From Futiania mangrovi (GTDB taxonomy: Bacteria; Pseudomonadota; Alphaproteobacteria; Futianiales; Futianiaceae): DNA of 64,000 nucleotides. Below the pieces are notes generated by a model. That model was not told the origin of the DNA, made no database searches, and saw nothing but the letters and a program-made list of their open reading frames with translations. Shown here in pieces: positions 1 to 64,000 of this stretch; within the stretch, counting starts at the first letter, position 1; every line of letters begins with the position of its first letter. Location: NCBI RefSeq assembly GCF_024158125.1, contig NZ_JAMZFT010000001.1, positions 1,240,001 through 1,304,000 on the forward strand. The letters run 5' to 3'. The translations under genes were made by a program, and so were the position numbers.

Positions 1-686
1 GTGCGGTGTGCACCGGCTGCTACATCCTCGCGCATGCCGGGCTGCTCGATGGCTACCGCTGCACGATCCATTGGGAAAACCTCGCGTCCTTTACCGAGGA
101 ATTTCCCGATATCACTGTTTCGACGCACCTTTTCGAGATTGACCGCAACCGCTTCTCGTCCGCTGGCGGCACCTCGCCCATCGACATGATGGTCACGCTG
201 ATCGCGCTGGCGGAGGACCGGGATCTGGCGCAACAGGTGGCGGAAGAACTGATCCACGCGCCGATCCGAGACCAGACGGAGCATCAGCGCATCTCGCTCC
301 CCGCCCGCATCGGCGCGCGTCACCCGAAGCTCGTGCAGATCGTCGCGGCGATGGAGGAGAATTTGGAAGACCCGCTCTCGCCCGCCGAGCTTGCGCGGGA
401 CGCCGGCCTCTCGACGCGGCAGCTCGAACGCCTGTTCCGCCGGTATCTCAACCGCTCGCCAAAGCGATATTACCTCGAGTTGCGCCTTCAGAAGGCCCGG
501 CAACTCCTTCTGCAGACAGATATGTCCGTCATCAATGTGGCGATGGCGTGCGGCTTCACCTCGCCCTCCCACTTCTCCAAGTGCTACCGCGCCTTCTTCG
601 ACCGCACCCCCTATCGCGAGCGCGGCCTGCCCGGACCGCATCTCGCCCGCGCCGTCGAGCAGGCAGAAGATTTCGCCCGCGGCTGA
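1..686 (+). CDS. GlxA/GbdR-type AraC family transcriptional regulator, 5' truncated by window
   Basis: The gene enters from outside the window; the reading frame is open from base 3 and its start is not visible. The visible N-terminal part (CTGCYILAHAGLLDGYRCT) matches the end of the DJ-1/PfpI (GATase1-like) sensor domain of GlxA-type regulators. The last ~100 residues form an AraC double helix-turn-helix, with LSTRQLERLFRRYL as first recognition region and ACGFTSPSHFSKCYR as second. GbdR, CdhR and ArgR of pseudomonads have this architecture and control betaine, carnitine or arginine use. It lies beside the corrinoid/DUF1638 pair and the betaine methyltransferase, so control of that locus is likely (inference). 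Two TGTCGC half-sites at 2065-2094 are a candidate target. Confidence 0.9.
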   Translation, partial: AVCTGCYILAHAGLLDGYRCTIHWENLASFTEEFPDITVSTHLFEIDRNRFSSAGGTSPIDMMVTLIALAEDRDLAQQVAEELIHAPIRDQTEHQRISLPARIGARHPKLVQIVAAMEENLEDPLSPAELARDAGLSTRQLERLFRRYLNRSPKRYYLELRLQKARQLLLQTDMSVINVAMACGFTSPSHFSKCYRAFFDRTPYRERGLPGPHLARAVEQAEDFARG

Positions 687-690
687 CCGC

Positions 691-1281
691 TCAGGCTGCG
701 AGGAACCGTGCCAGATCGCCGTAGCCGGTGACGCGCCGCTCGAAAGCGAGGCCGAGACGCCGGGCCGCGTCCTGCGCCCTCTCCGTCAGGTCCGGATCGT
801 CGGTCTGGGCGAGGTAGACCACGCGCTCGTAATTTCCGAAATAGAGGTCGCGCAACTCTGGATGCCTGTCGAGGCCCAGGCCCGCCCACACGATCGCGTC
901 GAACTGCCGCGCAAGGAAATCCGTCAGAAAAAAGGATGTTACGTCGCGTTCTTCCGTTTCGGCGAACCTGTCGAGGCCGCTGAAGAACGCATAGCAATGG
1001 GGACCCGCGATCCGCTCCGCCCCCTCCTCCGCAAGCACGGCGTCGAGCCGCCCGCCGGTCCCGCAATCGCCGTAGAGGACGAGCGGGCGCGCGCCTTCCG
1101 CCTTCGCCTGGCGGATCTTCGCGCGCACGGCCTCCGGAATCCGGTCGGGGCGGTTGTGCAGTTCCGCCGGCAGGCAGCGCAGGTCGACGCCCTCCAGCCC
1201 CTGCTGATCCAGCACGGCCAGCACCTCGCGTGCGAGCGCGCCGCACGCGATCAGGACGGTGCGGGGCCGGCCGGTCGTCAT
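691..1281 (-). CDS. DUF1638 domain-containing protein
   Basis: This 196-residue soluble protein has the features of the DUF1638 family: an N-terminal CGALAREV segment, a central LVLYGDCGTGG segment, and HCYAFF followed by a C-terminal half rich in aromatic residues. The biochemical role is not established. DUF1638 genes are repeatedly found next to corrinoid proteins and MttB/MtgB-type methyltransferases, so a helper role in methyl transfer is the usual guess. Here it follows the corrinoid protein gene by one base on the same strand, which suggests one transcript and probably translational coupling. It ends four bases from the convergent regulator gene. Family assignment is fairly sure, function is unknown. 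Confidence 0.8.
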   Translation of the reverse strand: MTTGRPRTVLIACGALAREVLAVLDQQGLEGVDLRCLPAELHNRPDRIPEAVRAKIRQAKAEGARPLVLYGDCGTGGRLDAVLAEEGAERIAGPHCYAFFSGLDRFAETEERDVTSFFLTDFLARQFDAIVWAGLGLDRHPELRDLYFGNYERVVYLAQTDDPDLTERAQDAARRLGLAFERRVTGYGDLARFLAA

Positions 1282-1282
1282 C

Positions 1283-1990
<708 letters not shown>

Positions 1991-2064
1991 GGGTCATCTC
2001 CTGCCGTCCTGCAGACGTACGTCCGCTTAGTTAGAGGGTTCCGGGGGAAATTTCCGCCATCGTG

Positions 2065-2094
2065 TGCGACATGGCCGCCAACGATTGCGACATG
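2065..2094. promoter_or_regulatory. Direct repeat operator, two TGTCGC half-sites 21 bp apart
   Basis: The plus strand reads TGCGACATG at 2065-2073 and again at 2086-2094; on the minus strand this is CATGTCGCA twice, a period of exactly 21 bp. The repeat lies in the divergent gap between the corrinoid operon and the nitronate monooxygenase-like gene. From memory, the AraC-family ArgR of Pseudomonas aeruginosa, which like GlxA has a GATase1-like sensor domain, recognises tandem TGTCGC-containing half-sites with a 21-bp period. The match in core and spacing makes a binding site for the neighbouring regulator plausible. Which of the two divergent units it controls cannot be told from the sequence. 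Confidence 0.5.
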
Positions 2095-2180
2095 AAGGGG
2101 GCTGCCCTGCCGATCCGGGCCTTGGCTGCCGCTGCGGTATGCGTGCTAAATCGCGGAAAACCCCCACGGAGAGATACCCC

Positions 2181-3116
2181 ATGCCGATTCCGCCCGCCCT
2201 GTCGCGCAACCTGGCCCTGCCCGCGATCGCCTCGCCCATGTTCCTCGTCTCGGGGCCTGAACTGGTGCTCGCGTCCTGCAACGCCGGCGTGATCGGCACG
2301 TTTCCGGCGCTGAACCAGCGCACGACGGAAGGTTTCGCCGAATGGTGCGACATCATCGAGGGCGGGCGCACGCCCGATGCCGCGGCCTGGGGCGTCAACC
2401 TGGTCGTCCACCGCAGCAACACCCGCATCGACGCCGACCTCAAGGTCGTGGCGGACAAGAAGGTGCCGCTGATCATCACCTCGCTTGGCGCGGTGAAGGA
2501 ACTCGTCGACGAGGTGCACGCCTATGGCGGCGCGGTTTTCCACGACGTCATCAACCTGCGCCACGCGCGCAAGGCGGCGGAGGCGGGCGTCGACGGCCTC
2601 ATCCTCGTCTGCAACGGCGCGGGCGGCCACGCGGGCACGCTGAACCCCTTCGCCTTCGTGTCGGAGGTGCGGCAGATGTTCTCCGGCACCATCGTGCTCG
2701 CGGGCTGCCTCAACACGGGCCGCGACGTCGCCGCCGCCCGCGTCATGGGGGCGGACTTCGCCTATCTCGGCACGCGCTTCATCGCGACGCAGGAGAGCCG
2801 CGGCCCGGACGACTACAAGCAGATGATCATCGAGGCGGAGGCCAAGGACATCGTCTACACGCCCGCCATCTCCGGCGTGCACGGCAGCTTCATGCGCCAG
2901 AGCATCGTCGAGGCCGGTCTCGACCCCGACAATCTGCCGGAGGGGCATCAGATCGACTTCAGCAAGGAAGGCCGGGAGGCGCGCGCCTGGAAGACCGTGT
3001 GGTCGGCGGGCCAGGGCGTCGGCGGCATCCACGACAACCCGACCACCGCGGAACTCGTCGCCCGCCTGAAAGCCGAGTACGATGCCGCAATCGCCGAGGC
3101 AGGGCGCCCCTTCTGA
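2181..3116 (+). CDS. Nitronate monooxygenase / 2-nitropropane dioxygenase family flavoprotein
   Basis: This 311-residue TIM-barrel flavoprotein begins LALPAIASPMFLVSGPELV, the typical first strand and FMN site of the family, and continues with CNGAGGHAG around residues 150-158 and GADFAYLGTRFIAT around 190-203, which hold the phosphate-binding loops. Family members oxidise alkyl nitronates, while others are enoyl-ACP reductase-like or of unknown substrate, so the exact reaction is open. The ATG at 2181 is chosen because GGAGA lies 10 bases upstream and homology begins right after it; the frame is open further upstream but that part does not look coding. It is divergent from the corrinoid operon and shares the possible operator at 2065-2094. 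Confidence 0.85.
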   Translation: MPIPPALSRNLALPAIASPMFLVSGPELVLASCNAGVIGTFPALNQRTTEGFAEWCDIIEGGRTPDAAAWGVNLVVHRSNTRIDADLKVVADKKVPLIITSLGAVKELVDEVHAYGGAVFHDVINLRHARKAAEAGVDGLILVCNGAGGHAGTLNPFAFVSEVRQMFSGTIVLAGCLNTGRDVAAARVMGADFAYLGTRFIATQESRGPDDYKQMIIEAEAKDIVYTPAISGVHGSFMRQSIVEAGLDPDNLPEGHQIDFSKEGREARAWKTVWSAGQGVGGIHDNPTTAELVARLKAEYDAAIAEAGRPF

Positions 3117-3134
3117 ACCTGCGCCGACAGCCAT

Positions 3135-4166
3135 TCAGGCCCGCCTGCGTCCGCGGCGGCGGCCGGCACGCGCCTCGTCGTCTCCCGCCGCGGGTGCGGC
3201 GCCGCCCGCGCGCGCAAGTTCGGAGATCTCGCCGAGCCGGGCTTCCACCTCCTCCGGCGTCGGGCGCGCGCCGGGCGTGTAGCCTTCGAGCGCGTCGCGC
3301 ATCGCCTTCAGATGCTCGGGCTTCGTGCCGCAGCAGCCGCCGATGATCCGCGCGCCCGCGTCGAGCGCGAGGCGGGCATAGTCCGCCATCAACTCAGGCG
3401 TGCCGGTGTAGGCGATCTCGCCGTCGACGAACTTCGGCACGCCGCAATTGGCCTTGGCGACCACGACCGCCCCGGGCCGTGCGCTGGAGATGCCGAGCAC
3501 GGTGCACACAAGCTCGCTCGCGCCCACGCCGCAGTTGGCGCCGATGGCGCAGGGTTCGGGGTGCAGATGGCCCGAAAGCTCCCCGAGCGCTGCGGGGGTG
3601 ATGCCCATCATGGTGCGGCCGGCGGTGTCGAAGCTCATGGTCGCGACGATGGGAACGCCGGCGCGTGCCGCCCCTTCGATCGCCGCGCGGACCTCGTTCT
3701 CCGCCGACATGGTCTCGATCCAGAGCGCGTCCGCCCCGCCCGCCTTCAGGCCCTCCGCCTGCTCGGCGAAGGTTTCGACCGCGTCCTCGTAGGCAAGTGC
3801 GCCCACAGGCTCCAGCAGTTCGCCGGTCGGCCCCATGGAGCCCGCGACGACCACCGGGCGGCCGGCGGCGTCTGCAACCTTGCGGGCGATCGCAGCGGCG
3901 GCCGCGTTCAACTCGTGCACGCGGCCCTGCGCCTGGTGCAGCTTCAGCCGGTGGCGGTTCGCGCCGAAACTGTTGGTCAGGATGATGTCTGCGCCCGCCT
4001 CGACGAAGGCGCGGTGCAGCGCCTCGACGCGGTCCGGGTGGTCGACGTTCCAGAACTCCGGCGGGTCACCGGATTCCAGCCCCATCGCGAAGAAATTCGT
4101 GCCCGTCGCCCCGTCGGCCAGAAGCCAGGGACGTTCGTCGAGCAGCGTCTGCAAGAGCGAGGTCAT
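3135..4166 (-). CDS. bmt: Betaine-homocysteine S-methyltransferase-like protein (homocysteine S-methyltransferase family)
   Basis: This 343-residue enzyme transfers a methyl group to homocysteine to form methionine, with glycine betaine as likely donor. It has the pterin-free homocysteine methyltransferase fold: LADGATGTNF near the N-terminus, TNSFGANRHRL at 64-74, and the zinc ligands Cys212 (GANCG) and Cys278/Cys279 (GGCCG). The C-terminus is a basic RRRGRRRA tail. The start is supported by AAGGAG seven bases upstream. Similar genes of Rhodobacterales are usually annotated Bmt. With the adjacent corrinoid protein, the locus would move betaine methyl groups to methionine or C1 metabolism, though donor specificity cannot be read from the sequence. 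Confidence 0.85.
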   Translation of the reverse strand: MTSLLQTLLDERPWLLADGATGTNFFAMGLESGDPPEFWNVDHPDRVEALHRAFVEAGADIILTNSFGANRHRLKLHQAQGRVHELNAAAAAIARKVADAAGRPVVVAGSMGPTGELLEPVGALAYEDAVETFAEQAEGLKAGGADALWIETMSAENEVRAAIEGAARAGVPIVATMSFDTAGRTMMGITPAALGELSGHLHPEPCAIGANCGVGASELVCTVLGISSARPGAVVVAKANCGVPKFVDGEIAYTGTPELMADYARLALDAGARIIGGCCGTKPEHLKAMRDALEGYTPGARPTPEEVEARLGEISELARAGGAAPAAGDDEARAGRRRGRRRA

Positions 4167-4190
4167 GCGTCATCTCCTTGAAGATAACGA

Positions 4191-4219
4191 TATGTAGAAA
4201 ACTTTATATCCCCTTGCAA
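4191..4219 (-). promoter_or_regulatory. Predicted sigma-70 promoter of bmt
   Basis: On the minus strand TTGCAA (4214-4219) is followed after 17 bases by TACATA (4191-4196), in an AT-rich stretch that stands out from the surrounding GC-rich DNA. Initiation would give a leader of about 18 bases that contains the AAGGAG of bmt. The -10 match is only moderate, so this is a prediction. Confidence 0.4.
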
Positions 4220-4376
4220 CCGCTGTCTGCGCCCACGGCAGCGGCGGGAGCGTTAACCATACCAAATTGAATTAACTATATTTTCTGGTCCGAATCGGAG
4301 CAGGTGCCCCTTGCGGATCGTTTCATTTCGATTAAACTTTGATCGAATTCGGGACGGGGAAACGTGACGGCCAGCC

Positions 4377-4466
4377 ATGACCCTCACATTGTTCGAACGG
4401 TTCTTGTGCCTTCAGGTCGGGTTTGCGCTCGATGCGCTGCTCGCCGCGCTGGAACGGCTCGCCTGA
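4377..4466 (+). CDS. Possible 29-residue small protein
   Basis: The ATG opens a 29-codon frame encoding MTLTLFERFLCLQVGFALD followed by ALLAALERLA, an amphipathic or single-span hydrophobic helix. It occupies an otherwise gene-free stretch of 345 bases between bmt and sufE. Upstream, TTGCGG and TAAACT separated by 16 bases could be a promoter. No strong ribosome-binding site is seen; GGGGA lies 17 bases away. It could be a real membrane microprotein, part of an untranslated RNA, or chance. The rest of the stretch (4167-4376) is AT-rich and contains two TTAAC(C/T)ATA elements 19 bp apart, but no other gene. Confidence 0.25.
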   Translation: MTLTLFERFLCLQVGFALDALLAALERLA

Positions 4467-4511
4467 GGCCGCCCCGCCTCCAACCCCTCGCTTCACAAAC
4501 TTCATGCCAGG

Positions 4512-4952
4512 TCAGTGAAGGCGCCCATGTACCGGGCGCTCCCCGCGCGCATAGGCCTGCACATAGCGCACCATGGAGGCGAGGCCGTTCGATCGCTGCG
4601 GCGTCAGGTGCTCGGTCAGGCCGAGCCTGGCAAGCGCGCCCTGCGCGTCGATTTCGAGGATCTCCGCCCGCGTCCTGCCGGAATAGAGCGCGAGCAGGAT
4701 TGCCACCAGCCCGCGGACGAGATGGCTGTCTGAATCGCCCCGGAAGACCAGCACGTCGCGCGCCTCGTCGAGGTCTGCACGCAACCAGACCTGGCTGACG
4801 CACCCCTCCACCTTCGTTGCGTCCGAATGATCGGCGGGGTCGAGCGGCTCAAGCTCTTTCCCAAGCTCGATCACATAGCGGTAGCGGTCTTCCCAATCGT
4901 CGAGAAGTTCGAAGTTTTCGACCAGGTCGTCGAGTGTCGGCAGGCTGCTCAT
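4512..4952 (-). CDS. sufE: SufE family cysteine desulfurase sulfur acceptor
   Basis: This 146-residue protein accepts persulfide sulfur from a SufS-type cysteine desulfurase and passes it on to Fe-S cluster assembly in the cytoplasm. The SufE fold is shown by the N-terminal LDDLVENFELLDDWEDRYRY, and by KVEGCVSQVWL, where Cys51 is the conserved persulfide-carrying residue. Length fits the family (about 140). The ATG at 4952 is chosen because homology starts there; the frame extends upstream for about 48 codons without family similarity. No suf operon genes are adjacent, so it is a stand-alone gene here. Confidence 0.92.
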   Translation of the reverse strand: MSSLPTLDDLVENFELLDDWEDRYRYVIELGKELEPLDPADHSDATKVEGCVSQVWLRADLDEARDVLVFRGDSDSHLVRGLVAILLALYSGRTRAEILEIDAQGALARLGLTEHLTPQRSNGLASMVRYVQAYARGERPVHGRLH

Positions 4953-5030
4953 GGGGCGTGATGTAGCGGGCAGGACTGTCTGCGTCACCCCCTCCCGGAC
5001 CTCCCGCCCCGATTTTTCGGGGGGATCCGC

Positions 5031-5058
5031 TTGACACATGGCCGCCCATCCTGACAAT
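5031..5058 (+). promoter_or_regulatory. Predicted sigma-70 promoter upstream of the CCPC protein gene
   Basis: A perfect -35 TTGACA (5031-5036) is followed after 16 bases by GACAAT (5053-5058), four of six matches to the -10 consensus. Transcription would start about 30 bases before the ATG at 5095. Confidence 0.5.
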
Positions 5059-5059
5059 C

Positions 5060-5082
5060 TGCAAATGCAAACTCTTTGCAAT
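5060..5082. promoter_or_regulatory. TGCAAA/TTTGCA inverted repeat, possible operator
   Basis: TGCAAA occurs at 5060-5065 and 5066-5071, and the inverse TTTGCA at 5075-5080; the last two form a perfect inverted repeat with a three-base centre. The elements sit just downstream of the predicted -10 box, where a repressor would block initiation. TTTGCAAA-type sites are known for ScfR-class regulators such as PccR and RamB, but the spacing here (not TTTGCAAA-N4-TTTGCAAA) does not fit the PccR site exactly. Confidence 0.35.
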
Positions 5083-5094
5083 ATGGATTGAGCC

Positions 5095-5664
5095 ATGCCC
5101 CTGCCCCGCCGCTACACGATTCCCGTATCCGACCGCAGATGGATACGCGACCTGACCGAGGCGGAGCGTCTCGTCATCTGGTCGATCCGCCGCTGGGCTT
5201 CTGGGCGCGAGCATTGGCCGCTCGTCTGGCGGGAGCATGGGAAGCTGCTGGGCGCCTATCACGGACATGCGACTCTCGCCGCCCTCGTCCGCTACCTCGG
5301 CGCGATCTGCAAGGATGCGGGCCGCACCGTCGGCCACCACGCCGCCTGCTGCCCTTGCGTGGGGCGGGACGAGGCGCTGATGCTCAGCCTCGCGGCCGCC
5401 GCGCACGCAGGACACCACGGCCTTGCGACTGCGCATGCCGCCACGCTCCTGTCCCCCGATGGCATGATCCTGGCCGACCGCACCCGCGCGGCGATTGCTG
5501 CCGGCGCCGCTCTCGCCGCGGCGATGGAGGCAGCGGGCTGGCCGCTCGCCTATCGTGGGGACTGGCGCGTGCGTGATATCGCCCCGGCCGGGAACCGCGA
5601 CGCGGCCCCCTCGATCTCGGCCGACCCGCCGGTGCACACCGTCCCGCGCTTCCCACGCGCGTGA
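5095..5664 (+). CDS. Hypothetical protein with HHxxCCPCxxxDE motif
   Basis: I do not recognise this 189-residue protein. It is probably soluble and helical: the first half is rich in Trp and Arg (LTEAERLVIWSIRRW, then HWPLVWREHGKLLG), the middle holds GHHAACCPCVGRDE around residues 81-94, and an Ala-rich helical part and a proline-rich tail follow. The His-His and Cys-Cys-x-Cys cluster next to Asp-Glu could bind a metal or an Fe-S centre, but no known family was matched. It has its own predicted promoter and possible operator, and faces aceB convergently. The coding frame is well supported by its GC-rich third positions and by the upstream signals. Confidence 0.75.
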   Translation: MPLPRRYTIPVSDRRWIRDLTEAERLVIWSIRRWASGREHWPLVWREHGKLLGAYHGHATLAALVRYLGAICKDAGRTVGHHAACCPCVGRDEALMLSLAAAAHAGHHGLATAHAATLLSPDGMILADRTRAAIAAGAALAAAMEAAGWPLAYRGDWRVRDIAPAGNRDAAPSISADPPVHTVPRFPRA

Positions 5665-5669
5665 CCCTG

Positions 5670-5708
5670 GCGGCCGGGGAAGGCTTCCTGTCCCCCTTCC
5701 CCGGCCGC
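5670..5708 (+). terminator. Hairpin terminator between convergent genes
   Basis: CGGCCGGGGAAGG (5671-5683) pairs perfectly with CCTTCCCCGGCCG (5695-5707) around an 11-base loop, and one more G-C pair closes the base. GTTTCTCC follows, a weak T tract. It ends the gene at 5095-5664 and also lies just past the aceB stop. Confidence 0.6.
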
Positions 5709-5715
5709 GTTTCTC

Positions 5716-7302
5716 CTACATGCCCGCCTCGACGATGGCCTCGTAGGCCGGGGTCGTCAGGAAGGCCGGGAAGTCTTCCGCCACGCACATCTCGTGGAAC
5801 AGCTCGATGGCGCGGTCGAACGCGCCGCCCGTGAAGCGCGAGGTTTCCTGCTTGTAGATCGTCTCGAAGAGCGAGGGCGAAAGCTCCACCCCGTCGTCGA
5901 AGCGCGCCTTGTGGCGAAGCTGCTGCCAGATCTGGGCGCGGCTGATCTCGGCCGTCGCCGCGTCCTCCATGAGGTTGTAGAGCGGCACGCAGCCAAGGCC
6001 CCGCAGCCATGCTTCGAGATATTGCAGGCCGACGCGGATGTTGGCGCGCAGTTCCGCTTCCGTCCGCGGCCCTTCCGGCAGCGCCAGCAGGTCGGCCGCA
6101 CTCACCTCGACGTCGTGGCGCGGTTTCGCCGCAATCTGGTTGGCGCCGGGCATGATCTCGTCGAACACCGCCTTGGCGATGGGCACGAGCGCCGGATGCG
6201 CGACCCAGGTACCGTCGTGGCCGTCGGTCGCCTCGCGCGTCTTGTCGGCGCGCACCTTGTCCATCGCGGCCTTGTTCGCCGCCTCGTCGCCCTTGATCGG
6301 GATCTGCGCCGCCATGCCCCCCATCGCGTGCGCGCCGCGCCGATGGCAGGTCTTGATGCACAATTGAGAATAGGCGCGCATGAAGGGCTGCGTCATGCCA
6401 ACCGCCGAGCGGTCCGGAAGCACGAACTCAGGTCTGTTCCGGAACTTCTTGATAAAGCTGAAAATATAGTCCCAGCGCCCGCAGTTCAGCCCGACGATGT
6501 GGTCGCGGAGTTCATAGAGGATCTCATCCATCTGGAAGGCCGCCGTGATCGTCTCGATCAGAACGGTGGACTTCACCGTACCCACCGGCAGGCCCAGATG
6601 CTCCTGCGCCATTGAGATCACGTCGTTCCACAGACGCGCCTCCAGGTAATGCTCCATCTTCGGCAGGTAGTAGTAAGGGCCGGAGTGCCCCTTCTTCAGC
6701 GCGGCGTGATTGTGGAAGAGATAGAGCGCGAAGTCGAAGATGGACCCTGAAACCCTTGATTTATCGACAAGAACATGCGCCTCGTCCAGGTGCCATCCGC
6801 GCGGACGGACCAGCAGGACGGCATGGTTCTCGTTGAGCTTGTAGGCCTTGCCCGTCACCTCGTCGGTGAAGTCGATCTCGCGCCGGTTGGCAGCGCGCAG
6901 GTTGATCTGGCCGCCGATCATGTTGTCCCAGGTCGGCGTCGACGCATCCTCGAAGTCCGCCATGAAGCACGACGCGCCGGAGTTGAGCGCGTTGATGACC
7001 ATCTTGCGGTCGACGGGGCCGGTGATCTCGACCCGGCGGTCCTGCAGGTCCTCCGGAGTGCCGCGGATCGTCCAGTCGCCCTTCCGGATCTCCGCCGTCT
7101 CGGGCAGGAAATCGAGGCCCAGCCCGCGGTCGAGGTCGACCTGCCGGGCGGCGCGTTCGGCCAGCAACTCCTTGCGGGTGCCGTCGAAGGCGCGGTGCAA
7201 CTTCGCCACCAGCTCCAGCGCCTCGCGCGTCAGGATGGTCTCGTAGCCGGGCTTGATCGGCCCCGTGATCTCCATGCCGTGCGGCAGGTCGAGCGTGCTC
7301 AT
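5716..7302 (-). CDS. aceB: Malate synthase A
   Basis: Malate synthase condenses glyoxylate and acetyl-CoA to malate. The 528-residue length fits the A isoform, not the ~720-residue G form. The family signature GLNCGRWDYIFSFIKKF is seen around residues 265-281, and the C-terminal part contains LMEDAATAEISRAQIWQ, which includes the catalytic Asp region. The second of two in-frame ATGs (7302) is preferred, because GGAGG lies eight bases upstream of it but only two bases from the first (7308). No isocitrate lyase gene is present, so use in the glyoxylate shunt or the ethylmalonyl-CoA pathway cannot be decided here. Confidence 0.95.
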   Translation of the reverse strand: MSTLDLPHGMEITGPIKPGYETILTREALELVAKLHRAFDGTRKELLAERAARQVDLDRGLGLDFLPETAEIRKGDWTIRGTPEDLQDRRVEITGPVDRKMVINALNSGASCFMADFEDASTPTWDNMIGGQINLRAANRREIDFTDEVTGKAYKLNENHAVLLVRPRGWHLDEAHVLVDKSRVSGSIFDFALYLFHNHAALKKGHSGPYYYLPKMEHYLEARLWNDVISMAQEHLGLPVGTVKSTVLIETITAAFQMDEILYELRDHIVGLNCGRWDYIFSFIKKFRNRPEFVLPDRSAVGMTQPFMRAYSQLCIKTCHRRGAHAMGGMAAQIPIKGDEAANKAAMDKVRADKTREATDGHDGTWVAHPALVPIAKAVFDEIMPGANQIAAKPRHDVEVSAADLLALPEGPRTEAELRANIRVGLQYLEAWLRGLGCVPLYNLMEDAATAEISRAQIWQQLRHKARFDDGVELSPSLFETIYKQETSRFTGGAFDRAIELFHEMCVAEDFPAFLTTPAYEAIVEAGM

Positions 7303-7418
7303 GGACATGTCCTCCGTCCTGGGTCTTTAGGGCCGGTCGTGGCGGTGCCGGCGTTTCGCGGGAAAGAAGGAAACAGACCGGAGGCTTCTTTCCAAGAGCG
7401 AACGAATGCGAATGTTCT

Positions 7419-8156
7419 TCAACGCTGCGGAAACAATGCGGCCATGTCCCCGGCAGAGGTGGGAACGCCCGACAAGGCGGGCGCCCCGATCTCGCGCACC
7501 AGCTTCTCCACGATGGCGTTCGCAAAGTCCTCGTAATCGTTGGCAATCTCGGCAAATGCGCCGGGTCCGCCGATCACGTTGCCCCGATAGTAATAATAGA
7601 GGAAGCGGTCCTCGTTGAGGATCGGCAAACCGTTGATGCCGATGCCCTGCGCCACGATGGCATCGCGCACGCTGGCAACGTCGCCGCCCCGGTTCTCCCG
7701 CCCGTCGCCGGAAAGGTCGATCACCCGTCGTTGACCGTCGAAGCCGTTGCCCGCAAACAGGGCCGCCGCATGGGTCAGCGCCGCGGCAATCCCCGTCCCG
7801 CCGCCGATATACGCCCGCTCCAGCCCCGCAAGCCGGGCCGCCAGTGCCTCCGCATCCGCCTCCCCCCGCAAGTGCGTCCAGGCGATGGAGACGGTCTGCT
7901 CGCGGAAACCTGCCCATTGCGTCACCGCGATGGCGACGCCGCCCTCTCCCGCCCGGGCGATGGCCTGCTGCACGCGCGGATGGACAAAGGCGGCGGCGAG
8001 GCCGCGCGCCTGCAGGGCGAACTCCTCCGCGTTCACGCTCTCGGAGGTATCGAGCGCCAGCACGAGCTCCAGCGCGACCGGCGTCTCCGCACCCGCGGGC
8101 GCCACCCAGAGCCCGGCCGACACGCCAGCCGCGAGAAGACTGCGAAGGATACCCAT
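7419..8156 (-). CDS. DUF1194 domain-containing VWA-like exported protein
   Basis: This 245-residue protein has an N-terminal signal peptide (MGILRSLLAAGVSAGLWVAP, cleavage likely after PAGA) followed by a von Willebrand A-like fold. LALDTSESVN gives the DxSxS metal-ion-dependent adhesion site, and VIDLSGDGREN is the second conserved strand of DUF1194. Such proteins are periplasmic and of unknown partner. The ATG at 8156 is chosen because it directly precedes the signal peptide. It is divergent from the acyl-CoA synthetase gene, with 152 bases between the starts. Confidence 0.85.
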   Translation of the reverse strand: MGILRSLLAAGVSAGLWVAPAGAETPVALELVLALDTSESVNAEEFALQARGLAAAFVHPRVQQAIARAGEGGVAIAVTQWAGFREQTVSIAWTHLRGEADAEALAARLAGLERAYIGGGTGIAAALTHAAALFAGNGFDGQRRVIDLSGDGRENRGGDVASVRDAIVAQGIGINGLPILNEDRFLYYYYRGNVIGGPGAFAEIANDYEDFANAIVEKLVREIGAPALSGVPTSAGDMAALFPQR

Positions 8157-8308
8157 GACGGAAACTCTAGGGCGCATGGGTGCCGCGGGCCAGATGGTGC
8201 GCGTGAGCCGTTGCCGTCGGCCCTCCGAATGGCTAGCTTTCGCGGGCGAGGGAGAACCGTCGCGCGCCCGCCGCGTGCCGCCGAACGAACAGCCCTGAGG
8301 GAGAGCAG

Positions 8309-9940
8309 ATGACCACGTCCAGCCCGTACGACCTCGACCTGCCGAAGACGCCCGCGAACCATCAGCCGCTGACCCCGCTGAGCTTCCTCGACCGGTCCGC
8401 ACGGGTCTTCCCGACGCACACGGCGGTGCTGCACGGCAACATGTCGATGACTTACGAGGAGTTCTACGTTCGCGCCCGCAAATTTGCGTCTGCGCTCACG
8501 AAAATCGGAATCGGCAAGGGCGACACGGTCACCGTGATGCTGCCGAATGTTCCCGCGATGCTGGAGGCGCACTACGGCGTGCCGATGACGGGCGCTGTGC
8601 TGCATTCCCTGAACACGCGCCTCGACGCGGACATCATCGCCTTCCAGCTCGACCATGCCGAGAGCAGGATCGTGATCGTCGACGGGGAGTTTTCGGAGGT
8701 GATGCGCGCCGCGCTCGCCAAGGCGAAGGTGCGGCCCATCGTGATCGACTACGACGATCCGGAGTTTCCGCAGGACGGATCCCGCATCGGCCAGCACGAT
8801 TACGAGGAATTCATCGCAACCGGCGACGCCGACCACGAATGGGCGATGCCGGACGACGAGTGGGAGGCGATCAGCCTCAACTACACCTCCGGCACGACGG
8901 GCAATCCCAAGGGCGTCGTCTATCACCACCGCGGCGCGCACCTGATGGGCTATGCGAACGTGGCCGCTGCAGGGATCGGGCGGCATCCGGTCTATCTCTG
9001 GACCCTGCCGATGTTCCACTGCAACGGCTGGTGCTTCACCTGGACGATCGCGATGGTCGCGGGCACGCACGTGTGCCTGCGCCAGGTCCGCGCCGGCGCG
9101 ATGTACGAGGCGATCGCGCGCCACGGCGTCACGCACCTGTGCGGCGCGCCCATCGTCATGTCGACGCTGCTCAACGCGCCCGACGAGGACAAGCAGCCAC
9201 TTCCCCATCGCGTCCACTTCATCACCGCCGCCGCGCCGCCGCCGGAATCGGTGCTGGCGGGCATGAGCGACGCGGGCTTCGACGTGACCCACGTCTACGG
9301 CCTGACAGAAACCTACGGCCCTGCCGTCGCAAACGAGTGGAAGGCGGAATGGGACGCGCTGGAGCCCGACGCCCGCGCGACCCGCAAGGCGCGCCAGGGT
9401 GTGCGCTACACCGCGCTCGAAGGGCTGACCGTGATGGATCCCGAGACGATGGAGCCCGTGCCCGCCGACGGCGAGACGCTGGGCGAGGTCATGTTCCGCG
9501 GCAACATCGTGATGAAGGGGTATCTGAAGAACCGCAAGGCCACGGAGGAGGCATTCGCCGGCGGCTGGTTCCATTCGGGCGACCTGGGCGTCATGCACCC
9601 GGACGGCTACATCCAGCTCAAGGACCGATCGAAGGACATCATCATCTCGGGCGGGGAGAACATCTCCTCCATCGAGGTGGAGGACGCGATCTACAAGCAC
9701 CCGGCCGTCGCCGCGGTGGCCGTGGTCGCCAAGCCGGACGAGAAGTGGGGCGAGACGCCCTGCGCCGTGATCGAGCTGAAGCCCGGCAAGTCCGCGACGC
9801 AGGAGGAAATCGTCGCCTGGTGCCGGGAGCGGCTCGCGCACTACAAGTGCCCGCGCCATGTGATCTTCGACGAATTGCCAAAGACTTCAACGGGCAAGAT
9901 CCAGAAGTTCGCGCTGCGTGACAAGGTGAAGGGGGCGTAG
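8309..9940 (+). CDS. Acyl-CoA synthetase, DmdB-like (AMP-dependent synthetase/ligase)
   Basis: This 543-residue ANL-superfamily enzyme activates a carboxylic acid to its CoA thioester with ATP. Motif A3 (YTSGTTGNPKGV) lies near residue 192, motif VYGLTETYGP near 330, the hinge GWFHSGDLGVMHPDG near 420, and the C-terminal catalytic Lys in LPKTSTGKIQKF. This subgroup in marine Rhodobacterales includes 3-methylmercaptopropionyl-CoA ligase (DmdB) and medium-chain fatty acid CoA ligases; the substrate cannot be told from the sequence alone. It stands alone, with no other dmd or beta-oxidation gene beside it, and is convergent with the SIMPL gene. Confidence 0.9.
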   Translation: MTTSSPYDLDLPKTPANHQPLTPLSFLDRSARVFPTHTAVLHGNMSMTYEEFYVRARKFASALTKIGIGKGDTVTVMLPNVPAMLEAHYGVPMTGAVLHSLNTRLDADIIAFQLDHAESRIVIVDGEFSEVMRAALAKAKVRPIVIDYDDPEFPQDGSRIGQHDYEEFIATGDADHEWAMPDDEWEAISLNYTSGTTGNPKGVVYHHRGAHLMGYANVAAAGIGRHPVYLWTLPMFHCNGWCFTWTIAMVAGTHVCLRQVRAGAMYEAIARHGVTHLCGAPIVMSTLLNAPDEDKQPLPHRVHFITAAAPPPESVLAGMSDAGFDVTHVYGLTETYGPAVANEWKAEWDALEPDARATRKARQGVRYTALEGLTVMDPETMEPVPADGETLGEVMFRGNIVMKGYLKNRKATEEAFAGGWFHSGDLGVMHPDGYIQLKDRSKDIIISGGENISSIEVEDAIYKHPAVAAVAVVAKPDEKWGETPCAVIELKPGKSATQEEIVAWCRERLAHYKCPRHVIFDELPKTSTGKIQKFALRDKVKGA

Positions 9941-9961
9941 GCCCCCTCTCTTCCGCCCCGC

Positions 9962-10693
9962 CTAGTCTTCCAGCTCCCACAGGACGCTGACGGATATGCC
10001 GAGCGTCTGCTCGCCGGGCGCGACGGGCGTGTCGGCGCGCATCGCCTCCGACGCCATGGCCATCGCGCGGTAGACGGGCTGCGGGCCGCCGCCGCGCGCC
10101 TCGTCGATCCGCAGCACCTTGCCCAGGCGCACGCCCGCGGCCTTCGCATAGATCTCCGCCTTGCGGCGCGCGTCCGCCACGGCCTCGGCGCGGGCGGTGT
10201 CGAGCAGCCTGTCCGCCTCCGACACGCTGAAGCTTATGCCGTGGATCGTGTTCGCGCCCGCCTCGACGGTCGCGTCGAGCACCTTGCCCACGCGGTCCAT
10301 CTCGGTCACGCGGACCTGCACCATGTTGGAGGCGCGGAAGCCCACCAGGCGCGGCGGGCCGTTCCGCCCCTGCTGGTGCGGGTAGTCGTAGACCGGCTGC
10401 AGCGAGAGGCCCGTAGTGCCGATCTTCTCGCGCGCGACGCCCGCGGCGGTCAGCGCCTCGAACACCGCCGACATGCGGCGCGCATTCTCCGCCATGGCCG
10501 CCGCTGCCGTCTTGCCCTCCGCATCGACCCCAAGCGTCACGTCGGCGCGATCGGGCACGGCCGTGACCTCCGCCCGCCCCGTGATGGCGATCCGGCGGTC
10601 GTCGTCGTCTGCCAGCGCGGGCTGGACCGCCCCGAGGGTCAACAGCCCGAGGGCAAGCCCTGCGGCGAAGTGTCGGAACTGCATGACGGACAT
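9962..10693 (-). CDS. SIMPL (DUF541) domain-containing periplasmic protein
   Basis: This 243-residue protein carries a signal peptide (hydrophobic AAGLALGLLTLGAV, cleavage after ALA near residue 29) and then the DUF541/SIMPL fold with ITGRAEVTAVPDRADV at its start and ISFSVSE in the middle. SIMPL proteins such as E. coli YggE are periplasmic or outer-membrane-associated and linked to oxidative stress, with no defined reaction. The ATG at 10693 is supported by AAGGAGG eight bases upstream. It is divergent from the EamA permease gene. Confidence 0.88.
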   Translation of the reverse strand: MSVMQFRHFAAGLALGLLTLGAVQPALADDDDRRIAITGRAEVTAVPDRADVTLGVDAEGKTAAAAMAENARRMSAVFEALTAAGVAREKIGTTGLSLQPVYDYPHQQGRNGPPRLVGFRASNMVQVRVTEMDRVGKVLDATVEAGANTIHGISFSVSEADRLLDTARAEAVADARRKAEIYAKAAGVRLGKVLRIDEARGGGPQPVYRAMAMASEAMRADTPVAPGEQTLGISVSVLWELED

Positions 10694-10830
10694 GGTCGGA
10701 ACCTCCTTGCGACGGATACGGAACTGCGGGCAGTGTGACCGGCGCGTCCGGTTCTGTCACATCCCCCTTTGCAGGTGGCCGACGCTGACCGGCGGCAAGG
10801 GCGGCTTGCGGGCGAGGAGATGGCGGGAGC

Positions 10831-11739
10831 ATGGCAGACACGGCCAACACGGCCAGTTCGGGCAGGCGCGACGGCATACTCGTCGCCCTGAGCCCCATTG
10901 TCTTCGTGCTCCTGTGGTCGACGGGTTTCATCGGCGCGCGCTATGCGATGCCCCATGCGGAGCCGATGACCTTCCTCACGCTGCGTTTCGTGCTGGGGGC
11001 GGCGCTGCTTGCGGCCTTCACGCTGGCGACGGGGGGCGGGTTCAGGCTCGGCCTGCGCGACATCGGGCACCTGGCCGTCGCGGGCATCCTGATGCAGGCG
11101 ACCTACCTCGGCGGCGTGTTCGCGGCCATCGCGCATGGGCTGGAGGCGGGAACCTCGGCCCTCATCGTCGGCGTGCAACCGATCCTCACGGCCGCGCTGG
11201 CCGGCCCCCTGCTGGGCGAGCGGGTGCGGCCGATGCAATGGCTGGGCCTGGCGCTGGGCCTTGCCGGCGTGACCATGGTCGTGGGCGAGAAGCTGGGCGC
11301 AGGGCTCGGCACACCGCTCGCGGTCGGGCTCAACGTGCTGTCGTTGCTCGGCATCGCCATCGGCACCATCTACCAGAAGCGGTTCTGCCAGGACCTGCCG
11401 ATGCGCGCCGGGATCGTCGTGCAGTTCGCGGCGGCCGCCCTGGCATGCGGGGCACTTGCCCTCGTCTTCGAGACCGGACGGATCGAATGGACGGGAGAAC
11501 TGGTCTTCGCGCTCCTGTGGCTCACGCTCGTGCTGTCGCTGGGCGCCGTCAGCCTGCTCTATGTCCTGATCCGGCGCGGGGCTGCGTCGAACGTGGCCAG
11601 CCTCTTCTTCCTCGTGCCGCCCAGCACCGCGGCGATCGCCTGGCTCCTGTTCGCAGAGCGGATGCCGCCGCTTGCGCTTGCCGGGATGGGCGTCGCCGTG
11701 ACCGGCGTGCTGGTCGTGACCCTCTCCCGGCGCGGCTGA
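10831..11739 (+). CDS. EamA/DMT family transporter
   Basis: This 302-residue inner-membrane protein has ten predicted membrane segments in two EamA repeats, beginning LSPIVFVLLWSTGFIGARYA, the hallmark first helix of drug/metabolite transporters; the second repeat starts around residue 160 (LNVLSLLGIAIGTIYQKRF). The substrate is unknown; family members export amino acids, nucleosides or other metabolites. It is monocistronic, with a CtrA-like site and the first DUF11-type gene just downstream. Confidence 0.88.
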   Translation: MADTANTASSGRRDGILVALSPIVFVLLWSTGFIGARYAMPHAEPMTFLTLRFVLGAALLAAFTLATGGGFRLGLRDIGHLAVAGILMQATYLGGVFAAIAHGLEAGTSALIVGVQPILTAALAGPLLGERVRPMQWLGLALGLAGVTMVVGEKLGAGLGTPLAVGLNVLSLLGIAIGTIYQKRFCQDLPMRAGIVVQFAAAALACGALALVFETGRIEWTGELVFALLWLTLVLSLGAVSLLYVLIRRGAASNVASLFFLVPPSTAAIAWLLFAERMPPLALAGMGVAVTGVLVVTLSRRG

Positions 11740-11758
11740 TCTCCTTTTGCGCGAGCCG

Positions 11759-11774
11759 TTAGCCCTCCATTAAC
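11759..11774 (+). promoter_or_regulatory. CtrA-like box TTAG-N7-TTAAC
   Basis: TTAG at 11759 is followed after seven bases by TTAAC at 11770, one mismatch from the CtrA consensus TTAA-N7-TTAA(C). It lies about 57 bases upstream of the exported protein gene at 11831. CtrA is conserved in Rhodobacterales, but short motifs of this kind also arise by chance. Confidence 0.3.
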
Positions 11775-11830
11775 GCTGTGAGGCGATCTTGGCCCACATG
11801 CAATCGTGCACATCCCGCGGAGGACTACCC

Positions 11831-12310
11831 ATGCGCCGACTGTTGCCCGTCATCGGCATTCTCGCCAGCCTGGCCGCTGCGCCGGCCTTTGCCAACCGGA
11901 TCGAAGTTCAGAACATTCCCGAAAAGGAAGTCGTCACCACCAACGCGCAGGGCGAGAAGGTCGTCACCCGCGTGCCGGCGACGCGGGTCGTGCCGGGTGA
12001 GGAAGTGATCTACACGATCCGCTACAAGAACGCCGGCGACAAGGCAGCCGAGAACATCGTCGTCACCAGCGCGGTGCCCGAGCAGATGACCTACCGCGAC
12101 GGTACCGCGGAAGGTGCCGGCGCGACGGTGCTGTTCTCCGTCGACGACGGCCGCACCTTCGGGCCATGGAACACGCTGTTCGTCAAGGGCCCGGACGGCA
12201 AGGACCGCCAGGCCACCGCGGAGGATTACACCCACATCCGGTTCATCCTGACCACGCCGGTTCCGGCGGAGACGGCAGGCGCGGTTAGCTACCGGGCCGT
12301 ATTGAACTAG
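11831..12310 (+). CDS. Exported DUF11-like protein (single domain)
   Basis: This 159-residue protein begins with a clear Sec signal peptide (MRRLLPVIGILASLAAAP, cleavage after AFA). The mature part is one beta-sandwich of DUF11 type: TRVVPGEEVIYTIRYKNAG introduces the domain, and AENIVVTSAVPEQMTY is its typical second half. DUF11 domains are Ig-like repeats found in cell-surface proteins. The ATG at 11831 has GGAGG seven bases upstream. It is the first of three exported proteins with this domain type. A strong terminator at 12374 separates it from the next, so it is probably its own transcription unit. Confidence 0.85.
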   Translation: MRRLLPVIGILASLAAAPAFANRIEVQNIPEKEVVTTNAQGEKVVTRVPATRVVPGEEVIYTIRYKNAGDKAAENIVVTSAVPEQMTYRDGTAEGAGATVLFSVDDGRTFGPWNTLFVKGPDGKDRQATAEDYTHIRFILTTPVPAETAGAVSYRAVLN

Positions 12311-12373
12311 ACAGACCGCTGGTCCGGCGCCGCACGCGGCCTGCCCGGCGACATCGCTGGCCACCTGGATCTC

Positions 12374-12413
12374 AAGGGGCGCGACCGGTTTTCCGGCCGC
12401 GCCCCTTGCTTTT
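12374..12413 (+). terminator. Rho-independent terminator after the first DUF11-like gene
   Basis: AAGGGGCGCG, an unpaired A and CCGG pair with CCGG, an unpaired C and CGCGCCCCTT across a TTTT loop, followed by GCTTTT. The stem is about 14 bp. It lies 63 bases past the stop codon. Beyond it, 12414-12605 is AT-richer leader DNA for the next gene, with no clear promoter match. Confidence 0.8.
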
Positions 12414-12605
12414 GTCCAGGCATGCCCGGCCAAGGCGTGCGGGCAGCCACCGGTCCGCGTGGCGCCTATACAACCTGACACATGTATGCACCTTTGAGTT
12501 GCAATTTTAGCCAAAAATAGCGCGTCCTTGAAACGAATCCCACGGAAGTAACGCTCTGTTTAAACTGCTCCCATACACCTGTGTGTCCCTGGAGGGCACT
12601 TAGAG

Positions 12606-13721
12606 GTGTGGAACATGTGCGAGTTGAGTTTTTCGGCCTTCTCCAAGGTCGCGTGCCGTGGGGCCCTTGCGGGCGGTCTCGGCATGGCGGGCATCCTGCT
12701 CGCCGCGTCTCCTGCGCTGGCTATCGGAACCGAAGCGGGCACAACCGTTTCGAACACGGTGTCGGTCGCCTACAACGTCGGCGGTGTCGCCCAGACGGCA
12801 GCCAACGACACGGCTGAGTTCGTCGTCGACCGGAAGATCGACGTTACCGTCGCGACCGCCGGCACCAACCAGGTGATCCCCGGCCAGACCGCGGAGGTCC
12901 TGGCCTACACGATCACCAACACCGGCAACGGCGAGCAAGGCTACGACATCGACGTCGCAGTCGCCGGCGGGGGCACGGCGATCGGCCTGACGCTCGGTGC
13001 AGGCGCAAGCCCGGCATCGGGCGAGTACGTCGTCTACGTCGACGCCAACGACAACGGCGTCTTCGATCCGGGCACCGACACGCAGTATGCGCCTTCGTCG
13101 GGCTCGACCACGCTGGCCTTCAACCTCGGCCACGCCACCAACACGACGAACTACGCGGCGTCGACGACCGTGTTCATCGTCGCGAACATCCCCGCCTCGG
13201 CAGCTGACGGCGCGATCGACACCTTCACGGTTTCGGCCACGACGCTCGACGTCGGGACGACCACGGTGACGACGGAGAGCGCCACGAACGACCTCGCCAC
13301 CGAGGAAACCGTGTTCGCCGACGGCGCCGGCACGGCGGATGCGGCCACCGACGGTGTCCACTCCAACGAGGGCGTCTTCGAGGTGGTGACCGCCACGCTC
13401 GTCGTCTCCAAGACGATGCAGGTGATCAGCGAAAGCCCCTCGAACTGCGTGACCGACGCCGTCGTGGCGAGCCAGTACGCCCTGCCGGGCGCCTGCATCG
13501 AGTACACGATCACGGTGACGAACAACGGCACCGCGAACGCCGAGAACGTGGCCCTGACCGACGTGCTTCCCACGGAAGTGACGTTCTCGGGCTTCCACAG
13601 CTCGACCTCGACGTTCGACACCGGCCCGTCGGAAGCTGCCGGGACCGTCTCTGCGACGGCGAACAGCATCGCGTCGGGCGGCGGCAGCGTCCAATTGGTG
13701 ATCCGGGCGCTGATCAACTGA
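12606..13721 (+). CDS. Exported DUF11 domain protein, 371 residues
   Basis: A signal peptide (hydrophobic GGLGMAGILLAASPALA) is followed by an acidic Thr/Ala/Gly-rich beta protein nearly free of Lys and Arg. The first half starts GTTVSNTVSVAYNVGG; the C-terminal ~100 residues are a typical DUF11 repeat (ACIEYTITVTNNGTANAENV, then LTDVLPTEVTFSG). VYVDANDNGVFDPGTD near residue 140 resembles a calcium-binding turn. The start is either GTG 12606 (GGAGGG nine bases upstream) or ATG 12615 (GAGGTG six bases upstream). It precedes the giant DUF11 protein on the same strand, and a cell-surface or secreted role is inferred. There is no recognisable sorting signal. Confidence 0.82.
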   Translation: MWNMCELSFSAFSKVACRGALAGGLGMAGILLAASPALAIGTEAGTTVSNTVSVAYNVGGVAQTAANDTAEFVVDRKIDVTVATAGTNQVIPGQTAEVLAYTITNTGNGEQGYDIDVAVAGGGTAIGLTLGAGASPASGEYVVYVDANDNGVFDPGTDTQYAPSSGSTTLAFNLGHATNTTNYAASTTVFIVANIPASAADGAIDTFTVSATTLDVGTTTVTTESATNDLATEETVFADGAGTADAATDGVHSNEGVFEVVTATLVVSKTMQVISESPSNCVTDAVVASQYALPGACIEYTITVTNNGTANAENVALTDVLPTEVTFSGFHSSTSTFDTGPSEAAGTVSATANSIASGGGSVQLVIRALIN

Positions 13722-13752
13722 CGCCAGGCGCACTCCTGACCAACTGAAACAG

Positions 13753-13782
13753 GGGTGCGGGGAGGCAAGCCTTCCCGCACCC
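13753..13782 (+). other. Strong hairpin between the two DUF11 genes
   Basis: GGGTGCGGGGAGGC pairs with GCCTTCCCGCACCC over a two-base centre (about 13 bp with one G-T). No T tract follows, so it may be an mRNA-stabilising or attenuating hairpin that lowers expression of the downstream giant gene, and not a full terminator. No other gene lies in 13722-13900. Confidence 0.55.
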
Positions 13783-13900
13783 GCCTTGCGATGCAGCCCT
13801 TGCGGTGCACGGCGCGGCAAAGACCGCCGTGTGCGCCAACGGGAGAGGCATGCCCTGAGAGCCGCTTCGGCGGCACCACGCAGCGAGGCGCGATTTCCAA

Positions 13901-16900
13901 ATGAAGCTTGCGGGCAACATCGGTGCGCTGATGGCGCGTGCCGCCCGGGCCATGGCCCGGGATTTCGCCTCGCGCGCGCCTGCGGGCACGCACGCGAAGG
14001 CGCCCGCACGCGCATGCCCCGCGCGGGCCCGCTTGTCCCGCCTGCTTCCGGTCCTGGCCTGCATCCTGCCGATCGCCCTGCCGGCCTGGACGGCCGCCGC
14101 GCCGGCGCTGCCGGGAACACGGGTCGAGAACACCGCCCGGGTGGACTTCGCGATCCGGGGCGAGGCGCAGAGCCAGGCCTCCAACACCGTCACCTTCACG
14201 GTGGTGCCGCCGCGCGCAGCGGCACGGATGACGCTGATGCGGCACAATCCGGCTGGCACGCCGGTCACCCTCGTGAACAGCAGCTACGCGACGGCGTTCG
14301 GGGGGACCGCTCCGACGGCGCCGTCCGTTCCGCTCGCAGGCGCCCCGGCCCTTCCCGCCACGCTCCCGCTGACGCCGACGAACGCGCTGTTCTCCGGCGA
14401 CCTGCTCTTCATCCTCGTCGAGGACCCGAGCCGCAACCTCGATCCGGCCGGCACCGACACGGTACGCGTTGCGCTGAACGCGCGCGGCAGCGGTGACACC
14501 GAAACGCTGGAGCTTTACGAGACCGGCCCCGGAACCGGCGTCTTCGCGGGCTGGATCCCGGTTGCCGACGATCCCCTTGGCACCGGTTTCGACGGCACGC
14601 TCTCGAGCCCTCCGCACGGCACGGTCTCGGCAACCTACATCGATCCCTTCGACACGGCAGACATGGTCGAGGCTCTGGTGCTGGTCGATCCGTTCGGCCG
14701 GGTCTTCGACAGCGCCACGGGCCAGCTTCTGGACGGCGTGACGGTCCGCCTCGTCGACGCGATCACGGGCGCACCTGCCGCCGTGTTCGGCCAGGATGGC
14801 GTCTCGGCCTACCCCTCGACGGTCGTCACCGGCAGCGGCGCGACGGATGCGGGTGGCCAAACCTATGTATTCCCGCCGGGCGAGTACCTGTTCCCGCTGG
14901 TCGCGCCGGGCACCTACCGGCTCGAGGTCACGCCGGGTCCAGACCATGTGGGCCCCTCGACGGTGCCCGCCCCAGCACTTCAGCTTCTGCCCGGGGCACC
15001 CTACCAGATCGTTCCCGGATCGCGTGGCGATCCCTTCTCCATCGTGGCCGGCCCGGCACTCGAGATCGATATCCCCCTCGACCCCCGCCGCGCCCTCGTC
15101 CTCGCCAAGTCCGCTAGTGCCGAGGCCGCCGATGCGGGGGACTTCCTGTCCTACACCCTGCGGCTCACCAACAGCGACGCCGCGGACGCGGTGAATGTCG
15201 AGATCGCCGACACGCTTCCCTTCGGGCTTCGCTACCAGCACGGCTCGCTCGCGATCAACGGCACCCGGACCGGCAACCCGGCGATCGGGCCGGACGGACG
15301 CACGCTGACCGTCTCGCTGGCGCTGCTGCCTGCGGGCAACACGGTCGAGATCAGCTATGTGGCCGAGGTGACGGGCGCGGCACGCCCGGGAATGGCCATC
15401 AACCGGGCGACTGCGGCAGCCGACGCCGGGTTCCGCTCGAACGTCGCGACGGCGGCCGTGCGGATCCGCGACGACCTGTTCCGCTCGCAGGCCATCATCG
15501 CCGGGCGCGTCATGATCGATGCCTGCACGCCCGGCGATGCATGGCCGCGCGAGGTCGTGGCGACAGAAGGTCTCGGCGGGGTGCGGCTCTATCTCGAGGA
15601 CGGCCGCCACGTCACGACCGACCGCGATGGCCTCTACCACCTGGAGAACGTCGGCCCCGGCACCCACGTCCTCCAACTGGATACTGCAAGCCTCCCGGAT
15701 GGATATGAAGTCGTTTTTTGCGAGGAAAATTCGCGCTTTGCGGGCACACCCTACAGTCAGTTCATAGATGCGGCGGGCGGCAGTGTGTGGCGCGCGAACT
15801 TCCATGTCCGCCGCACGGCGCGCACGCCTCCGTCCGGGGCCGACAGCCGTCTGGCCGCGCTGATGGCCAAGACGGGGGCGGCGGCGCCCACCGCATCCGG
15901 CGCTGCACCCGCCGCCGCGCCGGCAAGGTCCGCAGGCGCGAAGTTGCATCCTGCACTGCGTCCGGACTGGATCGAGGGGCAGCCGGCAACGCCGGAATGG
16001 GTCTATCCCCCGGATGGCGAGACGCCGGCCATCCCCTCCCTCGACCTCGGCATCCGGCATGCCGCCGGCGACAAGGTGGCACTCACGCTCAACGGCACGC
16101 CTGTGCCGCGGCTGAATTTCGTCGAAACCGTCCGTGCCCGGTCGAGCACTGCGGCCATCAGCCATTGGCGGGGTATCGACCTCGTCGAGGGCAGGAACAC
16201 AGTCATCGCTGTCGTCACCGGGCCTGACGGCACGGAGAAGATACGTATCGAGCGCCAGGTTCACTATGTGACTAAAGCCGCGCAAGCCCATGTCCTGATT
16301 GATCAATCCACGCTTGCAGCGGATGGCAGGACGGCGCCGGAACTGGTCGTCCGGATCACCGACCGTGCCGGGCGGCCGGTTCATGCCGGGCGGCTGATCG
16401 AGGTGGCGGTACTGCCGCCCTTCGCCATGCAGCGCGACGACGATCCGCTTGCCCGCATCCCGCGCGCCCCGGCGCAAGGGGCCAGCGCGGCCCGCGTGGC
16501 CGTGGGGACCGACGGGCTCGCGCGTATCCGGCTGCAGCCGACGCTCGCGACGGGCGAGGCCACGGTTCGCCTGACGCTGGACGGCGGCCAGAAGGATCTG
16601 AAGGCGTGGATCCGCCCGCAGGCCCGCGACTGGATCGTCGTCGGCCTCGCCGAAGGCACCCTCGCCCACACCACGGTGCGCGGGAACATGACCTCGCTCG
16701 CCGCGCTGGGCGGCCGCCAGGGCATGTCCGCGGACGGGCGGATCGCCTTCTTTGCCAAGGGCATGATCAAGGGCGAATGGCTGCTGACCGTCGCGCTCGA
16801 CTCAGACAAGCCCCGGCGCAAGGCGGAGCGCGCGCTGTTCGGAGAGATCGACCCGAACGCCTATTACACCGTCTATGGCGACGCCTCGGAGGAAGGCGCC

Positions 16901-19102
16901 GAGGCGGAGAGCAGTTATCCGTTGTTCCTCAAGCTCGAGCGTGAGCAGTTCTACGCCCTGTTCGGCGACTACGACACCGGACTGGGCGCGACGGAACTCG
17001 CCAGATTCGAGCGGCGGCTTTCCGGCCTGAAGACAGCGTATGAGGACGAGAACGTCTCGCTCGTCCTGTTCGGGGCCGAGACCCGCCAGCGGTTCCTCAA
17101 GGACGAGATCCGCGCGAACGGAACCTGGGGTCCGTTCCGCCTCTCGGAGCGGCCGATCGTGCGCAACAGCGAGAGCGTGACCGTGGAGACCCGCGACCGG
17201 TTCCGCGCCGACACCGTGGTCGCGCGGCAGACGCTCACGCGCCACATCGACTATGACATCGACTATGACACGGGCGAGATACGCCTGCGCCGGCCCGTCC
17301 CGGCAACGGACGTCCAGTTCAATCCCAACATCATTATTGCGTCCTACGAATCGGATGGGACTGGAAAAAGCGGTCTTGTGTATGGCGGACGCGCAGCCGT
17401 CCGGCTGCTCGACGGATGGATCGAGGTCGGTGCGAGCTACCTGCACGAGGATGCCACCGCCAATGGCGCGGGACGCACCAGCGACCTGGGCGGAATCGAC
17501 GTGACGGTGAACCTGGCGGAGGGCACGCAGCTGCGCGCCGAGGCCGCACGCTCCCGCGCGACGGGAGGCGGCCCCGCCAGCAACGGCGCTGCCTACCTGG
17601 CGGAAATCGCGCACGTGGATGCCGACGTCGCAGCACGCGCGTATGCCCGGCAGGAAGATGCGGGCTTCGGCCTGGGCCAGCAGACGGCCGCGACGGGCGG
17701 CAAGCGGCGTGTCGGGGCCGAGGCGAGCTATATCCTCGCCCGGCGCACCGATGCCGAGGACACGGTCCTTCCCGGCGTGACGCGGATCGAGAGCCAGGCC
17801 TATCGCGAGGAAGACCTGGCCACGGGCGCATCGCGCGGCGTCGTCGAGGCGACGCTGGCGCAGACCGGGCAGGGTTATGCGCTGAGCCTCGGGCTGCGCA
17901 GCCTGGCGGAAGGGCTGGCGGGGGGCCTGGACCGGCGCACGACCCAGTTGCTCGCGTCGGGCGAGATCGCCCTGTTCGAGCGGCAGCTGACCTTGCGCGC
18001 CGCCCATGAGCAGACGGTCGCAGGCGACGAGAGCGGCGACTTCCCGACCCGCACCCTGATCGGCGCGGACTGGCGCATCGCGCCAGGTGTCGTGCTCAGC
18101 GCCTCGCAGGAGATCCGGTTCGGGGCCGAGTTCGAAACGCTCAACACCAGTCTCGGCCTGACCGCCGAGCCCTGGGAGGGAGGGCGCATCTTCCTCGGCG
18201 GCGACCGGGCGTTCGGCGGCGCAGGCACCCGGCTGGGCGCACGGGCCGGGCTCGGCCAGACGATCGCGCTGGACGAGAACTGGTCGCTGTCGGGCGGCCT
18301 CGAACGCCAGCAGATCCTCGAGCGCAGCGGCGATGCCTTCGCCCTGCTCGACTTCGCACCCGACCAGCCGGCGGAGAGCTTCACCGTTGCGCACGCCGGG
18401 GTGTCCTTCCGCAACGATGACTGGACCATGTCGACCCGCGTCGAAGTGCGCGACGGGGAGCGGGAGCGGACCTATGGGCTTTCCGGCGCGATCGTCGGCG
18501 AGGTGAGCGAGGCGCTGACCGTCTCGGGCCTCGTCAACGCCACCTATGCGGACCGTGCGGGCGCGCCGGACACGACGCGCACGGACCTGCGCCTAGGCCT
18601 TGCGTACCGGCCGCTCGACGAAGGACCGATCCTGCTCGACCGCCTCGACCTCGTGCACGAGAAGGACGCAGCCGGCATCCGCCAGTTCAAGGTGGTGAAC
18701 AATGCCGCGCTCAACCTCCGCCTCGGGCGGCGCCTGGAGGCAGCGCTGAGCCACGGTGCGAAATATGTCGAGACGGACGTCCTGGGAGCGACCTATTCGG
18801 GCTTCACGCATTATGCGGGCGGCGAGGTGCGCTTCGACCTGACGCGCCGTATCGATCTCGGGGCACAGGCGGCTGCGCTACACAGTGTCAACGCCGACAC
18901 GGTCGACTATTCGGCCGGCGTGTCCGTGGGCGTGCAGGTTTTCGACAATGCGTGGGTGAGCCTCGGCTACAACGTGCTCGGCTTCCGCGACGAGGATTTC
19001 GCCGGCGCCGAGACGCGCGCCGAAGGGCCCTATGTCCGCTTCCGGCTGAAGCTGGACCAGCACAGCCTTGGGGGGCTGCTCGACAGATTCCTGGGGGAGT
19101 GA
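13901..19102 (+). CDS. Giant DUF11 surface protein with probable C-terminal outer-membrane beta-barrel
   Basis: This 1733-residue protein has a basic N-terminus with a late hydrophobic export segment (about residues 46-66, RLLPVLACILPIALPAW). A beta-rich region follows to ~390, then a DUF11 repeat at ~396-523 (ALVLAKSASAEAADAGDFLS), an SdrD-B/carboxypeptidase-regulatory-like domain at ~530-640 (GVRLYLEDGRHVTTDRDGLY), a Pro/Ala linker, Ig- or invasin-like domains at ~680-890, and from ~909 to the end a long run of alternating beta strands rich in acidic, Tyr and Gly residues. The last part resembles an outer-membrane barrel, but lacks the usual C-terminal aromatic residue (it ends LLDRFLGE). 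Likely role: cell-surface anchoring or display together with the two smaller DUF11 proteins. Function is unproven. Confidence 0.85.
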   Translation: MKLAGNIGALMARAARAMARDFASRAPAGTHAKAPARACPARARLSRLLPVLACILPIALPAWTAAAPALPGTRVENTARVDFAIRGEAQSQASNTVTFTVVPPRAAARMTLMRHNPAGTPVTLVNSSYATAFGGTAPTAPSVPLAGAPALPATLPLTPTNALFSGDLLFILVEDPSRNLDPAGTDTVRVALNARGSGDTETLELYETGPGTGVFAGWIPVADDPLGTGFDGTLSSPPHGTVSATYIDPFDTADMVEALVLVDPFGRVFDSATGQLLDGVTVRLVDAITGAPAAVFGQDGVSAYPSTVVTGSGATDAGGQTYVFPPGEYLFPLVAPGTYRLEVTPGPDHVGPSTVPAPALQLLPGAPYQIVPGSRGDPFSIVAGPALEIDIPLDPRRALVLAKSASAEAADAGDFLSYTLRLTNSDAADAVNVEIADTLPFGLRYQHGSLAINGTRTGNPAIGPDGRTLTVSLALLPAGNTVEISYVAEVTGAARPGMAINRATAAADAGFRSNVATAAVRIRDDLFRSQAIIAGRVMIDACTPGDAWPREVVATEGLGGVRLYLEDGRHVTTDRDGLYHLENVGPGTHVLQLDTASLPDGYEVVFCEENSRFAGTPYSQFIDAAGGSVWRANFHVRRTARTPPSGADSRLAALMAKTGAAAPTASGAAPAAAPARSAGAKLHPALRPDWIEGQPATPEWVYPPDGETPAIPSLDLGIRHAAGDKVALTLNGTPVPRLNFVETVRARSSTAAISHWRGIDLVEGRNTVIAVVTGPDGTEKIRIERQVHYVTKAAQAHVLIDQSTLAADGRTAPELVVRITDRAGRPVHAGRLIEVAVLPPFAMQRDDDPLARIPRAPAQGASAARVAVGTDGLARIRLQPTLATGEATVRLTLDGGQKDLKAWIRPQARDWIVVGLAEGTLAHTTVRGNMTSLAALGGRQGMSADGRIAFFAKGMIKGEWLLTVALDSDKPRRKAERALFGEIDPNAYYTVYGDASEEGAEAESSYPLFLKLEREQFYALFGDYDTGLGATELARFERRLSGLKTAYEDENVSLVLFGAETRQRFLKDEIRANGTWGPFRLSERPIVRNSESVTVETRDRFRADTVVARQTLTRHIDYDIDYDTGEIRLRRPVPATDVQFNPNIIIASYESDGTGKSGLVYGGRAAVRLLDGWIEVGASYLHEDATANGAGRTSDLGGIDVTVNLAEGTQLRAEAARSRATGGGPASNGAAYLAEIAHVDADVAARAYARQEDAGFGLGQQTAATGGKRRVGAEASYILARRTDAEDTVLPGVTRIESQAYREEDLATGASRGVVEATLAQTGQGYALSLGLRSLAEGLAGGLDRRTTQLLASGEIALFERQLTLRAAHEQTVAGDESGDFPTRTLIGADWRIAPGVVLSASQEIRFGAEFETLNTSLGLTAEPWEGGRIFLGGDRAFGGAGTRLGARAGLGQTIALDENWSLSGGLERQQILERSGDAFALLDFAPDQPAESFTVAHAGVSFRNDDWTMSTRVEVRDGERERTYGLSGAIVGEVSEALTVSGLVNATYADRAGAPDTTRTDLRLGLAYRPLDEGPILLDRLDLVHEKDAAGIRQFKVVNNAALNLRLGRRLEAALSHGAKYVETDVLGATYSGFTHYAGGEVRFDLTRRIDLGAQAAALHSVNADTVDYSAGVSVGVQVFDNAWVSLGYNVLGFRDEDFAGAETRAEGPYVRFRLKLDQHSLGGLLDRFLGE

Positions 19103-19124
19103 GGCACAGGCCGATGCCGGCGCT

Positions 19125-19457
19125 TCAGACGGCTGCGGGGCCCGCCACGACCTTCAGCGCGATGGTCGAGAAGCCGCCGAACAGCATCAGGCTGAGAGCG
19201 GCGGCGACGAGATAGGCGGACAGGTCCGCCTCCTGCTGCGGCGTCTCCGCCCCGAGATCCTCCTCGAGGAAAAGCGCGGTCAGCGTGCCCACGAACGTCG
19301 CCGTCATGGCGCTGGCAGCGAAGACGCTCGTCACGCCGAGCAGGAAGACGAGCAGCACGGGCACGCCCGGCGGGAGCAGCGGCAACGCCGTCACCAGCCA
19401 GCCCATGAAGCCGGCCATCGCCAAAGTTGCGGTGCGGTCCATCCGTACGCTCGGCAT
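19125..19457 (-). CDS. Small hypothetical membrane protein
   Basis: I do not recognise this 110-residue protein. It has three hydrophobic stretches (ATLAMAGFMGWLVTALPLL, VPVLLVFLLGVTSVFAAS and AYLVAAALSLMLFGGFSTIA) with an acidic loop (EEDLGAETPQQEADL) before the last. The ATG at 19457 is preferred to one 28 codons upstream because GGAGG lies eight bases before it. It is convergent with the giant DUF11 gene and divergent from the Bcr/CflA transporter. A role in the inner membrane is all that can be said. Confidence 0.7.
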   Translation of the reverse strand: MPSVRMDRTATLAMAGFMGWLVTALPLLPPGVPVLLVFLLGVTSVFAASAMTATFVGTLTALFLEEDLGAETPQQEADLSAYLVAAALSLMLFGGFSTIALKVVAGPAAV

Positions 19458-19635
19458 CGCGCCTTCCTCCCTCGCCGGGCAGGCTTCCGGGTTCGTGATC
19501 CGCGCAGTATCGGTCCCGCGGGTTAATGCTCTCTTTGCCATCCCGCCATCATGGCGCCCGCATTGGAGAAAAGGTTTGGCTTCCGCGCCCGCATGGGATG
19601 TATTTCAAAATCACGATCTCTGCTCGCGGGTCTTC

Positions 19636-20832
19636 ATGCCGCCTACCCTCGCCTTCGCCCTCTGCCTTCTCGCGACGCTCGGGCCGTTGTCGGTGGACAT
19701 GTACCTGCCCGGCCTTCCGGAGATCGGGCGAAACCTCGGCGCGGACGAAGGCGCGGTGCAGTTGACGCTCAGCGCCTATTTCATCGGCTTTTGCCTCAGC
19801 ATGCTCGTCTACGGGCCGGTCTCGGACCGGACGGGCCGCAAGCCGGTGGTTCTCGCCGGGCTCGCGATCTTCACGGTGGCCGGGGCCTATTGTGCGTTCG
19901 CCGCGGATATCGGGCTGCTGACCGCTGGCCGCTTCCTGCAGGCTGTGGGCGGAGGGGCTGGCGCGGTCATCGCGCGCGCGATCATCCGCGACGTCAGCAC
20001 CGGGGATCGGGCGGCGTCCACCATGTCGATGCTGATGGCGTCGGTTGCGCTTGCTGCCATTCTCGCACCCGTGATCGGGGGGTTCGTGATCGAGTTCGCC
20101 GGTTGGCGCAGCGTTTTCCTGATCCTCGCTGCCTGCGGTGCGGCGGCATTTCTCACGGTGCTCGCCCTCGTGCCGGAAACCCTGCCCCGCGAGCGGCGCC
20201 TGTCGGGCGGGATTGGCCGGGTGATCCGCGGATATGGCGACATCCTCCGGGACCGGCAGGTGATGACCTTCATCTGCGCCGGCGGCGCCGCCTATGGCGG
20301 GCTTTTCGCCTATATCTCCGGGTCCCCCTACATCTTCATCGAGCTTTTCGGCTTTGCGCCCCGCGACTACGGCCTGCTGTTCGCGGCGAACGCGATCGGC
20401 ATCGGCATCTGCTCCATCCTCAACCAGCGCCTCGTTTGGACCGTCGGCTACCGGCGGCTGCTGACCGTCGGCTGCGGGATCATGGCGGCGTCGGGCCTGG
20501 TGCTTCTGGCAACCGCCACGCTCGAGATCGGGGGCGTCCTCGGCATCGCCCTGCCGATCGCCGTGTTCGTCTCCATGATGGGCGTCGTCGGGTCGGACGC
20601 CGTGGCGGGGGCGCTCGATCAGCATGCGGCGCGCGCCGGGGCGACGTCGGCTCTCTACGGCGCGATCCAGTTCGGCCTGGGTGCGGTCGGCGGCACGCTT
20701 GTGGGCCAATTCTACGACGGAACGCCCGTCCCGCTTGCGGCGGTGATGTGTGCGGCGGGTCTGCTGGCGCTTCTGGCAGAGCGCGCCGCCCCGCACGTCC
20801 GGCTCGCGGTGCCTCCGGCGGCCGGCGTGTGA
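19636..20832 (+). CDS. Bcr/CflA family multidrug efflux MFS transporter
   Basis: This 398-residue inner-membrane protein has twelve predicted helices. The first helix and loop (LATLGPLSVDMYLPGLPEIG) and the loop 2-3 motif (GPVSDRTGRKPVVLAGLAIF) are diagnostic of the Bcr/CflA subfamily of proton-driven exporters, whose known members act on bicyclomycin, chloramphenicol or cysteine. The ATG at 19636 gives the usual family length and a start just before helix 1, although no strong ribosome-binding site is seen. The DUF3047 gene follows 44 bases downstream on the same strand. Confidence 0.9.
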   Translation: MPPTLAFALCLLATLGPLSVDMYLPGLPEIGRNLGADEGAVQLTLSAYFIGFCLSMLVYGPVSDRTGRKPVVLAGLAIFTVAGAYCAFAADIGLLTAGRFLQAVGGGAGAVIARAIIRDVSTGDRAASTMSMLMASVALAAILAPVIGGFVIEFAGWRSVFLILAACGAAAFLTVLALVPETLPRERRLSGGIGRVIRGYGDILRDRQVMTFICAGGAAYGGLFAYISGSPYIFIELFGFAPRDYGLLFAANAIGIGICSILNQRLVWTVGYRRLLTVGCGIMAASGLVLLATATLEIGGVLGIALPIAVFVSMMGVVGSDAVAGALDQHAARAGATSALYGAIQFGLGAVGGTLVGQFYDGTPVPLAAVMCAAGLLALLAERAAPHVRLAVPPAAGV

Positions 20833-20876
20833 GCCCCGCACTCCCCGGCGGCGGATCCCGCCACCATATTCCCCGC

Positions 20877-21593
20877 ATGAAGCGGACCCTGTGTGCCATT
20901 CTTGCCGCAAGCTTCCTCCTCGGTGCGCCACGCCCCGGGGCAGCCGAGGGTGTCCGCTGGTGTGCCCCGGTCGCCCCCGATCTCGCCGCAGCGGGGTGGG
21001 AAACCCTGACCTTCGACGGCAAGCGGCCGAACCGCTTTGCGGGCACCCCCGAAGGCACGCTGGAGGTCGCGGGCGACGGCACGGTTTCCTTCCTCTTCGC
21101 GCCCGTCCCGGCGGATGCCGGAGCGAACGCGCAGGTTCTGCGCTGGTCCTGGAGGGCCGAAGCTGCCGCGCCGCCGACGGATCTCGCCGCAAAGGGCGGA
21201 GACGACCGCACGCTGGCGCTCTATGTGGCGTTTGCCTGGGACCCGGGTGCGGCCACGTTCGGCGAGATGCTGCGCCGCCCGCTGGTCGAGATGCTGCAAG
21301 GGCCCGACGCGCCCGGCCGCATCCTCGCCTACACCTGGGGCGGGACGCAGCCGCGCGGTGCGCGCTTCGAAAGTCCCTATGCGGCGGGCTCGTCGGAGGT
21401 CGTCGTGCTGCGGACGGCCAGCGCCGAAACGGGTAGATGGCACAGCGAAGAGGTCGCCCCGCAGGCAGACTACGTGCGTGCCTTCGGCGGCAGCGCGCCG
21501 CCCGTGACGCAGATAGCTGTCGTCTCCGACAGCGACGATACCGGCAGCGAGGTGCGCGCGGCCGTCAAGGACGTCTGCCTGGGACCCGGCTGA
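20877..21593 (+). CDS. DUF3047 domain-containing exported protein
   Basis: This 238-residue protein begins with a signal peptide (MKRTLCAILAASFLLGAPRP, cleavage after GAAEG). The mature part matches DUF3047: LRWSWRAEAAAPPTDLAAKG, then DDRTLALYVAF, an AYTWGG segment, and the C-terminal IAVVSDSDDTGSEVRA. The family is predicted to be periplasmic and beta-rich, and no activity is known. It probably shares a transcript with the upstream transporter and is convergent with the DUF882 gene. Confidence 0.85.
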   Translation: MKRTLCAILAASFLLGAPRPGAAEGVRWCAPVAPDLAAAGWETLTFDGKRPNRFAGTPEGTLEVAGDGTVSFLFAPVPADAGANAQVLRWSWRAEAAAPPTDLAAKGGDDRTLALYVAFAWDPGAATFGEMLRRPLVEMLQGPDAPGRILAYTWGGTQPRGARFESPYAAGSSEVVVLRTASAETGRWHSEEVAPQADYVRAFGGSAPPVTQIAVVSDSDDTGSEVRAAVKDVCLGPG

Positions 21594-21605
21594 GCTGCAC
21601 GCCGG

Positions 21606-22325
21606 TCAGCCGCGCCAGGTGCGCACCGGTCCGACGTCGAGATGCACGAAATCGGAGCGCGGGTAAAAACCGACGCCGCCTCGCTCCATCGCCAGCGCGG
21701 CCTTGCGAACCATCGCCGTGCTCCGCCCCGGAAGACGCAGGTCGGACGCGAGCCCGCGCATGTGCAGGCTGTTCTTCGCCACCTTGCGCGACTTGCTGCG
21801 CAGCATGCTGTTGGTTTGCGGCGAGCGGTAGCCGCCGAGCACGGCATACGCCTCTCGCGTGTCGAGAAGCTTGCGCAGGTCGTGCAGCAGGTCCACAAGC
21901 TCCGGCGCCATCGGGACCGCCTCGTCCGTGCGGAAATCCCGCATCAGGTGGCTGACGGCGTCGAGCCCCTCGTCGATGTATTGCCCCTCGGCCCAATAGA
22001 CCGTGTTGACGGATTCGCCCGTGTGCAGATGACGCAGCGCGATGCGCTTTTCGCCGGTGCCACGTACGATGCGCGGCGCATCTGGAAGCGCCGGCTTGGC
22101 GCGCGGCACCGTGCTCTCGCCCGAACGCAGGACGGTCGTCGTCCATGCCGCGGATGCAGGCGTCGCGCCCAGCGCGCCGAGCCCTGCCAATCCTGCCAGG
22201 ATGCCGCGCCGCGAGAAGGTTCGCGCAGAAACGGTCAGGCCGTCCGCGGAATGGGACGGCGTTTGAATGTCGGTGTGATGATGATGGGTGATGTGCTGAT
22301 GTTCGGAATCACATGCCCCGCACAT
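21606..22325 (-). CDS. DUF882 / MepK-like peptidoglycan endopeptidase (M15 fold)
   Basis: This 239-residue protein has a twin-arginine signal (TFSRRGILAGLAGLGALGA, cleavage near ASA), preceded by an unusual His-rich leader with HHHH around residues 16-19. The mature domain has the zinc ligands of the DUF882/YcbK fold: His and Asp in SLHMRGLASDLRL and His in FVHLDVGPV. E. coli MepK (YcbK) cleaves mDAP-mDAP (3-3) cross-links of peptidoglycan. Here it lies directly downstream of an L,D-transpeptidase that would make such links, as ycbK follows ycbB in E. coli. The start at 22325 has a GGGGA-type site upstream. The 201-base gap to the transpeptidase gene contains no further feature. Confidence 0.87.
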   Translation of the reverse strand: MCGACDSEHQHITHHHHTDIQTPSHSADGLTVSARTFSRRGILAGLAGLGALGATPASAAWTTTVLRSGESTVPRAKPALPDAPRIVRGTGEKRIALRHLHTGESVNTVYWAEGQYIDEGLDAVSHLMRDFRTDEAVPMAPELVDLLHDLRKLLDTREAYAVLGGYRSPQTNSMLRSKSRKVAKNSLHMRGLASDLRLPGRSTAMVRKAALAMERGGVGFYPRSDFVHLDVGPVRTWRG

Positions 22326-22526
22326 GCGGTTTCCCCTGCCTGTTTCGCCGATCCTGCCAGCCTGTGAACGGGTTTCCCGTCCGTCCACGACCCCTCGTCG
22401 CGGAAGGCTAGCGATACATGCAGGAAATTCAAGCCGCGATTTGGTTAAGACGGGGTGAGGAGAGAGGGTTAATCTCCCCGGCCCCGCCACTTCCATTGCG
22501 GGCCGCGGCCGAGAGCCCCGTGCCTG

Positions 22527-24329
22527 CTAGTCGAAGCGGCGCGCGAGTGCGTCGATCAGGCGCGCGTCGCGGCTGTAGATATCCTCCCGGAAGGCAAGCT
22601 GACCATCCCCGGCCACCCAGGCCGTACGGTAGACGAGCGAAACCGGCACCGCGCGCGTCAGCCCGACCGTGCGTGTCATGTCCTCTGCGAACAGGGTGTC
22701 GATCTCCTCCGGCGCAAGGCGGTCGCCGAGCAGCCAGTAGGCGAGCTCCCGCGGCTTGGCCACGCGCACGCAGCCGGAGCTGAAGGTGCGTTTCGGCTTC
22801 CAGAACAGGTTCTTCGTCGGCGTGTCGTGCAGGTAGACCGCGAACCTGTTGGGGAACATGAATTTCACCGAGCCCAGGGAATTCGCCGGCCCGGGCGCCT
22901 GCTCCAGACGGTAGCGGAAATTGCCCAGACGCACGCGCGACCAGTCGATCGCCTGCGGATCGACGACCGGCGCATCCGGCGCCCAACCGTCATAGACCGT
23001 GATGCCCTTCTTCGCGATATAGAGCGGGTCGCGGACCATCGCCGGCGCGATGTCCTTCACGGCGATGGACGTCGGCACCGTCCACGTCGGGTGGAATTCC
23101 AGATAACGGATCCGGTCGTGAAAGAGCGGGGTCGCACGCTCTTCCCGTCCGACGATCACGTCCATCTCCAGCACCGCCGCCCCGTTCTCGAAGGCGGCGA
23201 GGTGATAGGCCGGTACGTTCACGAGAATCTGGCGGGGATGCTGATCCTCCGGCTGCCAGCGCTCCCGCTCGAGATTTGCGACGACCTGCGCGATGCGTGC
23301 GTCCCGCCCGACATTGAGCGCGGCAACGGTGCGCGGGCCCACCACGCCATCGACGCCGAGGCCGTGACGCGACTGGAAGCGGCGCACGCTCTCCTCCAGG
23401 GCGGGATCATAGCTCAGCAGTGCGGCCGCCTCCCGCTCGCGCATGGCGGCGTCCGGCTGGGGTGCGTCTGCCGCCGGGGCCGCCTGTTCGGCATAGGCGA
23501 CCTGGAGGCGCGGCCCGGCCAGAGGCATGTCGGCGGCATGGTCGCCGAGCCAGATCAACCGCTCGCGGATCGCCGGGATCCGCGCATCCACATCGCCCGG
23601 ATGCAGGGACGGCCCCTCCGGCACGGCGGGCGGCTCCTGCTGCGGAAGCGCGCGGACGAGCGCCAGCGCGTGGACGAGATTGCGGTAGGCGGGTGTCTGC
23701 GGCGGCAGATCCGCGAGCCCCCGCGCCGGCGCGTCCGCCACCCGCGCCATCAGTGCCGGCAGGTCGATCGTCTTCGGCGCGATCTGGGCGTCTTCGTCGT
23801 TGCGGTGTTCAGGGACGACGCCCGTGCGCACATCCCGCGCGTAAGCCATGAGCGCGCGGGCCACCACAAGTTCGGCAAGCATCTGCCGGTCGGCGCCCAT
23901 GCCGCTGTCGCTGGCGATATCCTCCGGCAGAGCATAGGCGGAGGGGGCAAGCCCCTGGCGGTCGGCGGCGGCCAACGTGCGCGCGATCGCCAGCCCGGCC
24001 GGGGACAGGCCATAGGGCGTGGTCCACGCGGGCCGGAACTGCCGCGCGGCATAGAAAGCGCGCAGGTCGGAGAGCACAGCACGCTCGGCGCCCGCACCGG
24101 CGCGTGTCAGTTCGCCCGCAAGGCGTGCCGCGACGGGATCGGATTCGCCGGCTTGCGCCTCTCCGCTGGTGGACGGCGGCGTTTCCGCCGCCGCCGCATA
24201 GCCCGCGATGAGAAGTGGGGCCAATGCCACCAGCACGAGCAGCGCGCTGCGCACGAAGCGCCACGCAATGCTTTCGCCTGCTGCAACGCGGGGCGAACGT
24301 TCCTGCCCCATGACATCCGATGCCGACAT
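22527..24329 (-). CDS. L,D-transpeptidase, YcbB/LdtD type
   Basis: This 600-residue periplasmic enzyme forms 3-3 cross-links in peptidoglycan. A membrane segment or uncleaved signal (FVRSALLVLVALAPLLIAGY) is near residue 35. A scaffold domain follows, then a peptidoglycan-binding module (ESVRRFQSRHGLGVDGVVG, ~310) and the YkuD catalytic domain, with HDTPTKNLFWK and the nucleophile in FSSGCVRV at about residue 518. Length and order match LdtD. The ATG at 24329 is chosen because it precedes the export signal; one at 24311 is also possible. The MepK-like gene follows on the same strand, so synthesis and turnover of the same cross-link are encoded together. Confidence 0.92.
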   Translation of the reverse strand: MSASDVMGQERSPRVAAGESIAWRFVRSALLVLVALAPLLIAGYAAAAETPPSTSGEAQAGESDPVAARLAGELTRAGAGAERAVLSDLRAFYAARQFRPAWTTPYGLSPAGLAIARTLAAADRQGLAPSAYALPEDIASDSGMGADRQMLAELVVARALMAYARDVRTGVVPEHRNDEDAQIAPKTIDLPALMARVADAPARGLADLPPQTPAYRNLVHALALVRALPQQEPPAVPEGPSLHPGDVDARIPAIRERLIWLGDHAADMPLAGPRLQVAYAEQAAPAADAPQPDAAMREREAAALLSYDPALEESVRRFQSRHGLGVDGVVGPRTVAALNVGRDARIAQVVANLERERWQPEDQHPRQILVNVPAYHLAAFENGAAVLEMDVIVGREERATPLFHDRIRYLEFHPTWTVPTSIAVKDIAPAMVRDPLYIAKKGITVYDGWAPDAPVVDPQAIDWSRVRLGNFRYRLEQAPGPANSLGSVKFMFPNRFAVYLHDTPTKNLFWKPKRTFSSGCVRVAKPRELAYWLLGDRLAPEEIDTLFAEDMTRTVGLTRAVPVSLVYRTAWVAGDGQLAFREDIYSRDARLIDALARRFD

Positions 24330-24592
24330 ACCTACATGCTCCCGTCTGAACGCCGGTCGTCCGCCTGTCCCGCTGCGGAACATGGCGACCGGCGGCAGAC
24401 ACCCGCAAAGCAAGCCGCGCGCCAAGGCGATTCCCGCCCGTTTGACGGCAGTTTGCCACAAGGCCCGCCCGCCGCGCAGCCGGGGGAGGTACCGGATGCG
24501 GCGAGGTGTGATGCTTCTGCCACTGCACATCCCGGGGAAAGCCGCGCGCCGGGGCTACCGTTCCACGTTTGCCTGAGTTACAAGCCCGCACC

Positions 24593-26218
24593 ATGACTGC
24601 ACCGCTGACAACACTAAGCCCGGAAGAAGAATCCGCCCTGCCGCCAGAGGTGCGCCGCAGGCGGACCTTCGCGATCATCTCGCATCCGGACGCCGGCAAG
24701 ACAACGCTGACGGAAAAGCTGCTGCTCTACGGCGGCGCGATCCAGCTTGCGGGCGACGTGCGTGCGCGCGGCGAGCGCCGCCGCGCCACCTCGGACTGGA
24801 TGAAGATCGAACAGGAACGCGGCATCTCCGTGACCGCGTCGGCGATGGCCTTCGACTATGAGGGTCACATGATAAACCTGCTCGACACACCGGGCCACGA
24901 GGACTTCTCGGAGGACACCTATCGCACGCTGACCGCCGTCGACAGCGCGGTCATGGTGATCGACGCCGCCAAGGGGATCGAGCCGCAGACGCTGAAGCTG
25001 TTCGAGGTCTGCCGCCTGCGCGACGTGCCGATCATCACCTTCGTCAACAAGATGGACCGCGAGGCGCGCGACCCGTTCGAGATCATCGACGAGATCCAGG
25101 AGACGCTGGCGCTCGACGTCACACCCGCGTCCTGGCCCATCGGCATGGGGCGCGAGTTCCTCGGCGCCTACGACATCCTCAACAAGCGCGTGATCCTGAT
25201 GGACCGCGCCGGCCGGCACGAACGGCAGGAGGGCATCCAGGTGTCCGGCCTCGACGACCCGAAGCTCGCGGACCTGATCCCTCCGGACAAGCTCGCCACT
25301 CTGAAGGAACAGATCGAGATGGCGGAGGGGCTGCTGCCCCCCTTCGACATGACCGCCTACCGCGAGGGGCACCTGACGCCGATCTATTTCGGCTCGGCGC
25401 TCTGGAGCTTCGGCGTGAAGGAACTGCTCGACGGCCTCGTGCGCTTCGCCCCGCCGCCGCGCCCGCAGCCAACCGCGACGCGCGCGGTCAACCCGGGCGA
25501 GGACAAGGTCACCGGCTTCGTCTTCAAGATCCAGGCGAACATGGACCCCAAGCACCGCGACCGCGTCGCCTTCGTGCGGCTGGCGAGCGGGCACTTCAGG
25601 CGGGGCATGAAGCTTCTGCACGTGCGCGCGGGCAAGCCGATCGCGGTATCGAGCCCGATGCTCTTCCTCGCCCAGGACCGCGCGACCGCGGACGAGGCGT
25701 GGGCAGGCGACATCATCGGCATCCCGAACCACGGAACGCTCAGGATCGGCGACACGCTGACCGAGGGGGAACAGCTTCAGGCCGTCGGCATCCCCTCCTT
25801 CGCGCCGGAGGTGATGCAGGTCGTGCGCGCCGACGACCCGCTGAAGGCCAAGCACCTGCAGAAGGCGCTCACACAGTTCGCAGAGGAGGGCGCGGCCTCC
25901 GTATTCAAGACGGAGATCGGCGGCACCTTCGTCGTGGGCGTCGTGGGCATGCTGCAGTTCGACGTTCTGCGCGAGCGTATCCGGCAGGAGTACGACATTC
26001 CCGTGCGGTTCGAGCCCGCGCCCTATACCGCCGCGCGCTGGATCGACGGCGAAGACCCGAAGCACGTCGAGGAGTTCAAGGCCCGCCACAAGGGCAACCT
26101 CGCGGCCGACCACGCCGGGGCGCCGGTGTTCCTCGCCCGATCGAGCTGGGACCTGACGAAGGTCGAGCGGGACTGGCCCGACATCCGTTTGCAGAAGACG
26201 CGCGACCACACCGGCTGA
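24593..26218 (+). CDS. prfC: Peptide chain release factor 3
   Basis: RF3 is a translational GTPase that recycles RF1/RF2 after termination. The 541-residue sequence has G1 (ISHPDAGKTTLTEKLLL), switch II (LLDTPGHEDFSEDTY) and G4 (FVNKMDRE), and the RF3-specific insert RARGERRRATSDWMKIEQ. Domains II and III follow with GTLRIGDTLTEGE. The ATG at 24593 is taken because homology starts shortly after it; an upstream in-frame ATG adds eight residues. It is divergent from the L,D-transpeptidase gene. Confidence 0.96.
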   Translation: MTAPLTTLSPEEESALPPEVRRRRTFAIISHPDAGKTTLTEKLLLYGGAIQLAGDVRARGERRRATSDWMKIEQERGISVTASAMAFDYEGHMINLLDTPGHEDFSEDTYRTLTAVDSAVMVIDAAKGIEPQTLKLFEVCRLRDVPIITFVNKMDREARDPFEIIDEIQETLALDVTPASWPIGMGREFLGAYDILNKRVILMDRAGRHERQEGIQVSGLDDPKLADLIPPDKLATLKEQIEMAEGLLPPFDMTAYREGHLTPIYFGSALWSFGVKELLDGLVRFAPPPRPQPTATRAVNPGEDKVTGFVFKIQANMDPKHRDRVAFVRLASGHFRRGMKLLHVRAGKPIAVSSPMLFLAQDRATADEAWAGDIIGIPNHGTLRIGDTLTEGEQLQAVGIPSFAPEVMQVVRADDPLKAKHLQKALTQFAEEGAASVFKTEIGGTFVVGVVGMLQFDVLRERIRQEYDIPVRFEPAPYTAARWIDGEDPKHVEEFKARHKGNLAADHAGAPVFLARSSWDLTKVERDWPDIRLQKTRDHTG

Positions 26219-26347
26219 CGCCGGCCCGCCCGGCTTCTACCCGGACGCCTGCGGCAGGAAATTATCCCCGCGGGCGACGGAACCGGTATGCTGTGCGCGT
26301 GTTACGGGAACACCCCGGTGAGGCACCGCGCGAAAGGGAGACCGCCC

Positions 26348-27688
26348 ATGCAACCGATCGCCGCCATCCGTTCCGCGACCGTGCCGGTCGCCGCCGCGCT
26401 GCTGGCGCTGCTGCTGGCCGCCTGCGTTCCGACCGCGCGCCCCGGCACGCCTTTGCCCCAGCCGCAGCCGCGCGGTTTCGTGATCGAGGGTGAGCTTGGC
26501 TACCGGGAGCGTATCGCCCTTCCGCCGGGCGTGACGGCGCTCGTCACGCTGACGGAGGAGCGCACCGGCCGCGTTGTCGCGGAACGGCGCTGGCGTCCAG
26601 GCCGGCAGGTTCCCCTGCCCTTCGCGCTGGAGATCGACCCGGCACGTCTCGACCGCGATGCCTTCTACGTGCTCGAAGGCGGCATCCTCGAGAACGGAGG
26701 CGCGATCTGGATCACCGACGAGATCCCGGTGGAGTTCGGCCGCGCAGCCACCCGCGGGCGCATCGACGTCGGCACGCTGATGATGGAGCGCCCGCTTCCC
26801 GGCGGCTTCGCGAGCCTGATGCGCTGCGGCGCGGACGAGGTGCGCATCGCCTCGGGCCGCGACCGGCTTCTGATGACGCACCGCAACCGCACGTACGAGA
26901 TGGTGCGTGTGCGCAGCGGCTCGGGCGCGCGCTACGAGGCCGTGAACGATCCCTCCACGACCTATTGGAGCAAGGGCGAGCGCGCGACCGTTGCCATCCG
27001 CGGGCGCACCCTGCCCGAATGCACGATCGTCCGCGACGACGCACAAGCCTCCGTGAGCGGCCCCGCGCTGCCCTTCCGCGCACAAGGCAACGAGCCGGGG
27101 TGGACGCTCGACATCACCCGGCGCGGCATGACCTATTCAGGCGACTACGGCCAGACGCGCGTCTCGACCCCGCTGCCGGAGCCTGTGCGGATTCGCGGCG
27201 GCGTGCGCTACACCGCGCGGACGGAGGCGGGCACCCTCTCCGTCAGCATCCTGGAGCGCGCCTGCAACGACAGCATGAGCGGCATGCCCCACCCCTACTT
27301 CGTGCGCGTCGCAGTGAACGGCCGCTGGCACGACGGCTGCGGAGGACGCCCGATGGACCTTCTGACCGGCGACTGGATCGTGACCGAGCTTGCCGGGCGC
27401 GGCGTGTCGGCGAGTGCGCAGGGCACCATCAGCTTCGGCACGGACGGCCGCGTCTCGGGCCGCGCCTTCTGCAACCGCTACAATGGCAACTACCGCCTGA
27501 CGGGCGAGACGCTGACCTTCTCCCGCCTCGCGGCGACGAAGATGGCCTGCCCGCCCGCGCAGATGGATCTCGAATCCCGCTTCTTCGGCCTACTGGGAGA
27601 GGTGCGCCGCTTCGGCATCGCCAGCAATGGCGCGCTGGTCCTGCATACCGACGGCGGCGGGCGCATCGTGGCGCGCCGCGCGGACTGA
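26348..27688 (+). CDS. Multidomain lipoprotein: YbaY-like + MliC-like + COG3650-like + META
   Basis: This 446-residue lipoprotein has a signal peptide with lipobox LLAAC (Cys26 acylated). Four modules follow: a YbaY-like domain at ~38-137 (LPPGVTALVTLTEERTGRVV), an MliC-like lysozyme-inhibitor-type domain at ~158-225 (YEAVNDPSTTYWSKGERATV), a COG3650-like domain at ~235-335 (FRAQGNEPGWTLDITRRG, later ERACNDSMSG), and a META/HslJ-like domain at ~338-440 (FCNRYNGNYRLTGETLTFS). All four occur in envelope stress and heat-shock-linked lipoproteins. A periplasmic outer-membrane-anchored protective protein is likely. Having all four in one chain is uncommon. Module boundaries are read by eye. Confidence 0.82.
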   Translation: MQPIAAIRSATVPVAAALLALLLAACVPTARPGTPLPQPQPRGFVIEGELGYRERIALPPGVTALVTLTEERTGRVVAERRWRPGRQVPLPFALEIDPARLDRDAFYVLEGGILENGGAIWITDEIPVEFGRAATRGRIDVGTLMMERPLPGGFASLMRCGADEVRIASGRDRLLMTHRNRTYEMVRVRSGSGARYEAVNDPSTTYWSKGERATVAIRGRTLPECTIVRDDAQASVSGPALPFRAQGNEPGWTLDITRRGMTYSGDYGQTRVSTPLPEPVRIRGGVRYTARTEAGTLSVSILERACNDSMSGMPHPYFVRVAVNGRWHDGCGGRPMDLLTGDWIVTELAGRGVSASAQGTISFGTDGRVSGRAFCNRYNGNYRLTGETLTFSRLAATKMACPPAQMDLESRFFGLLGEVRRFGIASNGALVLHTDGGGRIVARRAD

Positions 27689-27696
27689 AGCCTGCG

Positions 27697-28119
27697 TCAG
27701 CCGCCGTCGCCGGGCGGTTTTCCGCGCAGGCTCTTCACCGCGCCGCGCTTCTTCTTCGTTTCGATGCGGCGGCGCTTGGAGCCGAGCGTCGGCCGCGTCG
27801 GCACCCGCCGCTTGGGTCGTTCCAGCGCGCGCAGGATCAGGGCCTTGAGGCGTTCGCGCGCGGCTTCCCGGTTGCGGGGCTGGTCGCGGTGCTCCTTCGC
27901 CTGGATGACGATCACCCCCTCCTTCGTCGCCTTCTGACCCGCGAGCCGCAGCAGCCGGGGCACCGCCCAGTGCGGCAGTCCCGTGTCGGCGCGCACGTCG
28001 AAGCGCAGTTCGACCGCGCTCGCGACCTTGTTCACGTTCTGCCCGCCGGGCCCGTCGGCGCGCACGAAACGCTCCTCGAGCGCCGCCTCGTCGATCACGA
28101 TCTCGTCATTGATACGCAT
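27697..28119 (-). CDS. arfB: Alternative ribosome-rescue factor ArfB (peptidyl-tRNA hydrolase)
   Basis: ArfB releases nascent chains from ribosomes stalled without a stop codon. The 140-residue length fits. The catalytic GGQ motif is at residues 25-27 in RADGPGGQNVNKVASAVEL, and the basic C-terminal tail (RRRIETKKKRGAVKSLRG) is the part that enters the mRNA channel. It is convergent with the lipoprotein gene, eight bases apart. Confidence 0.95.
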   Translation of the reverse strand: MRINDEIVIDEAALEERFVRADGPGGQNVNKVASAVELRFDVRADTGLPHWAVPRLLRLAGQKATKEGVIVIQAKEHRDQPRNREAARERLKALILRALERPKRRVPTRPTLGSKRRRIETKKKRGAVKSLRGKPPGDGG

Positions 28120-28207
28120 GGCCTCGTCCCGCGCGGGAAGTGTCCGTTTTCAAGCCTCGCGCGCGACACTACCATCCCGGCAGGATCCGCGTCAGGGAGT
28201 GAAGGGC

Positions 28208-28900
28208 ATGAGCGCAGATACCGAATCCCCCTCCGGCACCGGCCCGCGCCGCGTGGTGGCGTGGGACCTGCCGACGCGGCTTTTCCACTGGGCGCTCGTC
28301 GCCTGCATCGCCGTTTCCTGGTTCTCGATCGAGACGGACCGCACCGACCTTCACGTCCAGGCGGGCTATGTGGCGCTGGGCCTGATCGTCTTCCGGATCA
28401 TCTGGGGCATCGTCGGCAGCCGCACGGCCCGCTTCGCCGACTTCGTACGCTGGCCGGGGGCGGCACTTGCCTATCTGCGCGACACGTTCGCCGGACGGGC
28501 GCGGCGCAGCCTGGGACACAACCCGGCGGGCGGCTGGTCGGTCGTCCTGCTGCTGGGGCTGGTGGGCGCGCAGGCCACGCTCGGCCTGTTCGCGAACGAC
28601 GACATCTTCACTGAGGGACCGCTGGCAAAGTACGTCTCGGGCGCGACCTCCGACCTTGCGACCGAGATCCACGAGACCCTGTTCAACGTGCTGCTCGCCT
28701 TCATCGCGCTGCACGTTATCGTGGTGATCGCCTACAGGCTGAAGGGCGAGAACCTGATCGCGCCCATGGTCACGGGCCGCAAGTCGTGGGACCCGCAAAA
28801 GGACGGCGAGGCACGTCAGCGCCTCGCCCCCCTGTGGCTCGCGGCCGCGGCGGCAGGATGCGCCGCGGCCCTTGTCTGGTATGTCGTGACGCAGCTCTAG
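28208..28900 (+). CDS. Cytochrome b561-type membrane protein (cytochrome b/b6 domain)
   Basis: This 230-residue inner-membrane protein has four helices with paired histidines typical of bis-heme di-heme cytochrome b561 proteins: DLPTRLFHWALVACIAVSWF, then HVQAGYVALGLIVFRIIWG, and ETLFNVLLAFIALHVIVVI with His at both ends. It moves electrons between quinol and a c-type cytochrome. The cytochrome c gene encoded just downstream, in the convergent direction, is a reasonable partner. The ATG at 28208 has GAAGG just upstream, and the frame before it shows no homology. Confidence 0.9.
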   Translation: MSADTESPSGTGPRRVVAWDLPTRLFHWALVACIAVSWFSIETDRTDLHVQAGYVALGLIVFRIIWGIVGSRTARFADFVRWPGAALAYLRDTFAGRARRSLGHNPAGGWSVVLLLGLVGAQATLGLFANDDIFTEGPLAKYVSGATSDLATEIHETLFNVLLAFIALHVIVVIAYRLKGENLIAPMVTGRKSWDPQKDGEARQRLAPLWLAAAAAGCAAALVWYVVTQL

Positions 28901-28915
28901 GAGCGAAGGCCGCCC

Positions 28916-29371
28916 CTACTTCGTCCGGTAGTCGTCGTGGCACGCCTTGCAGGTACCGCCGAGCGCCTTGAGCTGCTCGCCCCCGGCATTGCCCGCCTCT
29001 GCCGCCGACGCGAGGTTGCGGGCCGCGACGACGAGGTTTTCCATCTTGCCCTCGAAACCCGCCCAGTCGGTCCAGATCGCCTCCGTCGCGGTTGTCTTCT
29101 CCGCGCCCTGGCCGTGCGTGTTCTGGCGGAACGCCTCGAGCGCCGTCATCGCCGACATGTAGAGCGCGGGCGCATGCTTCTTCAGGTCTTCCGCCGTGCC
29201 GGCCTTGCCGGTGATGATCGCGGCGGACGCCTTGGTGTGGCCGCCGATCGCCTGCATCACGGCCTTGCGGTACTTGATCGCCTCGTCCGGCTCGGCCTCG
29301 GCGAGTGCGACACCCCCCGCAAACGGCACGAGCATCGCACCGGCAATCGCAAGTTTTGTCCACATGCGCAT
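28916..29371 (-). CDS. Class II cytochrome c (c'/c556-like)
   Basis: This 151-residue periplasmic protein has a signal peptide (MRMWTKLAIAGAMLVPFAGG, cleavage after ALA) and a four-helix bundle with the heme-binding CKACH motif eleven residues from the C-terminus (about 141-145), the class II arrangement. An electron-carrier role is likely, though cytochromes c' can also bind NO. The ATG at 29371 is supported by GGGAGA upstream. It is convergent with the cytochrome b561-type gene, 15 bases apart, and the two probably belong to one electron-transfer step. Confidence 0.9.
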   Translation of the reverse strand: MRMWTKLAIAGAMLVPFAGGVALAEAEPDEAIKYRKAVMQAIGGHTKASAAIITGKAGTAEDLKKHAPALYMSAMTALEAFRQNTHGQGAEKTTATEAIWTDWAGFEGKMENLVVAARNLASAAEAGNAGGEQLKALGGTCKACHDDYRTK

Positions 29372-29541
29372 GGATGGCTCTCCCTTTCCCCTGTCAGGCG
29401 GCCGGATTCGGACCGCACCCGATGAAAACGCTAGCAGCACCAATCCATTCCCGCCGGTTCACATTTCCGTGAGGTGAGACGCAGCGCCCGCAGCCGACAG
29501 CGCTTGAGTTGCGTCGCGCGCGGGGCTACATCCGGCGGATC

Positions 29542-31389
29542 ATGGCACCACCCCTTCTCCAGCTTCGCGGCCTCGGTCTCAGTTTCGGCGGCAAGCCGCT
29601 GCTCGACGGCGCCGACCTTTCGGTCGAGCCGGGCGCGCGCATCGGCCTCGTCGGGCGCAACGGGTCGGGAAAGTCGACGCTGCTGAAGATCGCAGCGGGC
29701 CTCGTCGACGCGGACGCGGGCGAGGTGTTCCGCGACCCCAAGGCGACGATCCGCTATCTGCCGCAGGAGCCGGACCTCAAGGGCTACCCGACCGTCATCG
29801 CCTATGTCACCTCCGCGCTGGGCCCGGTGGACGATCCCTCGCGTCCCGCGATGCTGCTGGAGGCGCTGGGCGTCGACGGCAACGCCGACCCGAAGACACT
29901 GTCGGGGGGCGAGGCGCGCCGCGCCGCGCTGGCCCACGTCCTTGCGCCCGATCCTGACGTGCTGCTACTGGACGAGCCGACGAACCACCTCGACCTCCCC
30001 GCCATCGAATGGCTGGAAGGGGAGCTTGCGCGCGCCCGCGCGGCCATCGTCCTCATCAGCCACGACCGCCGCTTTCTGGAGCGTCTGACGAGGGCGACCG
30101 TCTGGCTCGACCGCGGGCAGACCCGGCGCATGGAGCAGGGCTTCGCGGGGTTCGAGGACTGGCGCGACCAGGTGCTGGCGGAGGAGGAGCGGTCCGCCCA
30201 CAAGCTCGACCGCAAGATCGCCATGGAGGAGGACTGGGTCCGCTACGGCGTCACCGCGCGGCGCAAGCGCAACATGCGCCGGATGCGGGAGTTGCAGGAC
30301 ATGCGCACCGCCCGGCGCGAGATGCGGCGCGCGCAAGGCACCGTCGCCTTCTCGACCGCGGATGCCGAAACCTCCGGCAAGCTGGTGATCGAGGCCGAGG
30401 GCATCTCGAAAAGCTGGCCGGGCGTCGACGGCGCGCCCCTCGCCGTCGTGCGCGACCTCAGCCTGCGCGTGATGCGCGGCGACCGGCTGGGCATCGTCGG
30501 CCCGAACGGCGCGGGCAAGACGACGCTGCTGAACCTTCTGACCGGCGCGCTCGCCCCCGACGAGGGCAAGGTGAAGCTCGGCACGAAGCTGGAGATCGTG
30601 ACCCTCGACCAGCGGCGCGAGAGCCTTGCGCCCGACACGACGCTCGCCGACGCGCTGACCGGCGGGCGCGGCGACCAAGTGGCGGTCGGCGGCGAGATGC
30701 GGCACGTCACGGGCTATCTCAAGGACTTCCTGTTCCAGCCGAACCAGGCGCGCCAGCCCGTGAAGTCGCTGTCGGGCGGAGAGCGCGGGCGGCTGATGCT
30801 GGCGCGCGCGCTGGCGCGCCCGGCGAACCTTCTGGTGCTGGACGAACCGACGAACGACCTCGACCTCGAGACGCTGGACCTGCTGCAGGACCTGCTGGCC
30901 GAGCATCCGGCGACCGTGCTGCTGGTCAGCCACGACCGGGATTTCCTCGACCGCGTGGCGACGTCCGTGCTGATGGCGGAGGGGAACGGGCGCTGGGTCG
31001 AATATGCAGGCGGCTATTCCGACATGGTGGCGCAGCGCGGCGCGGGCGTGACGGCGAAGGCCGCTCCCCGGGACTCAGGGCGCGAGACTGGGCGCGACAC
31101 CGCCGCCCGGGCCGAGCAGGCGGCGGAGCGTCCCCGCGAGAAGCCGCGCACGGCGAAGCTCAGCTTCAAGCAGAAGCACGCGCTGGAAACGCTTCCCCGC
31201 CGAATCGAGGCGTTGCAGGCGGAAATCGCGGCCCTTCAGACGGCGCTGGCCGACCCCGCCCTCTTCACCCGCGACCCGGACGGCTTCGCGGCGAAGTCGA
31301 AACGGCTGGAGGCCGCCCAGACCGACCTCGACGCCGCCGAAACCGAGTGGCTGGAACTGGAACTCCTCCGCGAGGAGATCGGGGGGTAG
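29542..31389 (+). CDS. ABC-F family ATPase (Uup-like)
   Basis: This 615-residue soluble protein has two ABC ATPase domains in one chain and no membrane segment. Walker A motifs are GRNGSGKSTLLK (~38) and GPNGAGKTTLLN (~325); signature motifs are LSGGEARRAAL and LSGGERGRLMLARAL; the C-terminal ~70 residues form a coiled coil (LSFKQKHALETLPRRIEALQ), as in Uup. ABC-F proteins act on the ribosome and, for Uup, on genome stability. The ATG at 29542 fits the start of homology. It is convergent with the low-GC gene by ten bases. Confidence 0.92.
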   Translation: MAPPLLQLRGLGLSFGGKPLLDGADLSVEPGARIGLVGRNGSGKSTLLKIAAGLVDADAGEVFRDPKATIRYLPQEPDLKGYPTVIAYVTSALGPVDDPSRPAMLLEALGVDGNADPKTLSGGEARRAALAHVLAPDPDVLLLDEPTNHLDLPAIEWLEGELARARAAIVLISHDRRFLERLTRATVWLDRGQTRRMEQGFAGFEDWRDQVLAEEERSAHKLDRKIAMEEDWVRYGVTARRKRNMRRMRELQDMRTARREMRRAQGTVAFSTADAETSGKLVIEAEGISKSWPGVDGAPLAVVRDLSLRVMRGDRLGIVGPNGAGKTTLLNLLTGALAPDEGKVKLGTKLEIVTLDQRRESLAPDTTLADALTGGRGDQVAVGGEMRHVTGYLKDFLFQPNQARQPVKSLSGGERGRLMLARALARPANLLVLDEPTNDLDLETLDLLQDLLAEHPATVLLVSHDRDFLDRVATSVLMAEGNGRWVEYAGGYSDMVAQRGAGVTAKAAPRDSGRETGRDTAARAEQAAERPREKPRTAKLSFKQKHALETLPRRIEALQAEIAALQTALADPALFTRDPDGFAAKSKRLEAAQTDLDAAETEWLELELLREEIGG

Positions 31390-31398
31390 GGTCCAGTC

Positions 31399-32064
31399 CT
31401 AGCCCGCAGCGGCTGAGGGTCTGCGATGAAGAAGGAAAACGCCTCCAATCCCTGCGATCACGAGTCCCAGCGGCACAGCTTCATTCACGCGTCCAGGAAC
31501 GGTCGATTGATCGAGCACCCACAAACCTCGCGTTTCGCAGGGGGCGCCTGCCGCAGATGGACAAATCTGCCCAGGAAATTCGTCAGACTCGAAATAGGAA
31601 ATCGACCAGATAGGCGTGCCGGAACTTGCCATTATGAGAGTGCCGAAATCCGCCGAGAACAGAATGCTCCCCTGAAGAAGGGGGTCAAAAACGCCAGAAA
31701 ACTGAAAGTCCCCGGAACCGTTCGAGGCAGAGTGAGAGAAAACCTCATCGCCAGGAGCAAGTCCGCCAATGCAGCCAGTAAACAGCCCCGCACAGTCACC
31801 CCTATAAGTACTCTCCGAGCGAAAGGTGAACTGGAGGACGGGCGATATGTCGATTGGTACGGCAAGCGCAGGACTACCGGAGATCGAGACAGCCCCACTG
31901 CCTGAAAGCCATGCAGCATCGGAGATTTCAATCTGCCCAGTCATGGGCCCATAGCGCGCATCCGTATCAATTTCCTGCCAGTTGTAGATAACACCAGCCT
32001 GAACGGAACCTGCACAAAATGCAGAAGCCATCGATGCTGCGCAAAGAAAGGCGTACTTCAGCAT
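31399..32064 (-). CDS. Exported protein with PEP-CTERM-like C-terminal anchor, low GC
   Basis: This 221-residue protein has a signal peptide (MLKYAFLCAASMASAFC, cleavage near VQA), a Ser/Gly-rich beta-like body with four Cys, and a C-terminal anchor: NEAVPLGLVIAGIGGVFLL then HRRP, which resembles the VPEP/VPLPA-CTERM sorting tail (hydrophobic helix plus basic end). It would be cut by an exosortase and exported. Its base composition is near 50-55% GC by eye, well below neighbours, suggesting recent transfer. A hairpin adjoins its ribosome-binding site. The body matches no family I know, and no exosortase is in the window. Confidence 0.75.
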   Translation of the reverse strand: MLKYAFLCAASMASAFCAGSVQAGVIYNWQEIDTDARYGPMTGQIEISDAAWLSGSGAVSISGSPALAVPIDISPVLQFTFRSESTYRGDCAGLFTGCIGGLAPGDEVFSHSASNGSGDFQFSGVFDPLLQGSILFSADFGTLIMASSGTPIWSISYFESDEFPGQICPSAAGAPCETRGLWVLDQSTVPGRVNEAVPLGLVIAGIGGVFLLHRRPSAAAG

Positions 32065-32067
32065 ATG

Positions 32068-32097
32068 TTCTCCTCCCACAAGGCCTACCCTTGTGGG
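32068..32097 (-). promoter_or_regulatory. 5' leader hairpin abutting the ribosome-binding site
   Basis: On the minus strand CCCACAAGG (32089-32097) pairs perfectly with CCTTGTGGG (32075-32083) over a five-base loop, and the last GGG of the stem runs directly into AGGAGA, the Shine-Dalgarno of the gene at 32064. It may protect the mRNA end or modulate translation. Farther upstream, 32098-32220 is AT-rich and probably holds the promoter. Confidence 0.5.
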
Positions 32098-32224
32098 CAA
32101 GCAACATTCGCGCCAATTCGTTAATCATATTTTGCCCGAGAAATCAGAACCCCGAGCCGACAGGAAAGCTAGAATGATAAAGACGCCTTACAGCGAGTAG
32201 AAACTCATTACACCTCAACGCAGA

Positions 32225-32253
32225 AGGGGCTCAGCCTCCCCGGCCAAGCCCCT
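32225..32253 (-). terminator. Possible terminator hairpin after the cyclophilin gene
   Basis: AGGGGCT at 32225-32231 pairs with AGCCCCT at 32247-32253, and the inner GGCC/GGCT parts extend the stem. It lies about 70 bases past the cyclophilin stop on the minus strand, followed by TTCTGCGTT. The T tract is weak. Confidence 0.35.
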
Positions 32254-32323
32254 CGTTCGCTCTGCGGTTGCGTGCGTGCGGGCGGGCGTGCGCGCCCCGC
32301 GAGAGTGACGCCCGCCGCCGCGC

Positions 32324-32878
32324 CTAGTCCTTCACGTCGGCCGCGACCTTCATGGAGACGATGCGGTCCGGATCGGTGACGAGGCCGTTCTGGCGGCTGT
32401 CGCCCTTCTTGATCTGGTCCACGTGCTCCATCCCCTCGACCACCTGGCCCCAGGCCGTGTACTGGCCGTCGAGCCAGTCGGCCTTCTGGAACACGATGAA
32501 GAACTGGCTGTTCGCGCTGTTCGGGTTCTGCGAGCGCGCCATGGAGAGCACGCCGCGGTCGTGCTTCACGTCGTTGAACTCGGCCCGCAGGTCCGGCAGG
32601 TCCGACCCGCCCATGCCCGTGCCGGTCGGGTCGCCCGTCTGCGCCATGAAGCCGTCGATCACGCGGTGGAACACGATGCCGTCGTAGAAGCCGCGCCGCG
32701 CCAGCGTCTTGATCCGTTCCACATGGTTCGGGGCCTTGTCGGCGAACAGCTCGATCACGACGCGGCCGGTCTTCAGTTCGAGGTAGATCGTGTTTTCAGG
32801 GTCTTTCATCTGGAATGCCTCCGCAGCGGTAACGGTTAGAAACATGAACGCCGCGAGGGCGGACACGAGGGACTTCAT
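32324..32878 (-). CDS. Periplasmic peptidylprolyl isomerase (cyclophilin type)
   Basis: This 184-residue protein has a signal peptide (MKSLVSALAAFMFLTVTAAEA) and a cyclophilin domain that isomerises X-Pro bonds. GIVFHRVIDGFMAQTGDPTG is the cyclophilin core; NSQFFIVF and LDGQYTAWGQVV are the other active-site strands. It is PpiA-like by its export signal. The ATG at 32878 is chosen; a TTG nine bases upstream is also in frame. It follows coaD on the same strand with 33 bases between. Confidence 0.93.
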   Translation of the reverse strand: MKSLVSALAAFMFLTVTAAEAFQMKDPENTIYLELKTGRVVIELFADKAPNHVERIKTLARRGFYDGIVFHRVIDGFMAQTGDPTGTGMGGSDLPDLRAEFNDVKHDRGVLSMARSQNPNSANSQFFIVFQKADWLDGQYTAWGQVVEGMEHVDQIKKGDSRQNGLVTDPDRIVSMKVAADVKD

Positions 32879-32911
32879 GCTGGGCAACTCCCGGCTGTCA
32901 GGGGGATGGCG

Positions 32912-33424
32912 TCATCTCTGCGCCGCGACGCGGGCCGTCAGGGCCTCGGCCACGGCGGGCGTGACGAAGTTGGACACGTCCCCGCCCAGCCGCGCGATCT
33001 CCTTCACGAGGCGCGAGGCGATGGGCTGGTACTTCACGTCGGCCATCAGGAACACCGTCTCGATGTCGTCGTTGAGATAGGAGTTCATGCCGACCATCTG
33101 GAACTCGTACTCGAAGTCGGAGACCGCGCGCAGGCCCCGCACGATGGATTGGGCCCCCACCTCCTCCGCGAAGTGCACGAGCAGGTTGTCGAAGGGCCTG
33201 ACCACGATCTCGCCCCGCCCGTCGCCGGAATAGGGCTTCAATTCCTGCTCCACCAGGGCCACGCGCTCCTCCAGCGTGAAGAGCGGCCCCTTGTCCCGGT
33301 TGATCGCCACCCCGATCACCAGCCGGTCGAACATCTTGGCCGCGCGGGCGATGATGTCGATGTGGCCGAGGGTGATCGGGTCGAAGGTTCCCGGGTAGAG
33401 GCCGATCCGCATGGTGTGTCGCAT
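32912..33424 (-). CDS. coaD: Phosphopantetheine adenylyltransferase
   Basis: CoaD joins ATP and 4'-phosphopantetheine to dephospho-CoA, the fourth step of CoA synthesis. The nucleotidyltransferase motif YPGTFDPITLGHIDI with the T/HxGH signature, and SIVRGLRAVSDFEYE with the catalytic Arg, are present. Length is 170 residues from ATG 33424 (AAGGA four bases upstream) or 166 from ATG 33412, which fits homologues better at the N-terminus. It follows gyrA on the same strand with 29 bases between, the usual gyrA-coaD-ppi order of this group. Confidence 0.95.
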   Translation of the reverse strand: MRHTMRIGLYPGTFDPITLGHIDIIARAAKMFDRLVIGVAINRDKGPLFTLEERVALVEQELKPYSGDGRGEIVVRPFDNLLVHFAEEVGAQSIVRGLRAVSDFEYEFQMVGMNSYLNDDIETVFLMADVKYQPIASRLVKEIARLGGDVSNFVTPAVAEALTARVAAQR

Positions 33425-33453
33425 CCCTTCCTTGGTGTGTGCCCCGGGGCGGT

Positions 33454-36288
33454 TCAGTCGCCGCCCTCTTGAGGTCCGTCCCCCGCGGGGGGGCCGTCGT
33501 TCGCGGTGGGCGCTGGCGCATCGCCGTCCCCGCCGCCGTTCTCGTCGTCCTCGTCGTCGTCCGCACCGCTCTCGGCGAGGCGCGCGACGGAAACGACCTG
33601 CTCATCCGGTCCGGTGCGGAAGACGGTCACGCCCGCCGCGCCGCGGCCCTGGATCGAGATGTCGGAGACGCGCGTGCGGATCAGCTGGCCCGCGTTGGAG
33701 ACGAGCACGATCTCGTCCGTCGGCTCCACCCGGAAGGCCGCCGCGACCGTGCCGCGGCCCTTGCCCCCCTCCGCCGACGCGGGGAAGAGCTGCACGCCCT
33801 GCCCGCCCCGCCCGATGGTCCGGATGCGGTGCGCGGACACGCGCTTGCCATAGCCCTTGGTGGAGATGACGAGCACGAACTGTTCGAGCGCCGACAGCTC
33901 CGTATACCGCTCCATCGACAGGGACACGGCCTCGCCGCCCGCGCTCTCGTCCTCGTCCATCGCCTCCTCGACCGCCTCGGCACCGTCGCGCAGCGTCGCG
34001 CTCGCCTGCCGGAAGTAGGCATCCCGCTCCGCCACCTCCATCTCCACGTGGGAGAGGACGGTGAGGCCGATCACCTCGTCCCCCTTGGCGAGCCTGATGC
34101 CCCGCACGCCGGTCGACTCGCGGCCCTTGAAGACGCGCACGTCGGTCACGGGGAAGCGGATCGTGCGCCCGAGGCGCGTGGTGAGCAGGCAATCGTCGTT
34201 CTCGGTGCAGATGCGCACGGAGATGAGACGCTCCCCCTCGTCCAGTTTCATGGCGATCTTGCCGTTCGAGCGGACGTTCACGAAGTCCGACAGCTCGTTG
34301 CGGCGGATGTTGCCGCGCGAGGTGACGAAGACGACGTGCAGGCTGCCCCAGTCTTCCTCCGGCCGGTCGACGGGAAGAACGGTCGCGATGCTCTCCCCCT
34401 CCGACAGCGGCAGGAGGTTGACCATCGCCTTGCCGCGCGATTGCGGCGTGCCGATGGGCAGGCGCCAGACCTTCAGCATGTAGGCCATGCCGGCGGTGGA
34501 GAAGAACAGCACCGGCGTCAGCGTGTTGGCGACGAAGATGCGGGTGACGAAATCCTCCTCCCGCGTCGCCATGCCGGAACGCCCGCGCCCGCCGCGCTTC
34601 TGCGCGCGGTAGGTGTCGGCGGGAACGCGCTTGATGTAGCCGCCGTGCGTCACCGTGACGACCATGTCCTCCGGCGCGATCAGCGACTCGTCGTCAAGCT
34701 CGCCCTCGATGTCGAGGATCTCGGTCTTGCGGGGCGTGGCGAAGGCGTTGCGGATCTCCATGAGTTCCGAGCGGATGATCTCCATGACGCGCACGCGCGA
34801 GCGCAGGATGTCCAGATAGTCGGCGATCTTCTCGCCCAGCTCGGTCAGCTCGTTGCCGATCTCGTCGCGGCCGAGCGCGGTCAGGCGCTGCAGGCGCAGG
34901 TCGAGGATCGCGCGGGCCTGCTCCTCCGACAGGCGGAACGTGCCGTCGTCTTCGAGCTTGTGGCGCGGGTCGTCGATCAGGCGGATGAAGGGGATCATCT
35001 CGCCCGCGGGCCAGGCGCGCGCCATCAGCTGCTCCCGCGCGGTGGCGGGATCGGGCGCGGCGCGGATGAGGCGGATCACCTCGTCCACGTTCGCCACCGC
35101 GACCGCGAGGCCGACGAGCACGTGGGCGCGGTCGCGCGCCTTGTTGAGCAGGAACTTCGTGCGGCGTGCGATCACCTCCTCGCGGAAGGTGAGGAAGGCC
35201 ATGAGCAATTGCTTGAGGTCGAGTTGCTCCGGCCGTCCCGCGTTCAGCGCCAGCGCGTTCACCCCGAAGGTCGTCTGCAGCTGGCTGTAGCGGAACAGCT
35301 GGTTCAGCACGATCTCGGCATTGGTGTCGCGCTTCAGCTCGACCACCACGCGGATGCCGAGACGGTCGGATTCGTCGCGCAGGTCGGAGATGCCCTCGAC
35401 CCGCTTCTCACGGACGAGTTCCGCGATCTTCTCGACCAGCGAGGCCTTGTTCACCTGGTAGGGGATCTCGTGGACGATGATCGCCTCGCGGTCCTTGCCC
35501 ACCTGCTCGATCGAGGTCTTGGCGCGGATGGTGACGGAGCCGCGGCCCGTGTGAAACGCCGCGCGGATGCCCGCCCGGCCAAGGATGTAGCCGCCGGTCG
35601 GGAAGTCCGGCCCCTGCATCAGCTCCATCAGCTCGTCGATCTCGGTCTCCGGCGCCTCGATCAGGCGGATGGCGGCGTCGATCGTCTCGCCCAGGTTATG
35701 CGGGGGAATGTTCGTCGCCATGCCGACGGCGATGCCGCCCGCACCGTTGACGAGAAGGTTCGGATAGCGCGCCGGAAGCACCGTCGGCTCCCGGTCCTGG
35801 CCGTCGTAGTTCGGCTGGAAGTCGACGGTCTGCTTGTCCAGGTCCTCGACCAGCGCGCCCGCGGGCCGCGCCATGCGCACCTCGGTATAGCGCATGGCGG
35901 CTGGCGGATCGCCGTCGACCGAGCCGAAATTGCCCTGCCCGTCGATCAGCGGGACGCGCATGGAGAACGCCTGCGCCATCCGCACCAGCGCATCGTAGAC
36001 CGCCTGGTCGCCGTGCGGGTGATACTTACCGATGACGTCGCCGACGACGCGCGCGGACTTGCGGTACGGCTTCGACCAGTCGTAGCCGTTCTCGTACATG
36101 GAATAGAGGATGCGCCGGTGGACGGGCTTGAGGCCGTCGCGCGCATCGGGCAGCGCCCGGCTCACGATCACGCTCATCGCGTAATCGAGATAGGAGCGCT
36201 TCATCTCCTCCTCGATCGTCACCGTGCCCGCGGCATGGCGCGGCGGTTCGGGGGTGTCTCCGGCGGGCGGTACCGTCGTCTCGTCCAA
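33454..36288 (-). CDS. gyrA: DNA gyrase subunit A
   Basis: GyrA is the DNA-cleaving subunit of gyrase. The 944-residue protein starts with a TTG at 36288: AGGAAGAAGAG lies eight bases upstream, and a predicted promoter at 36379-36407 puts the transcript start downstream of the alternative GTG at 36429. The core begins [20 protein letters not shown], the catalytic Tyr is in [11 protein letters not shown], and the C-terminal domain has the GyrA box [11 protein letters not shown]. The quinolone region reads [17 protein letters not shown], with Gln where E. coli has Ser83. The C-terminus is a long acidic Gly/Asp tail. Confidence 0.96.
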
Positions 36289-36378
36289 GGGGGGTGCTCT
36301 TCTTCCTGAAACGTCGCAAATCGGGCCCGGGAACCGCGGATTTTGCAGATGCGAAGCGCGCGCCCGGAATCGACGTCC

Positions 36379-36407
36379 GTTATAGAGTGTCGGCGTATGC
36401 GCCGCAA
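36379..36407 (-). promoter_or_regulatory. Predicted gyrA promoter
   Basis: On the minus strand TTGCGG (36402-36407) and TATAAC (36379-36384) are separated by exactly 17 bases. The transcript would begin near 36372 and give a leader of about 84 bases to the TTG start of gyrA. Confidence 0.55.
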
Positions 36408-36531
36408 TCTCGGCAGGCCACGCGGGCACCGCGCGCGGCCCCGCAGCAGGACGATGGCAAGACGCGGCGCCCCCCCGGACGCTTTACCGAACCCGCCGCA
36501 TCGCGTAACTCTCCGCGCGGTTGAGTCTTCA

Positions 36532-36545
36532 GCACTGGGGAGTGC
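36532..36545 (+). promoter_or_regulatory. Hairpin with Shine-Dalgarno in the loop, copy 1
   Basis: GCACTGGGGAGTGC forms a perfect 5-bp stem with GGGG as loop, three bases before the ATG at 36549. The GGGGAG that should pair with 16S rRNA is exposed in the loop and partly held by the stem. The same 14 bases recur before the paralog at 37061. Control by structure or by a GGA-binding protein is possible. Confidence 0.5.
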
Positions 36546-36548
36546 ATC

Positions 36549-36965
36549 ATGAGCGGTATCGACAACGATGGGGCCGCCCCCGCCGACTGGCAAGGTGTGT
36601 CCGGGGATGCGCCGGAGGCGTTCGGCAACGAGCTGACGATTGCGCAGGAAACCGGCAATGCCGGCTGCCGCCCGATGACCTGGGGCGAGCGTGCGCAGAG
36701 CGGTGCACTGCACGGCGGCGGGCTTGCGGGTTCCGTCGGCCTTGGCGTCGGCGGGGCGATGGTGATGCAGAACGCCCTGCCGGGACTGATCGGCGGCGGA
36801 CTGGGCGACGACGACGGCGGCGGACGTAACGCGCTTCAGAACACCTCTGCAGTGCTGTTCGGCACTGGCCTCGTCATGGTGGGCCAGGGCGTGAGATACG
36901 GCGTGGAGAACGCCCGCGCCCTGCGCAACGAGACCTTCAATCCGGACACGCAGGTCTGCCAATAG
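36549..36965 (+). CDS. Hypothetical MSGID-family protein, copy A
   Basis: I do not recognise this 138-residue protein. It begins MSGIDNDGAAPADWQGVSGD, followed by PEAFGNELT and GCRPMT; the middle is a Gly-rich hydrophobic part (LAGSVGLGVGGAMVMQNALP and VLFGTGLVMVGQGV) with an acidic GDDDGGG loop, and it ends LRNETFNPDTQVCQ. Cys40 and the penultimate Cys137 are both kept in copy B. There is no signal peptide; the glycine-zipper-like middle could insert in a membrane. It is divergent from gyrA and followed after 95 AT-rich bases by its paralog. Coding is well supported by that paralog. Confidence 0.78.
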   Translation: MSGIDNDGAAPADWQGVSGDAPEAFGNELTIAQETGNAGCRPMTWGERAQSGALHGGGLAGSVGLGVGGAMVMQNALPGLIGGGLGDDDGGGRNALQNTSAVLFGTGLVMVGQGVRYGVENARALRNETFNPDTQVCQ

Positions 36966-37043
36966 GTGATATTTGTATTTTAATTTCTACTTTGGATTGC
37001 ATTTACAGTCAGAATGAACAACATTCCCTAGCGTTAACTTAAA

Positions 37044-37057
37044 GCACTGGGGAGTGC
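37044..37057 (+). promoter_or_regulatory. Hairpin with Shine-Dalgarno in the loop, copy 2
   Basis: The same GCACTGGGGAGTGC stem-loop as at 36532, again three bases before the start codon. In all, 23 bases up to and including ATGAG are identical in the two copies, whereas the DNA further upstream is unrelated. Conservation of the leader beyond the ribosome-binding site itself points to function or to recent duplication. Confidence 0.5.
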
Positions 37058-37060
37058 ATC

Positions 37061-37483
37061 ATGAGTGGTATCGATACCGGCGGGGCCGTGCCCGCCGACT
37101 GGCAAAGCGCGTCCGGAGATGACCCGGAGGCGTTTGGCGGCGAGATGACTGTGGCGCAGGCACATGTCCATGACGGCGGCCTTGGCTGCCGGCCGATGAC
37201 GGCGCAGGAACAGGCCGTTGACCTGGCGGGACATGCCGGGAACATGGGAATCGGCTTGATCGAAAGCCAGGTGGGACAGGTCGTGACCGGCGTCGGCGCA
37301 ACCGTCTACATGGGCGGCGCGGCCGGTGGCGACGATCCCATGGCGCGCGGCACCCGCGATCTCGGCGCCGCGATGGTTTCCGGGGGTGTCGGCCTCATTA
37401 TCGACGGCGGGCAGCGTGTCGTGAACTCGGCAATCGACCTCCGCAACGGTGCCCTCAACCCGAACGCCCAGATCTGCGACTAG
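37061..37483 (+). CDS. Hypothetical MSGID-family protein, copy B
   Basis: This 140-residue protein is a paralog of the upstream gene. It shares MSGIDxxGAxPADWQ, SGDxPEAFGxE and GCRPMT at the N-terminus and LRNxxxNPxxQxC at the end, while the middle has diverged but remains Gly-rich and hydrophobic (MGIGLIESQVGQVVTGVGAT, AAMVSGGVGLIIDGGQ). Both cysteines (43 and 139) are kept. It has a HVHDGG insertion absent from copy A. A strong terminator follows, so the pair may be one unit. The function is unknown; a membrane-active peptide, a structural protein or an anti-phage component are all only guesses. Confidence 0.78.
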   Translation: MSGIDTGGAVPADWQSASGDDPEAFGGEMTVAQAHVHDGGLGCRPMTAQEQAVDLAGHAGNMGIGLIESQVGQVVTGVGATVYMGGAAGGDDPMARGTRDLGAAMVSGGVGLIIDGGQRVVNSAIDLRNGALNPNAQICD

Positions 37484-37511
37484 GCGGCCCGGTCCGTCGG
37501 CCGGCCGCACG

Positions 37512-37544
37512 AAAAAGGCGGCGCCCCGTGGGGTGCCGCCTTTT
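37512..37544. terminator. Bidirectional rho-independent terminator
   Basis: GGCGGCGCCCC (37517-37527) pairs with GGGGTGCCGCC (37530-37540), preceded by AAAAA and followed by TTTT, so it works on both strands. It separates copy B of the MSGID family from the convergent ssb gene. Confidence 0.85.
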
Positions 37545-37584
37545 CCGATTTCTCAGACTGGCCCCGTCCCGTCAGAACGGCCCG

Positions 37585-38103
37585 TCAGAACGGGATGTCG
37601 TCGTCGAACTCCTCGCCGCCGCGGGGTGCGCCGCCCCCGCCGCCGCCGCGCGGGCCACCGCCACCGCCGCCGCCGCGCCCGCCGCCATAGCCACCGCCGG
37701 AGCCGGAGCCGTAGTCGTCACCGCCGCCGCCGCCAGAACCGCCGCCTTCGCCGCGTCCGTCGAGCATGGTCAGCGTGCCGCCGAAGTTCTGGATCACCAC
37801 CTCGGTCGTGTACCGGTCCTGACCCGTCTGGTCCTGCCACTTGCGGGTCTGGAGTGCCCCCTCGACATAGACCTTGGAGCCCTTGCGCAGATACTGCTCC
37901 ACCACGCGGCACAGGCCTTCGGAGAAGATCACGACATTGTGCCACTCCGTCCGCTCCTTGCGCTCGCCCGAGTTGCGGTCGCGCCAGGTATCGGTGGTGG
38001 CGATGCGCAGGTTGGCGATCGGGCGCCCGTCCTGGGTGTGCCGGATCTCCGGATCCCGCCCGAGATTTCCGATCAGCATGACCTTGTTGAGACTTCCCGA
38101 CAT
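37585..38103 (-). CDS. ssb: Single-stranded DNA-binding protein
   Basis: SSB coats single-stranded DNA in replication and repair. The 172-residue protein has the OB fold at 1-110 ([20 protein letters not shown], then [20 protein letters not shown]), a Gly-rich linker of about 40 residues, and the acidic tip DDDIPF that binds partner proteins. It is divergent from uvrA, and the two share an intergenic SOS box, as in many alphaproteobacteria. Confidence 0.97.
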
Positions 38104-38247
38104 GTGCCGTTCCTTGCGCTTAACGATTCCGGACGCCGGACCTTAGACCAAGGGGCTGGCCCGGCCAACCGCGCCGAGCGCGCAGCCCCCGCCTATCCAC
38201 AGCCCAGCAGGCATCCGGCGCGTCCGAGACCTCGCATGCGGGCATAT

Positions 38248-38262
38248 GTTCTGTCAATGTTC
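38248..38262. promoter_or_regulatory. LexA/SOS box between ssb and uvrA
   Basis: GTTCTGTCAATGTTC is an exact GTTC-N7-GTTC, the direct-repeat LexA site of alphaproteobacteria. It lies 128 bases before uvrA and 145 bases before ssb, so LexA could repress both. No lexA or recA gene is in the window. Confidence 0.8.
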
Positions 38263-38375
38263 ACGCAGGCGGGCTCGCGGCGGGGCTTGATTCCCTCCGC
38301 CCCTCGTCGCACACGGATGCGGGGCCTACATGAGAGCCGGCGACCGGGATCCCCGGGACCGGACAGGAGACAGGC

Positions 38376-41255
38376 ATGAACAAGTCGATCACGATCCGCG
38401 GCGCGCGCGAGCACAATCTGAAGAACGTCGACCTCGACCTGCCGCGCGACCGCCTGATCGTGTTCACCGGACTGTCGGGCTCGGGCAAGTCGTCGCTCGC
38501 CTTCGACACGATCTACGCCGAAGGCCAGCGCCGCTATGTCGAGAGCCTGTCGGCCTATGCGCGCCAGTTCCTCGAGCTGATGCAGAAGCCCGACGTCGAC
38601 CATATCGAGGGGCTGTCGCCCGCCATCTCCATCGAGCAGAAGACGACGAGCCGGAACCCCCGCTCGACCGTCGGCACGGTGACGGAGATCTACGATTACA
38701 TGCGCCTTCTCTGGGCGCGGGTGGGCGTGCCCTACTCGCCCGCGACCGGCTTGCCCATCGAGAGCCAGACCGTCAGCCAGATGGTCGACCGGACGATGGC
38801 GCTGGGCGAAGGCACGCGGCTCTACCTGCTCGCGCCCATGGTGCGCGGCCGCAAGGGCGAGTACCGCAAGGAGCTGGCGGAGCTTCAGGCCCGCGGCTTT
38901 CAGCGCGTGAAGATCGACGGCCAGTTCCACGACGTTTCCGAGGCGCCGGCGCTCGACAAGAAGTTCAAGCACGACATCGACGTCGTGGTGGACCGCATCG
39001 TCGTGAAGGAAGGGCTGGAGACGCGGCTCGCGGACTCCATCCAGACCGCACTCGGCCTCGCCGATGGAATCGCCGTCATGGAGTTCGCCGACCGCCAGAC
39101 CGACAAGGGCGAGCCGGAGCGGCTGATCTTTTCGGAAAAATTCGCCTGCCCAGTCTCGGGCTTCACCATCGAGGAGGTGGAGCCGCGGCTCTTCTCCTTC
39201 AACAACCCGTTCGGCGCGTGCCCCACCTGCGACGGGCTCGGCACGCAGCTCGTCTTCGACGAAAACCTTATCGTGCCGGACGAGAGCCTGCCGCTGCGGG
39301 AGGCCATCGCCCCCTGGTCGCGGTCGGGTACCGCCTCGCCCTATTACATGCAGACGCTCGACTCGCTCGCGCGGCACTACAAGCTGTCGGTCCGCGACCC
39401 GTGGAACGATCTGCCGGAGCATGTGCGCCACGCGATCCTCTATGGCACGGGTACCGACGAGGTCACCTTCACCTATGACGACGGCCTGCGCCGCTACCAG
39501 GCGAAAAAGCCGTTCGAGGGCGTGCTGACGAACATCGAGCGGCGCTGGCGCGAAACCGAAAGCGCCTGGGTGCGCGAGGAGCTTGAGCAATACAAGTCGA
39601 ACGCCCCGTGCGAGGCGTGCGGCGGCCACCGGCTGAAGCCCGAGGCGCTGGCGGTCAAGATCGACGGCCGCCACATCGGGGAGGTGACGCAACTGTCGAT
39701 CCGCGCCGCCAAGGACTGGTTCGACGCCCTTCCGCCGAAGCTGACCGACAAGCAGGCGGAGATCGCCCAGCGGATACTGAAGGAGATCCGGGAGCGTCTG
39801 GGCTTCCTCGACAATGTCGGCCTCGAATACCTCACGCTCTCGCGCGCGGCGGGCACGCTGTCGGGCGGCGAGAGCCAGCGCATCCGCCTCGCCTCGCAGA
39901 TCGGGTCGGGGCTGACCGGCGTGCTCTACGTGCTCGACGAGCCGTCCATCGGCCTGCACCAGCGCGACAATGGCCGCCTGCTGCAGACGCTGAAGGGCCT
40001 GCGCGACCTCGGCAACACCGTCATCGTGGTGGAGCATGACGAGGAAGCCATCGTCACCGCCGACCACGTGGTCGACATCGGCCCCGGCGCGGGCGTCCAC
40101 GGCGGGCAGATCATCGCGGAGGGCACGCCGGACGAGATCATGGCGAACCCGGCCTCGCTGACCGGGCAATATCTCATCGGACTGCGCCAGGTGCCGATCC
40201 CGAAGACGCGGCGCAAGCCCAAGGCGAGAAAGACGCTGCGGGTCGTGGGCGCACGCGGCAACAATCTGCGCGGCGTGACGGCGGAGATCCCGCTCGGCCT
40301 CTTCACCTGCATCACCGGCGTGTCGGGGGGCGGGAAATCCACGCTGACCATCGAGACGCTCTACAAGGCTGCGGCGCGCAGGCTCAATGGCGCGCGCGTG
40401 AACGCCGCCCCGCACGACGCGATCGAGGGGCTCGAATACCTCGACAAGGTCATCGACATCGACCAGAGCCCCATCGGGCGCACGCCGCGGTCGAACCCGG
40501 CGACCTACACCGGCGCGTTCGGCCCCATCCGCGACTGGTTTGCGGGGCTCCCGGAATCCCAGGCGCGCGGCTACAAGCCCGGGCGCTTCTCCTTCAACGT
40601 GAAGGGCGGGCGCTGCGAGGCGTGCCAGGGCGACGGCGTCATCAAGATCGAGATGCACTTCCTACCCGACGTCTATGTCCAGTGCGACGTCTGCAAGGGC
40701 AAGCGCTACAACCGCGAGACGCTGGAAGTGACGTGGAAGGGCCGGTCCATCGCCGACGTGCTCGACATGACGGTCGAGGACGCGGTGGACGTGTTCAAGG
40801 CGGTGCCCGCGGTGCGCGAGAAGATGGAGACGCTGGCGCGCGTCGGCCTCGGCTACATCAAGGTGGGCCAGCAGGCCACCACGCTTTCAGGCGGCGAGGC
40901 GCAGCGCATCAAGCTCGCCAAGGAACTCTCGCGCCGGGCGACGGGGCGCACGCTCTACATCCTCGACGAGCCGACGACGGGCCTGCATTTCGAGGACGTG
41001 CGCAAGCTGCTTGAGGTGCTGCACGAGCTTGTCGACCAAGGCAACACGGTCATCGTGATCGAGCACAATCTGGAGGTCATCAAGACCGCCGACTGGCTGG
41101 TCGACCTCGGCCCCGAGGGCGGAACGGGCGGCGGGGAGGTCGTTGCGGCAGGCACGCCGGAGGAGGTTGCACGCGCCGAACGCTCCCATACCGGGCGCTA
41201 CCTGCGCGACATTCTTTCCAAGGGAGGCGTGAAGACGCTCAAGGCCAGCGCCTAA
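38376..41255 (+). CDS. uvrA: Excinuclease ABC subunit A
   Basis: UvrA finds bulky DNA lesions and loads UvrB in nucleotide excision repair. The 959-residue protein has two ABC modules: Walker [16 protein letters not shown] and [15 protein letters not shown], and signatures [14 protein letters not shown] and [14 protein letters not shown]. The first zinc region reads [10 protein letters not shown], then [10 protein letters not shown], so the second Cys of the canonical CPxC is Ser, as I recall from other alphaproteobacterial UvrA proteins. The second zinc module (CEACQGDG, then CDVCKGKRY) is complete. Expression is probably controlled by LexA through the upstream box. Confidence 0.97.
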
Positions 41256-41341
41256 ACCACACGCGCTCTACAGCAGATTGTGTTGCAATATGGGACAAAA
41301 TGAGTTAACGTCCCAGTTAGCGACATAATGTGGAGGGCGCA

Positions 41342-42277
41342 ATGTACGACCTGCATTCCACTCAACCGGTGTTCGTCCCGATCCAGGCGGATGACTTGCC
41401 GGGTGCCTTCTCCCTCGACCCCGATGCGGCGGGGACGGGGGGCGCGACGTCGGCGGGCGGCGGGCTCCAGATCGCCTCGTCCGGCACCGCCGCAGGGGCA
41501 GGGCTCATCGCCGCGAACACCTCCCCACCTTTTGTGGACCAGGACATCGCGTTCCCCCCGGCCCTCAACCCGTCCGTCGACGCGATATTCGGTGCAGGCT
41601 ACACCGCCGGGCTTCCCGGCGGGACGGCTGGCCTGAGCTATGGGGACTATTTTCAACAATGGAAGCCTTCCACGGACTTCGGAACGGCGGGGCTGAACCA
41701 GGCGACAGGCCAGGCCGCCGCCTTCGTCAATCTCGATGCAATGCCGCAGCTTGCCCAGATCACCGGCCTGTCGGTCCAGCAAGCGACCGATCTCGCCGCC
41801 AGCAATGAGGTCGCGGCAAAGCTTGTCTATGGGGACCCGAACCTCCCGAACGATGACGTGACGGTGGAGGTCATCGCCGAGGCCGTCACCTGGCACGCGG
41901 GCAACACACAGTTCGACGGCCGGTATACGCCGGTCGGACTGAACAACATCATCATCGGCGCCTTCTCACCGAACGCCAACGCCGGATACCGGGAGTTCGC
42001 CGAGATCGCAATTCCCGCGCTCGGCCAGTATGCGCTGGACAACGGCCTCGGCGTCGGGACGGTGGAGGAACGCGGACAGGACTTCCTGCAGCTGCTGGCG
42101 GGGGCCGCAGTCATGCCGAACGGCCAGTACAACTCCTCCAACATGACGTGGGACAATCTGACCTCGTACGTCGAGAACCTGCAGGGTGTAGACGACGGCG
42201 AAGCCTTCGTCCGCGGCATGGGCCAGGCCCTGGGGGCTGCCTTTGCCCAGGCTGCGCAGCAGAGGATCGGGAACTGA
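41342..42277 (+). CDS. Hypothetical protein, 311 residues
   Basis: I do not recognise this protein. It has no signal peptide or membrane segment. The first ~90 residues are low-complexity (Gly, Ala, Thr, Pro, with GTGGATSAGGGLQIASSG); then comes an Ala/Asn/Gln-rich, mostly helical body (TGLSVQQATDLAASNEVAAK, VIAEAVTWHAGNTQFDG and AIPALGQYALDNGLGVG) and a helical end (ALGAAFAQAAQQRIGN). GGAGGG lies four bases before the ATG; GTG 41330 is a weaker alternative. The 86-base upstream gap is AT-rich. It sits between uvrA and trmFO with no functional link. A secreted or phage/GTA-like structural protein is only a guess. Confidence 0.75.
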   Translation: MYDLHSTQPVFVPIQADDLPGAFSLDPDAAGTGGATSAGGGLQIASSGTAAGAGLIAANTSPPFVDQDIAFPPALNPSVDAIFGAGYTAGLPGGTAGLSYGDYFQQWKPSTDFGTAGLNQATGQAAAFVNLDAMPQLAQITGLSVQQATDLAASNEVAAKLVYGDPNLPNDDVTVEVIAEAVTWHAGNTQFDGRYTPVGLNNIIIGAFSPNANAGYREFAEIAIPALGQYALDNGLGVGTVEERGQDFLQLLAGAAVMPNGQYNSSNMTWDNLTSYVENLQGVDDGEAFVRGMGQALGAAFAQAAQQRIGN

Positions 42278-42338
42278 ACGGGACGCGGCGTTCCCGCCCC
42301 CTTGACCGGGACCCGGCGTTGGCGCACATCCTCGGCCC

Positions 42339-43694
42339 ATGGAACCGATCCACATCATCGGCGGCGGGCTCGCGGGCTCGGAAGCCGCCTGGCAGGCGGC
42401 GGAGGCAGGCGTGCCCGTCGTCCTCCACGAGATGCGGCCCGTGCGCACCACGGACGCGCACCAGACGGACCGTTTCGCGGAGCTTGTCTGCTCCAACTCA
42501 TTCCGGTCCGACGATGCAGACCATAACGCCGTCGGCCTGCTGCACGAGGAGATGCGGCGCGCGAACTCCCTCATCATGGCGATGGGAGACCGGCACAAGG
42601 TGCCCGCGGGCGGCGCGCTCGCCGTCGACCGGGAGGGGTTTTCGGAGGCCGTGACGGCGGCGCTCACGGCTCATCCCAATGTGACACTGGTGCGCGAGGA
42701 GGTGGCGGGCCTGCCCCCCGAAGACTGGTCGAGCGTGATCGTGGCCACGGGCCCCCTCACCTCGCCCGCGCTGGCCGCCGCGATCCGCGACCTGACCGGC
42801 GAGGGGGAGCTGGCCTTCTTCGACGCCATCGCGCCCATCGTCTACAAGGAGTCCATCGACTTCGGCGTGGCGTGGTTCCAGTCGCGCTACGACAAGGAAG
42901 GCCCCGGCGGCACGGGCAAGGACTACATCAACTGCCCGATGAACCGGGAGGAGTACGACCGCTTCCTCGACGCGCTGATTGCCGCGCCCAAGACCGAGTT
43001 CAAGGAGTGGGAGAAGGACACGCCCTATTTCGAGGGGTGCCTGCCCATCGAGGTGATGGCCGCGCGCGGGCGCGACACGCTGCGCTACGGGCCGATGAAG
43101 CCCGTGGGTCTCGACGATCCGCGCACGGGGCGCTGGCCCTATGCCGTGGTGCAGCTGCGCCAGGACAATGCGCTGGGCACGCTCTACAACATGGTCGGCT
43201 TCCAGACGAAGCTGAAATACGGCGCGCAGACGGAGGTGTTCCGCCTCATCCCGGGGCTCGAGAACGCGGAGTTCGCGCGCCTGGGCGGCATCCACCGCAA
43301 TACCTTCATCAATTCGCCGAAACTGCTCGATGGGCGCCTGCGGCTGAAGGCAAGGCCATCCTTGCGCTTCGCGGGCCAGATGACCGGCTGCGAGGGCTAT
43401 GTGGAATCCGCCGCGATGGGCCTGCTCGCGGGCCGGTTCGCGGCGGCCGAGCGCAAGGGCGAGACGCCCTCGCTCCCGCCGGCCGAGACCGCGTTCGGTG
43501 CATTGCTCGGCCACATCACGGGCGGGGCGGCGGCCGAGACCTACCAGCCGATGAACGTCAATTTCGGGCTGTTCCCGCCGCTCGACGGCCCGAAGATCAA
43601 GGGCAAGCGGGACCGGGCGAAGGCCTACTCCGCCCGCGCGCGCGCCGCGCTGTCAGACTGGCTGGGCGCAGGCGAAGCGGCCGCCGCGGAATGA
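42339..43694 (+). CDS. trmFO: tRNA (uracil-54-C5)-methyltransferase, folate/FAD-dependent
   Basis: TrmFO makes m5U54 in the T loop of tRNA with methylene-tetrahydrofolate and FAD. The 451-residue protein starts with the dinucleotide-binding [19 protein letters not shown]. The two catalytic cysteines known from TrmFO are in [14 protein letters not shown] and [14 protein letters not shown], and the C-terminal [16 protein letters not shown] motif binds FAD. It is convergent with the NDUFAF6-like gene, four bases apart. Confidence 0.96.
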
Positions 43695-43698
43695 CGCC

Positions 43699-44646
43699 TC
43701 AGTAGCGGCCGCCGAGCGCGCGCAGGAACAGGCGCAGGGTCGCGCCCGCCCCCGGTTGCACGTCGGGGCTGGCGAACGGGTCGCCGCCGTCGCGCATCAG
43801 GCGGGCGAGATGCGTTTCCGCCAGCGTCAGGGGCAGCAGTGCAGGTACGGCGGCGCGCGGCATCCGGCGTGCGGAAACACGGGCACGCGCCGCGTGGGCC
43901 ATCGCACAGTCGAGCACGTCGCGCACGACCGGGGCGGCGCCCGACCGGGTTTCGGCGCCGAACAGCACATGCGGGTCGATGTCGTGGCGGGCGAAGAGAT
44001 CGGCCGGCAACACGATGCGGCCCTGCGCAGCGTGGACCGGAACGGCACGCGCAATTCCGATCAGGGCGAAGGCCGTTCCGGCGGCACGGGCGGCGGCCTC
44101 CCCCTCCTCGTCGAGACCGGGCGCGAGCGCGCGGGCCGCGAGGACATGAAGCCCGCCGGAGGTCGCGTCCGCATAGGCTTCGAGCGCGGCAAGCGTCTCG
44201 TGCGGGCGGTCCTCAAGGTCCGCCTCGCGCGCGTCGATCAGCGCGTCGAACGCCTCCCGCGGCAGATCGGCCGCGCGGATCGTGCGGGCCAGCGCCTCGG
44301 CCACCGGATGACGGCGGACCGGACCGCCCGCGAACGCCTCCTCCACCGCCTCGCGCCACCATTGCAGGCGGATGTGGCCGATCATCGCTTCGGACACCGC
44401 CTCGCGCGTGCGCGCAACCTCGAGATTGAACGCATAGAGCGCCAGAAGATGCGCGCGCCCCCCCGGCCCCGCAAACAGCGCGCCGCGATAGCGGTCGGGA
44501 TCCCCGGCCCGCACCGTCGCGTCGAGGTCGTCCGCCGCATCCGCGTGGTCATGCGCGTGTGTCACCGTCACTCCGTTCACCAACTGCCATGCCCCGTCAG
44601 ATAGGCGGGCGGATGCGAAACGCCCAGCGCGGCCCTCTCGTTGCAT
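43699..44646 (-). CDS. Squalene/phytoene synthase family protein (NDUFAF6-like)
   Basis: This 315-residue protein has the all-helical prenyl-synthase fold: [19 protein letters not shown] near the N-terminus, [16 protein letters not shown], and DARE/ADLED in the first substrate-binding region. No carotenoid or hopanoid genes are near. Stand-alone members in alphaproteobacteria resemble NDUFAF6, a complex I assembly factor, so a biosynthetic role should not be assumed. The start is uncertain: ATG 44646 gives an unusual 25-residue leader, whereas GTG at 44571 or 44565 (with GGAG five bases upstream) would fit homologues better. Confidence 0.82.
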
Positions 44647-44916
44647 GGCCGCCTTTCGCGCGCAAGCGGACTTCCATGCGCGCCCGGCTGTGCTACATGT
44701 CGTGTCGTGTCCGGGGCGGGGATACCGGCGCGCGCGGCGTCGGGCCGATGCGCTTCCTTGCCCCGCGCCCGTGCGGACGCGGCCTTGGCTGGCAAGGATC
44801 CTCCGGCGGGTCCGACGCGTTACGAGACCCAAGGGGTCCGGGGATCAGCGGCTGTCGTACGCGCCCCCCGGCTCCGCCACAACGAATTGACCGCAAGAAC
44901 CAGGAAAGGACAGGAC

Positions 44917-45513
44917 ATGGCGATCGAGCTTCCCCCGCTGCCCTATGCGAAGGACGCGCTGGAGCCGCACATCTCGGCCAACACGCTCGACTTCCACCAC
45001 GGCAAGCACCACAACACCTATGTTGTGAACCTGAACAAGGCGATCGACGGCACCCCGATGGCGTCGAAGTCGCTGGAAGAGATCATCAAGGCGTCCTGGG
45101 CCGAGAAGAACATGGGCGTGTTCAACAACGCCGCCCAGGTCTGGAACCACACCTTCTACTGGAACTCGATGAAGCCCAATGGCGGCGGCAAGCCGACGGG
45201 CGACATCGCCGCGAAGATCGACGCCGACTTCGGCTCCTACGAGAAGTTCGCCGAGGAGTTCAAGGCGGCGGGCGCGACGCAGTTCGGTTCCGGCTGGGCG
45301 TGGCTCGTGCTCGACGGCGGCAAGCTGAAGGTCACCAAGACGCCGAACGCGGAACTGCCGATGACCTCGGGCGCGACCGCGATCCTGACGATGGACGTGT
45401 GGGAGCACGCCTATTACCTCGACTACCAGAACCGCCGGCCTGACTACATGTCGACCTTCCTCGACAAGCTGGTGAACTGGGACTTCGCGAACGCGAACCT
45501 GAAGGCGGCCTGA
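44917..45513 (+). CDS. sodB: Superoxide dismutase, iron type
   Basis: SodB dismutes superoxide in the cytoplasm. The 198-residue protein has the four metal ligands: His in [13 protein letters not shown], His in [12 protein letters not shown], and Asp and His in [19 protein letters not shown]. Features such as [11 protein letters not shown] and [12 protein letters not shown] favour the Fe type. AGGAAAGGACAGG precedes the ATG. The 270 bases upstream to the NDUFAF6-like gene hold no other gene, and I saw no clear Fur or OxyR site. Confidence 0.96.
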
Positions 45514-45550
45514 TCCCCTTCGAGGGATCGCTGCACGGTCGAAACCTGCA

Positions 45551-45583
45551 AAAGGGGCGGCTGCCGTCGGGCACCGCCCCTTT
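45551..45583. terminator. Terminator between sodB and the leucine-dehydrogenase-type gene
   Basis: AAAGGGGCGG pairs with CCGCCCCTTT, with an inner TGCC/GGCA stem and a one-base bulge. The A and T tracts flank both sides, so it can end transcription from both convergent genes. Confidence 0.8.
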
Positions 45584-45614
45584 CGCATGGATCTGGGCGC
45601 TGTGGAGACGCGGC

Positions 45615-46646
45615 TCAGGCGCGGGCGAAACGCTCCTCCGCGATGCGGTCGGCGATGTCGGAAGTGGCACGGCCTTCCCGCTCCGCCCGCGCGAGGATCT
45701 CCCCGACCGTGTCCGCAATGCGGGCGCGGCGGGCGTCGGCCTCCGCTGCGTCGTAGCCCAGCGCGGTGCGCGCCACCTCGATAAGCCCGCCGGCGTTGGC
45801 CAGATAGTCGGGCACATAGACGACGCCGCGGGCGCGCAAGGCCTCCCCGTGCCGTGCCTTCGCAAGCTGGTTGTTGGCCGCCCCGCAGACGAGGCGGACG
45901 CGCAACTCAGGGATCGTCGCATCATCGAGGCCGGCGCCCATCGCGCACGGTGCGAAGATGTCGGCGTCGGCGCGGTGGATCGCGTCCGGGCTCGCGCGGG
46001 TCGCCCCTGTCTCCACCGCCACGGACTGTGCGCGATCGGTGTCGATGTCGGAGACGACGAGACGCGCCCCCTCCACCGACAGCATCCGGGCTAGGCTCGC
46101 CCCCACATGGCCGAGGCCCTGGATCGCAACCCGCACGCCGTCCATGCAGTCGCTGCCCGTCATGTGCCGCCACGCCGCCTTCATGGCAATCAGGACGCCG
46201 GCCGCTGTCTTGGGACTGGGGTCGCCGACCCCGGCAGAAATCCCGCCGACATGGGACGTCTGGGTACGCACGGCGTCCATGTCCTCGACCGTCGTACCCA
46301 CATCCTCCGCCACGATGTAGCGTCCGCCCAGCGCATCGACCGCACGGCCGAAGGCGCGGAAGAGTTCGGGCGACTTGTGCCGCGCGGGATCGCCAAGGAT
46401 CACCGACTTGCCGCCGCCCAGTGCCAGGCCCGCCAGCGCGGCCTTGTAGGTCATGGCGCGCGACAGACGCAATGCGTCGGCGATGGCGTCCGCCTCGTGC
46501 GCGTAGGACCACATGCGACAGCCGCCGAGCGCTGGCCCCAGCGAGGTATTGTGGATCGCGACGATCGCGCGCAGCCCCGTCGCCGCGTCTGTCACGAAGA
46601 TCACGCGCTCGTGCCCGTCGAAATCGGGGGCCGTGAACAGGGTCAT
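45615..46646 (-). CDS. Glu/Leu/Phe/Val dehydrogenase (leucine dehydrogenase type)
   Basis: This 343-residue NAD-dependent enzyme oxidatively deaminates branched-chain or aromatic amino acids to 2-oxo acids. The catalytic Lys lies in TYKAALAGLALGGGKSVI, and LGPALGGCRMWSY and the Rossmann motif IQGLGHVGASLARML are typical of leucine dehydrogenases. Length is close to the family norm (about 350-365). The ATG at 46646 is supported by GAGGAGGG eight bases upstream. It lies between the sodB terminator and the sec block; no branched-chain catabolic genes accompany it. Substrate choice cannot be read here. Confidence 0.88.
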   Translation of the reverse strand: MTLFTAPDFDGHERVIFVTDAATGLRAIVAIHNTSLGPALGGCRMWSYAHEADAIADALRLSRAMTYKAALAGLALGGGKSVILGDPARHKSPELFRAFGRAVDALGGRYIVAEDVGTTVEDMDAVRTQTSHVGGISAGVGDPSPKTAAGVLIAMKAAWRHMTGSDCMDGVRVAIQGLGHVGASLARMLSVEGARLVVSDIDTDRAQSVAVETGATRASPDAIHRADADIFAPCAMGAGLDDATIPELRVRLVCGAANNQLAKARHGEALRARGVVYVPDYLANAGGLIEVARTALGYDAAEADARRARIADTVGEILARAEREGRATSDIADRIAEERFARA

Positions 46647-46740
46647 GGCCGCGCCCTCCTCGCCCATCGCTGCGGAATATGGCACAGGAGGCAAGCGTGC
46701 GGCCGAATCCGCCCCTGGGGCAAGGCCCGGGAAAACCCGG

Positions 46741-47136
46741 TCAGGCGACCGCGATCAGCGCGGCGGCGACGCGCCGGGCCTCGGACAGCAGCACATTGTA
46801 GGTCCGGCAGGCCGCACCGGTATCCATGAACTCGACGCCGATCCCCTGCGCCTCCAGGTCCGCGACGACGTCCGGCGCAGGCCGCGCGATCCGCGCGCCC
46901 GTGCCGATCAGCAGCACGTCGACGGCGTTGCTGCCCGATGCCCCTGCCTCACGCACGGGCGCAAGACTTTCAGCCGTAAGCCCGCCCAGATCTGCGATCC
47001 CCCACGGCAGGATACCGGACGGAAGCAGCAGCAGCGAACCCTCGTGGAAGGTGCCCTGGATGCGGAACCCGCCGTCTCCGTACCCGTCGACGGGCGGCTG
47101 GCCGGAGAAGACGAGCTCTTCGAGACGGATCGACAT
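46741..47136 (-). CDS. Mth938-like (DUF498) domain-containing protein
   Basis: This 131-residue soluble protein has the Mth938/NDUFAF3-like fold: FSGQPPVDGYGDGGFRIQGT, then VDVLLIGTGARIARP in the middle and GVEFMDTGAACRTYNVLLSE near the end. Its mitochondrial relative NDUFAF3 takes part in complex I assembly. The gene follows secF on the same strand by 26 bases. With the NDUFAF6-like gene 2 kb away, it makes a second assembly-factor homologue in this region. Confidence 0.9.
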   Translation of the reverse strand: MSIRLEELVFSGQPPVDGYGDGGFRIQGTFHEGSLLLLPSGILPWGIADLGGLTAESLAPVREAGASGSNAVDVLLIGTGARIARPAPDVVADLEAQGIGVEFMDTGAACRTYNVLLSEARRVAAALIAVA

Positions 47137-47162
47137 GTGCGCCTCCGTGGCCAGCCTGGTCG

Positions 47163-48113
47163 TCAGGCGCTGGCGCCCTTCGTCGTCTTGCCCGCGCCCT
47201 CCCCGCTCCAGTCGCGGCGCACGCCCAGGTACTTGAGCGTCGGCGAGGCGATGAAGATCGAGGAATAGGTGCCGATCACAATGCCGAAGATCATCGCGAA
47301 CACGAAATTGTGGATCACCGGACCGCCGAAATAGAACAGGGCAAGCAGCGCCAGCAGCGTCGTGCCCGAGGTCACGAGGGTGCGCGACAGCGTCTCGTTG
47401 ATCGAGAGGTCGATCAGCTCCGGCAGGTCCATCTTCTTGTACTTGCGGAGATTCTCCCGAATCCGGTCGTACACGACGACCGTGTCGTTGATCGAGTAGC
47501 CGAGAATGGTCAGCAGCGCGGCAACGATGGGCAGGCCGAACTCCAGCTGGAAGACCGAAAATATGCCGAGCGTCAGGATCACGTCGTGGGTCAGCGACGC
47601 GACCGCGCCTACCCCGAACTGCGTGTCGAACCGCAGCCAGATGTAGAACAGCATCGCGATGACGGCGACAACGACCGCGAGCACGCCGTCGAACACGAGC
47701 TCGTCGCCCACCTTCGGCCCCACGACCTCGACCCGGCGGTAGGAGACGCCCTCACCGAACCGCTCACCCAGCGCGGCGCGAACCTCGGTCACGACGGCCT
47801 GCTGGGCAGCGTCCCCGCCCGGCTGCTCCGCCACGCGGATCAGCACGTCGTTGGCGTTGCCGAACTCCTGCACCTGGACCTCGCCGAGGCCCAGGCCGCC
47901 CATCACCTCGCGCACGGCGCCAAGGTCGGCGGGCTCCTCGAAGCCGATCTCGATCATCGTGCCGCCCTGGAAGTCGATGCCGAAATTGAGGCCGATGGTC
48001 GCGACCGCGCCGATGGACGCAATCACGAGAAGCCCCGACGCCAGGAAGAAGGCGCGCGCGAACCGCATGAACGGAATGTGCGGTATCTTGCCGGAACGGT
48101 GGAACCAGGCCAT
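47163..48113 (-). CDS. secF: Protein translocase subunit SecF
   Basis: SecF, with SecD, uses the proton gradient to pull proteins through SecYEG. The 316-residue protein has six membrane helices; IGLNFGIDFQGGTMIEIGF near the N-terminus and the fourth-helix region GYSINDTVVVYDRIRENLRK are family signatures. The ATG at 48113 is preferred to one eight codons upstream because homology starts there. It follows secD by 13 bases. Confidence 0.96.
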   Translation of the reverse strand: MAWFHRSGKIPHIPFMRFARAFFLASGLLVIASIGAVATIGLNFGIDFQGGTMIEIGFEEPADLGAVREVMGGLGLGEVQVQEFGNANDVLIRVAEQPGGDAAQQAVVTEVRAALGERFGEGVSYRRVEVVGPKVGDELVFDGVLAVVVAVIAMLFYIWLRFDTQFGVGAVASLTHDVILTLGIFSVFQLEFGLPIVAALLTILGYSINDTVVVYDRIRENLRKYKKMDLPELIDLSINETLSRTLVTSGTTLLALLALFYFGGPVIHNFVFAMIFGIVIGTYSSIFIASPTLKYLGVRRDWSGEGAGKTTKGASA

Positions 48114-48126
48114 GCGGGCCGTCTCC

Positions 48127-49737
48127 TCAGATTGCAAGGGTCTTGGGGCGCGCGCGGCGCACCCACAGGGCCACCATAAGGCGGGTCAGCATGACGGCAG
48201 TGAACACCGAGGTGATGATGCCGATCCCCAACGTGACGGCGAAACCGCGCACCGGGCCGGAGCCCAGCTGGAAGAGGATGGCAGCGGCGATCAGCGTGGT
48301 GACGTTGGCGTCGATGATCGTGCCGAACGCGCGCTGGTAGCCGGTGTCGATGGCGTTCACGGGACTCTTGCCGTTGGCGAGCTCCTCCCGTATCCGCTCG
48401 AACACGAGCACGTTGGCATCGACCGCCATGCCCATCGTCAGCACGATGCCCGCGATGCCGGGAAGCGTCAGCGTCGCGCCCAGCGCCGACAGCGCGCCCA
48501 CGATGAGCACCAGGTTCACGACCAGCGCCAGCGCCGCGAAGATACCGAAACGCGCATAGTAGATGGCCATGAAGGCGATGACCGAGACGAACCCGACGAC
48601 GGCGGCCACCTCGCCCGCCTCGATCGAATCCTGGCCGAGGTCGGGACCGACGGTCCGCTCCTCCACGATCACGAGCGAGGCAGGCAGCGCGCCCGCCCGC
48701 AGCAGGATCGCGAGGTTGTTCGCGCTCTCGAACGTGAAATTGCCGGTGATGATGCCGTTGCCGCCGAGGATCGGGCTCTGGATCACCGGCGCGGAGATCA
48801 CCTTGCCGTCGAGCACGATGGCGAAGGGCCGTCCGACATTGGCGGTGGTCACGTCGCCGAACTTCTTGGCGCCCGCGCCGTCGAAGCGGAAGCCAACCGC
48901 GGGCTGGCCGCCCTGATCGGTCGTCGGGAAGGCGTCGACAAGGCTTTCGCCCGTCACCAGGGCTCGCTTCTCCACGACATATTGCTGGTTGTAGCCGTCC
49001 TGGGAAGGCACGACCATCCCGCTCGGCGGAACGTTTCCGGCGGCGATATCCTGCGGCGAAACGCCCACGTCGACGAGATGGAAGGTCATCTTCGCCGTCT
49101 CGGTGATGATCTGCTTGAGGCCCGCCACGTCACGCAAGCCAGGCACCTGCACGAGGATGCGGTCGGAGCCCTGGCGCTGGATCGTCGGGTCGAGCGTGCC
49201 GAGCGCGTCGATCCGGCGCCGCAGCACCGTGATCGCCTGCGCGACCGTGTTGGCGGCCCGCTGCTCCTGCGCCGCCTCGGTCATCACGATGCGGACGAGC
49301 GTGCTCTCCTCGACCGAAACCTCGAGATCGGGACCGCCGCCGATTCCGGCCATGCCGGTGTCGACCGTGCCGATCAGGCCACGGATGCGGGAAAGCGCGG
49401 TGTCCATCTCCGCCTGGTCGCGGATCCGGACGACCACCGCCCCGTCGACAACACGCAGCGCGGTGTAGCCGATGCTCGGCGTCTGGCCGCGCAGCACGTC
49501 GCGCACGTCGTCGCGCACCGTCTCCAGCCGGTCGAGATAGACCTCCTCGACATCCAGTTCGAGCAGCAGGTGCGCGCCCCCCTGCAGGTCGAGGCCGAGG
49601 CGCACCTGGTCGCTGGGCACGGCATCGGGCAGGCTGTCGAGCACCGAGCGCGGCAACACGTTCGGCAAGGCGAAGATCAGACCCGCGAGACAGACCGCGA
49701 GGATCGTGAGGATCTTCCAGCGTGCGAAATAGAGCAT
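48127..49737 (-). CDS. secD: Protein translocase subunit SecD
   Basis: This 536-residue inner-membrane protein has one N-terminal helix, a large periplasmic P1 domain (VRLGLDLQGGAHLLLELDVE near its start) and five C-terminal helices with GMAVDANVLVFERIREEL, the conserved proton-path region. It partners SecF and YajC, whose genes flank it in the usual yajC-secD-secF order; yajC is 76 bases upstream. Confidence 0.96.
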   Translation of the reverse strand: MLYFARWKILTILAVCLAGLIFALPNVLPRSVLDSLPDAVPSDQVRLGLDLQGGAHLLLELDVEEVYLDRLETVRDDVRDVLRGQTPSIGYTALRVVDGAVVVRIRDQAEMDTALSRIRGLIGTVDTGMAGIGGGPDLEVSVEESTLVRIVMTEAAQEQRAANTVAQAITVLRRRIDALGTLDPTIQRQGSDRILVQVPGLRDVAGLKQIITETAKMTFHLVDVGVSPQDIAAGNVPPSGMVVPSQDGYNQQYVVEKRALVTGESLVDAFPTTDQGGQPAVGFRFDGAGAKKFGDVTTANVGRPFAIVLDGKVISAPVIQSPILGGNGIITGNFTFESANNLAILLRAGALPASLVIVEERTVGPDLGQDSIEAGEVAAVVGFVSVIAFMAIYYARFGIFAALALVVNLVLIVGALSALGATLTLPGIAGIVLTMGMAVDANVLVFERIREELANGKSPVNAIDTGYQRAFGTIIDANVTTLIAAAILFQLGSGPVRGFAVTLGIGIITSVFTAVMLTRLMVALWVRRARPKTLAI

Positions 49738-49813
49738 GGACTAGCGGCCCGACCCTGTTGGACGATTGCGCAGAGGCATGTGGCCAGCATGCACCGGCCA
49801 GACAAGCCGGGGA

Positions 49814-50143
49814 TTACTTTTCCGCCGGCTCGCCCTTGGAGACGACGTCGGCGACGGTCGAGCGCACGATCCGCACCCGCACGCCGTCGGCGAGTTCCAC
49901 CTCCAGCTCACCGTCGTCCACGACCTTGGTCACCTTCGCGAGGATGCCGCCGCCGGTCACGATCTTGTCGCCGCGGCGCACCGCCTCGATCTTCGCGCGA
50001 TGCTCCTTCATCCGCTTCTGCTGCGGACGGATGAGCAGGAAATAGAAGATCGCGATGATCGCGATGATGAAGGGAAGCTGAAGGAGAAAGGCGTCTGCTC
50101 CGCCCCCACCAGCGGCCTGGGCATATGCCGGCGTCACGAACAT
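49814..50143 (-). CDS. yajC: Preprotein translocase subunit YajC
   Basis: YajC is a small membrane partner of SecDF. The 109-residue protein has one helix (LPFIIAIIAIFYFLLIRPQQ) followed by the typical KIVTGGGILAKVTKVVDDGE domain. The ATG at 50143 fits homologues (MFVTPAYAQA). It is the first gene of the sec operon, with a predicted promoter about 90 bases upstream. Confidence 0.95.
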   Translation of the reverse strand: MFVTPAYAQAAGGGGADAFLLQLPFIIAIIAIFYFLLIRPQQKRMKEHRAKIEAVRRGDKIVTGGGILAKVTKVVDDGELEVELADGVRVRIVRSTVADVVSKGEPAEK

Positions 50144-50230
50144 CAGGAAACCCTCGGAATCTGGTTGGCATGGCGGCGCGGCGCATGCGGCGGACCTGCC
50201 GCCGGTACGGCCCCGCCGCAAAGTGTGCGG

Positions 50231-50258
50231 ACTATACCGGGCGACCCCAGGATTGCAA
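50231..50258 (-). promoter_or_regulatory. Predicted promoter of the yajC-secDF operon
   Basis: On the minus strand TTGCAA (50253-50258) and TATAGT (50231-50236) are separated by 16 bases. Five of six bases match the -10 consensus. The leader to yajC would be about 80 bases. Confidence 0.5.
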
Positions 50259-50378
50259 GGGATGCAAGGCCCCCTGCGCCCTCGCGAACGCCCGCGGCAC
50301 TTGCGCACAGGCTACCCCGGTCCTAAACGGGGGACCGAACCCAGAAGACGAGCGCCCCATCGAGGAGAGCCCGTGCCG

Positions 50379-51239
50379 ATGACCGTTTCCGATCCGCTCG
50401 CAGCCGACATCGCCCGCATCGCCGACGCGCTGGAGCGGCTGGCTCCGCCCGCCCCGCCGGTCGTGGACCTTGCCGCCGCCGACGCCTTCGTCTGGCACGC
50501 CGGGCCCGACTGGCTCGAACCCGTCGCAAAGGTGAACCGGGTCGACATGTCCCTGCTGCACGGCATCGACCGGATGCGCGATGCGCTCTACGAGAACACG
50601 CAGCGCTTCGCCGACGGGTTTCCGGCGAACAACGCCCTGCTCTGGGGTGCGCGCGGCATGGGGAAAAGCTCGCTCGTCAAGGCGATCCATGCAGAGCTTC
50701 TGCGCGACCGTCCGGGCCGCCTCGTGCTTGTCGAGATCCACCGCGAGGATCTCGTCAGCCTGCCCCGCCTGATGAAGGCGATCCGCGGCCTCGACCGCCG
50801 CTTCATCGTTTTCTGCGACGACCTGTCGTTCGATTCCGACGACACGACCTACAAGTCACTCAAGGCCGCGCTCGACGGCGGGATCGAGGGCCGGCCGGAG
50901 AACGTCGTGTTCTACGCCACCTCGAACCGGCGGCATCTCATGCCGCGCGACATGATGGAAAACGAGCGCTCGACCGCCATCAACCCGTCGGAAGCGGTGG
51001 AGGAGAAGGTGTCGCTCTCGGACCGCTTCGGCCTCTGGCTCGGCTTCCACAATTGCGGTCAGGACGAGTTCCTGGCGATGATCGAGGGCTATATCGCCCA
51101 CTATGACATCGACGTCCCGCGCGAGACCTGGCAGCCGGAAGCGCTGGAATGGGCGATGACGCGGGGCGCGCGTTCGGGCCGCGTCGCGTGGCAGTTCATC
51201 ACCGACCTCGCGGGACGCACCGGCACCCGGCTCGGCTGA
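50379..51239 (+). CDS. DUF815 family P-loop ATP-binding protein
   Basis: This 286-residue AAA-like ATPase has Walker A GARGMGKSSLVKAIHAELL at ~87, Walker B FIVFCDDLSFDSDD, and the family signature VVFYATSNRRHLMPRDMMEN, with SLSDRFGLWLGF as the second region of homology. The biological role is unknown; it is conserved in alphaproteobacteria beside the sec and envelope genes. The ATG at 50379 has GAGGAGAG about ten bases upstream; the open frame before it does not look coding. It is the only plus-strand gene in the long minus-strand block. Confidence 0.92.
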   Translation: MTVSDPLAADIARIADALERLAPPAPPVVDLAAADAFVWHAGPDWLEPVAKVNRVDMSLLHGIDRMRDALYENTQRFADGFPANNALLWGARGMGKSSLVKAIHAELLRDRPGRLVLVEIHREDLVSLPRLMKAIRGLDRRFIVFCDDLSFDSDDTTYKSLKAALDGGIEGRPENVVFYATSNRRHLMPRDMMENERSTAINPSEAVEEKVSLSDRFGLWLGFHNCGQDEFLAMIEGYIAHYDIDVPRETWQPEALEWAMTRGARSGRVAWQFITDLAGRTGTRLG

Positions 51240-51260
51240 GCCGGGTGCCAGCGACATTTT

Positions 51261-52709
51261 TCAGCCGTTGCCGCGCGCCGCGCCGCCGCCCGCAACCGGG
51301 CGCTGCTCGAGGAAGGGCACGGGATCGAGCGCGACCGTGCCCTTGCGGATCTCGAAGTGCACCTGCGGCTCGCTGACGCCGCCGGTCGTGCCCGCCAGCG
51401 CGACGACCTGGCCCTTGCGGACCGTCTGGCCCTTCTGGACGAGCAGTTCCTTGGCATGGGCATAGGCCGTGACGTATCCGCCCCCGTGCGAGACGAGGAC
51501 GAGGTTGCCATAGCCCGCAAGCTCGTTGCCGACATAGACGACGCGCCCGTCTTCCGCCGCGCGGATGCGCGTTCCTTCCGGGACAGCGATGTTCACGCCG
51601 TCGTTGCGCCGTCCGTCGGGCGTCGGGCCGAAGCCCGCGAGCACCGTTCCCTCGACCGGCCACGCGAAGGAGGGCGAGTCGCTGGCAGCCGGCGCATCGT
51701 TGCGCTCGGGGTAGGTGGGCGTCTGCTCGCGCGGCGCGACGGCAGCGACCTGCTGCTGCGCCGGGGCCGCACGCTCGACCGGTGCCACGGGGGCCGCGGC
51801 GCGCTGAGGCGCAGGGGCAACGGCGACACGCTCTTCCCGCGCGGCGGGCGCTGCAGGAGCCGGCACCGCTGCCGCGGGCTTCGCACGCGGCGTGGCCGCT
51901 GCGACGCGGGCGGGCGCGGGCTCGGCCGGTGCGGCATCGCGCGCGGCGGTATTCTCCCACGCGGAACCGCGCAGCGCGTCGGGCGCGCGGGCCACCTTCC
52001 GCTCCGCCGGGGCGCGGGTCTGCACCGCTGCAGAGGGCTGGGTAGAGGGCCGGGGCGCCGAAGCGACCGCCGTACCCGTCCCGCCGGAGGGCGCGACCTT
52101 CAGGGTCTGCCCGACGCGGATCGCCTGCGACCGGCTGATGGCGTTCCAATCCTCCAGACCGTCGACGCGAACGCCATAGGTCCGCGAAATCGAGAACAGC
52201 GTGTCGCCGGGCGCGACCGTATGCGTCGCGGCACCCGAAACGCGCGTGGCTGCCGGGGCGGCTGCAGGTTCGCGCGCCGGCGCCGATGCCGATGGCGTGC
52301 GGGCGGCATATTGGGCACGCCTTTCTGCAAAGGTACGGGGCTCCGCCTCCCGGGGCGCCTCGGCACGCGGCGCGGGTGCATCCAGGCGGCTGACCGCCAC
52401 CGGCTCCGGCGCGGCAATGCGGGAGACCTGCACGTCGCCTGCCGGCGCTGGCGGATAATAGGCCTCCGGCTCCTGCCAGCTGCGCAGCGGCTGCGCCGGG
52501 GCGGAGGACGCCATGCGCGTCGGGCTATCCATGTAGGCGTTGCCCTTCACGATGGGCGCCGGCGTGCTGCGCGCGCAGGCCGCAAGGCCGACACACAGGC
52601 CGGCAACGGCAACGCCGCGCAGAAGCGTGCTCAGGCGGGGCCGCGCGCTATCCCTCGCGGGCGATTCCGGAAACGAGCGGGACGAAGCGAACCGGCAGTA
52701 GGTCTTCAT
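51261..52709 (-). CDS. nlpD: LysM-M23 lipoprotein, NlpD-like amidase activator
   Basis: This 482-residue lipoprotein has a signal with lipobox LAAC, a long Pro/Ala-rich stretch, a LysM domain at ~165-210 (HTVAPGDTLFSISRTYGV) that binds glycan, a second low-complexity linker, and a C-terminal M23 (LytM) domain. The zinc site is degraded: the usual HxGxD is NDGVN and HxH is QVH. As for E. coli NlpD and EnvC, it should therefore activate a periplasmic amidase at the division site and not cut peptidoglycan itself. It follows pcm on the same strand and its start overlaps the pcm end by 62 bases. Confidence 0.9.
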   Translation of the reverse strand: MKTYCRFASSRSFPESPARDSARPRLSTLLRGVAVAGLCVGLAACARSTPAPIVKGNAYMDSPTRMASSAPAQPLRSWQEPEAYYPPAPAGDVQVSRIAAPEPVAVSRLDAPAPRAEAPREAEPRTFAERRAQYAARTPSASAPAREPAAAPAATRVSGAATHTVAPGDTLFSISRTYGVRVDGLEDWNAISRSQAIRVGQTLKVAPSGGTGTAVASAPRPSTQPSAAVQTRAPAERKVARAPDALRGSAWENTAARDAAPAEPAPARVAAATPRAKPAAAVPAPAAPAAREERVAVAPAPQRAAAPVAPVERAAPAQQQVAAVAPREQTPTYPERNDAPAASDSPSFAWPVEGTVLAGFGPTPDGRRNDGVNIAVPEGTRIRAAEDGRVVYVGNELAGYGNLVLVSHGGGYVTAYAHAKELLVQKGQTVRKGQVVALAGTTGGVSEPQVHFEIRKGTVALDPVPFLEQRPVAGGGAARGNG

Positions 52710-53304
52710 GGCGAATCCCCGTATCATCCTTTGTCACACGGACGAGGACCTGATGGTCCGAATCACGTCCGACGGGAATCACCATGATGCCGCCAATTTT
52801 CAATTGGTCCACAAGTGTTTGAGGAATTTCCTCCCCGGCGGCGGTAACGATGATGCGGTCGAAGGGCGCCTGCTCGGGCCAGCCCAGCATCCCGTCGCCG
52901 ATCTTGCTCACCACCGTGTGCAGTTCCAGCGCCTCGAACCGCGCGCGCGCCTCGCGCAGCAGCGTCGGGAACCGCTCGACAGTGTAGACGCGCCTGCACA
53001 GGCGCGCCAGCACCGCCGCCTGGTAGCCCGAGCCGGTGCCGATTTCCAGCACGCGGTCGCGCGGCCCGACCTTCAGCGCCTCGGTCATGAAGGCCACGAC
53101 ATAGGGCTGGCTGATCGTCTGTCCGAACTCGATGGGCAGGGCCAGATCGTCATAGGCCTTGTCGGCGAAGGTACCCGGCACGAAGAGATGCCGCGGCGTC
53201 GCCTCCATCGCGTCGAGCACGCGCTTGTCGCGGATCCCGGCGCGGATCAGGCCGAGGATCAGCTTGGCGCGTTCCTCGTCGGTCGAGGGGACGGGGTTGC
53301 CCAT
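52648..53304 (-). CDS. pcm: Protein-L-isoaspartate O-methyltransferase
   Basis: Pcm methylates isoaspartyl residues in damaged proteins with S-adenosylmethionine. The 218-residue protein has FGQTISQPYVVAFMTEAL, the substrate loop, and VLEIGTGSGYQAAVLARL, the SAM-binding motif I. It lies 16 bases after surE and overlaps nlpD; the surE-pcm-nlpD order is widespread in proteobacteria. Confidence 0.96.
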   Translation of the reverse strand: MGNPVPSTDEERAKLILGLIRAGIRDKRVLDAMEATPRHLFVPGTFADKAYDDLALPIEFGQTISQPYVVAFMTEALKVGPRDRVLEIGTGSGYQAAVLARLCRRVYTVERFPTLLREARARFEALELHTVVSKIGDGMLGWPEQAPFDRIIVTAAGEEIPQTLVDQLKIGGIMVIPVGRDSDHQVLVRVTKDDTGIRHEDLLPVRFVPLVSGIAREG

Positions 53305-53320
53305 GGGGCCTCCAGAGGGT

Positions 53321-54100
53321 TCAGCCGATGGCCTGCTCGAAATGCGCGGCCACCGACCGCTCGGTCAGGTCGAGGTGCAGCGGCGTGACCGAGATCGCGC
53401 CCTGGTAGACGGTGTTGAGGTCGGTCCCCTCGCCCGGCTTGCTCTCCACCCGGCGGAAACCGAGCCAGAAGTACGGCACGCCGCGCCCGTCCTGCCGCTC
53501 GAGGATATGCAGCGCGGACTGGTCACGCTGCCCCTGGCGGGTGACCTTGATGCCCGCGACGCCGTCGGGGTGCACGTCGGGAAAGTTGATGTTGACGAGC
53601 ACGTGCGCGGGCCAGCCCGCGTCGACGAGCTTCTTCACCAGCGGCGCGCCGTGCGCCTCCGCCGTCCCCCACGGAACGGTGCGGTTGTTGATGCCCCACG
53701 CCTGCGACAGCGCGATCGAGGGCACGCCGAGGATCGTGCCCTCCATGGCCGCGGCGATGGTGCCTGAATAGGTCACGTCCTCCGCCATGTTCTGGCCGCG
53801 GTTGACGCCCGACAGGATCAGGTCGGGCTTGTGATCCTTGAGGATGTGCTTGACCGCCATCATCACGCAGTCGGTCGGCGTGCCGAGCACGGCGTAGCGC
53901 CGCTCCTCCACCTGGCGCAGGCGCAGCGGCAGGTGGAGCGTCAGGGAGTGCGAGGCGCCAGACTGCTCCGTCTCCGGCGCGACCACCCAGACATCGTCGG
54001 AAAGCTGGCTGGCAATCGCCTCCAGCACCTTCAGGCCGGGCGCATGGATGCCGTCGTCGTTGGTGAGGAGGATCCGGCACCCGGGGAGAAGTTTCGTCAC
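53321..54100 (-). CDS. surE: 5'/3'-nucleotidase SurE
   Basis: SurE is a metal-dependent nucleoside monophosphatase and exopolyphosphatase linked to stationary-phase survival. The 259-residue protein starts with [19 protein letters not shown], whose paired Asp residues bind the metal, and has [16 protein letters not shown] and [18 protein letters not shown]. It begins with GTG at 54100, overlapping the serS stop by four bases (GTGA), which implies translational coupling. Confidence 0.96.
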
Positions 54101-55374
54101 GGTTCTATCCTTTGCATCCCGCCCATGTAGGGTCTCAGCGCCTCGGGCACCGTCACCGAGCCGTCGGCGTTCTGGTAGTTCTCGAGCACGGCGACGAGCG
54201 TGCGCCCGACCGCGAGGCCGGAGCCGTTCAGCGTGTGCACGAATTCCGTCTTCTTGCTGTCTGCGGCGCGGACGCGCGCGTTCATCCGCCGCGCCTGGAA
54301 GTCGCGGCAGTTGGAGCAGGAGGAAATCTCCCGGTAGGTATCCTGGCCGGGCAGCCAGACCTCGATGTCATAGGTCTTGGCGGCCGAGAAGCCCATGTCG
54401 CCGGTACACAGAACGATCACGCGATAGGGAAGCCCCAGCGCCTGGAGGATGCCCTCGGCACAGGCCGTCATGCGCTCATGCTCGGCCTCGGAGGCGTCCG
54501 CCGTCGTGATCGAGACAAGCTCGACCTTGGCGAACTGGTGCTGGCGGATCAGGCCGCGCGTGTCCTTGCCGGCCGCCCCCGCCTCCGCCCGGAAGCAGGG
54601 CGTCCACGCGGTCAGGCGCATCGGCAGGGCCGCCTCGTCAAGGATCTCCTCGCGCACGAGATTGGTCAGCGGCACCTCGGCGGTCGGGATGAGCCAGCGC
54701 CCGTCCGTCGTGCGGAACAGATCCTCGCCGAACTTCGGAAGCTGGCCGGTGCCGAACATGGTCTCGTCGCGCACCATGAAGGGCGGGTTGACCTCCATGT
54801 AGCCGTTCTCGTCCGTGTGGCGGTCGAGCATGAACTGCGCAAGCGCGCGTTCCAGCCGGGCGAGCGGCCCTGTGAGCACCGAGAAGCGCGCGCCCGACAG
54901 CTTCGACGCCCGCTCGAAATCCATGTGCCCCAGCGCCTCGCCGATCTCGAAATGCTGCTTCGGCGCGAAGTCGAAGGTGCGCGGCGTGCCCCAGCGGCGC
55001 AATTCCACGTTCTCGCTCTCATCGGCGCCTTCCGGCACGTCGGACGCGGGAATATTGGGCAGCGTGGCAAGCACCTGGTCGAGCGCGTCGGTGGCCGCCT
55101 TCGCCTCGTCCTCGGCGGCCTGCATGTCGGTCTTGAGGGCCGTCACCTCCGCCATCAGGGCCTGGGCGCGCGCCTCGTCCCCCTGCCCCTTCGCCTGGCC
55201 GATCTCCTTCGACGCGGCGTTGCGGCGGGTCTGCATTTCCTGCGCCCGCGCGATCAGGGACCGGCGGCGGTCGTCCATGGAGACGAGGTCGGCGGCGCGC
55301 GCCTCTGCCCCGCGCGCGGTCATTGCGGCGTCGAAGGCGTCGGCGTTCTCGCGAATCCAGCGGATGTCGAGCAT
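54097..55374 (-). CDS. serS: Serine-tRNA ligase
   Basis: SerRS charges tRNA-Ser. The 425-residue class II synthetase has an N-terminal coiled-coil arm (~30-100, [20 protein letters not shown]), the motif 2 region [21 protein letters not shown], and motif 3 [18 protein letters not shown]. It lies between tatC and surE on the same strand with 90 bases before it. Confidence 0.97.
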
Positions 55375-55464
55375 GGAATCGGCACTCCGGTCCGGTTGAA
55401 GGCGGGGCCGATATACGACGCGCGCCGCGCATCCGTCCAGTGAGGCGGCGCGGGGCCGGTTGCC

Positions 55465-56259
55465 CTACCCCTCCGCCTCCTCGGCGGCGCGGGCGGCGGC
55501 CTGCTTGCGCTCCGTCCGGGAGACGGCCCAGACCGAGAACTCGTAGAGCAGGATGATCGGCAGCGCGAGGCCGATCTGGCTGATCGGATCGGGCGGCGTG
55601 AGGATGGCGGCGGCCGCGAAGATGCCAACAACGGCGTACTTGCGCCCGCGCTTCAGCCCGTCGGCCGAGGTGAGCCCCACCCGCGCCATCAGGATCAGCA
55701 GGATCGGAAGCTGGAAGCTGATCCCGAAGGCCAGGATCAGCGTCATGACGAGCGAGAGGTACTCGCTGACCCGCGTTTCCAGCTGGATCGGCAAGGGCGT
55801 GTCCTGTCCGGTCGTCTGGAAGCTCAGGAAGAACTCCAGCGCCAGCGGCATGATGAGGAAGTAGACGAGGCTCGCCCCGATCAGGAACAACACCGGCGTC
55901 GCCAGCAGGAAGGGCAGGAACGCGCGCTTCTCGTGGCTGTAGAGGCCCGGCGCCACGAATGCCCAGATCTGGTTCGCGATCATCGGGAAGGCGAGGCAGA
56001 ACCCGCCGAACAGCGACAGCTTGAGATAGGTGAAGAAGGCTTCCTGCGGCGCGGTGATGATCATGCGCGCCTGCTCTCCGCCATAGGCGTTGGCGAGCGG
56101 CTGCGCGAGAAAGCCGTAAATGTCCTCGGAGAAGTAATAGCAGACGACGAACGCCACCGCGAGAAACGCCATCGCGCGCATCAGCCGCTGGCGCAATTCG
56201 ATCAGGTGCTCGATGAGCGGGGCGCGCGAGGCGTCGATATCATCCTCGCTCACAGCCAT
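55465..56259 (-). CDS. tatC: Twin-arginine translocase subunit TatC
   Basis: TatC is the receptor for twin-arginine signal peptides. The 264-residue protein has six membrane helices, the conserved N-terminal LIEHLIELRQRLMRA, ITAPQEAFFTYLKLSLFGGF and VAPGLYSHEKRAFLPF. The ATG at 56259 is taken because the frame upstream runs into tatB out of phase. It follows tatB by 19 bases. The DUF882 protein in this window is one predicted substrate. Confidence 0.97.
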   Translation of the reverse strand: MAVSEDDIDASRAPLIEHLIELRQRLMRAMAFLAVAFVVCYYFSEDIYGFLAQPLANAYGGEQARMIITAPQEAFFTYLKLSLFGGFCLAFPMIANQIWAFVAPGLYSHEKRAFLPFLLATPVLFLIGASLVYFLIMPLALEFFLSFQTTGQDTPLPIQLETRVSEYLSLVMTLILAFGISFQLPILLILMARVGLTSADGLKRGRKYAVVGIFAAAAILTPPDPISQIGLALPIILLYEFSVWAVSRTERKQAAARAAEEAEG

Positions 56260-56278
56260 GCCCCCCGAACCAGACCGT

Positions 56279-56692
56279 TCATCCGCGTTCGCGCTCCACC
56301 TCTGCCGCCGCGGGCGCGGGCTTTTCACCCTGCTCCGCCGCCGCCGGCACGGCAGCTGTCTCCCCGACCGGTTGCTCCGCCGCAGCCTTCGCCGCGGGCG
56401 CCTTTTCGTCCGCGTCCGCCGCCGGCGTTGCGGCAACGGCCTTCGGCTTCGGCGCCGACGAGCCGGAGGTCGGGTCCATGCGGGTCATCTGCTCGACATC
56501 CTTGCGGATGGACGTCAGCTCCTCGTCGCGCACCATGTCCTCGATGCCCTGCTGGAACTCCGACGCCATGCGCTTGGCCTTGCGGATCCACTGGCCGACG
56601 CTGCGCATCAGGCGCGGAAGGTCCTTCGGTCCGACGACGATGATCGCCACGACCGCGATGACGAGAAGCTCAGACCAGCCGAGATCGAGCAT
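56279..56692 (-). CDS. tatB: Twin-arginine translocase subunit TatB
   Basis: TatB hands substrates from TatC to the TatA pore. The 137-residue protein has the N-terminal helix LGWSELLVIAVVAIIVVGPK, DLPRLMRSVGQWIRKAKRMA as amphipathic helix, and a long acidic/Ala-rich tail. It lies 51 bases after tatA, in the standard tatABC order. Confidence 0.95.
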   Translation of the reverse strand: MLDLGWSELLVIAVVAIIVVGPKDLPRLMRSVGQWIRKAKRMASEFQQGIEDMVRDEELTSIRKDVEQMTRMDPTSGSSAPKPKAVAATPAADADEKAPAAKAAAEQPVGETAAVPAAAEQGEKPAPAAAEVERERG

Positions 56693-56743
56693 GACAGCCC
56701 ATCACAGGACCCGATTGGAAAGGCGGAGCGCGGAAGACGCGCC

Positions 56744-56971
56744 TCAGCTTCCCGTCGTGGTCTTGTCCTTTTCCGGCGTGACGTCGATCGTCGAGGCGGA
56801 CTTGTCTTCGACGGGCTTCTTGGCGACTTCGGTGTCGTCGTCGTTCATGCCCTTCTTGAAGCTCTTGATGCCCTTGGCGACGTCGCCCATCAGATCGGAG
56901 ATCTTGCCGCGGCCGAACAGCAGCACGACCAGAAGCGCGACGATCAGGATCTGCCAGAAGCTGATACCCAT
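56744..56971 (-). CDS. tatA: Twin-arginine translocase subunit TatA
   Basis: TatA oligomerises into the translocation pore. The 75-residue protein has the membrane helix [17 protein letters not shown], then the [20 protein letters not shown] hinge and amphipathic helix, and a charged tail. It is the first gene of tatABC, separated by 68 bases from the ABC transporter gene. Confidence 0.96.
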
Positions 56972-57039
56972 GTTCTAACTCCATTCCGGCGCCGGTCCTG
57001 TCGGCGGACCGTTCGCGCCACTCCCTGCATCCCAATTAC

Positions 57040-58110
57040 CTAGTCACTTCCCTGCGCGGACGCAAAGACAAATGCGCCCTCGGGATCGATGCGAACCCGC
57101 GCCCGCCCGCCGATGTCCACCGGCGCGCGACCGGGAACGAGCGCCTGCACGCGGACGGCGTTTCCGGGCAGCGCAAGCTCCGTCAGCGTCTCGTGCCCCA
57201 TGAAGCGGGCGGCCGTCACCTCCGCCGCGATCCCATCGCCGCTCTCGTCGGTATCGATCAGCACCGCCTCGGGGCGCACGCACACGCGCACGCGCGCGCC
57301 GTCTGCCATCTCGCCGGCCGGCACGGGACCTGCCGGCGTCATCGCCATGCCGCCCGTCACCCGCACCTCGAACTCGTTGAGGTCACTGAAGAAATAGGCC
57401 GCGTCGCGGTCGACCGGATCCTCGTAGATCTCCAGCGGCGTTCCGGCCTGCACCACCTGGCCCGCGCGCATCAGCACGATGCGGTCGGCGACGCGCAGCG
57501 CCTCCTCCGGCTCGTGCGTGACGAAGAGCGTGGCCGCGTCCGCCGCCTTCAGGATCGCGATGGTCTGGTCGCGCACCTGGTCGCGCAGGCGCCGGTCGAG
57601 GCCGGAGAACGGTTCGTCCATCAGGATCACGCCGGGGCGCGGCGCAAGCGCGCGGGCGAGCGCGACGCGCTGCTGCTCGCCGCCCGACAGCGTGTGCGGC
57701 CATGCCTTCGCAAGGTGGGAGAGTCCGACGAGGTCCAGCACCTCCGCCGCGCGGGCCGCACGCTCCCGGCCCGACATCCGCGTCAGGCCGAAGGTCACGT
57801 TGCCGGTCACGTCGAGGTGCGGGAAGAGCGCGAAGTCCTGGAACATCAGGCCCACCCCCCGGTCCTCCGGAGGTACGAAGAGGCCCCGCCCGGCGACGAG
57901 GCGTCCGTCGATGTAGACTTCGCCCGCGTCGGGCCGTTCGAGCCCGGCAGCGATCCGGAGCGTCGTCGTCTTGCCGCAGCCCGAGGGCCCCAGAAGGCAC
58001 ACCACCTCGCCCGCGCCAACGTTGATCGACACCTCGTCCGCGGCGGTCACGCCGCCGAAGCGGCGGGTAACGGCGCGCAGGCTGAGACCGTGATCGAGCG
58101 GATGGGACAT
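57040..58110 (-). CDS. ABC transporter ATP-binding protein (FbpC/PotA-like, with TOBE domain)
   Basis: This 356-residue ATPase has Walker A LLGPSGCGKTTTLRI at ~38, Q-loop MFQDFALFPHLDV, signature LSGGEQQRVALARAL, Walker B VILMDEPFSGLD, and a C-terminal TOBE domain that starts near residue 275. Close relatives energise uptake of ferric iron, spermidine or thiosulfate. No permease or binding protein is adjacent, so its partner lies elsewhere. It interrupts the scpB-tatA order seen in related genomes. No strong ribosome-binding site precedes the ATG. The 118 bases before it contain no feature I could identify. Confidence 0.88.
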   Translation of the reverse strand: MSHPLDHGLSLRAVTRRFGGVTAADEVSINVGAGEVVCLLGPSGCGKTTTLRIAAGLERPDAGEVYIDGRLVAGRGLFVPPEDRGVGLMFQDFALFPHLDVTGNVTFGLTRMSGRERAARAAEVLDLVGLSHLAKAWPHTLSGGEQQRVALARALAPRPGVILMDEPFSGLDRRLRDQVRDQTIAILKAADAATLFVTHEPEEALRVADRIVLMRAGQVVQAGTPLEIYEDPVDRDAAYFFSDLNEFEVRVTGGMAMTPAGPVPAGEMADGARVRVCVRPEAVLIDTDESGDGIAAEVTAARFMGHETLTELALPGNAVRVQALVPGRAPVDIGGRARVRIDPEGAFVFASAQGSD

Positions 58111-58228
58111 GGGCAGTCGGGTGCCTTCGGCGTGCGGAATGGCGAAGCGGCCGGATAAGTGGCCTCTTAGCTAGGACAAAGCTGCCGCCCGATCAATCGC
58201 CCGGGTGACTGGGCGGGTTACTGGCCGG

Positions 58229-58936
58229 TCAGAAACCGTCGCGGTCGTCGAGGCGCATCGCGGCCTCCGCCTCGCGCTCGGCGTCCGACAGACCGTCGTC
58301 GTCCTCCTCCCCGTCGAGGCCCATCTCCTCCGGCGGGGTGAAGCCCGGCGGCGGCTCGGCCGAGAGGAAGCCCGCCTCGCGCAGCTCCTTCGCGCCCGGC
58401 AGGTCCTTCAGTGCCTCCAGCCCGAAATGGTCGAGGAAGCCTTGCGTCGTCACGAAGGTCACGGGCCGCCCCGGCGTCTGGCGGCGGCGGCCGAGCTTCA
58501 CCCAACCGATCTCGACAAGCTGGTCGAGCGTGCCGCGCGCGATGCCGACGCCGCGCACCTCCTCGATCTCGGTGCGGGTGACCGGCTGGTGATAGGCGAT
58601 GATGGCCAGCGTCTCGATAGCCGCGCGGGACAGCTTGCGCTCCTCCTCCACCTCCTTGCGCATGAGGAAGGCGAGGTCGGGCGCGGTGCGGAAGGCCCAG
58701 GCCGTGCCGACCTTGCGCAGGTTCACGCCGCGGTTGGCATAATCGCGCGAGAGCGTCTCCAGCAGGGGCGCGGGGTCGACGCCTTCGGGCAGACGCTCGG
58801 CGATGGCGGATTCCTCGACCGGGCTGGCGGACGCGAACACCAGCGCCTCGATCAGCCGCAGATGGTCGCGCATCGCCGGGTCGGCGAGCAGTCCCTTCAT
58901 CACCGTGCCCTGGGGGCGATCCGTCTCGTCTGCCAT
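58229..58936 (-). CDS. scpB: Segregation and condensation protein B
   Basis: ScpB is a kleisin-binding winged-helix subunit of the SMC condensin. The 235-residue protein has MRDHLRLIEALVFASASPV and LSRAAIETLAIIAYHQPVTR, the first winged helix, and RPVTFVTTQGFLDHFGLEAL. The tail is acidic. The ATG at 58936 is four bases past the scpA stop, so the two genes are coupled. Confidence 0.95.
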   Translation of the reverse strand: MADETDRPQGTVMKGLLADPAMRDHLRLIEALVFASASPVEESAIAERLPEGVDPAPLLETLSRDYANRGVNLRKVGTAWAFRTAPDLAFLMRKEVEEERKLSRAAIETLAIIAYHQPVTRTEIEEVRGVGIARGTLDQLVEIGWVKLGRRRQTPGRPVTFVTTQGFLDHFGLEALKDLPGAKELREAGFLSAEPPPGFTPPEEMGLDGEEDDDGLSDAEREAEAAMRLDDRDGF

Positions 58937-58940
58937 GTCC

Positions 58941-59744
58941 TCACTCCTTGCGCCGCCGGATCTCCAGCGGCCCGAAGGTTTCCGATTGCCGCAGGTCCAG
59001 CTGGCCCTGCCGGACAAGTTCGAGTGTCGCGGCGAAGGTGCCCGCCAGCGCCGAGCGCGAGCGCCCGCCCTGGCGCAGTTCCGGCGGCAGGAAGCTTTCG
59101 AGATCCGTCCAGTCGCCGATGTGCCCCACCAGCGTGCGCATCCGGTTGAGCGCGTCGTCCATCGTGTAGACGAAGGGGCGGCGCACCTCGTAGGTCTCGC
59201 GGATGTGGCTCGACTTCACCGCGGCATAGGCGCTGAGCAGGTCGAAGAGCGTCGCGGTGTGCGTCGTGGTGCGCGTCACCGTCACCTTCTCCGGCACGCC
59301 GCGCGCAAAGACGTCGCGCCCCAGCCGGTCGCGCGCGAAAAGCCGCGCCGCGGCCTGGCGCATTGCGTCGAGACGCTGCAGCCGGAACGCCAGCCGCGCG
59401 GCCAGCTCCTCCCCCGATGGGCCGTCCGCCTGCGGCTTGGGGAGCAGCAGGCGGGACTTGAGATAGGCGAGCCAGGCGGCCATCACGAGATAGTCGGCGG
59501 CAAGCTCGATGCGCTTCTCGCGCACCTCGGCCACAAAGGCGAGATACTGCTCGGCAAGCGCGAGGATGGAGATCTGCCGCAGGTCCACCTTCTGCTGTCG
59601 GGCGAGCGTCAGAAGAAGGTCGAGCGGCCCCTCGAACCCGTCGATGTCGACGACAAGCGCCTCGCCCTCGTCCCGCGTCTCGATGTCCGCAAGATCGAAC
59701 GGCTCGTCATCGTCGCTGCCGGATGCGGGACCACCCTTCGCCAT
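58941..59744 (-). CDS. scpA: Segregation and condensation protein A
   Basis: ScpA is the kleisin that closes the SMC ring. The 267-residue protein begins VVDIDGFEGPLDLLLTLARQ, the N-terminal SMC-binding helix, and has ISILALAEQYLAFVAEVREK and YLVMAAWLAYLKSRLLLPKP. The C-terminal winged helix is around residues 190-260. It follows nagZ by ten bases and precedes scpB by four. Confidence 0.95.
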   Translation of the reverse strand: MAKGGPASGSDDDEPFDLADIETRDEGEALVVDIDGFEGPLDLLLTLARQQKVDLRQISILALAEQYLAFVAEVREKRIELAADYLVMAAWLAYLKSRLLLPKPQADGPSGEELAARLAFRLQRLDAMRQAAARLFARDRLGRDVFARGVPEKVTVTRTTTHTATLFDLLSAYAAVKSSHIRETYEVRRPFVYTMDDALNRMRTLVGHIGDWTDLESFLPPELRQGGRSRSALAGTFAATLELVRQGQLDLRQSETFGPLEIRRRKE

Positions 59745-59754
59745 GGCTCAAGGC

Positions 59755-60777
59755 TTACGCCGGAAGCACGGGCGCAAGCAAGGCATCGCGGCGGGCGAGC
59801 AGGTCGCCACCGTCCGCCGGCGCAGGCCTCCGCACCCGCGCGAGCGCCGCCTCGACGCGGGCAAGCGCCGCACCCGACAGCCGCGGCACGCCGTCCAGCA
59901 CCTCGGCCATCTCAGCCATCTCTCCGTTGCAATGGAGCGCCACGTCGCACCCTGCCGCGATCGCGTCCGCCGCCCGCTCCCCCAGCGTTCCGGAGAGCGC
60001 CTTCATCGAGAGATCGTCCGAAAGGATCACGCCCTCGATCCCCATTTCGCCGCGCATCACGCCCTCGACGACCGCGCGCGAGAGCGTGGCAGGCCGCACA
60101 GCATCGAGGGTGGTGTAGACCACGTGCGCCGTCATCGCGAAGGGCGCGTCGGCCAGCGCACGGAAAGGCGCAAAGTCGCGGGCGAGCGCGGCGCGGCCGG
60201 CCTCCACCACCGGCAATTCCTCGTGGCTGTCGGCGCGCGCACGGCCATGGCCCGGCACGTGCTTGATCACGGGCAGGACGCCGCCCGACAGCAGCCCGTC
60301 CATGACGGCACGGCCGAGCGGGATCACCACCTCCGGGTCGCCGGAAAAGGCGCGGTCGCCGACGATGTCATGCGCGTCCGGGTCACGCACGTCGATCATC
60401 GGCGCGCAATTGACCGTGATTCCGAGGGGCGCAAGCTCGGCCGCCTGAAGCGCGGCATTGAGCCAGGCCGCCTCGCACGCGGCGTCCGGGTCCGCCTCGT
60501 AAAGCGCCCCGAACACCGCCGCCGGAGGATAGTCGCGCCAGTGCGGCGGGCGCAGGCGCTGCACCCGGCCGCCTTCCTGGTCGATCAGCACGGGCGCATC
60601 GGCGCGGCCGACCGTCTCCCTGAAGTCCGCGACCAGCGCGCGGACCTGGGCCGGATCCGTGCAATTGCGACGGAAGAGGATGAGGCCCAGCGGATCGGAA
60701 GCGCGGAACAGCGCCCGCTCCTGCGCGCTCAATCCTTCGCCCAGGCACCCGACGATGGCTGCGCGCGGCCCCGTCAT
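59755..60777 (-). CDS. nagZ: Beta-N-acetylhexosaminidase NagZ
   Basis: NagZ removes N-acetylglucosamine from muropeptides in the cytoplasm during cell-wall recycling. The 340-residue glycoside hydrolase family 3 protein has LFRRNCTDPAQVRALVADFR, the signature KHVPGHGRARADSHEELPVV with the catalytic His, and GVILSDDLSMKAL with the nucleophile Asp. The ATG at 60777 follows the SPOR gene stop by 19 bases. Confidence 0.95.
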   Translation of the reverse strand: MTGPRAAIVGCLGEGLSAQERALFRASDPLGLILFRRNCTDPAQVRALVADFRETVGRADAPVLIDQEGGRVQRLRPPHWRDYPPAAVFGALYEADPDAACEAAWLNAALQAAELAPLGITVNCAPMIDVRDPDAHDIVGDRAFSGDPEVVIPLGRAVMDGLLSGGVLPVIKHVPGHGRARADSHEELPVVEAGRAALARDFAPFRALADAPFAMTAHVVYTTLDAVRPATLSRAVVEGVMRGEMGIEGVILSDDLSMKALSGTLGERAADAIAAGCDVALHCNGEMAEMAEVLDGVPRLSGAALARVEAALARVRRPAPADGGDLLARRDALLAPVLPA

Positions 60778-60796
60778 GTCCAAGGCCACACGCGGG

Positions 60797-61984
60797 TCAC
60801 TTCGTGGCAACGATGCAGGGCTGACCGCGCTCGTCGAGAAGCTTGCAGAGGCTGGCTGCCGATGCGCGGTTCTCGAGCGGGCCGATCTGCACCCGGTGGA
60901 AGACGCCGCGCTGGCCGAGGTCTGCCCGCTCGATCGCCGGGCGCAGGCCCGCGAGCAGGTCCTTGTGCTTCTGGGCCGCGGCCTGCCATGCCTCTTCCGC
61001 CTGCTCGCGCGTGCGGAAGGAGCCGATCTGGATGCGCACGCCCGTCAGGCTGGAGGCCGGCTGCGGCGCCTGCTGCGCGGGCTGGAGCGCGGCCACCTGG
61101 GTCTTCGGCTCGGGCTGTGTGCCTGTCGCGGCTTGCGCCGCGGGCTTCGCGGGGGGCGGAGCCTCGGCTGGGGCCGGCGTCTGCGCGACGGGCTGAGCCC
61201 CTTCGCCCAGCACGCGCGGCGGCCCTGAGGAGCCGGCATCCACAGTGGTCTGCGGCGTCGGCACCTGCTGCTCCACGACACGCGGTGTGCCCGGTGCGGA
61301 AGTCTCCGGCGCCGCCTTCGATACGGCAGCGGGCTCAGTTTCGGCGGGTTTGGCCGGCACCGGGGTCTCCCCGGTCACGCGGGCGGCCAGCTTGTCGGCG
61401 GCCGTGTCCGCTACCTTGTCGGCTGCATCGGCTGCCGCTTTCGGCGCCTCCGCGATACCGGCGCGCTCCGGCGCGGCCGCCTCCGGCACGTCCCGCTTCA
61501 AAAGATCTTCCATGGAGAGGCCGGCGGCCTTCGTCTCCTCGCCGGCCGGCGCAGGTGCGCCCGATCCGGCCTCCGCGCTGCCGGTGGCGCTGTCGCCGCC
61601 CGGCCGTGGCGTCGCCGCCGCGGTTTCGCTCCCGGCGCCGCCGTCGATCACGCGCGGGCCCGTTCCCCCGGCCTCAGCCGGGAGCGCGGGCTCCTCGACC
61701 GGCGGCATGAGCTGTTCCACCACGGGTCGCATCTCGCCGGAGATGCGGTCGTAGACGCCAATGTTCTGATGCGGGAACGTTTCGCCTCCCGGGTTCTCGG
61801 GTGCGACCTTCAGCGGACCTGCGTCGGCGCGGATGATGGGAAGCTCCCCCACCCCGCCCTCGCGCGCGCCGAGATTGTAGCTGAGCGCGATGACCGCCCC
61901 GAACAGGAAGAGCGACAGGAACGCGCCGCCAGCCCAGACCAGCGCGCGCCTCGGCCGCCCGCCATCGTCGATCGCAACCGCCAT
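60797..61984 (-). CDS. SPOR domain-containing protein
   Basis: This 395-residue protein has a short cytoplasmic start, one membrane helix (ALVWAGGAFLSLFLFGAVIA, ~16-35), a long periplasmic Pro/Ala/Glu-rich linker, and a C-terminal SPOR domain (~320-395, GVRIQIGSFRTREQAEEAWQ). SPOR domains bind denuded glycan at the division septum. The ATG at 61984 is preferred to a GTG four codons upstream. It lies between argS and nagZ, the usual place in this group, and has 49 bases after argS. Confidence 0.9.
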   Translation of the reverse strand: MAVAIDDGGRPRRALVWAGGAFLSLFLFGAVIALSYNLGAREGGVGELPIIRADAGPLKVAPENPGGETFPHQNIGVYDRISGEMRPVVEQLMPPVEEPALPAEAGGTGPRVIDGGAGSETAAATPRPGGDSATGSAEAGSGAPAPAGEETKAAGLSMEDLLKRDVPEAAAPERAGIAEAPKAAADAADKVADTAADKLAARVTGETPVPAKPAETEPAAVSKAAPETSAPGTPRVVEQQVPTPQTTVDAGSSGPPRVLGEGAQPVAQTPAPAEAPPPAKPAAQAATGTQPEPKTQVAALQPAQQAPQPASSLTGVRIQIGSFRTREQAEEAWQAAAQKHKDLLAGLRPAIERADLGQRGVFHRVQIGPLENRASAASLCKLLDERGQPCIVATK

Positions 61985-62033
61985 GCGTCCTCTCACCCTT
62001 TCCGGCGCGGACGAAAGCTGCCCGCGCGGTCCT

Positions 62034-63788
62034 TCAGCGCATGTCCTCCACCGGCGTCACGCCCATCAGGCCCAATCCCGCCGAAAGAACAACCGCCACC
62101 GCCCGAATCAGTGCGAGCCGGGCAAGCGTCAGTGGCAGCTTATCAGACAGGATGAAGCGCAACGAGGGTTCCTCCTTGCCCCGGTTCCAGTGTGCGTGGA
62201 ACGAGGCCGCGAGATCTTCCAGGTAGAAGGCGACGCGGTGCGGCTCGTGCGCGCGGGCCGCCTGCTCGACCATGCGCGGAAACTCGCCGAGCTTGCGGGC
62301 AAGGCCAAGCTCGCCTTCGTCGGCCAGCAGTTTGAGGTCGGCTTCCGCCAGCGCCGCGTCGGCCAGGTCCTGGCCCGGAAGCTCGGCGGCCGCGTTGCGC
62401 AGGACCGAGCAGACACGCGCATGCGCGTACTGAACGTAGAAGACCGGGTTGTCCTTGGATTGCTCCAGCACCTTGGCGAAGTCGAAGTCGAGCTGGGCGT
62501 CGTTCTTGCGCGTCAGCATCATGAAGCGCACGACGTCCGGGCCCACCTCGTCCACCACGTCGCGCAGCGTCACGAAGGAGCCCGCGCGCTTCGACATGCG
62601 CACCGGCTCGCCCGCGCGGAAAAGACGCACGATCTGGCAGAGCTTCACGTCGAGGTCGCCCTGCCCTTGCGTCAGCGCACGCACCGCCGCCTGCATCCGC
62701 GTCACATAGCCGCCGTGGTCCGCCCCCCACACGTCGATGAGGGAGCGCGCGCCCCTGTCCACCTTGTCCTTGTGATAGGCGATGTCGGAGGCGAAATAGG
62801 TGTAGCTGCCGTCCGACTTCTTCAGCGGGCGGTCCACGTCGTCACCGAAATCGGTCGCGCGGAATAGTAGCTGCGGGCGCGGCTCCCAGTCGTCCGGCGT
62901 CTTGCCCTTCGGCGGCTCCAGCACGCCCTCGTAGATCAGCCCCCGGGATTCGAGATCGGCGAGCGCGCGGTCGACCGCGCCGCTCTCCACCAGCCCGCGC
63001 TCGGACGTGAATACATCGTGCCGGATCGCCAGCACGTCGAGGTCGTCGCGGATCATCGCCATCATCATGTCGACGGCGGTCTGGCGCGCGATGGGCAACC
63101 ACGCCTCCTCGTCCATGTCGAGGAGCGCGCGCCCGTGCGCGTCCGCCAGCGCCACGCCGACGGGCTTCAGGTAATCGCCGGGATAGAGGCCTTCCGGGAT
63201 CTCGCCGATGTCCTCGCCCAGCGCCTCGCGGTAGCGCAGGAAGGCAGACCGGCCCAGCACGTCGACCTGCGCGCCGGCGTCGTTGATGTAGTATTCCTTC
63301 ACCACCTCGAAGCCCGCGAACTGCAGCAGGCGGGCCAGCGCGTCGCCGAACACCGCGCCACGGCAGTGGCCGACGTGCAGCGGCCCCGTCGGGTTGGCGG
63401 AGACATACTCCACGTTCACAAGCTCCCCCGCGCCGGTCTGCGAGCGGCCATAGTCCGTCCCGCGCGACAGGATCGTGGCCACTTCCCGCTGCCAGCGGGC
63501 CGGGGAGAGACGCAGGTTGATGAACCCCGGCCCCGCGATATCGACCGCGACGACGCCCTCGGCCTCGCGCAGACCCCCGGCAATCTTCTCCGCCAGGTCG
63601 CGCGGCTTCATGCCCGCCTTCTTCGCCAGCACCATCGCTGCATTGGTCGCGAGGTCGCCGTGCGACGGATCGCGCGGCGGCTCCACCGTGACAGGGCCGC
63701 GGTCGATGCCGTCCGGCAGCACGCCTTCCGAGACAAGCCGGTCCAGAACGGCCTCAAGCTCGGCCGAGATGTCGCTGAAAACGCTCAT
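62034..63788 (-). CDS. argS: Arginine-tRNA ligase
   Basis: ArgRS charges tRNA-Arg. The 584-residue class I synthetase has an additional N-terminal Add-1 domain, the HIGH-type motif [18 protein letters not shown] near 127, [14 protein letters not shown]-type core residues ([15 protein letters not shown]), the KMSKS-like [10 protein letters not shown] and a C-terminal anticodon-binding domain. Its ATG overlaps the dGTPase stop by four bases (ATGA). Confidence 0.97.
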
Positions 63789-64000
63789 AGATCCCCTGAC
63801 GTCAGATCGAACAGCCGGCGATGTTCCTCGATCGCGAAACGGTCGGTCATTCCGGCGATGAAATCGGCGACGAGCGCCGCGCGGGCCGCCTCGTCCGCCT
63901 CTTCCGCGCTCCGCCGCCAGCCGTCGGGCAGGATGCCCGGCTCCGCCATGTAGAGCGCGAAGAGGTCGGTCACGATCCGCCGTGCCTTGCTCATCATGCG
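63785..64000 (-). CDS. Deoxyguanosinetriphosphate triphosphohydrolase-like protein, cut by window edge
   Basis: Only the C-terminal ~71 residues are visible; the gene enters from beyond the right edge on the minus strand. [20 protein letters not shown] and [20 protein letters not shown] match the end of dGTPase-like HD-domain proteins (typically ~380-400 residues). The catalytic HD residues lie outside the window. It is translationally coupled to argS through a four-base overlap, and the dgt-argS order is common in Rhodobacterales. Confidence 0.85.

Follow-up and report, generated by a model that had tools for sequence, protein, structure and literature searches.

A constrained tandem pair of orphan small-protein genes between gyrA and ssb in Futiania mangrovii FT118

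In Futiania mangrovii FT118, which was isolated from mangrove sediment and is the first representative of the order UBA8317/Futianiales in culture (PMC9927469), two adjacent small genes occupy the plus strand between the minus-strand genes gyrA and ssb. They raise the question of whether they encode a functional pair of proteins and, if so, of what kind. A first-pass annotation, made from the letters and their translations, had read them as paralogs with conserved ends and a variable, membrane-compatible middle, and had taken this as a sign of selection on the middle, as in toxins, bacteriocins or surface-exposed proteins. We examined this reading both in the window, i.e. the 64,000-nucleotide stretch of contig NZ_JAMZFT010000001.1 (positions 1,240,001 to 1,304,000) that contains the pair, and across wider sequence collections.

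Locus, coding status and distribution

Beyond gyrA lie coaD and a cyclophilin gene, and beyond ssb lies uvrA (gene names of neighbors were read from translations where no family scan was run). The pair itself (Table 1) is paralogous by sequence comparison, much as first proposed: BLASTP aligns the two products at 41% identity (E 6e-26), PADWQ, PEAFG, GCRPMT and LRN...NP..Q.C are present in both, and two cysteines are conserved between them, namely C40/C43 and the penultimate C137/C139. In both genes the codon score is highest in the sense frame among all six, GC by codon position fits a coding pattern and the frame is free of stops, while the pairwise alignment of the pair is likewise best in the sense frame (240 versus at most 197 in the other frames). 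Antisense ORFs of 247 and 158 aa overlie the pair and look like shadows by codon score, frame alignment and dN/dS. As part of the overall reading that we tentatively set out below, the locus may be explained by the tandem duplication of a single small gene, specific to this lineage, after which both copies continued to encode protein.

Table 1. Features of the gyrA-ssb interval (coordinates in the window)
Feature	Coordinates	Strand	Properties
Gene 1	36549..36965	+	138 aa, 13.7 kDa, pI 4.2, no lysine, C40 and C137
Gene 2	37061..37483	+	140 aa, 13.8 kDa, pI 4.2, no lysine, C43 and C139
Leader of gene 1, hairpin-capable (GCACT-GGGG-AGTGC), holding its ribosome-binding site	36532..36545	+	within a 23-nt stretch identical in both copies
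Leader of gene 2, same hairpin and ribosome-binding site	37044..37057	+	
AT-rich spacer between the genes	36961..37040	+	by composition; possible promoter region of gene 2
GC-rich inverted repeat with A- and T-run flanks	37510..37547	.	18-nt arms, 89% complementary

The similarity of the two copies reaches 18 bases 5' of the start codon, giving a 23-nt identical stretch (AGCACTGGGGAGTGCATCATGAG) in which lie the ribosome-binding site and a short, perfectly paired hairpin (about -7 kcal/mol when folded in isolation). This hairpin may have a regulatory role. A whole-genome search allowing up to three mismatches found these two copies and no others, and its candidacy as a regulon motif was rejected for want of any copy elsewhere in the genome. 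The spacer between the genes is the lowest-GC run of 80 bases in the window (30% versus 68.6%) and could possibly serve as the promoter of gene 2; no sigma-70 match was found on the plus strand. Stretches below 42% GC otherwise occur in the window only near 4253-4350 and 12485-12564. Downstream, the inverted repeat is, judging from its sequence, likely a bidirectional terminator that separates gene 2 from the convergent ssb; a simple terminator scan did not flag it.

Several other features of the genome were recorded in passing. A second, distant ssb-like gene (G000:C2:710579-710908) shows 35% identity to the ssb of the window. A 315-aa ORF (41330-42277) between uvrA and a GidA-family gene has no Pfam match and a low GC3 of 0.83. 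At 11789-19102 three consecutive plus-strand ORFs (173, 371 and 1733 aa), the latter two matching DUF11, suggest a surface or exported protein cluster, and a 466-aa protein with YscW-like, MliC-like and META domains is encoded at 26288-27688. Elsewhere (L062:879-18364), ORFs that, as read from their translations, resemble a PEP-CTERM/exopolysaccharide region lie beside an ORF of 1486 aa and the type I secretion adaptor of the genome.

Taking a score above the curated cut-off (Pfam, NCBIfam) or a credible match as the criterion for family membership, we found no Pfam, NCBIfam, PHROGs or PADLOC match for either protein, nor any PDB chain by sequence, which agrees with the earlier view that the pair belongs to no known family. 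The nearest candidate, DUF7269 (PF23933), is matched weakly by residues 60-129 of protein 1 (14.3 bits, E 0.042), below its curated 29.1-bit cut-off and probably on composition, and protein 2 does not match it. No credible relatives were detected in genome sets drawn from the class (385 genomes), the phylum (398) and a neighboring order (40), together about 780 distinct genomes; matches at E about 0.002 per genome among the 385 class genomes were rejected as chance-level for that many genomes. Likewise, two scans of viral contigs and searches of plasmids and phages returned no relatives, nor did two genome-contig scans with exact patterns of 7-8 residues, which reach close relatives only. The genus, family and order are represented in the searched set by the FT118 genome alone, and hence the family of the pair may occur in uncultured Futianiales, of which PMC9927469 mentions nine genomes.

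The interval between ssb and gyrA in other Alphaproteobacteria is either short or occupied by unrelated genes. Since some relatives keep the two genes close (about 300 bases apart in relative L027) and others carry unrelated genes there, the gap accepts insertions, and the pair might be a remnant of a phage or other mobile element. Against such an origin stand the lack of any PHROGs, phage or viral contig match, of tRNAs in the window, and of flanking repeats beyond the gene duplication itself, and we regard it as highly improbable. The window contains no RNA family either.

Conserved ends and a diverged middle

The contrast between conserved ends and a diverged middle proved correct: 68% of the N-terminal 47 residues and 50% of the last 14 are identical between the two proteins, as against 21% in the middle. 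When each region was shuffled separately (1000 shuffles each), no shuffle matched the real score for the N-terminal 47/50 residues (z = 25.6) or the last 18 residues (z = 10.0), whereas the gapped middle scored no better than shuffled sequence (z = 1.1; 135 of 1000). In an ungapped register anchored on the first cysteine, however, 16 of 72 middle positions are identical, and the score is above chance (P 0.0012). The middle is thus diverged, yet it has not been swapped for unrelated sequence.

Rates of substitution, computed in this cysteine-anchored register from the two sequences only, set the regions apart. For the N- and C-terminal parts together dN is 0.27 and dS 0.65, with a bootstrap median ratio of 0.41 (95% 0.20-0.78), and on this basis the ends are under purifying selection. 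For the middle dN is 1.25 and dS 1.13, giving a ratio of 1.11 (0.57-2.27) at saturated sites, so that it is compatible with either relaxed or diversifying change, two saturated sequences being unable to separate them. An initial gapped alignment of the middle, with dN/dS about 0.6, was superseded by the ungapped register, and positive selection on the middle was set aside as indistinguishable from saturation. Selection on the middle, as earlier proposed, is accordingly not established; its conserved hydropathy instead points to structural constraint combined with a loose constraint on sequence.

The hydropathy profiles of the two middles have correlation coefficients between 0.78 and 0.88 over window lengths of 7, 11 and 15, values that none of 5000 shuffles reached. 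The spacing between the two cysteines is also nearly the same, 97 in protein 1 and 96 in protein 2, and each protein has two hydrophobic peaks in corresponding positions (63 and 101 for protein 1, 64 and 103 for protein 2) around an acidic glycine loop. Together, the conserved hydropathy and cysteine spacing suggest a constrained fold of two segments, probably a hairpin of helices. Models built by AlphaFold from the two-sequence alignment agree broadly, making the middle helical and giving each cysteine segment short strands, but are of low confidence (pLDDT 45 and 39) and carry little weight. In membrane compatibility the middle is a marginal case: Kyte-Doolittle hydropathy averaged over 19 residues peaks at 1.33 and 1.12 in the two proteins, short of the 1.6 normally taken as the transmembrane threshold.

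These results bear on the possibility that the pair arose by local duplication of a gene acquired horizontally and is now decaying or without function. The pair has no relatives in the searched collections, its GC3 values (0.79 and 0.82) are among the lowest in the window (median 0.89) and its spacer is AT-rich, all of which would be expected on such a view. The absence of homologs, which the first-pass annotation had named, together with absence of expression, as a sign of duplication without function, was indeed observed, but the constrained ends argue against that conclusion: even the upper bound of their dN/dS is below one at 0.78, neither frame contains a stop, and the ribosome-binding leader and hydropathy are conserved. 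We therefore consider a functionless duplication unlikely.

Comparison with bacteriocins

Class II microcins and class IIb two-peptide bacteriocins, taken here as a lead, have a glycine-rich hydrophobic core and a conserved N-terminal part, and some microcins have a cysteine near the C-terminus. The pair resembles them in all three respects, and differs in that it lacks a canonical double-glycine leader, a C39 exporter in the genome and a match to a family model. The C39 peptidase (PF03412) is absent from the 99.85% complete genome, whereas the same search found it in 8 of 14 control genomes.

A second comparison is offered by the contact-dependent glycine-zipper bacteriocins CdzC/CdzD (Cdz) of Caulobacter crescentus, for which Cdz-like criteria have been given as a length of 60-151 residues, type I secretion genes within 10 kb, a leader ending in G[G/A/S], a glycine zipper uninterrupted by proline or charge, and killing of neighbors with an immunity gene (PMC5380434). 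Like Cdz, the pair comprises two adjacent small glycine-rich proteins of an alphaproteobacterium, both within the length range. Unlike Cdz, it has no type I secretion genes within 10 kb by a Pfam scan of the neighbors and no adjacent immunity candidate was seen; the only clear type I adaptor in the genome lies about 65 kb away. As to a leader end, the two proteins differ: the sequence before the core reads ...TGNAGC in protein 1 and ...DGGLGC in protein 2, so that GG occurs at the matching place in protein 2 only. The longest Gly/Ala i+4 runs are no better than in shuffled sequences (P 0.30 for protein 1, 0.95 for protein 2), charged E68 and D115 fall inside the hydrophobic stretches of protein 2, and, as a further difference from Cdz, two cysteines bracket the core.

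Were the pair a bacteriocin of two proteins (Cdz or class IIb type) that leaves the cell through a type I system and inserts into the membranes of its targets, this would account for the tandem related glycine-rich proteins with their conserved N-terminal part and diverged core, and the genome does hold a clear adaptor. Nevertheless, its distance, the missing C39 peptidase, the absence of a linked immunity-like gene, the lack of a G[GAS] end before the core of protein 1, zipper spacing no better than shuffled and the charged residues in the hydrophobic stretches of protein 2 make this reading improbable. We keep the pair out of the bacteriocin class on account of its lack of linked secretion genes, interrupted zippers, lack of a C39 peptidase and remote adaptor, even though its length fits and a bacteriocin-like action is conceivable; the earlier suggestion of a toxin or bacteriocin finds no supporting linked gene and has several tests against it.

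A tentative hairpin model and its cytosolic alternative

The explanation that we tentatively place first is that the genes encode two hairpin proteins, specific to this lineage, that act together and are either exported or associated with the envelope; it is moderately supported as to architecture and weakly as to function. Each protein would begin with a conserved, hydrophilic and acidic N-terminal arm of ~38 residues, probably a targeting or partner-binding segment, followed by the first conserved cysteine. Next would come two hydrophobic segments rich in Gly, Ala and Val, probably helical and packed into a hairpin, with the acidic glycine loop between them, and a conserved C-terminal tail would end in Cys-X. 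At the base of this predicted hairpin, the two cysteines could form a disulfide that closes it, and such a bond would put the hairpin in the envelope or in the exterior, with export independent of a Sec signal. As homologous subunits, the two proteins are predicted to bind one another at or within a membrane. The data show paralogy, purifying selection on the ends, and conservation of hydropathy and cysteine spacing, and from these we infer the fold, disulfide, location, partnership and function. Against the model stand hydropathy below the usual transmembrane threshold, unreliable structure models and a comparison confined to two sequences. No signal peptide is apparent in either protein, so that an oxidizing location is unproven and the cysteines may instead be incidental, bind metal or be reduced.

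Almost as likely is a role in the cytosol: here the arm would bind a cellular partner and the hairpin would be an oligomerization or membrane-tethering element, with the proteins not exported and their cysteines reduced. Neither protein carries a Sec or other recognizable export signal, both are strongly acidic and lysine-free with hydropathy short of the transmembrane threshold, and there is no exporter within about 10 kb, all of which favor the cytosol. The conserved cysteines at fixed spacing around the hydrophobic part, however, fit a disulfide more easily.

The tandem pair is real, constrained and orphan, and is of modest interest pending relatives or expression. Orphan families restricted to one lineage are many, and this one comes from the first organism of its order to be cultured (PMC9927469). 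With a middle that keeps its hydropathy and cysteine spacing at ~21% identity, it offers a small and testable example in which the fold is constrained although the sequence is not. It is a long shot that the pair constitutes a two-protein exported system of a new type, in which disulfide-clamped helical hairpins with no Sec signal or linked exporter would combine a fixed targeting arm with a freely varying membrane-active core within one bacterial order. If the proteins were exported and membrane-active, they would represent a new small-protein system.
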